From NCBI GenBank assembly GCA_032358255.1, contig JAULBX010028592.1:1-27772 (forward strand): 27,772 nt of DNA, given 5' to 3'. Positions within the stretch are counted from its first letter, which is position 1. Every line of letters begins with the position of its first letter. The DNA is from Heterotrichella gracilis. Its lineage: Eukaryota > Sar > Xanthophyceae > Tribonematales > Xanthonemataceae. Shown here piece by piece: positions 1-27,772 of this stretch. The translations under genes were made by a program, and so were the position numbers. A model generated the notes under the pieces. It was not told where the DNA came from. It was given only the letters and a program-made list of their open reading frames with translations, and made no database searches.

Positions 1-74
1 GGCGCCGCATGTGCAAGACTGACTGCTAATCTGGCTATTTTGCTGGAATGCATGTAACTAACTAACTAACTAAC
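1..74 (+). mobile_element. Probable non-LTR retrotransposon 3' end, cut by window edge
   Basis: The first bases match the 3' end of the better-preserved copy at 24229-24438: a reading frame ending ...MCKTDC-stop, then a conserved tract (ctgctaatctggctat) and a CTAA-rich tail at about 55-74. A short coding end, brief 3' UTR and simple-repeat tail are typical of LINE-type elements. Only the last few codons lie inside the window, so family and length cannot be judged here. Confidence 0.45.
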
Positions 75-100
75 ATGTAGCGCTGTGTGTCATTGGCTGT

Positions 101-319
101 CTCCTGTGTGCCTGATGATCCACCTGGTCAACCCTCCAGCGGCGGCCACACTGGAGCATCGCTGCAGTATGCATACAGGTGCACGCCATCCTTGCGCACC
201 GCATCAGGCATGGCATACAGCACACAGGCGTGCTCCATCCACTGGGGTACGTCCGGTGTTGAAGCCAAGCACTGCCGCGCCACTGACTCTAGCATTTGTG
301 CCCCAGCGTCCAATGGCCA
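101..319 (-). pseudogene. Inverted, degenerate copy of a MYND-gene exon
   Basis: On the minus strand this encodes a segment close to residues just before the MYND finger of the gene at 958-5958. In a 49-residue alignment starting RQCLASTPDV here and HQCLTSSVDS there, I count 35 identities, including the shared block HACVLYA-PDAV and HLYAYCS-APVW. Just after PPLEG the copy has a TGA where the gene has a serine codon (TCA). DNA similarity continues past that stop to about position 101, then ends before the MYND finger. The zinc finger is absent and no start is visible, so this is a dead fragment, inverted relative to its source about 5.3 kb away. It lies between two retrotransposon 3' ends. Confidence 0.75.
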
Positions 320-495
320 GGTGGCAAATATTGACCAGGGCATTGACCAGGACAGGGCGTTTTTGGGGCAGGTGCAGCTAACCTGTCAGGCAGCCTCCTG
401 GATACAAGACAGCATTGCGACAGGTATGTGATGGCCCTTTGCCCCATGGGCACTTGACGCAGTTTGGAAAGTGGTGCATTTTGGCGGCCTATATA

Positions 496-695
496 GTCAG
501 TCAGTTAGTTAGTGCATTCTAGCAATACAGCCAGATTAGCAGTCAGTCTTGCACATGCGGCGCCACGCAGCTCTGTCCTGGCACTGTTTGAACCATCTAT
601 TGATCCCACGCAACTTGAGGTCCTGCTGGAGAAGGTCAGCCAATGTGGCCCTTGGCTTACCTACCGCCTTTGCCCCCTCTACCCTACCAAACACC
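496..695 (-). mobile_element. Non-LTR retrotransposon 3' fragment (ORF2-like C-terminus)
   Basis: The minus strand encodes a C-terminal segment reading GKPRATLADLLQQD, then RGINRWFKQCQ and DRAAWRRMCKTDC before the stop at 536-538. A terminal 'R-x-x-W-R' helix of this kind closes many LINE ORF2 proteins; this is family knowledge and not proof. Downstream on the same strand is a short UTR, then a tail of CTAA/CTGA units at about 496-515. The fragment is near-colinear with the plus-strand copy at 24229-24438. It has no reverse-transcriptase core and is 5'-truncated, as is common for LINEs. Confidence 0.5.
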
Positions 696-744
696 TCTAT
701 CATGCATGCATATGTACAAACTGGCATTTAGGACCAAACTGCTT

Positions 745-823
745 AGCGCCGCATGTGCAAGGCTGCCTGCTTACCTAGCCTATTGCTGGATGCATGCAAA
801 CCAGTCACTAAATAACTATATAA
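745..823 (+). mobile_element. Degenerate retrotransposon 3' end
   Basis: The tract beginning gcgccgcatgtgcaaggctg follows the same order as the element end at 1-74 but has diverged (ctgcttacctagcc in place of ctgctaatctggc). It finishes in a weak CTAAATAAC tail. It is an older copy, facing away from the minus-strand copy just upstream. Confidence 0.35.
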
Positions 824-957
824 TGCATGTTCCTCCATCATCGTCTGAGAGCCAATGAATGACAATAAATGCATTGAAGGGGCACGTTTAGCTGGTTGGC
901 TGCGCTGTACTTCAAACCATTTGTCTTGTCCCTGCAGCCAGTTTGGTTTGTCCTTGC

Positions 958-3900
958 AGCTCATCCCAGTGGCCTGGATTGGCTAGACCCGGAGTTGGTG
1001 TCGACGACCCTGTTCCCTGCCTTCCACCAGGAGCTGCTGCTTGACCCACACGCAATCGCAGAAATGCGAGATGTGGCATGCCAACAAAATGCCACCACAA
1101 TCAGGACATGCAGGTGCGCGTACATAGCATTGCATTTCATCACATTGCATTCCATCCCACATCCACATCACACATTGGATAACCTGGGGTACCATGTAAG
1201 GAATAAAAATATGTATGATGTAAAAAATTAAAAAAATAAGTCAAGCTACATCTGGCTACTTGAAAAAAGTGGAAAAAATATATATGATGATTAAAACAAA
1301 AGGAAAAACTGTTTCACCTACTCGTCCAGCTTTGTAGGTGGTTGGCCATGCAGGCCAGTAATCAAGTTGCATCTTTGGGATCTGCAGGTGGCTGGCCAGT
1401 GCGGGTGTGATGGATGCGGCGGCTTCGCTGACGGTGATGCTGGCGGACAAGGTGGCGCATGGGGACGCGAGGGGGTTCCTCGTCCAATGCATGGAGTGCA
1501 TCACAAAAGGACTACTCCCCCTGCTGTACATCTTTGTATGCTGCTGGCCACAGGTGCGAGGGCCATTATCAAGATCTAATTGGGTACATATACCACAAAT
1601 TTAGAGTAACGAGGTTGCCAGGAATACCAACAAGCCTGCGCTCATAGATTCTGTGCAGGCCCTTGGGATGCGAATCCAGTGTTTTGGTAACTGCCACGCA
1701 ATTCACTGCGAGGGAGGTTTTTCTGTTCACGTAATGTAATGTGACGTAACATAACAATGGGGACCGCTATGCCACAGTGAATGATGGGCAGCCCACTGCA
1801 CTCCCTTGCACTGCTCGTGATATCAAAGCAATCTCAACAGTGCACGTTTAATAACGCTTGCAGCATACTTTTTACAGCCTCAAGGCAACTCCCTACTGTG
1901 CGCTTTGAATAGCCAGTCACAAACTCCCATGCAGTACAGCTAAGCCAACATTTTTTCTGGGAGAACTTGCGCCACCCAGCTCTTTCTACAAGCCATTTCT
2001 ACACGGATCTAGGGTAATTAGGGCAATCGTCGATGTGACTCTTGAGTGCTGACACAAACCCTCCACAGAAACATGCATTTTGGGATGCGGTGATCATCCA
2101 TATAGCCATAGCCAGCAGTCTTCCATGGATGGATTGTTTGCACTTCTACTGCAGCTATGTGTGTGATTTGACCATGTCACCCTACACAACGCTCTCATTC
2201 AAAATTCTAGATGACACAACCAACCTGTCACTTTGCAGGAAAATGAAGCTCTGGTGGGCAGGCACCCCCGACTGCTGCCCACAGTCTACGCCTTGCCACG
2301 CACCTTTGCTGCCGGCGAGCATCAGACCGGACAAAACAGTTGCTACTCGGCCACAAGTCGCCTGGTCAGCGACATCGCACGCCTGTGCCGAGTGCCAGTG
2401 ATGGGTGTGGAGGCAATGCAATTTGCGTGCGAACAAAACCCCTGCATCACAGTGATAGCACAAGTGTTGGTGGTGGGGTCAGTGGCCCGCAACGAGGCGA
2501 GGTTGCGCATACCCGGCGCCAACCCGCGGGTGGAACACGCACATGCGCTGGCGGTGGCCTTGCCTTATTTGGTGGTGCGCGTAACCTATGATGGTGCTCT
2601 TAGGCTGGTCCGGGCAGATGAGGAGCCAGCTCTGGTGATGGCTGAGGCGCTGCGGGCGGTGCTTCAAATGTACCTGGACGGGCAGGTGGCGGAGCGGGTG
2701 GTGGAGGTGCGAGCCATGGGCGGGTGAAGGGGCGAGGTATTGGCTTGGGTGCTGTGCGGGAATGTCAACCTGGGTGGGAATGGGTGTTGAGAAGAGAAGA
2801 TCTGATCTGCCTGACATGGGTTCCAATCCAACATGGCGTTGTGTGCAACGCAGCAGTTCATCAACACGCCCCGCTTGCTCAATGCAGACCAGGGTCCTGG
2901 CACCAAACTGGGCCAAGCTCTTGGAATCATTCAAGAATTGCAATGCAACCAGCAACAAGCTCCCCATCCTTGTCTGCTGCTTCTTTGCCCGTATCCTCCA
3001 CGCCGCGCTGCTTGTGCGCACCTCACCTGCAGGCGCGGCAGCTCAATCCGCCTGCCCCACCACGCCGCTGGCCCGCCTCATGCACCGCGCAGGCTTCACG
3101 CGCCTCATCGGGAGCATCCTGGGCAGCAGGTGAGCACGGTGCTGCTCAATGGTGCAGCCAGATTAGCAGTCAGCCTTGCAAAATTGGCGTAAAGCATTGC
3201 TCCTCACTGCGGCGCAAAGTCTGTGGCTTGCTGTGCAGGAATGCCCTTGACCACGATTTGTCTACCATGCACATGTACCTTTGCACAGTTTCACAGTGGG
3301 TGCCACGCCTCTCCCCGTCAGAGTGGTCCTGCCTGTCCCCCTCCCCTCCCGCCACCCTGGGCCAGCTTGCAGAGCATTGCCTGTGGGACATGGTGGTGGA
3401 GGGGGATGTGGAGGCGGCGCAGGGGGTGTACCATGACGCAAGCACTATGGCTGCGGCACTCAGGTGGGTGTAGGGGTGGATGGGGCAATGGGGTACCTGG
3501 TGGGTGTAGCAAGCAGAGTGGGGGCCGCAGAGCATGGGGGGTAGTTTGAAGCATGTGCCATGTTTGAGATTCTCTGGTCAACGTAAGTTGCACCTGTGCA
3601 ATGTGCAATGGACCCACACGCGCATCTAGATCTGCAATGCAGCCAGAGTAACTTCAGGATATGGCCGTGCAGCGACGCGCACTGGAGGTCTATGCAATCT
3701 CATGCGCATTGGCGTGGTACAGAGCTGCTAAGCTCGAGCTTGTAAGCCCAGCTCTGAGCTCCTGCTGTGATCCTGCCTGTTGCAATTCTGTGTCTAGTAC
3801 TACCTCAGTGATGTGTCCACCACTAATGACACAGCGGATCCTGCGGCAGGAATACAGCAATGTATTGCAACTTGTTCACCCACATCTTCCACTATATTCG

Positions 3901-5958
3901 GTTTTGGTGCGTTTGGTAGGATGCACCCACCCACAGTGGCCACACACAACCTCTTGACATATCCACCCATGTACACTTTATAATGCCCTATGCCCACTGT
4001 TCCTTCCATGTACCTCATCGTACACATCACATATCATAACACACCCACCCATGCGCTCCTCCCAGGTACCTGCTGCGCCGATCAGAGAGCCAGCTCCGCC
4101 CCAACCTGTGGCACATGTGGGCAGCCCTGAGCCGGGTGATACAGCTGGCAAAGGGGGAGGCAGGTGCGCGCAGTGCACCCTGGAGAGAATGGGATTGTAA
4201 GGCAATAGAGCAGCATAAAAGACCTGATGATTGTCTCATGCATGGCGCGACAAACTGCGGGTTGGCTATTTTTTTGTTGCTGGCCATTGGTACAGGGGCA
4301 TGTCTTTCTTGTACACGTGCGAGCTCGTGAGCTGCTGTTGGTACGCAGGCTCCCCTCCTCTGCCCCCACCTGGGCAGGTGCACGGTGAATGGCAGCTGGA
4401 TGTGCGGGTGGACGCTACGCTGCCACCTGGCAATGTGGTGTGGGATCCAGCCGCTGCCACGTGGCGCATAGGCAGCACCTGGGAGCAGGAGGTGGGGGTA
4501 CCTCATGGAGTATAAATGAAGAAATAGCCTCAAGTAAAGCTGGCATTTGTAACATTGATACCTTTGCATGAAGCCTTATAATGCGTGTATTTTACAAAAA
4601 TGTTGACTGCACAATGGATGCCAAATGGAAGGTACAGCAGTGGCAGATAGAGCACTTCAGTCTGGACTTAAGTGCCGAGGGCAAAACCCTTTGATATCAT
4701 AACAATATCTGACATTGTAAGCTGGGGTGCAAGGGGCAGTGCCATTGTATTGGGGATGTGCGCTACCCTTCTTGCCCTGTGTGCCTGCAGGCCGCCCGTG
4801 TGTGCCGGGTGATGCACCGCGCGTGCCACGAGCGATGGTCAGGCAGCAGTGGCCCCACCACCCACCACTTGGAGGTGGATCTGCCAGGTGGCGCCAGCTG
4901 CAGCGTGGTGGTGCACTGTGTGCGCTACGTGGACACCCCACCTGGGATGCGCGGGCTGGTGACCGCACTGGTCGCCACCAGGGAATGGAGCGAGATTGCA
5001 GCGGTAGGGCATTGCTGACTTATGCTGAATATTGCGGGTCCATGTGCTCCTTTGCAATGAAGTGGCACTAAAAAGTGGTGGCTGCTTGGGAGGTGCTGTG
5101 TGGCTATCCTGTGGCTGTACGGGTGTGGTTGCTTAGGGTTTCCTGTGGCTGTACGGGTGTGGTTGCTTAGGGTTTACCCTAAACCCTGAACCCCAAACTC
5201 TGTAGGAAATGTGCGATGGCTGTGTGGCTGTCCTGTGGCTGGTGGGTACCCCCATGTTTACAATGGCAGGGACATGGTATTCAGACAAGCTCTGGCTTTT
5301 GGACTAGGGTGAGGCATATGTATGATACCTTGTCTCACAGCTGAAATGCATCAAGCTGACCTATTTACCTTGGTATTCATACTTGTACAACCAACAAAAT
5401 ACTCACTCACCAATTGACTAGTTACCCCTGACCGCAGTGCCAGGAGCGGGTGCAAGACCATATGCCCCGCAAACACACTGCAATGGTGGTGCGCTGGGGT
5501 GACTGGCATGCAGGGGCAATGGAACCAGCGCCTGGTGGAAGTTCCCTCAGCATCCAATTGCAGGTGTTGGGGCACTTGTGCATCAGTGCTTAACATCCTC
5601 AGTGGACTCACATTGCTGGATGAAGCACGCCTGTGTGCTGTATGCTGCGCCTGATGCGGTGCACGAGGGTGGTGTGCACCTGTATGCCTACTGCAGCAAT
5701 GCGCCAGTGTGGCTGCCACTGGAGGGCTCACCATGTGGATCATCAGGCACACAGGAGAAGGATGAAGATGGGCGCAAGCACCGGTCAAAGCGGCGCAAGT
5801 GCAGCGCATGCGGTGTTATGGGGGGGGATGGTGTGCAGCTGCGCAAGTGCGCCTGCGGCAAGACTCGCTATTGCAGCACTGCCTGCCAGAACCAGCATTG
5901 GCCGCAGCACAAGGCCATCTGCAAGGAGGCGCGGCTGGCGGCAAAGAACGCTGAGTAA
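958..5958 (+). CDS. MYND zinc-finger protein (multi-exon; 5' end unresolved)
   Basis: Phase-consistent exon chain: about 958-1113, 1388-1553, 2239-2723, 2854-3129, 3239-3463, 4066-4163, 4349-4491, 4791-5003, possibly 5438-5488, and 5551-5958 with stop TAA. The last exon carries a C-terminal MYND finger: CSAC, a spacer, CACGKTRYC, STAC, then QHWPQHKAIC, giving the expected C6HC-type ligands. MYND fingers bind proline-rich peptide partners; green algae have many MYND proteins of unknown role. Upstream exons look like helical repeat-type sequence (for example LARLMHRAGFTRLIGSILGS) but I recognise no second domain. No ATG is visible in the first exon, whose frame is open back to 896, so an upstream exon is missing or the gene is truncated. 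The 3' exon borders are the least certain: an alternative frame after 5438 hits a stop at 5591. Confidence 0.65.
3152..3189 (-). repeat. Degenerate copy of the dispersed retrotransposon-end core
   Basis: The minus strand reads ttgcaaggctgactgctaat and then ctggctgc, the same core as at 1-74, 496-695 and 24360-24410. It lies inside an intron of the MYND gene and lacks a recognisable tail. Confidence 0.35.
5107..5194 (+). repeat. 34-bp tandem duplication ending in telomere-type motifs
   Basis: A 34-bp unit (tcctgtggctgtacgggtgt then ggttgcttagggtt) occurs twice in direct tandem at 5107-5140 and 5141-5174. It is followed by taccctaaaccctgaacccc. The junction forms a small hairpin (ttagggt / accctaa). 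It lies in an intron of the MYND gene, between the exon ending at 5003 and the last exons. Confidence 0.85.
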
Positions 5959-7222
5959 CGCAGCTTTGTTATTAAGGCAGGGCTTCTCTGTGTGGAATAC
6001 TAGGGACAGGGTTCATGCCCAGTTGTTGCTATGTGGCCATCCCAGCCTGGTTGTACGAGGGAGTGTCCCTGCCCCGCCGCGGGCAAGTAGGTGTAAGGTA
6101 AATGACAACTTAGATGCAAAAAATTGTTGGGTTAACGATAGTAATGCGTCAACAGGTAATGATGGCAGGAACAGAATTTAGCCAGCTCTCACAGCTGTGC
6201 ATGTTTATTGATAGTCATAGAACAACGATGGCCAAGGAGACTGCCCGTTTACTAAATAGGTAGGAGGGACTGCCAACAGCCAGTGTGGCAAAAGGGTGTA
6301 AAGCATGCAAAGCACAAGCCATCAACCATGCATGCTGTTAGGTCGGTAATATACCACCAGATTCTGAAACAACTTACACAGACTCTGAGTAAGCAAAGTG
6401 AAGTTCTAAGCAGACCAAAGATTCAACACTCAGTCTGGCAAATATCATTGGATATAATATCATTGGATACAATAATTGCGTCGTTTGTTTTTTGAAAGAA
6501 ATTCTCTGTATGCTTCACAGCGCTGCACTCAAGAGGGGGTTTATTATGCCATATTATGAATGATTATTAATCATTCATGACGGCCAATGGCATGGGCATA
6601 TCATGCATGAAAGCATTCTTGAACTTAATACCCTCGATTATCACTGTCAAACGGAACAACGTCCGACGATCGGCGACAAATAGCCTAATAGTATTATAGT
6701 TAAAGTACAGGTAGCCTATAAGATATCAGTTCACAACCTGCGATGCACTGCAACTTGGAAAGCAGTGACCATTCACAGCCTGTAAGTAACTCTGTGCTGC
6801 GCCAATATTGGCATTAAATGCCCCAACTTTGATTTCACTGGAATTCTCCGATGAAATATTTTCTTGCCAACTCCCCCACCCAACAAATCATGTTGCGTAC
6901 ACTTCCCAGTACTTGGTAAGGGTTCCCTGCAGGAATGTACAGCAGTCCTGGACCTGCTAATAATATAGATTATCTGCCTGCAGCACATGCACTGGCGACG
7001 CACAGAGCGGTTATCACAACAGTATTTCTGCAGACTCAACAGTTGGGATCAGTCCCATATGTTCCAGCCATACAGCAGCCCTGGTATACTGATCCAGGTA
7101 CACAGACGCCATTCCGAAAATGCTGCGCAACTCCGCCCTCAAGCATTGCCATCCTTAAAAAGCCACTGGCAGCTGGGGCGGAGGGAGCACATGCATGTGT
7201 CTGTGTCCTGCACATCCTGGGC
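5959..7222. other. Convergent intergenic region
   Basis: This separates the 3' ends of the MYND gene (plus) and the SET gene (minus). No exon chain with consistent phases was found. A TGTAA motif at 6092-6096, the common chlorophyte polyadenylation signal, could serve the MYND gene; another occurs near 6297. A 9-bp-stem hairpin (atgaatgat / atcattcat, loop tatta) lies at 6556-6578 in an AT-rich stretch. Confidence 0.5.
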
Positions 7223-10200
7223 TCAAGCGATGCCATCCTTGAAGAAGCTGTCATATGTGGATGTGCCTGTGTCGTCAAGCAGCCCCAGGCCAATGAGGCG
7301 CCGCTCGCCGTAGTACTCCAGTGCCCCCAGGCGGGTCAGGCGGGACTCAAACCAGCGCAGCGCAGAGTCCAGGGCCTCCTTCTCACCCAGCCGGATCTGC
7401 ATACACGGCATTGCTTTAAACAATAGTATACTGATGTTATCCTGGAAGAAATACAAAATTTCATACATTATTATTCTATATATAATTTTGTGCAGCTTCT
7501 TCTGAAGAACGGTGGGTGCACGATGCGCATGTGTACATAGTGGAACAAAGGCCGAATTTGGGAAGGTGAGGGCACAGGGCACGTTGCAAGGAGCCAAGGC
7601 TGCATGGACGAGGCACAGCCAATAGCCCCTGTGGCGAGGCTAATGGCATGCACATGCAGTACCCGCACACCTGATAAGATACTGGTGTTTTTGTGTGTTT
7701 AATATTCTTCCTAAGAAAGTACTACCACCTCCATGAACAAACCTCCTCTTCCCCGTCTGGTGCAAAGCGGTACCCAGTAGCCTACTGGCGGTAGGTGCAG
7801 CTCATGGGGATGCAATGATGAGCATGGTGACGCAACGTTGCAATGATGTACTCGTCAGCATGGTGACGCAATGAAGCAATGATGTGATGATGAGCATGGT
7901 GACGGGAAGGGCCAAATCCCCCCTCCTCTTCCCCTAGATCCTGCTCCCCCCATCCCTCCCACTCCCCACCTTGACCGCCATCGCCTTTCGCGACCCCCGC
8001 GCAAGCCCCCCCGCCAGCAGCGCCACGTCATCCTCTATGCTGGTGGGATACCCAGCCAGCGCTTCCGTGCATCCTTGGATCATGGCCTGGCACACGCACC
8101 GCTCGTTGTCCTCTGATAGGGGCTGCTGCATGTGGCCCCAGGCGTCGTTGCGGAACAGCGCTTCCAGCAGGAAGGCATCGGGGCCTGGGGAGGGAAGGGC
8201 GAAGAGTGAACAGGAGGGCCGATGCAACACGTTGGGTAGCTCATGCACATGCAGCTGGCACAACTTCGGCGCTGGATGCCCATTTTGCAGGCCCCACGCA
8301 ATCCCCCACCCCACCTCCTCCCCACACACTTCCGCCTGATTTTCACCTTGTGTGTTCATGAGCCGCAGGAAAGCCAGCATGTCCACAGAGGGCTCAGACT
8401 CTGGCAGCAGCTGGAACTGCCAGCTGGCATCCAGCCCCGCCAGCTCAGCAATGTCTGCCTTGTCATCGAAGAAGCGCTCGGTCTCGGGGATGGCGAGGGC
8501 TAGCAGGAAGCCGCCCTGCACGAGTGGTGTGTGGGTATGGCGGTGATGATGGCGGTGGTGGGGTCCTTATATCATATTTGGTGGGATGCCATATTTGGTG
8601 GGATGCCATGTGACGTAAGCAATTTGTGTTACCATGTCTCCCTATATATACATCTGTCTGTGTTTTTCAACATTGCTGGTTATGGTGTGCCGCCTGTGTG
8701 GGGGCGTTTTGCTTCTTCCTTTCTTCTTCTTCTATACATCTAGGCATGCAGACATGGGTGCAAGCATTGGCCAGCAACAGTGGCCAGCCAGGCAACGGCG
8801 AGGATGGAAGATAGCAGCCTCCATCACAGCCAGGGATTCACATGCACCCTTGCACATACACCCTCTGCACATGGCCATGGTGGCTCACATGCACCCTTTA
8901 CACATGTGTCCCTGTGCATGCACCACTAGGGTTTTCCTAGGGTTCCACAGGGTTCCACCCTTACCCTGCTTGCCCGCCCATCCACCACGCCGTAGTCCAG
9001 CAGCAGCTGCGAGTCCAGCTTGTCTGGCCCATAATCCATGGCCAGGACCTCACCGGCAGCTGCATCGCGCTCTGCCTCCATGGTCACCGCCATGCTCTTG
9101 CTGAACAGCCCCGTGCCCTTGACCTGCCACTGGCCCCCCTCGCCGCGCCGGTGCGACACCTGCTTGCGGCAAAAAGGGGTGCGTCACACGCATAATAGAG
9201 GACAGAAGCTGGTTCAAACTTGTCCCGACCTATATTGCGTAAGGGGAATATGCGTAGGGCACCAGGGCTTGCGTTGCACCCCACACTCTAGGGTTTAGGG
9301 TTTCTGTGTGTCGCACCAGGTCTGCGAGGGGCACCAGCGCCACCGCCTCGCCCTCCAGCGGTGGGTGCACGTGGGAGCGCACGGTGGCCACCGCCCACTG
9401 GAACCCTGGGAAAGTGTACAGCTCGGCCGGGAAGAGGTCTGGGTGCGAGGCAAACAGCCCCTGCTGGAGCTCAAGGTAGCGGGTCTCAAAGAACTGCCTG
9501 CGGGGATGGAAGGGGGTGCGTGTAAGATGCAAGGGAGTCAGAAAGAAGCCCATATGGACAAGGGGTTGGCAAAGGTGCTGGGAATTGGATGCGGCTCCGG
9601 GGTAGTCCAGCCTGGCTGGTACGTGAGGGTGGCCTCATGCTGGCTTACTGACGCAATCTGCACCACCCTGCCACAAAGCATGCTTTCTTCCCATGGAAGC
9701 GGAAACTGGGTTGGCAGCTACCTGTAGCCATACACCGACGTCAGCAGCTGCGTGCCCTGGAGCTCCGCCAGCTCAGCGTCTTCCCACTGCAGGGGCGTAT
9801 CCACCTGCTCTGCCAGGGTGTCGATGTAGCCCTTCCACTGAGACTGCGGGTTGCTCTTCTCACGCAGCAGGAACAGGGAGACCTGAAGCCAGGGCTCCAG
9901 GTCCGCTACCAGGGGCCCGATTTCTGAAGCTGCCACTGTGGCTATGCTGATCCATAGGGAGTCTGGGATGGACAGCAACACCTCGCCTTTGGTGACGTCC
10001 CTGGTGTAGGTCAAGGCGAGGGAGCCATCCGACGCGACTGTGGGGACCACAGCAAGCTTGGAGAGGTCGATGTTTTGGGAGGCTAGCCAGGAGGCGAGGT
10101 CAGCTGGGGCGAGTGTGGAAGCTGCTGCGTGCACCACCGACGGCTGCTGTGCGCGTCTGGGGACAGGTTTGGTGGTGAAGGGACGGAAGGGCTGGAAGCT

Positions 10201-10266
10201 GGCGCCGCGGAGCTGCCTGACGGTGCCTGCAGGGGCACAGCTGTGCTGCAGCTTGACTGTCCTCAT
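7223..10266 (-). CDS. Rubisco-LSMT-like SET-domain protein lysine methyltransferase, plastid-targeted
   Basis: Six exons on the minus strand: 10266-9722, 9497-9317, 9159-8965, 8515-8347, 8184-7970 and 7396-7223 (TGA). They join without phase conflict to 492 residues. The start at 10266 (MRTVKLQHS...) has a good ACCATGAGG context; the first 45 or so residues are basic, Ser/Ala-rich and end VVHAA, like a chloroplast transit peptide. SET-N features follow: RDVTKGEVLLSIPDSLWIS (about 88-106) and LEPWLQVSLFLLREKSNPQ. SET-C contains VPLADLVSH (about 237-245), MDYGP and LLLDYGVV (Tyr about 298). Residues about 308-492 are a Rubisco-substrate-binding-type region ending LEYYGERRLIGLGLL, a hallmark of the LSMT family. 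Known members methylate lysines of Rubisco large subunit or plastid aldolase with AdoMet. The usual Asn-His of the AdoMet pocket is Ser-His here. The substrate is not predictable. Confidence 0.9.
7811..7907 (-). repeat. Imperfect ~30-36 bp tandem repeat in SET-gene intron
   Basis: Three imperfect units share gcaatgatg followed by agcatggtgacg (7811-7838, 7839-7874, 7875-7907). The array sits in the last intron of the SET gene (7397-7969). No function is evident. Confidence 0.8.
8573..8606 (-). repeat. 17-bp direct tandem duplication in intron
   Basis: The unit catatttggtgggatgc occurs twice back to back inside the SET-gene intron between exons 3 and 4. Confidence 0.85.
9288..9303 (-). repeat. 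Short interstitial telomere motif next to a splice donor
   Basis: The plus strand reads ctagggtttagggttt. In gene orientation (minus) this is aaaccctaaaccctag, starting about 13 nt after the 5' splice site of intron 2 of the SET gene. A looser version (agggttttcctagggttcc...) lies at 8927-8957, just inside intron 3. Confidence 0.8.
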
Positions 10267-11086
10267 GGTGGGTTTGTGGCTGAGAGTGGTTACCTGGCAC
10301 ACATGGTACCGGAGCGGTTGCACAGCTGCAATAGCTGAACGCTAGGGAACACACGAAAGATACCGGTGTAAACAGCCACTGGTTGAATATCCACCTCGAG
10401 GGTCCCACTTTGTGGCTTTGAACACTCCCAATGCATGCATATCACTCTCGTGCCCGACTTGGTTTTCCCTAAGGCTTGCATCGCTGGTCCCAGCCCTCTA
10501 TGGGGATCCCAGGGTGGGGTGGGTGGGGCAAATACTTCACGATTATGAGGTGGGGGTTGCCCGCCCCAGCGAGGTGGCAGTGTAAGATTATTATTCGTGT
10601 GCTTGCTTGTGCTGCTTGTACCCATTTGCCTTCTTGCTTGTGCTTGCGCTTGGGGGGAAGAATTGCTTATTTTATTTGTTTTTTGCTTACATGCCCAGCC
10701 CAACTTTGATGCGGGGTGTGGCACCACAACCCAAGATGGGCATACAGGGTATGCCGCGCAAGAAACACAGCCCAATTGCGCCGGAATTTTTTGCATTCAC
10801 GCCTTAGCTGAGCACAATACGGTAGGTACAGTGCTGGCAGATTAACTCGCAGTCGCTGCAACCGCTCTAAGCTTTGGGCGGGCCCAAGACAGCGAGTTTT
10901 TGAAACTTTCAAACCTTTCCGATCCAGAAGCATCAATAAAGAACCTGCAAATCTTGTAATAATCTCGCAACTACCGTTTGCCAAAGAGCCATGGATGTGC
11001 TTCCCCACTTCTTGCAAAATTTGCCATAAAGAAAAACATGCTTAATCGGAGGTGCTTCCAACCTCGCACCTGTTTTACCTTAAGCT
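10267..11086. other. SET-gene upstream region and 3' flank of tandem copy A
   Basis: No coding exon is supported. The left part should hold the SET-gene promoter and 5' UTR; no TATA box or other clear element was found. From about 10850 rightwards the sequence becomes visibly AT-richer, marking the left edge of the island with the three tandem copies. Confidence 0.4.
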
Positions 11087-11640
11087 TCAATTACATTCAG
11101 GCTCTATTTCAACATTGCTGCCAACGCCCCAGGAAATGATATCCTGGACGGGAAAATTGGTGAGAATAGTTTCAGATTTTGTAGGGATTGATTTGTATTC
11201 CCACCATTCTGACCCATCATACTCGGCCCTTTCTAGCCACCAATTGTCTCCTACGATGCGAATGGTCCTATCAATGCATGCTGTACCGTAACCAGAATTG
11301 TAATAAATTCGGTAGGCATTGTCCATAAACGCCTCAATTGTTGTGGAAAAGTCACCAAATGCCACAAATCTGACATCAGTCGTTGTCAGTCCGTGTCGCT
11401 CCAACTCTTCGAGTGTCTCCTCTCCCAGGTTTTGCGGATATCAGGAGGCTTGCCACCCAGTATCAACATCACTTCGCGTATCGTCAGCGCAGCGAGCCAC
11501 CTCCACGGCCTGCCGTGAATCCGTCCTCAATATCATTTCTGGGACTGCAGCAAGTGCAGCATGTTCAGCAAAGAGGGCTGTCTGGTTCAGCACTTTACCA
11601 TTGTGAAAAGGATGCATCCATCTGGCAGATCCAAACTATG
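11087..11640 (-). pseudogene. Tandem family copy A (in-frame stop)
   Basis: The minus strand encodes a protein related to the open copy C at 13495-14118. From the TGA at 11087-11089 back to about 11404 it is open and carries the family core GLTTTDVRFVAFGDFS, then IRIVGDNWWLERAEYDGS and WWEYKSIPTKSE, ending in acidic IEPECN. Upstream, the same frame reads DTGWQAS-stop-YPQNLGEETLEELE where copy C reads TEWKASPHLRNLGKETLKELE, so a TGA interrupts it. Similarity to copy B continues 5' of this region to about 11640, so the duplicated unit is longer than the conserved core. It could be a pseudogene or could use a downstream start at 11404 (MERHGL). Function unknown. Confidence 0.65.
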
Positions 11641-12092
11641 TATGATACCTATACTATAGCAATACTATAGTTTAGCTATAGCTAAACCTATGAAGAGCAG
11701 ATATTTTCCAAGCTTAGACTGGCAATTTCCACAAATTTTCCTGCTAATTCCTGCTTTCCGAAGTATGGTCTATAGCAAATTTGGGCAAAGGACACTACAA
11801 AGTTAGCCCTCATCGTCGAGAGACTACTCTGCAGCCCCAACAGATTTTTAAGCAGGTTTGTTCTTTTGTGACTTCGTGATAGAGGCTTTCACGCTGTTAC
11901 AATGTCATTAAAAATTACAGGCAATCTATCTTGACATTTAACAAATTTAAAATAAACAGCAAAATAAAAAACATGATTTGATGTTGACAGAGTTTTGTGG
12001 CATTCACGGCACTGCATTTTTGCAACGTTGAATTTGTGCAGAACGATTTGTCAATGACTTGAAGTGTGCTTTTCCCTCGCATCTGCCTTAGC
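11641..12092. other. AT-rich spacer between copies A and B
   Basis: No gene was found. It contains a perfect 18-bp palindrome (gtttagctatagctaaac) at 11670-11687 beside a run of ctatag units. The last 30 bases or so before copy B (ctcgcatctgccttagctca) match the 3' flank of copy C, so they belong to the duplicated unit. Confidence 0.6.
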
Positions 12093-12560
12093 TCAAGCGT
12101 CAGGCTCTATTTCAATATCCGACGACTCATCGTTCCAGAAAAAGGTATTGTCATCGCCGAATAACTCACTCACAGTCTCAGGTTTTGGAGGAAATGATTT
12201 GTATTCCCACCATTCTGACCCATCATACTCGGCCCTTTCTAACCACCACTATTTCCCCACAATATAGATGTCCCTTTCGATGAACTCTTTACCATAACTA
12301 GGGTTATAATTGATTCGATTGGCAATGCTCATAAACCTCTCAAATGTTGTGGACGAGCTACCAAATCTGACATATCTGACATCATTAGACGTGAGTCTGT
12401 GTTCCTCCAACTCTTCGAGAGTCTCCTTTCCCAGGTATTGCAAACGTTTCACAAATGTGGTGCGTGGGGAGGCTTTCCACTCAGTATCATCATCAGCTTT
12501 CAAACCGCCAGCGCACGGAGCCACCTCCAGTGCCTGTTGTGAATCCATCTTCAAGCTCAT
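12093..12560 (-). pseudogene. Tandem family copy B (in-frame TAG)
   Basis: It starts with an ATG at 12560 (MSLKMDSQQALEVAPCAGG), followed by TEWKAS, LGKETLEELEEHRLTSNDV and ERDIYIVGK, all matching copy C. A TAG then falls where copy C has Asn in GENWWLERAEYDG (GAA AAT there, AAA TAG here). After the stop the same frame stays open through WWLERAEYDGS and WWEYKS to an acidic end (IEIEPDA) and TGA at 12093-12095. One clean stop in otherwise conserved sequence suggests recent inactivation, or a truncated product of about 103 residues. Function unknown. Confidence 0.7.
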
Positions 12561-13494
12561 CACTGGGACTGCAGCAAGGGCAACTATTCAGCAGCTGTTT
12601 GGTTCAGCAATTTGAAAGGTTTTACCGTTCTGAAAAGGGTGGCAGCTCTACCATTTGCAGGTTGTTTTAGCAGCAATGCCACTTTGTGTTGCGGCAACAC
12701 AAAGTCTGACAGTGCCAAAGGATGTCACATGTGCTCTCGAAGGGTAGAGCCAAATGCACAGTCCCACTTGCCCAGAAAGGACTCACCACATGTGTCATAG
12801 AACAGCATTTGGAGACCGGACATCACATTTGAACACCGACAAGTCAGACAACTCTAGAATCTAAATGTGTAATTTGACCCCAAAAACAAATGCTACATGG
12901 GTGCAGCTGAAACACCCATAGGAAAGAATCGGTATGGAAAATTGGATATCTACCTCTAAGAGATTACTATATTTAAAACACCTACATGAATATCACTTCA
13001 GTGCCCAGTGGTGTTTTTCCATCCTCAATTTTTTTTATATCCAATGGCATATTTTTAGCAGGCGTCGACAAAAATGAAAATAAGCCACGCTTGAGTACTG
13101 CATAGATGACAGGCTGCACAAGCGCGTTGAACAGGCGTAAAACGCATAGGTAACCTGTAGCCCAAAAGGCATTCCAACAACTTATTCTTTTTGTGGATAT
13201 GTGATATCTATATCGCCAGTCATATGTGTGTGGTGGCAAGTTTGTCAAACTTTCAGACACGTGTGTACCCAATCAAGAAGAAGCAATAAATTACCTCCAC
13301 GTGCTATGTATATTACCATGGTTACACAATTTGCTGTGCATCCCCACTTACAGCAAAGCTGCCACGGTACCTCTAGAATGGGTAAGGGAGTTTGGAGTAA
13401 CCCAACAAACTTCCGTACCTACTCCAACAACATTGTGTGTTTGACGATCAGAAAATTGTTCAAGTGAAGGCTTTTGCCTCGCACCTGTCTTAGC
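12561..13494. other. Spacer between copies B and C
   Basis: The part next to copy B (to about 12660) is homologous to the 5' flank of copy A. The rest is AT-rich with no clear gene. The minus strand is open for 96 codons at 12982-13272 (ending DIKKIEDGKTPLGTEVIFM), but I recognise nothing in it and its composition does not distinguish it from chance. The 3' flank shared by all copies (cctcgcacctg...) starts at about 13470. Confidence 0.5.
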
Positions 13495-14118
13495 TCAAGC
13501 TTCGGGTTCTATTTCAATACATTCTTCAGACCTACCGCCCCAGTAACCAATGAAATCATGGACAGACAGATCAGAGTCCGCGGTCACGGTTTCAAAATCA
13601 GACTTTGTAGGGATTGACTTGTATTCCCACAATTTTGACCATGGGCCATCATACTCGGCTCTTTCTAGCCACCAATTTTCTCCTACGATATAGATGCCCC
13701 TATCAATGCATTCTGCACCATAACTTGGGTAATAATTGATCCGATTGGCAAAGTTTATAAACTTCTGAAATGTTATGAACCCGTTATAGAACCCGACGAA
13801 TTTGACATCATTAGACGTGAGTCCGTGTTCCTCCAACTCTTTGAGGGTTTCCTTCCCCAGGTTTCGCAAATGTGGGGAGGCTTTCCATTCAGTACTACTG
13901 ATAGTATCAACATCAGTTCGCCTACCATCAGTGCAGGGAACCACCTCCAATGCCTGCTGTGAATCCATCCCCAAGCTCAAAGGTTCAGGTTTCAGCTCCT
14001 TCATCCAGATCCGGCTGTCATCCGAGCCTGCAATAGGCACCGCCCCGCCCCCAGGGTTGGTGGGAGTGGCGGCAGCAGTGGCGGGTGCACGGGCGCTTGG
14101 CTCCAGTGATGCTGCCAT
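13495..14118 (-). CDS. Uncharacterised tandem-family protein, open copy C
   Basis: A single open frame of 207 residues, starting at the ATG at 14118 (MAASLEPSARAPATAAA) in a GCCATGG context; an upstream in-frame ATG at 14169 is possible. Residues 1-50 are low-complexity Ala/Pro/Gly. A conserved body follows: MDSQQALEVVPC, LGKETLKELEEHGLTSNDV, FITFQKFINFANRINY, IDRGIYIVGENWWLERAEYD and WEYKSIPTKSD, ending in an acidic tail (ECIEIEPEA). The paired Trp blocks NWWLERAEYDG and WWEYKS or LWEYKS are the family signature. No signal peptide or membrane segment is visible. I do not recognise the family. It is the only uninterrupted copy of three; copies A and B lack its N-terminal extension. Confidence 0.7.
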   Translation of the reverse strand: MAASLEPSARAPATAAATPTNPGGGAVPIAGSDDSRIWMKELKPEPLSLGMDSQQALEVVPCTDGRRTDVDTISSTEWKASPHLRNLGKETLKELEEHGLTSNDVKFVGFYNGFITFQKFINFANRINYYPSYGAECIDRGIYIVGENWWLERAEYDGPWSKLWEYKSIPTKSDFETVTADSDLSVHDFIGYWGGRSEECIEIEPEA

Positions 14119-14336
14119 GGCCCCTGCATGCGGCGGCAGGGAGATACAACAATGGGGGTTTGCTGGCACAACAGTCTGGCATATTGCCTGGGAAGTAAAA
14201 TGCGCTGCTGAAGGGTTTGGGGTTAATGATTAGGGGTTGGGCTTTAGGCGGTACAATGCAAAGACTGAGCAGTACGAAATGCTGTCGTGCCATGTAGGAG
14301 AGATACAAAGCATGTACATTAGTTGAAGATGTCTGA

Positions 14337-14356
14337 ACCCTAACCCTAAACCCTAA
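14337..14356 (+). repeat. Interstitial telomere motif
   Basis: Reads aaccctaaccctaaacccta, nearly three CCCTAAA units, between tandem copy C and the 3' end of the next minus-strand gene. Related degenerate G-rich text lies at 14216-14240. Confidence 0.85.
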
Positions 14357-14446
14357 ATCATACCTTGACTTCTCCACTATATGGACCTACATGCAGGGCT
14401 CCGGCTCTCGGCAAATCGCCATGCATAGGTGCTGCATTCATACCCA

Positions 14447-16198
14447 TCACCGCCCACCATCAACCAGCACTTTGCCACTCGTGTAGTTGTCCGTACGGTA
14501 GTCCAACAAGAAACCACTAGAGTTGCCATGCGGTACCACTAAAACTCAGCCACCAACACCAGGTCATCATGTCCTGCCAGCAACTCAGACAATGTGGTCC
14601 ATAGCCATGTACACCACTTCCCATCGCCACATCCAGTAGTCACCCCTCACCATTCGCAGGTACCCAGCACCACCACCATCCCCTTGCACCATTTCAAATA
14701 CTCATCACCACCCACCAGCACTCATCAACGCTGCTCTTGACACAGTCTACACCCAACCAGTCGCAGCACTCACCTGGCGCCATCAGCAGGCATTTGCGTC
14801 CATCCGGGTACAATATGATATCCCCCTCTTCCAGTGCAAAGCCCTCAGCAGGCAGACTGCTCTTCCCAATCAGCTTCCGCCACACAGTCACGCCTGCAAG
14901 GGTTTAGGGTTTAGGTATGGGTCCAGGTTTGCGAGGTCTGATGCACCCAAGCAGCTTCTGCCACAATTTAGTGGTCACAAGCAGCTATGGACAGGGCTAC
15001 TGCAGCGCAATTATGATATACACAATACAATAGGGCTGGCTTGGCGCAACTCATGTATGGCAGGCTGCTAATCTGGCTGTACTGCTGATACACACAAAGA
15101 AAGGTACGGGTCCAACAGTCAAGCAATGCCATCGTGGATTTGGTTGTCTTGTATGCCCAAGGAGTGCATGTTTGCAGGCATGGCAATTACTAAGCCAATC
15201 ACTACTGAGCTGGGTGACCCAGTATCGACTGGCCATCTACGTTTCCTTCATTGAGACCATGAATTAGACAGTTTTATGTGCTGCAAAATTTCAATTTCAT
15301 GTTGGTTAGTTAGTTTTGGCTACGTGGCCAGTCCTTCTCCCTTTTCAAATGCCAACCCAAGGCATACACCCAATTTGCTATGCATGCCCTCACCTTGCAC
15401 CTCGCCTGCCACCTGCAGTACCACTCCACTGTCCTGATGCACCAGCTCCAGTACGGTGGGCAAAGCTGGGCTTAACACAGGAAATACAAGCGCTTTTCAA
15501 CGCTGTCTTTGCTCTCGAAAACGCGTCAAATAGCCGATGCGTAGTTTTATCAACTGGGTTTAGGGTTTAGGGTTGGCTGGAAGGGTTAGCTGACTATCAC
15601 CCTGAACGTGGCTCCCTGGTAACGCAGGCCTATCCTCGCTGAGCATCAAGCTATACCCGAGGCTACGACCACTAGTAGCTACCTGCACCAAGTACACTGG
15701 GTTTGCATTCGTGCTGTGATCTATGGTGGTCGTTGCACTGCTACAGCTAGACACATGGTGAAAGGAGAGCAAGAAGGGTCAGGAGGGCGTACCTAGTAGG
15801 GCTTGAAGCGGGGCTGCTGCATGGGGTTGCGTGCTGGGGCGCGTCCATATCCTGGCTGCTGGATATGGAGCTGAAATTTAGCACGTGCTGCAGCATTCAA
15901 GTCCGCGCTTGTACCCACCATTCAGCACTGACACAGCGGCAGACACCCGCTGCAGTCTGTACTCTATCCGTGGGTTGTTCTCTGTCCCTGACGCGTCATC
16001 TTGAACCAACGAAGCTGCCTTTGTGACGAATAGGCTCCTTTCATGACGAGCGGTCTGGTTGCGGTGCAGAGCGCTAGCGTTGGCGAAAAAACTAGTGTGG
16101 TTCGCACGCCTGGTGGTGGGGCACGCTAGGCAAGCACGGATGGATGCGAGTCTCGGTGTGCATACCGAGAGAGCGGCAAGCTGCCGCGTCAGCAACAT
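14447..16198 (-). CDS. Conserved-looking probable plastid protein, function unknown
   Basis: A four-exon model on the minus strand: 16198-15885, 15746-15601, 14893-14774 and 14538-14447 (TGA). Phases agree throughout, giving 223 residues. The start MLLTRQLAALSVCTPRLAS has a GCCATG context and begins a Ser/Thr/Arg/Ala-rich leader of about 60 residues with few acids, resembling a chloroplast transit peptide. The mature part has RIEYRLQRVSAAVSVLNGGY, NPVYLVQVATSGRSLGYSL, LSEDRPALPGSHVQGVTVWR, EEGDIILYPDGRKCLLMAPG and a last exon ending SGKVLVDGGR. The compact Gly/Pro/beta-type pattern suggests a small globular domain, but I cannot name the family. The exon 1 donor could be at 15914 instead, which is the same phase. 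The acceptor of exon 3 is preceded by telomere repeats. Confidence 0.55.
14899..14915 (-). repeat. Telomere repeats forming a 3' splice-site tract
   Basis: The plus strand reads agggtttagggtttagg. In gene orientation this is cctaaaccctaaaccct followed by tgcag, so the CCCTAAA units are the pyrimidine-rich tract just before the acceptor of exon 3 in the minus-strand gene. The same intron has a second cluster (tttagggtttagggtt) at 15559-15574, near its donor. Confidence 0.8.
15041..15092 (+). repeat. Old copy of the dispersed retrotransposon-end core
   Basis: Reads ggcgcaactcatgtatggca then ggctgctaatctggctgtac, aligning in order with the element end at 24360-24405. It lies antisense in the long intron of the 14447-16198 gene. 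Confidence 0.4.
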
Positions 16199-16779
16199 GG
16201 CTGCGGTTGGAAGGGCAACACAGGGCTGTCTAGACAAGGAACACCACTGCGAGAAAAAGCTAATAGAAAGCAAAACAGGTGGCAGCTGCACATATAATAA
16301 TGCTAACGCCAACTTGGTGTTCGCTTGTGCCATAGCAGCGTCCAACCAGCTAGGGATAGTCAAGCAGCTCGACCTGGCTACCGGGAATTCTGCTGTTGCA
16401 TGAGCAAGGGTTTAGGGTTATAGCCGGTTACCACTTAGGGTTTAGGGTTTCCTTTGTACAACTCTCGAGCGAGTCGACGGGGTACCTAAAGGGCACGCCG
16501 TGAGCAGGGAGACCTATCTTGCTGCAGCAGCACATTATTGATACTGCATACAGTTTGTCAGCTGTGCCTACCTATTTTTAGACCCATCCATACATACACA
16601 GGGTGCCACCAGTTGCCAGGGCCGAGCACCTTTGCCGCTGAACAAGCCCCCACACCCCAGCCTGCCAAAACCAGTTTCCCTGCGTAGCCAACACCTCCTG
16701 CTACCCGCCCTTCAGCGAGGCAGCACCACCACCCCCACACCCCTCCACTCCCCCATCACCCCCCACACCACCTGCAACC
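16199..16779. promoter_or_regulatory. Divergent intergenic/promoter region with telo-box motifs
   Basis: It separates two divergent start codons: 16198 on minus and 16780 on plus. Two TTTAGGG clusters lie at 16408-16422 and 16437-16452. The reverse complement AAACCCTA is the plant telo-box, which in angiosperms is found in promoters of translation and cell-cycle genes. Just before the CWC25 ATG the sequence is C-rich (cccccacaccacctgcaacc), likely its 5' UTR. No TATA box was recognised. Part of 16199-16363 stays open on the minus strand and could extend the plastid-protein gene upstream. Confidence 0.45.
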
Positions 16780-19700
16780 ATGGGGGTCGGCGGGCCTATG
16801 GCCTTCCTCAACAAGAAGACATGGCACCCGGGGAGCGCCATGAACCAGGAGAAGGTGTGGAAAAAGGAGCAGGAGGCGGAAGCCGAGAAGAAAAAGGTGG
16901 ACGAGCTGCGGAAGCAGCTGGAGTCTGAGCGCGCCAAGGAGGAGCTGCTCCATGTTGCGCAGGCGGCAGGCCACAAAGTGTGCGTGCAAGGGGTGGGGGC
17001 GGGCGGGGGTGGTGTGCTGGTATGTTTGTGCATGGTTTGCTGGTGGGTGTGAGACTGGGCGTAGAGGTGGGGGTGGAGACGCGCGGTGTTGGCTGTTGAT
17101 GTGCATATGCATGCATATGGGGGGTGCCAAGGGCAGCAGGCCACAAAGTGTGCGTGCAAGGGGTGGGGACGGGTGGGGGTGGGGTGCTGGTTTCATGCAT
17201 AGTTTTCTGGGGTGTGTGGGGTGGGACTGCGTGGGGTTTGCTTTCGGTGGGCATATGCATGCATATGGAGCGTTGTTTGCCTGTGTGCGCGCGTGGATGT
17301 ACTCCAATCTGGCTGAGGCAGCGTGTGCGTGCAAAGGGTGCCAGGGGGTGGAGCTAGGTGCTGGTTTTGTGCACGGTGTGCCGGTGGGTGGAGACAGTGT
17401 GTGGAGGGTGGGGATGGAGGCGCAGGGTGGTGGCTTCCCAGGCCACTAAGTGTGCGTATGCATGCATATGAAGTGTTGAGCACAGGCGTGCACATGGGGC
17501 AGCAGCAGGGGCTCGGGCAGCAGGGCACACAGTGTGCGTCCAAGGGGTGACAGGGGTGTTGGTCATCAGCGATGGAAGGGGCGGTGTTGTTTTGCACAGG
17601 GTGTGCTGGTGTGCTGGTACAGCCGTGGCGTTGGTTTTAGTTTTGCATACGCTTGCACGTTCTCCCTGTTGGCTGCTGGTATAAACCGCTACTGCTCCCT
17701 ATGCAAAACCACACTAAAAACCCTAACCCCAACTCTGCCACGTTTGGCCCCCCTCTCGCCAATTCTCATCGAGCTACCCTGGCCCCCAGCCGCAAGGGCT
17801 GGATATCCACAGTGTTGGGTACGGCATGGGCACCCTTTCCCTGCCCTCATCAGTCTTATTGGATTTCCCCCTTGCCCACAGCCGTGAGGAGCGCTTGGAC
17901 TGGATGTACACGGGGTCCATGGCTGCCAAGACCGAGGCCGACAAGCGCAACGAGGAGGCGCTGCAGCCATTGGGGAACCCGCAGGCGGACAAGGCGACCA
18001 GCAGGGTAAGGAGCCCAGTATTGCAGTACCCTCACTAGTGTGGCGGAAAGCCTCAAAAGGGTTTGCATGTATATGCCAGCTACTGGAGCTGGCAGTGGAC
18101 CGTCATTTTAAGAGGAACAGCATGGAATAAGTTGGGAACTTTATTAGTGTGGAATGGACATGACATATGCCTTGACGGATGCATGTATAACACACTGGAA
18201 TGTTATGTGCACTAGCAGCTACCTTAGTGGGAGATGGAATTACACTCCTTCCTCTTCCTTGCGGCTTATCCGGGTGCACCTGGAATGGACATTACATATG
18301 CCATAAACGATGCATGTTCAGTGACCTGGAAAGGACATGCCATATGCCATAAACGATGCATGGTTGCTGTCCTGCTGTCGACCTCCAGCTGTGCGCACAG
18401 ACCCTAATCTGGGGTATTTCCCCCACCGCAGGTTGAGAGCGTGACCCTCCTCCCCTCCTTCTACTCAGAGGACACCCCGCAGTCCGCCAATGAAACCTGG
18501 GCCAGGCTGCATGCGGACCCTCTGTTTGCGGTACGCGCATGGCTGCATGCATGACTGCATGCTTTACATTCATCGCCGTTGCATGTGATGGTTACCCCTT
18601 TGCACTCTAATACCTAGCAATTGATGTTACTTACTTGCCACACATCAAATGTTCTTGCATGGCTTTGACCTCTGCATCGCGTGCAACACGGGGACAATAC
18701 ATCCCCGGGATGGGATCATTGAGGAAGCAGCGCATGGGCATATGGACTGCATATCACTGTCTTCTGATGGGGCACTGTGCACTTACGGGTGCTGTTGGTA
18801 CCGCACCCCGTCGTTGACGGTAGAGTGGTATGCATTGGGCTGACGTTGCCTTCTGCTGCATGTAGATCAAGCAGCAGGAGCTGACCGCGCGCAAGAAGAT
18901 TGTGCACAACCCCGTCCAGATGATGCAGATCAAGGCGCAGGTGCAGCAGCTGAAGCACCTGGTGGCGCCACCTGGCGAGGGGGCCAAGCCCAAGAAGGAG
19001 AAGAAGGAGAAGAAGCACAAGAAGGAGAGGAAAGAGAAGAAGAAGCACAGGAAGGAGAAGGAGAGGGGAGCGGCCAAGCAGCGCAGCAGCAGCCCTGATT
19101 CATCTGGACCTGAGGAGGATTTGCCTGGACCACCTGCCAGGCATCACGCCAATGGCAGGGATGCAGCGCCCGGGTTGGGCCGTGCGATCGATGGCGGCCA
19201 CAAGCATGCACATGACGGCGCGCGCAACGGGCACGACCGTGACAGGCCCCGCAAGCGCAGCCGCAGCCCGTCGCCGCCCCGCCGCCATCGCGACGGTGGC
19301 GCCGACGATCGCCATGATCGGCGCAGGAGGCCTAGCCGCAGCAGGTCGCCGGCGCGGCGCTCGGGGCGGGATGATGATGCTCGGGGCCATGACCGGGCGG
19401 TGCATGAGGATGGGCAGGAGGCGCGGCGGCGCAGCCGCAGCCGGTCGCCGCGGCGGCATGCCGGGGGGCGCGATGCCGCACCTGGGCGCCGAGAGGACGC
19501 CTCGGCACGGGATGGCGCGCCGCCGCGCCGGGACGACGCGTCAGCACAGGGCGCCAATGCGCAGTATGGGCTGGACTTGAACCACGCCCCAGAGGATGTG
19601 CGCAAGTATGACCGCAGGTGAGCAAGTCAAATATCCCAGCCCCAGCGCATTTACTGCTTTCCCTCCTGCATTCCCCCCCTGATCGCTTGCAACACCGATG

Positions 19701-20597
19701 CCCATCCTAGTTGAGCACTGCTTTCACCTGAGGACCCAGCGCACACTCCACACCACCCCTTCCTGCCCCGTCACCCATGCCCATTTCACCCACCCTTACC
19801 TCCCGGTCCCTTGTCCCCCCTGCAGCCAAGCCGCTGCCGACACCCGCCAGCGCTTGGAGGAGGCGGCCCGCACCAAGGAGGCGGAGCAGCGCGCCGCGGC
19901 CGCTGCGCGGCATCAGAAGCGCGACTATCGCCCCGGGCAGATGAGCGAGGAGGAGCGGCAGCGGCGGCTGGCGGAGATGATGGGCAACGCCGACGCGCAC
20001 GACGCGGCGCGCAGCGTGCGGATGACTGCGGCGGCGGCCAAGGCGGAGCGCGAGGCGGGCGAAGGTGCGTGTGGCCAAAGAACCATACAATACGTTTTTA
20101 TGATTTATTTTCTACATTTATAGTATATTGAAAGTAGAAAAAAATTTAACTGTAATTAGTAGTTATGATAAATGCTGGTTGCATACAGTGGGGGGAAGTC
20201 TGCAACTCCTTAGCTGTCTTATTGTCAATATAAATATAAATTAAATGGTGGTTGCAAGTGAGGCGTGGTGTAGTTAATAGGAGAGGTCTCCTGTACATGG
20301 TACTGGTGGTTTGTTACGAAGGTGGTCACGTCAGGTTGCCTGCGCTGGGGTATGTAGGATGCGTGCATATCAGAGTCCTGCAAATATTGAATACCTCTTG
20401 CCAAGATGGTACCTGGCAAGGCTGTGATATTTTTTGGTGGGTTCTGTGCAGGCCCCACTGATGTTGCGGAGTTTTCGCTCAAGGCGCACCAGCATGTGTT
20501 GAGCAATGCAGAAGGGGGAGACAAGCTGGAGGAGGCGGTGGGGAGGAGGCGGCACTACCAGCAGCGGGGGGACGGGGCAGGGTTCAAGCGCCAGTAG
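16780..20597 (+). CDS. CWC25: Pre-mRNA-splicing factor CWC25
   Basis: Six exons: 16780-16979, 17882-18005, 18432-18530, 18866-19617, 19826-20064 and 20452-20597 (TAG). Together they make 1560 nt, exactly 520 codons, 519 residues. The N-terminal Cir_N/CWC25 block is clear: MAFLNKKTWHPGSAMNQEKV and WKKEQEAEAEKKKVDELRKQ, then EERLDWMYTGS across the first junction, as in human CWC25 (EEKLDWMYQG). Next come TLLPSFYSEDTP and ARLHADPLFA, a Lys/Glu-rich basic helix (KPKKEKKEKKHKKERKEKKK), an RS-rich segment (RSRSPSPPRR, SRSRSPARR, RRSRSRSPRR) and a C-terminal charged helix with RPGQMSEEERQRRLAEMMGN. CWC25 joins the spliceosome at step one and stabilises the branch helix. Start context CAACCATGG is good. 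Intron 1 (902 nt) and intron 2 hold tandem repeats. Confidence 0.95.
16965..17550 (+). repeat. Decaying tandem array that re-duplicates the exon 1 donor
   Basis: The exon-intron junction sequence (ccacaaagtgtgcgtgcaag then gggtgggg) at 16971 recurs almost exactly at 17141, and in degenerate form at about 17321, 17441 and 17525. A palindromic block gcatatgcatgcatatgg recurs at 17103, 17251 and, trimmed, 17457. The first period is 170 bp. All but the first copy are in intron 1 of CWC25. Confidence 0.85.
18151..18372 (+). repeat. Three ~45-bp repeats in CWC25 intron 2
   Basis: Units at 18151-18195, 18281-18325 and 18327-18372 share ggaatggacat followed by catatgcc and gatgcatg. The last two are adjacent, with catatgccataaacgatgca identical; the first is separated by about 85 bp. 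Confidence 0.8.
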
Positions 20598-21150
20598 CTG
20601 CCGGATTCAGCCTGTGGGCTAAGCCTTGGGGCGGTGGAACATATTGGTGGTCCCAATCGTAAACCCAGTGCTAGCAGAGCTCAATTTTAGGCAACAAGAG
20701 GGTTTCGCAGCTTACATTGAATCTGACAGAAAGTTGTTGCAGTCATATAGTATAGTTCACGTGCTGACTGAGCTGACTGGGGGGTGGAGTTTATGGTGCT
20801 GACGAGGGTGCTTGTCGAGTCATCTAACAGGGGTATCGACAAGAGAGAAAGTGGCCTGTAATTAAAACTGCTGTTCGTTGCCAGTGGCTAGTAACCGCCA
20901 GTGGCACTGACGCAAGTTGCTGCTTGCCGCAAGGTGCTGACCTAAAAGAGTGCTTGCATTATGAGTAGATGTGCGTCAATATCAAAAGTGCATATGCCCC
21001 TGTGAAAAATCGTCATGACACCCATCTGAGTGGAAGGTCAGCAGTGGCACTCCCTAACGAGTGCAGTGGCACCAATGGGCAGTAGTCTGCAAAGAAGTGG
21101 AATGGGGTGCAAATGATGCCCAGGTGGACACATGGGCATTGGTGTGGGTT
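20598..21150. other. Convergent intergenic region
   Basis: This lies between the 3' ends of CWC25 (plus) and the HIRAN-like gene (minus). A TGTAA motif at 20857-20861 is a candidate polyadenylation signal for CWC25. The text gctagtaaccgccagtggca and nearby copies of cagtggca form minor direct repeats. No gene was found. Confidence 0.45.
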
Positions 21151-22076
21151 TCACTCGTCGGGGTGCACAAAGCACTGCCCTTCGCCAACCACCTCCTTCT
21201 CCAGCTTGCCTTTCAGCTCCAGCCACAGGCGGTTCAGGTGCCCCTTCTCTGCAGGCAGGCTGTCCAACCACGCAGCATCACCAAACACCAGCAGCGAAAA
21301 GTAGTCCCCCGGTGAACCCCTGCCCACAGCAAAGTTGGTCCCCTTCATCCACAGCTTCCCCGTGTCCATCAGAGCAGCACACCGAGCGACTGTCTTTGCG
21401 GGGAGGTAGCCCAGAAGCACCCCGCCTTTGCCGCAGACTTCAATTGCGTTGCGCTCATAGTTCATCCCGATGATGTGGGGGTTGTGGCGCAAGGTTAGGA
21501 CCTGGCCCGAGGACTGAAGCATCTCCATGCCACACGCGTGTCTCCCATTGGGCCAAGTTCTGTATTTTCCCCTGTTGTCGCAGCTGAACTTGTGGCCAAC
21601 CACCTCGCCAAGGGTTGATCCCAGGTAGGATGGGTGCTGCCCAGGGTTGCTGTAATCGTCCTCCAGCCTTTTCTCAGAGGTTTTGCACTTCCTTGGTTCC
21701 TTCTCAACATACTTCAATGGAACTGGCTCCCATTTTTCACAGATATCTCTGTTGCCCTTCGCTGCTGGAGTCATAGGCAGCATGGTAGGTGGGCAATGCC
21801 ACGAGATGGGGGCGATGAGGTGGTTGCCTGCTGCAAGCTGACAAGGTCCACACAACCATCTGGTTACATTTAGGGCAGTTATTAGTGTTGTCGGCACTGA
21901 AACCATACCTTAGCGTGGCATTTGAACCTGGCTAAGCAGTTGGTGTCAGAGCACAAGCACGCCTTAAGTGGGCAGCCAGGCCCTACTAAGAGATAACTGT
22001 TAGAGAAACGCTTCGTTGGTTGATAGCGATACAGACAGAATGGCCTAGCCGATTTGTAGGTCCTGTCACTGTTTGA
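21151..22076 (-). CDS. HIRAN-domain-like protein with Cys-rich upstream exon
   Basis: The 3' exon (21837-21151, TGA) encodes 228 residues. Its centre resembles a HIRAN domain: STLGEVVGHKFSCDN, SSGQVLTLRHNPH, MNYERNAIEVCGKGGVLLGY and LPAKTVARCAALMDTGKLWM follow the family order of strand, 'NP-x-D-x-NAI' and 'vG-x-LP' motifs. HIRAN domains occur in HLTF/Rad5-type repair enzymes, where they bind 3' DNA ends, and in small stand-alone proteins. A phase-0 junction (intron 21838-21908, 71 nt) joins it to a Cys-rich exon ending GCPLKACLCSDTNCLARFKC-HAK, a possible metal-binding cluster. That exon is open back to about 22076 with no ATG, so the true 5' end is unresolved. If the intron is retained, the frame extends to an ATG at 21906. 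The C-terminus has WLDSLPAEKGHLNRLWLELK. Confidence 0.55.
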
Positions 22077-22141
22077 CTGAAAGTTCTACTGGGCACTGTT
22101 GCACTGAAGGTGTACAGACAAATTAAAAGACAGTTGATCTC

Positions 22142-25100
22142 ATGCATGTCGCCCCACCGTCGCTTGCGCACAAAAGCGCCGTGTGCATCGTACCACCCAA
22201 GTCGGTGTGGGATGCAATACAACGTATCAGGGTTTTTAAAGACAAGGGCTTTGTGCGGTGGCCTCCACACTTGAACCTTTTGTATCCTTTCTGGGAGGAC
22301 AGAGGCGAAAACCTTGCAACTGCCGCAGAAAGGATCAGGCTAGCTGTGACGGCCGTTCCAGTGTTTGAGGTAATTCATCGAGCTATTGGGTATGTTTGTG
22401 CAGTGCGACGGAAGCCATGACGTCCATTGCCCTGATAGTCGCCCCATGTGCTTGCATTGTACGATGCATGCATGCATATGCATGTGTTAGTTACGCATGC
22501 TTCCAACTGAGTTCACGTTGCGCTGTTCTAGGTCCGCTACCTATATTAACTTGACTGTTTCAAAAGATAAATAGTGCAAAACCTTTGCTTGAGCGCTTCC
22601 CTTCCCATCTTGTCACATATGCATGCATAACATTCATAGCACATATTAGGACGTTTGCCAGGAGACTCTCCCTATTAACCACTTATTATTTTACAGTATC
22701 AACTGCTGCAGGTAAACCTATCGACATTCAGTTTCTTCGACCACGGCAACAGCTGCACCCTATGGTTGCACCCTAGCTCGTCAGGTACCGTACTCCCACT
22801 GCTGGGTTGCTGCCGCCACTGTGCACTACCACCACTGTGCACCAGTACCTCACACTGCTTCACTACATCGCTCCCACCATTGTTGATCCCAGCGCTTTGC
22901 ATTGGCGGTCCCCATAGTTGAAAACCCCAGTACCCAATTGAATACCCCAGTACCCACTTTACTGCCGTTGGGCTGTGATAGTAACGCTCACGCTACGGTT
23001 CGGCAAGGTTCCTCACCTGCTTGTCTTGCCTGCAGAGCTCCTGCGGCTGCAGTCAGCCCTGGTGTCAGCCTTCCCCGACTGCTGCCACCTGTCCAGTGAC
23101 CCTGCCAGGGGGATAACCCAGTTCACCCCGCACCTGTCAGTGGGGCAGTGGCGATCCACCAGGGAGGCGCAACAGGCGGTGCAGGTAAGCAGGGGCTCCA
23201 CTGCACGTGGGCCTTACGTTATTCATTTTACATTGTATATTACTGTGGAGATTTGATCTCCATGTGTCAGAAATCTCGAGATGTGGAAACCGCTCCTACC
23301 CAAGAGGGGCCTCTGGTGATATATAACGAATCCTGTTGTATCTTATTAGGGTTCGCGTATTGGTCGAAGAAACTGAATGTGGATAGGTTTACCTGCAGCA
23401 GTTGATACTGTAAAATAACAAGTGTTTAATAGGGAGAGTCTCCTGGCAAACGTCCCAATATGTGCTAGGAATGTTATGCATGCATATGTAAGATACAACA
23501 GGGTAACCCTGTATCTTATTATCTTATTACAGGGTAACCCTTGTATCTACCTAATAGAGGGGGAACCCATCTTCACTGTAGCCCCAGCTGCCGGCTACAA
23601 AGAGCAGGAGTGTGGAAGAAGGTCATTGCAGAAAGAGCACTTCCACCATGCATATCGTGCATTCAGGTTTGGCCTGCAGGGGTGCATGCTGTATGCAGAT
23701 TGGTAGCCCTTCAATGTGATCACCACTGTCCATGGCCCCCTCACAATTGATGCGAATTATTTGTGCCCCAGGAGCTGCAGGCGTCATGGAGGGCAGTGAA
23801 GTTTACAGTGGGCAGCGTCCAGGTCATCAGCAGGCAGGTGAGGGGATGCACACGTGGCACACCCACACACACCAAGTACCATCCCGCATTGGCACCAACG
23901 GCACCACTACACACACATCGTCACAAGCATACAGGGGTACAATCATGGTACCTGCTGCGTGCTGCATCGGTGTCACATCATGCTCCTGTGGCCAATGCAG
24001 GGCTTTGATGACCCCTTTGCTGTGCGGTGCTCAGTGCCACTTGGCAGCCAACCACAGCCAAGCAGTAGCCAACAGGCGCCAAGCAGTAGCCAGACACAGC
24101 CCAGCAACAGCCAATGGGAGCCCAGCAGCAGCCTCATCAATGTGCCCTACATTGCCAGCGTGGCACCAGATGCTGGCCAAGTAGGGTTTAGGGTGCATCG
24201 ACTTCAGAGATCGGGTTCCTGAATGTATGGTGTTTGGTAGGGTAGAGGGGGCAACGGGGGTAGGTAAGCCAAGGGCCACGTGGGCTGACCTACTTCAGCA
24301 GGACCCCAAATCACGTGGGATCAATAAGTGGTTCAAACAGTGCCAGAAAAGAGCTGCGTGGCGCTGCATGTGCAAGACTGACTGCTAATCTGGCTGTATT
24401 GCTGGAATGCACGTAACTAACCAAGTAACTAACTAACTCAAGAGGTCGGGGGTTCGCATGCAGGGGATGATTCTGGGGAGCACATCATGTTCTGCTGATT
24501 TCAAATACAACATCTGCATTGACATAACCGGCTCATATAATCCCCTATTCTACTAGTTTTTGGATTGCGCGCAGTACAAGGATCACTACATAACATCGCA
24601 TCATGCCGGTCCAACCACAACCTACCCACCGCTCTCCCCTTGCAGGGTTCACCGGCGCTCCAAACACCTGCGCCTTACAACAGCTTTGGCATGGGAGCGC
24701 TGGGCCAAGGGGTGTGGAACTTTGCGTACGGCGCCAACATGAGTGCGCGCAAGTTGGGGGGTGCACGCGGCATCACGCCGATGGAGTCGCAGCCAGGATG
24801 CCTGCCTGGGTGGCGCCTGGCGTTCAACCACAGGTGCCGTCTCTGGGATTAGGGTTTAGGGCTTTCAGGCGTACATGTGCGGGTCTGCAGGCTTGATTTT
24901 GGGGTCTAGGGGTGCTGGGCTGCGGATGTAGTTGAGATTAGGGTTTTGGGGAAGCCAGACGTTCAACTACATCTGCCAGCCCATAGACTGTGGGGATTAT
25001 GGTTACAGTCGCCAGGCGTGTCACTTCCTGTTTCTATGCTTCTTTGTGTCTGGCACTCAGCCTACTGTTCCAATGTTTTTATAGCCCACAGCCAGAGCCG

Positions 25101-26457
25101 TGTGGGGACGCGGATCCTCAGGGATCACAAATAATGATACGCCAGTTAATTTCTTCCTGCAGGGGGGGCATGGGCAACCTGGTACCGCTGGCAGGGGAGG
25201 AAGGGCCAGCAGGGCTACCACCCGCTGTGCACGGAGTGCTGCACCGGCTCACCCCTGCGGCATTCGCTGCCCTGGCAAACATGGAGCATGAGTACATGTG
25301 CGTATGGGGAGAGGGGGCATGGAGGGAGGTAGTGTGTGATAATGGTGTATGGCTATGGCATTTTTGGAGCATGTGGGCTTATACAGATACCACACAGCCC
25401 CGCTGGCCACACATCATGTCTCATATGTACAGCACTCGCCATGTCACCCCCACCCCCCACTCCTCCCCCACCCCCCACTCCTCCCCACCCCTCACACTGT
25501 GCCATGCGACACCCGCAAACATTCCACCCTACCCACGTTTGCAGCCCGACTGAAGTGAATGTACAGACAGCCAGTGGGCAGTGGATGCACGCGGTGGCGT
25601 TCATCTCCCCGCCACAGCGCCTCATCGCCGACCAGCTGCCGCCACCTGGCAGGTGGGAATTAATTGTTTTTCTCCTAGTGGAGATGAAAAACGGTTGTTC
25701 ACCATCGACAAAACGGAATAAATTACAAATACTCACTGGTGGTTTGCACATTGAAGATTTACTGACGGGCCTTTTGCGCCCACAGCTTTGTTGCCCTAAT
25801 AGGGTTTTGCACACACAGGTACCTCACCTTGATCCGCGAGGGCGCTCGTGACTGGCAGCTGGACAGCACCTACCAGCAGTGGCTAGCCAGCGTACCCAAC
25901 GTGGAATCAAGTGCCCGTGGGCCCGAGTACTACTCCTCCCCTGGTGGCGCCGCACTGAATGCCTGGCCCAAGATCCGCACAGGCAGCCAGCAGCAGGGAG
26001 GGAGCAGGGGTAGGGGCAGGTCAGTTGTGATGTGTCTGTCGTTGTGTTTTTGGCAATGTCACGTACAGGTGTGGATGGGCTGTGTCGGTGTATTATGTGC
26101 CGTTAGTGCTGTCTCGACTTGGCCTCATGACCACAATCGCCCGGTGCGGTGAAGATAAATTACCGGGTGAGGCTGAAGGATGAGGCTCAAGGATGGGGCA
26201 CAGAGCATTGCTGTTTGCTGAATCCTAAATCCTGCAATCTCTATCCGCCCTGTGGCGTCAGTACAAAGGGTGTGCTTATTGCCCCTGATGTTGGCACCAG
26301 CAGTGTTCTGGTGGTTGCAACAGCATAACACAGATTATCTTGCCAATGACAGGGATTGTGTGCTTGCCGCAGGGGTGGGAGGGGTGGAGCAAGGGGCGGG
26401 GGTGGCAGGGGCGGGGCAGGGGGCGGGGGTGGCAGAGGGGAGGCACGCAGGGGATGA
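22142..26457 (+). CDS. Fusion protein: 2H phosphoesterase + gamma-glutamylcyclotransferase-like + RGG tail
   Basis: Ten exons: 22142-22369, 22712-22784, 23036-23184, 23772-23837, 24001-24180, 24646-24833, 25163-25297, 25545-25652, 25819-26019 and 26373-26457 (TGA). They sum to 1413 nt (470 residues) with every phase matching. Residues 1-172 are a 2H phosphoesterase (2'-5' RNA ligase superfamily): CIVPPKSVW, first motif H43-L-N45 in WPPHLNLLYPF, then FSFFDHGNSCTLWLHP, second motif H133-L-S135 in FTPHLSVGQW. Residues 183-217 are an SQ/TQ-rich linker. Residues 256-435 resemble GGCT/AIG2-like folds: NFAYGANMS (258-265), GITPMESQPGCLPGWRLAFN, GMGNLVP, VHGVLHRLTPAAFAALANME-HEY, AVAFISPP. The last 35 residues or so are RGG/GGR repeats. 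Members of the 2H fold act on cyclic phosphates or 2'-5' bonds; GGCT-type folds cleave gamma-glutamyl amines. The real substrate is unknown. The first motif has Asn where Ser/Thr is usual. Confidence 0.88.
22615..22743 (+). repeat. Inverted repeat, left arm (129 bp)
   Basis: Pairs with 23361-23489 in inverted orientation. By eye I count 5 mismatches in 129 positions and no indels. The arm covers the end of intron 1, its acceptor and the first 32 nt of exon 2 of the 2H-GGCT gene. Confidence 0.95.
23361..23489 (-). repeat. Inverted repeat, right arm (129 bp)
   Basis: An inverted copy of 22615-22743, lying in intron 3 of the same gene. Its minus strand repeats the exon 2 acceptor region (ttacagtatcaactgctgca). 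The loop of 617 bp holds the rest of exon 2, intron 2 and exon 3. Confidence 0.95.
23490..23550 (+). repeat. Pair of small palindromes abutting the right arm
   Basis: A palindrome acagggtaaccctgt (23498-23512) and a near copy (tacagggtaacccttgta) about 30 bp on, each flanked by gtatct or ttatct units. They begin immediately after the inverted-repeat arm and are not present beside the left arm. Confidence 0.7.
24183..24194 (+). repeat. Telomere motif at the intron 5 donor of the 2H-GGCT gene
   Basis: Intron 5 opens gtagggtttagggtg, so the telomere motif overlaps the donor. Intron 6 has another (ttagggtttaggg, 24849-24862), 15 nt after its donor, and a third nearby at 24938. Confidence 0.8.
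24229..24438 (+). mobile_element. Non-LTR retrotransposon 3' fragment in intron 5
   Basis: The best copy of the element end in the window. The frame reads GKPRATWADLLQQDPKSRGI, NKWFKQCQKRAAWRCMCKTD and C-stop (TAA 24385-24387), then a short UTR and a tail of taactaac units to about 24438. It is near-colinear with the inverted copy at 496-695. It lies in sense orientation inside intron 5 of the 2H-GGCT gene and has no reverse-transcriptase core. Confidence 0.5.
25446..25490 (+). repeat. C-rich ~20-bp tandem repeat in intron 7
   Basis: Units of accccccactcctccccc are repeated two to three times, just upstream of the exon 8 acceptor; they may act as an extended pyrimidine tract. Confidence 0.8.
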
Positions 26458-27400
26458 CGGCTGCCTTATGTATAGGTACTATGTACATGCAATTTGAGCA
26501 TAAATCCAAGGCTGACTATCTCTCAATCTGTCTCTTCCTCAACCAGCACTCTCATACTCGAGATGCGGAGCGTAATTAAATACAATTTACGTCCATTAGG
26601 GCATAAATCTGTGCAATGAAAGTGCAAGCCACCCATGGCTCTGTGATGACTCATTTTGCAGCGATGTGGGGAAGCAGCGGGGTGAGGTAGTATGTATCTG
26701 TCAGTCTAGCGGCGGGCAAAGGTAGTCTACCCAAGCATGTGCATATAGGCAGCGTCAAGCTGACAGGATACAGCCAGCCTGGCAGTGTTTGTATGGCATT
26801 GCGCACGCTGGCAAATGCAAAACAGCATTCATGTGCATATCAATGGCATTCCATTGGCACAGCCTGACCAGCATTTGCAGTACAGGTACTGCCAGCCTGA
26901 GGGTCTGGAACAGAGTCTCTGTTTGAGATTCTTTCTGGAAGCAGGACGTTTTGAAGGTGCCACCGGTGTTGGCCTTAAATTTAGGGTCTGACCCAGCTGC
27001 ACGGCATGCCTGGCCCAGTGCTTGTAGCTGCAAGCGCAAGGGCGGTGTTGAATCATTGTTGGAGGGGTAGGCTTATAATTTCACCCATGTGTTAGCCAGT
27101 ACGCAACATTGAGTGGGCCCTTAATCGGACTCTGGATTCCATTATATGGTAACCACCACCACTGGATAATTTGTCCATCAGATGCTGCATAATATAGCAT
27201 ATTATGCTATATGCATCTATTAGATGCAGGGCTTCCAGTGCTGGCGGGGCAGGGGTCTGTAACTACCCAGTACTAGTAGGGTTTATCTGTACCCTTAGAT
27301 GGAAATCCACCCCTTGCAAAGATGAAGTCCGACGACGTGCGTAAGAAGGCTTCATGCCTGCTATAGGAAGTGATTATCTCTAGCTTGAAACTCGGTTTGA
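26458..27400. other. 3' flank of the 2H-GGCT gene, no gene found
   Basis: No exon chain could be supported. A hairpin with 9-bp arms (atatagcat / atgctatat, loop att) lies at 27192-27212 and is followed by gcatctattagatgc, itself palindromic. No TGTAA signal was seen close to the stop at 26457. Confidence 0.45.
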
Positions 27401-27772
27401 ATGGAACTTGGCTTGCCTGCTGTATGTTACATCGCATGCAATAACTTGAGTAACTGTTCAGCTATTTTGATCGGTGTCGGAAGTGGCCCCCTCGAGACCT
27501 TGAACGTGAGTGCCAACATCAGTGAAGCCTTCCGTAGCCTGTATCGGGACATGTGCACGCTTCAAGCAGTGTTGGACTTCATTCCATGTCCCATTCGCTC
27601 AACCTTTTCACAGGTCACCTCACGCCCCGCGAATATAACGAACAGTTACTCCTGACAGGCTGCTGCCAGTGGGTACTAGGAGGCATTGCAGGGCTCAACC
27701 GGGAATGTCAACCCGGAGTTGGTGACCACTTGGCAGAATGCGCCAAGCGCCCTCAAGGCCGCAGCTGAAGAG
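27401..27772 (+). other. Possible start of another gene, cut by window edge
   Basis: Several short open stretches occur. The last bases can be read NVNPELVTTWQNAPSALKAA, which faintly recalls DPELVSTTLFPAF near the start of the MYND gene. The similarity is short and the rest is outside the window, so this is only a hint of a paralogue. Confidence 0.15.

Follow-up and report, generated by a model that had tools for sequence, protein, structure and literature searches.

Introduction

Local inverted duplications arising from template switching or from templated insertion at DNA breaks are described in PMC7954356 and PMC11724301 and also, in the text accessible to us, in PMC10622511. In the complex template switches of PMC7954356, as presented in the available part of that paper, direct and inverted scraps surround a reverse-complement copy, and the locus described here resembles these. 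The foldback insertions formed during break repair, in the corresponding part of PMC11724301, are mostly about 5-34 bp long, versus 129 bp here. A local inverted duplication made by a template switch requires a nearby single-copy sequence of which it is the reverse complement, and such a sequence is present here.

Complementary sequences in introns can also change splicing, and a review covers the looping out of a splice site by inverted repeats (PMC7404189, accessible text). In the C. elegans zip-2 gene, intron matches of 7 and 13 nt promote both exon skipping and circle formation, neither product arising via the other, and in glr-2 the intron match reaches a 3′ splice site (PMC8330042, in the portion drawn on here), so overlap of a splice site by pairing is not unheard of. 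Our locus resembles zip-2, as described there, in having complementary stretches on either side of an exon block and in the predicted approach of the splice sites used for skipping; unlike zip-2, one of its arms overlaps the block's own acceptor together with 32 nt of exon, and the match is far longer. No study dedicated to green-algal nuclear back-splicing was found by title among the matches listed.

The third related system is the inverted duplication model for the birth of MIRNA genes from their target genes (Allen and colleagues, as summarized in the accessible part of PMC3237417). Our locus is like this model in that part of the gene itself is duplicated in inverted orientation, so that transcription would yield a hairpin, and unlike it in having a 617-nt loop, in lying inside the parent gene and in consisting mostly of intron sequence. 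In Chlamydomonas, the introns or UTRs of mRNA precursors give rise to 61.1% of high-confidence miRNAs, and splicing of the host intron was unaffected by an intronic miRNA stem-loop (PMC4817775, text available to us).

Results

An inverted copy of an exon border lies in intron 3 of a 2H gene

The repeat lies in the window, by which we mean the whole 27,772-nt contig analysed, within a gene that we modelled from the sequence and its homologs, all exons being predicted (Table 1). Further modelled exons are at 24001-24180, 24646-24833 and 25163-25297, all modelled exon borders are GT..AG, and the gene appears to extend further downstream. An upstream AG that would add five codons to exon 2 was rejected as its acceptor; nine homolog rows align without those codons.

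The translation matches PF13563 (2_5_RNA_ligase2) across residues 18-173 (E 5.2e-34, 117.9 bits against a cut-off of 27), and the assignment of the predicted product as a 2H phosphoesterase-type protein holds. The motifs of the 2H superfamily have the form HxT/S, from which motif 1 (HLN) departs; motif 2 is HLS, and its histidine, H133, sits in FTPHLSVGQW. A GGCT/AIG2 domain (PF06094, GGACT) scores below threshold in our partial model (13.4 bits against 22.8), and PF06094 or PF13772 is present in several homologs. Between the 2H and GGCT parts, in-frame 21/42-bp tandem repeats in exon 5 (24044-24133) encode a Q/S-rich linker. The literature search on 2H and GGCT fusions returned nothing useful. 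Divergent from the 2H gene, on the minus strand, is an open frame of 251 aa (21151-21906) with a sub-threshold match to the HIRAN domain (E 1e-4, 22.5 bits against 24.7).

Named proteins high in the homolog list come from green algae (Cymbomonas, Symbiochloris, Ostreobium, Bryopsis, Micractinium, Chlorella, Myrmecia) and show 47-52% identity, which makes the gene a probable green-algal one; higher identities came from unnamed partial matches alone, up to 58% over 24%. In a collection of viral contigs, which may omit this genome's records, 13 pattern matches yielded no confirmed relative of the 2H protein.

Table 1. Positions in the window of the exons, repeat arms and filler discussed in the text
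Feature	Positions	Strand	Evidence
Exon 1, from ATG to GAG|gtaatt; 2H motif 1 HLN	22142..22369	+	Gene model, homologs
Left arm (probable source copy)	22615..22743	+	Repeat search, base-by-base comparison, assembly search
Exon 2, 73 nt; acceptor AG ending at 22711, within the left arm	22712..22784	+	Gene model, homologs
Exon 3, 149 nt; 2H motif 2 HLS (H133)	23036..23184	+	Gene model, homologs
Left filler, starting with CCTGTTGTATCTTA	23332..23360	+	Motif searches
Right arm, inverted copy of 22615-22743 in intron 3	23361..23489	-	Repeat search, base-by-base comparison, assembly search
Right filler: inverted CCTGTTGTATCTTA, two CAGGGTAACCC palindromes, further TATCTTATTA copies	23490..23549	+	Motif searches
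Exon 4, acceptor exon of the predicted skipped product	23772..23837	+	Gene model

The two arms of the repeat are 129 nt each, complementary at 124 of 129 positions (96%) and separated by a 617-nt spacer. An earlier prediction from the sequence had placed them exactly here with about five mismatches, and base-by-base comparison finds precisely five in 129 nt, at 22636, 22648, 22679, 22685 and 22723, leaving perfect runs of 21, 11, 30, 5, 37 and 20 bp. The exon 2 acceptor falls within the longest run (22686-22722). By a rough equal-base estimate, about 2e-14 perfect inverted matches of 37 bp would be expected at this sequence length, so we exclude a chance match. The anatomy is also as predicted: the left arm comprises the final 97 nt of intron 1 and the initial 32 nt of exon 2, and the right arm is entirely within intron 3 (23185-23771).

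In assembly searches the arms match only each other

We searched the 68.5-Mb assembly with the region 22600-23560 and observed matches only here, the arms matching each other; the stretch 23210-23362 likewise matched only itself. Very common words are passed over in these searches, and scoring is limited to the best candidates. A dispersed repeat or transposon family was rejected as the origin of the arms, since these searches found no further copies of them or of their flanks. Rfam at gathering thresholds gave no match in the window.

To place the repeat against a base rate, we counted inverted pairs elsewhere in the assembly. At ≥40 bp and E 1e-5 there were none in 20 other 10-kb stretches, sampled at set positions on every twentieth contig rather than at random, two of them (L011, L013) in the low-G+C class. 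With looser settings, 33 loci outside the window yielded 29 inverted pairs; 28 of these measure 24-43 nt and one spans 87 positions. The latter (L041:1998-2079 / 2363-2449, or C238:57183-57264 / 57548-57634) is 86% identical, has a 283-nt gap and is single-copy. The looser scan omitted two duplicates (L031, L037) and the parts of the window (L001-L008); three of its loci (L030, L032, L043) share a contig, on which the first two overlap, and 28 of the 33 (210,128 bases) have a G+C above 0.48, the locus of the 87-position pair falling slightly under that line. Local inverted repeats of this kind are uncommon yet not unique in the assembly, the sample being too small for a rate.

The window contains other repeats. 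The segment 24229-24412 in intron 5, inverted at 512-695, is a dispersed repeat with 92-100% identity over nearly its whole length; it is found in at least 40 places, the window's own included, the best 40 of 730 first-look candidates having been scored. Related pieces occur at 1-74, 730-779, 3155 and 15039. At 11168-13979 three diverged copies of a unit lie in a row, 1.0 and 1.4 kb apart, with 67-88% identity of the repeated blocks, and a 224-aa open frame on the minus strand (13495-14169) has no Pfam match at E 0.001. Elsewhere in the assembly, stretches on C43, C83, C111 and C442 have about 37-39% G+C versus the 51-58% class of the window, two of the four being on contigs of 608 and 874 kb; the assembly therefore possibly holds more than one organism.

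Scrambled filler flanks the right arm

Both sides of the right arm carry filler made of direct and inverted scraps. A 14-bp inverted repeat, CCTGTTGTATCTTA, brackets the arm at 23332-23345 and 23489-23502, the last base of its inverted copy being the right-arm base 23489. TGTATCTTATTA is found on each side of the arm in the same orientation. The assembly has two occurrences of the palindromic filler CAGGGTAACCCT..TATC, both in the window, and no exact match to the filler was found in the viral contigs, a collection that may omit this genome's records. Microhomology at the junctions is weak: ATCTT is common with the source at one side, with a 3-nt offset, and there is none clear at the other.

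The start of exon 2 within the left arm encodes VNLSTFSFFDH, part of a segment that homologs keep. Because it carries this conserved coding sequence as well as the modelled acceptor, the left arm is well supported as the probable source copy. As the right arm contains 97 nt of intron 1, its template was DNA or unspliced RNA rather than mRNA.

Discussion

A probable young local inverted duplication

We consider this locus, with a probability of about three in four, to be a young local inverted duplication of a known mutational kind, originating by template switching during repair or replication and having no selected role. A 129-bp stretch over the border of intron 1 and exon 2 would have been reverse-copied into intron 3 of the same gene, most likely when local templates were switched several times during DNA repair or replication. 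These switches would also account for the jumbled direct and inverted filler flanking the copy, and the arms would have diverged by about 4% since, the copy being without a selected role. As a side effect, a 129-bp hairpin in the unspliced RNA would hide the exon 2 acceptor and loop out exons 2 and 3. We infer the repair mechanism and the neutrality of the copy, as we do all splicing outcomes discussed below.

Several observations weigh against this explanation. The event is a reconstruction, the junction microhomology is weak, the copy is longer than most foldback insertions of PMC11724301, none of the twenty 10-kb stretches has such a repeat, and the 14-bp inverted repeat that surrounds the copy looks like transposon ends as well.

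The original prediction attributed the high identity of the arms to recent origin or to selection for pairing. Youth is the better of these two explanations. In the RNA the mismatched positions would oppose A.G, A.C, C.U, A.C and G.G; as none of the five is a G-U wobble, selection for arm pairing is not supported, although five mismatches are too few to exclude it.

Consequences for folding and splicing

Instead of being a side effect, the hairpin could be a regulated splicing switch, in which pairing of the arms hides the exon 2 acceptor and brings the intron 1 donor near the intron 3 acceptor, giving an in-frame mRNA that lacks exons 2 and 3 and perhaps also a two-exon circle. This isoform is predicted to lose the second 2H histidine and to keep the GGCT part. 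We regard such a switch as unlikely.

The computed folds favour the pairing itself. The arm duplex has an energy of -218 kcal/mol, and the full hairpin belongs to the minimum-energy fold of 22560-23560. For transcripts running from 22142 to ends at 22760-23400, the acceptor region (22672-22714) has a mean unpaired probability of 0.64-0.65; it falls to 0.054 once the transcript end reaches 23440 or beyond, and deleting the right arm brings it back to 0.645. The initial 32 nt of exon 2 are closed off somewhat sooner, with an unpaired probability of 0.039 already at a transcript end of 23400. The duplex is thus predicted to mask the exon 2 acceptor, though not until about 690-730 nt of further transcription, and the proposal that pairing hides this acceptor, for which co-folding had been suggested as a check, is borne out computationally by the fall from 0.65 to 0.05. 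Since the right arm is transcribed about 690-730 nt after the acceptor, ordinary splicing would have a head start, which argues against a switch.

The reading frame would be preserved on skipping, as had been proposed: exons 2 and 3 total 73 + 149 = 222 nt between phase-0 introns 1 and 3, and H133 is in the removed part. Many intron pairs of this gene share a phase (6 of the 15 possible among introns 1-6; 7 of 21 with the seventh modelled donor), so frame preservation is nothing remarkable here and speaks only weakly for design.

For the product, the comparison with homologs argues against a switch. Of 116 homologs, we judged the 91 that extend beyond the exon 2-3 segment on either side, by 20 or more residues before it and 8 or more after it, and dropped the other 25. 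Taking fewer than 45 residues in place of 74 as lacking the segment, we found it absent in none of the 91; motif 1 (HxN, HxS or HxT) is retained in 90 and motif 2 (HxS/T) in 87. The skipped product would lose 74 residues inside a single Pfam domain, and the mismatches between the arms include no wobble pair.

The two-exon circle fares worse than the skipped mRNA. Complementary sequence is present in the introns flanking exons 2 and 3, with one arm also entering exon 2, and circle formation would need that exon's acceptor; this acceptor is buried in the longest perfect run of the duplex, so the circle that had been predicted is disfavoured. Our own criterion, taken from splicing geometry, was that the back-splice acceptor be accessible when the arms pair, and its computed unpaired probability is then 0.05. 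Some exon 1-to-4 skipping is plausible: the splice sites that it would use, the intron 1 donor and the intron 3 acceptor, are both outside the hairpin, and the short zip-2 matches, in the text of PMC8330042 available to us, promote skipping together with circles. Altogether, we would expect the normal mRNA as the main product, with exon 1-to-4 skipping at most minor and little circle.

A possible source of small RNAs

The hairpin might also serve as a source of small RNAs, possibly as a newborn microRNA-type locus, with Dicer-like cleavage of the intronic hairpin yielding a few products that match the gene's own mRNA. The assembly encodes fragments of the machinery, with Piwi-domain fragments on C3 and C388 and a PAZ fragment on C388, and the Piwi and PAZ stretches that we measured (L029, L030) have a G+C like that of the window. 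The intronic or UTR origin of many Chlamydomonas miRNAs in the account of PMC4817775 points the same way, and the inverted duplication model of PMC3237417 makes such a source a fair lead. We nevertheless find this source very unlikely. No two-domain Dicer was found in a six-frame search of the assembly, a search that is weak for split genes, and the RNase III matches are four, namely two in stretches of 38-39% G+C, a lone match on C137 and one fragment below the cut-off. For a microRNA precursor, a loop of 617 nt would be very long. Furthermore, the overlap with the mature mRNA is only 32 nt, and the mismatch at 22723 falls in all 12 of the exonic 21-mers.

Transposon capture, artefact and a combined reading

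The bracketing of the right arm by the 14-bp inverted repeat, and the similar TGTATCTTATTA in direct orientation on both sides of it, could be read as the marks of a Pack-type transposon, with short terminal inverted repeats (CCTGTTGTATCTTA) around a captured and reinserted gene fragment. Pack-type elements and MITEs have terminal repeats common to several genomic copies. Here exact copies of the 14-mer occur only at the two right-arm flanks. For the left-end 20-mer, a search allowing up to 3 mismatches turned up a single other site, which differs at 3 positions; a reversed-pattern control gave the same number. The arms and flanks show no multicopy family in the assembly searches, and the filler is scrambled and not clean. 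Since the right arm holds intron sequence amid scrambled filler, template switching fits better than a transposon, which we judge highly improbable.

Scarcely credible, finally, are an assembly or amplification artefact, which a 27.8 kb contig in a 903-contig assembly with two base-composition classes might suggest but against which stand the five scattered substitutions between the arms and the unique filler, not the usual leavings of read chimeras or foldback artefacts, and the intact modelled exons and splice sites around them; and, to the same slight degree, a combined reading of one mutation in which transcription-speed-dependent masking yields an in-frame isoform with the GGCT part and a broken 2H domain, and small RNAs from that hairpin also target the 32 exonic nt.

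Significance

The duplication has a clear, if unproven, potential to disturb splicing, as the predicted folds indicate. A functional hairpin would make the locus a very recent in-frame splicing switch or a microRNA-type locus observed at its origin. If it is ordinary, the locus would be a clean example of one mutation placing a strong acceptor-masking hairpin in an algal gene, and isolates with and without the copy would form a natural experiment on the weight of pre-mRNA structure in splicing.
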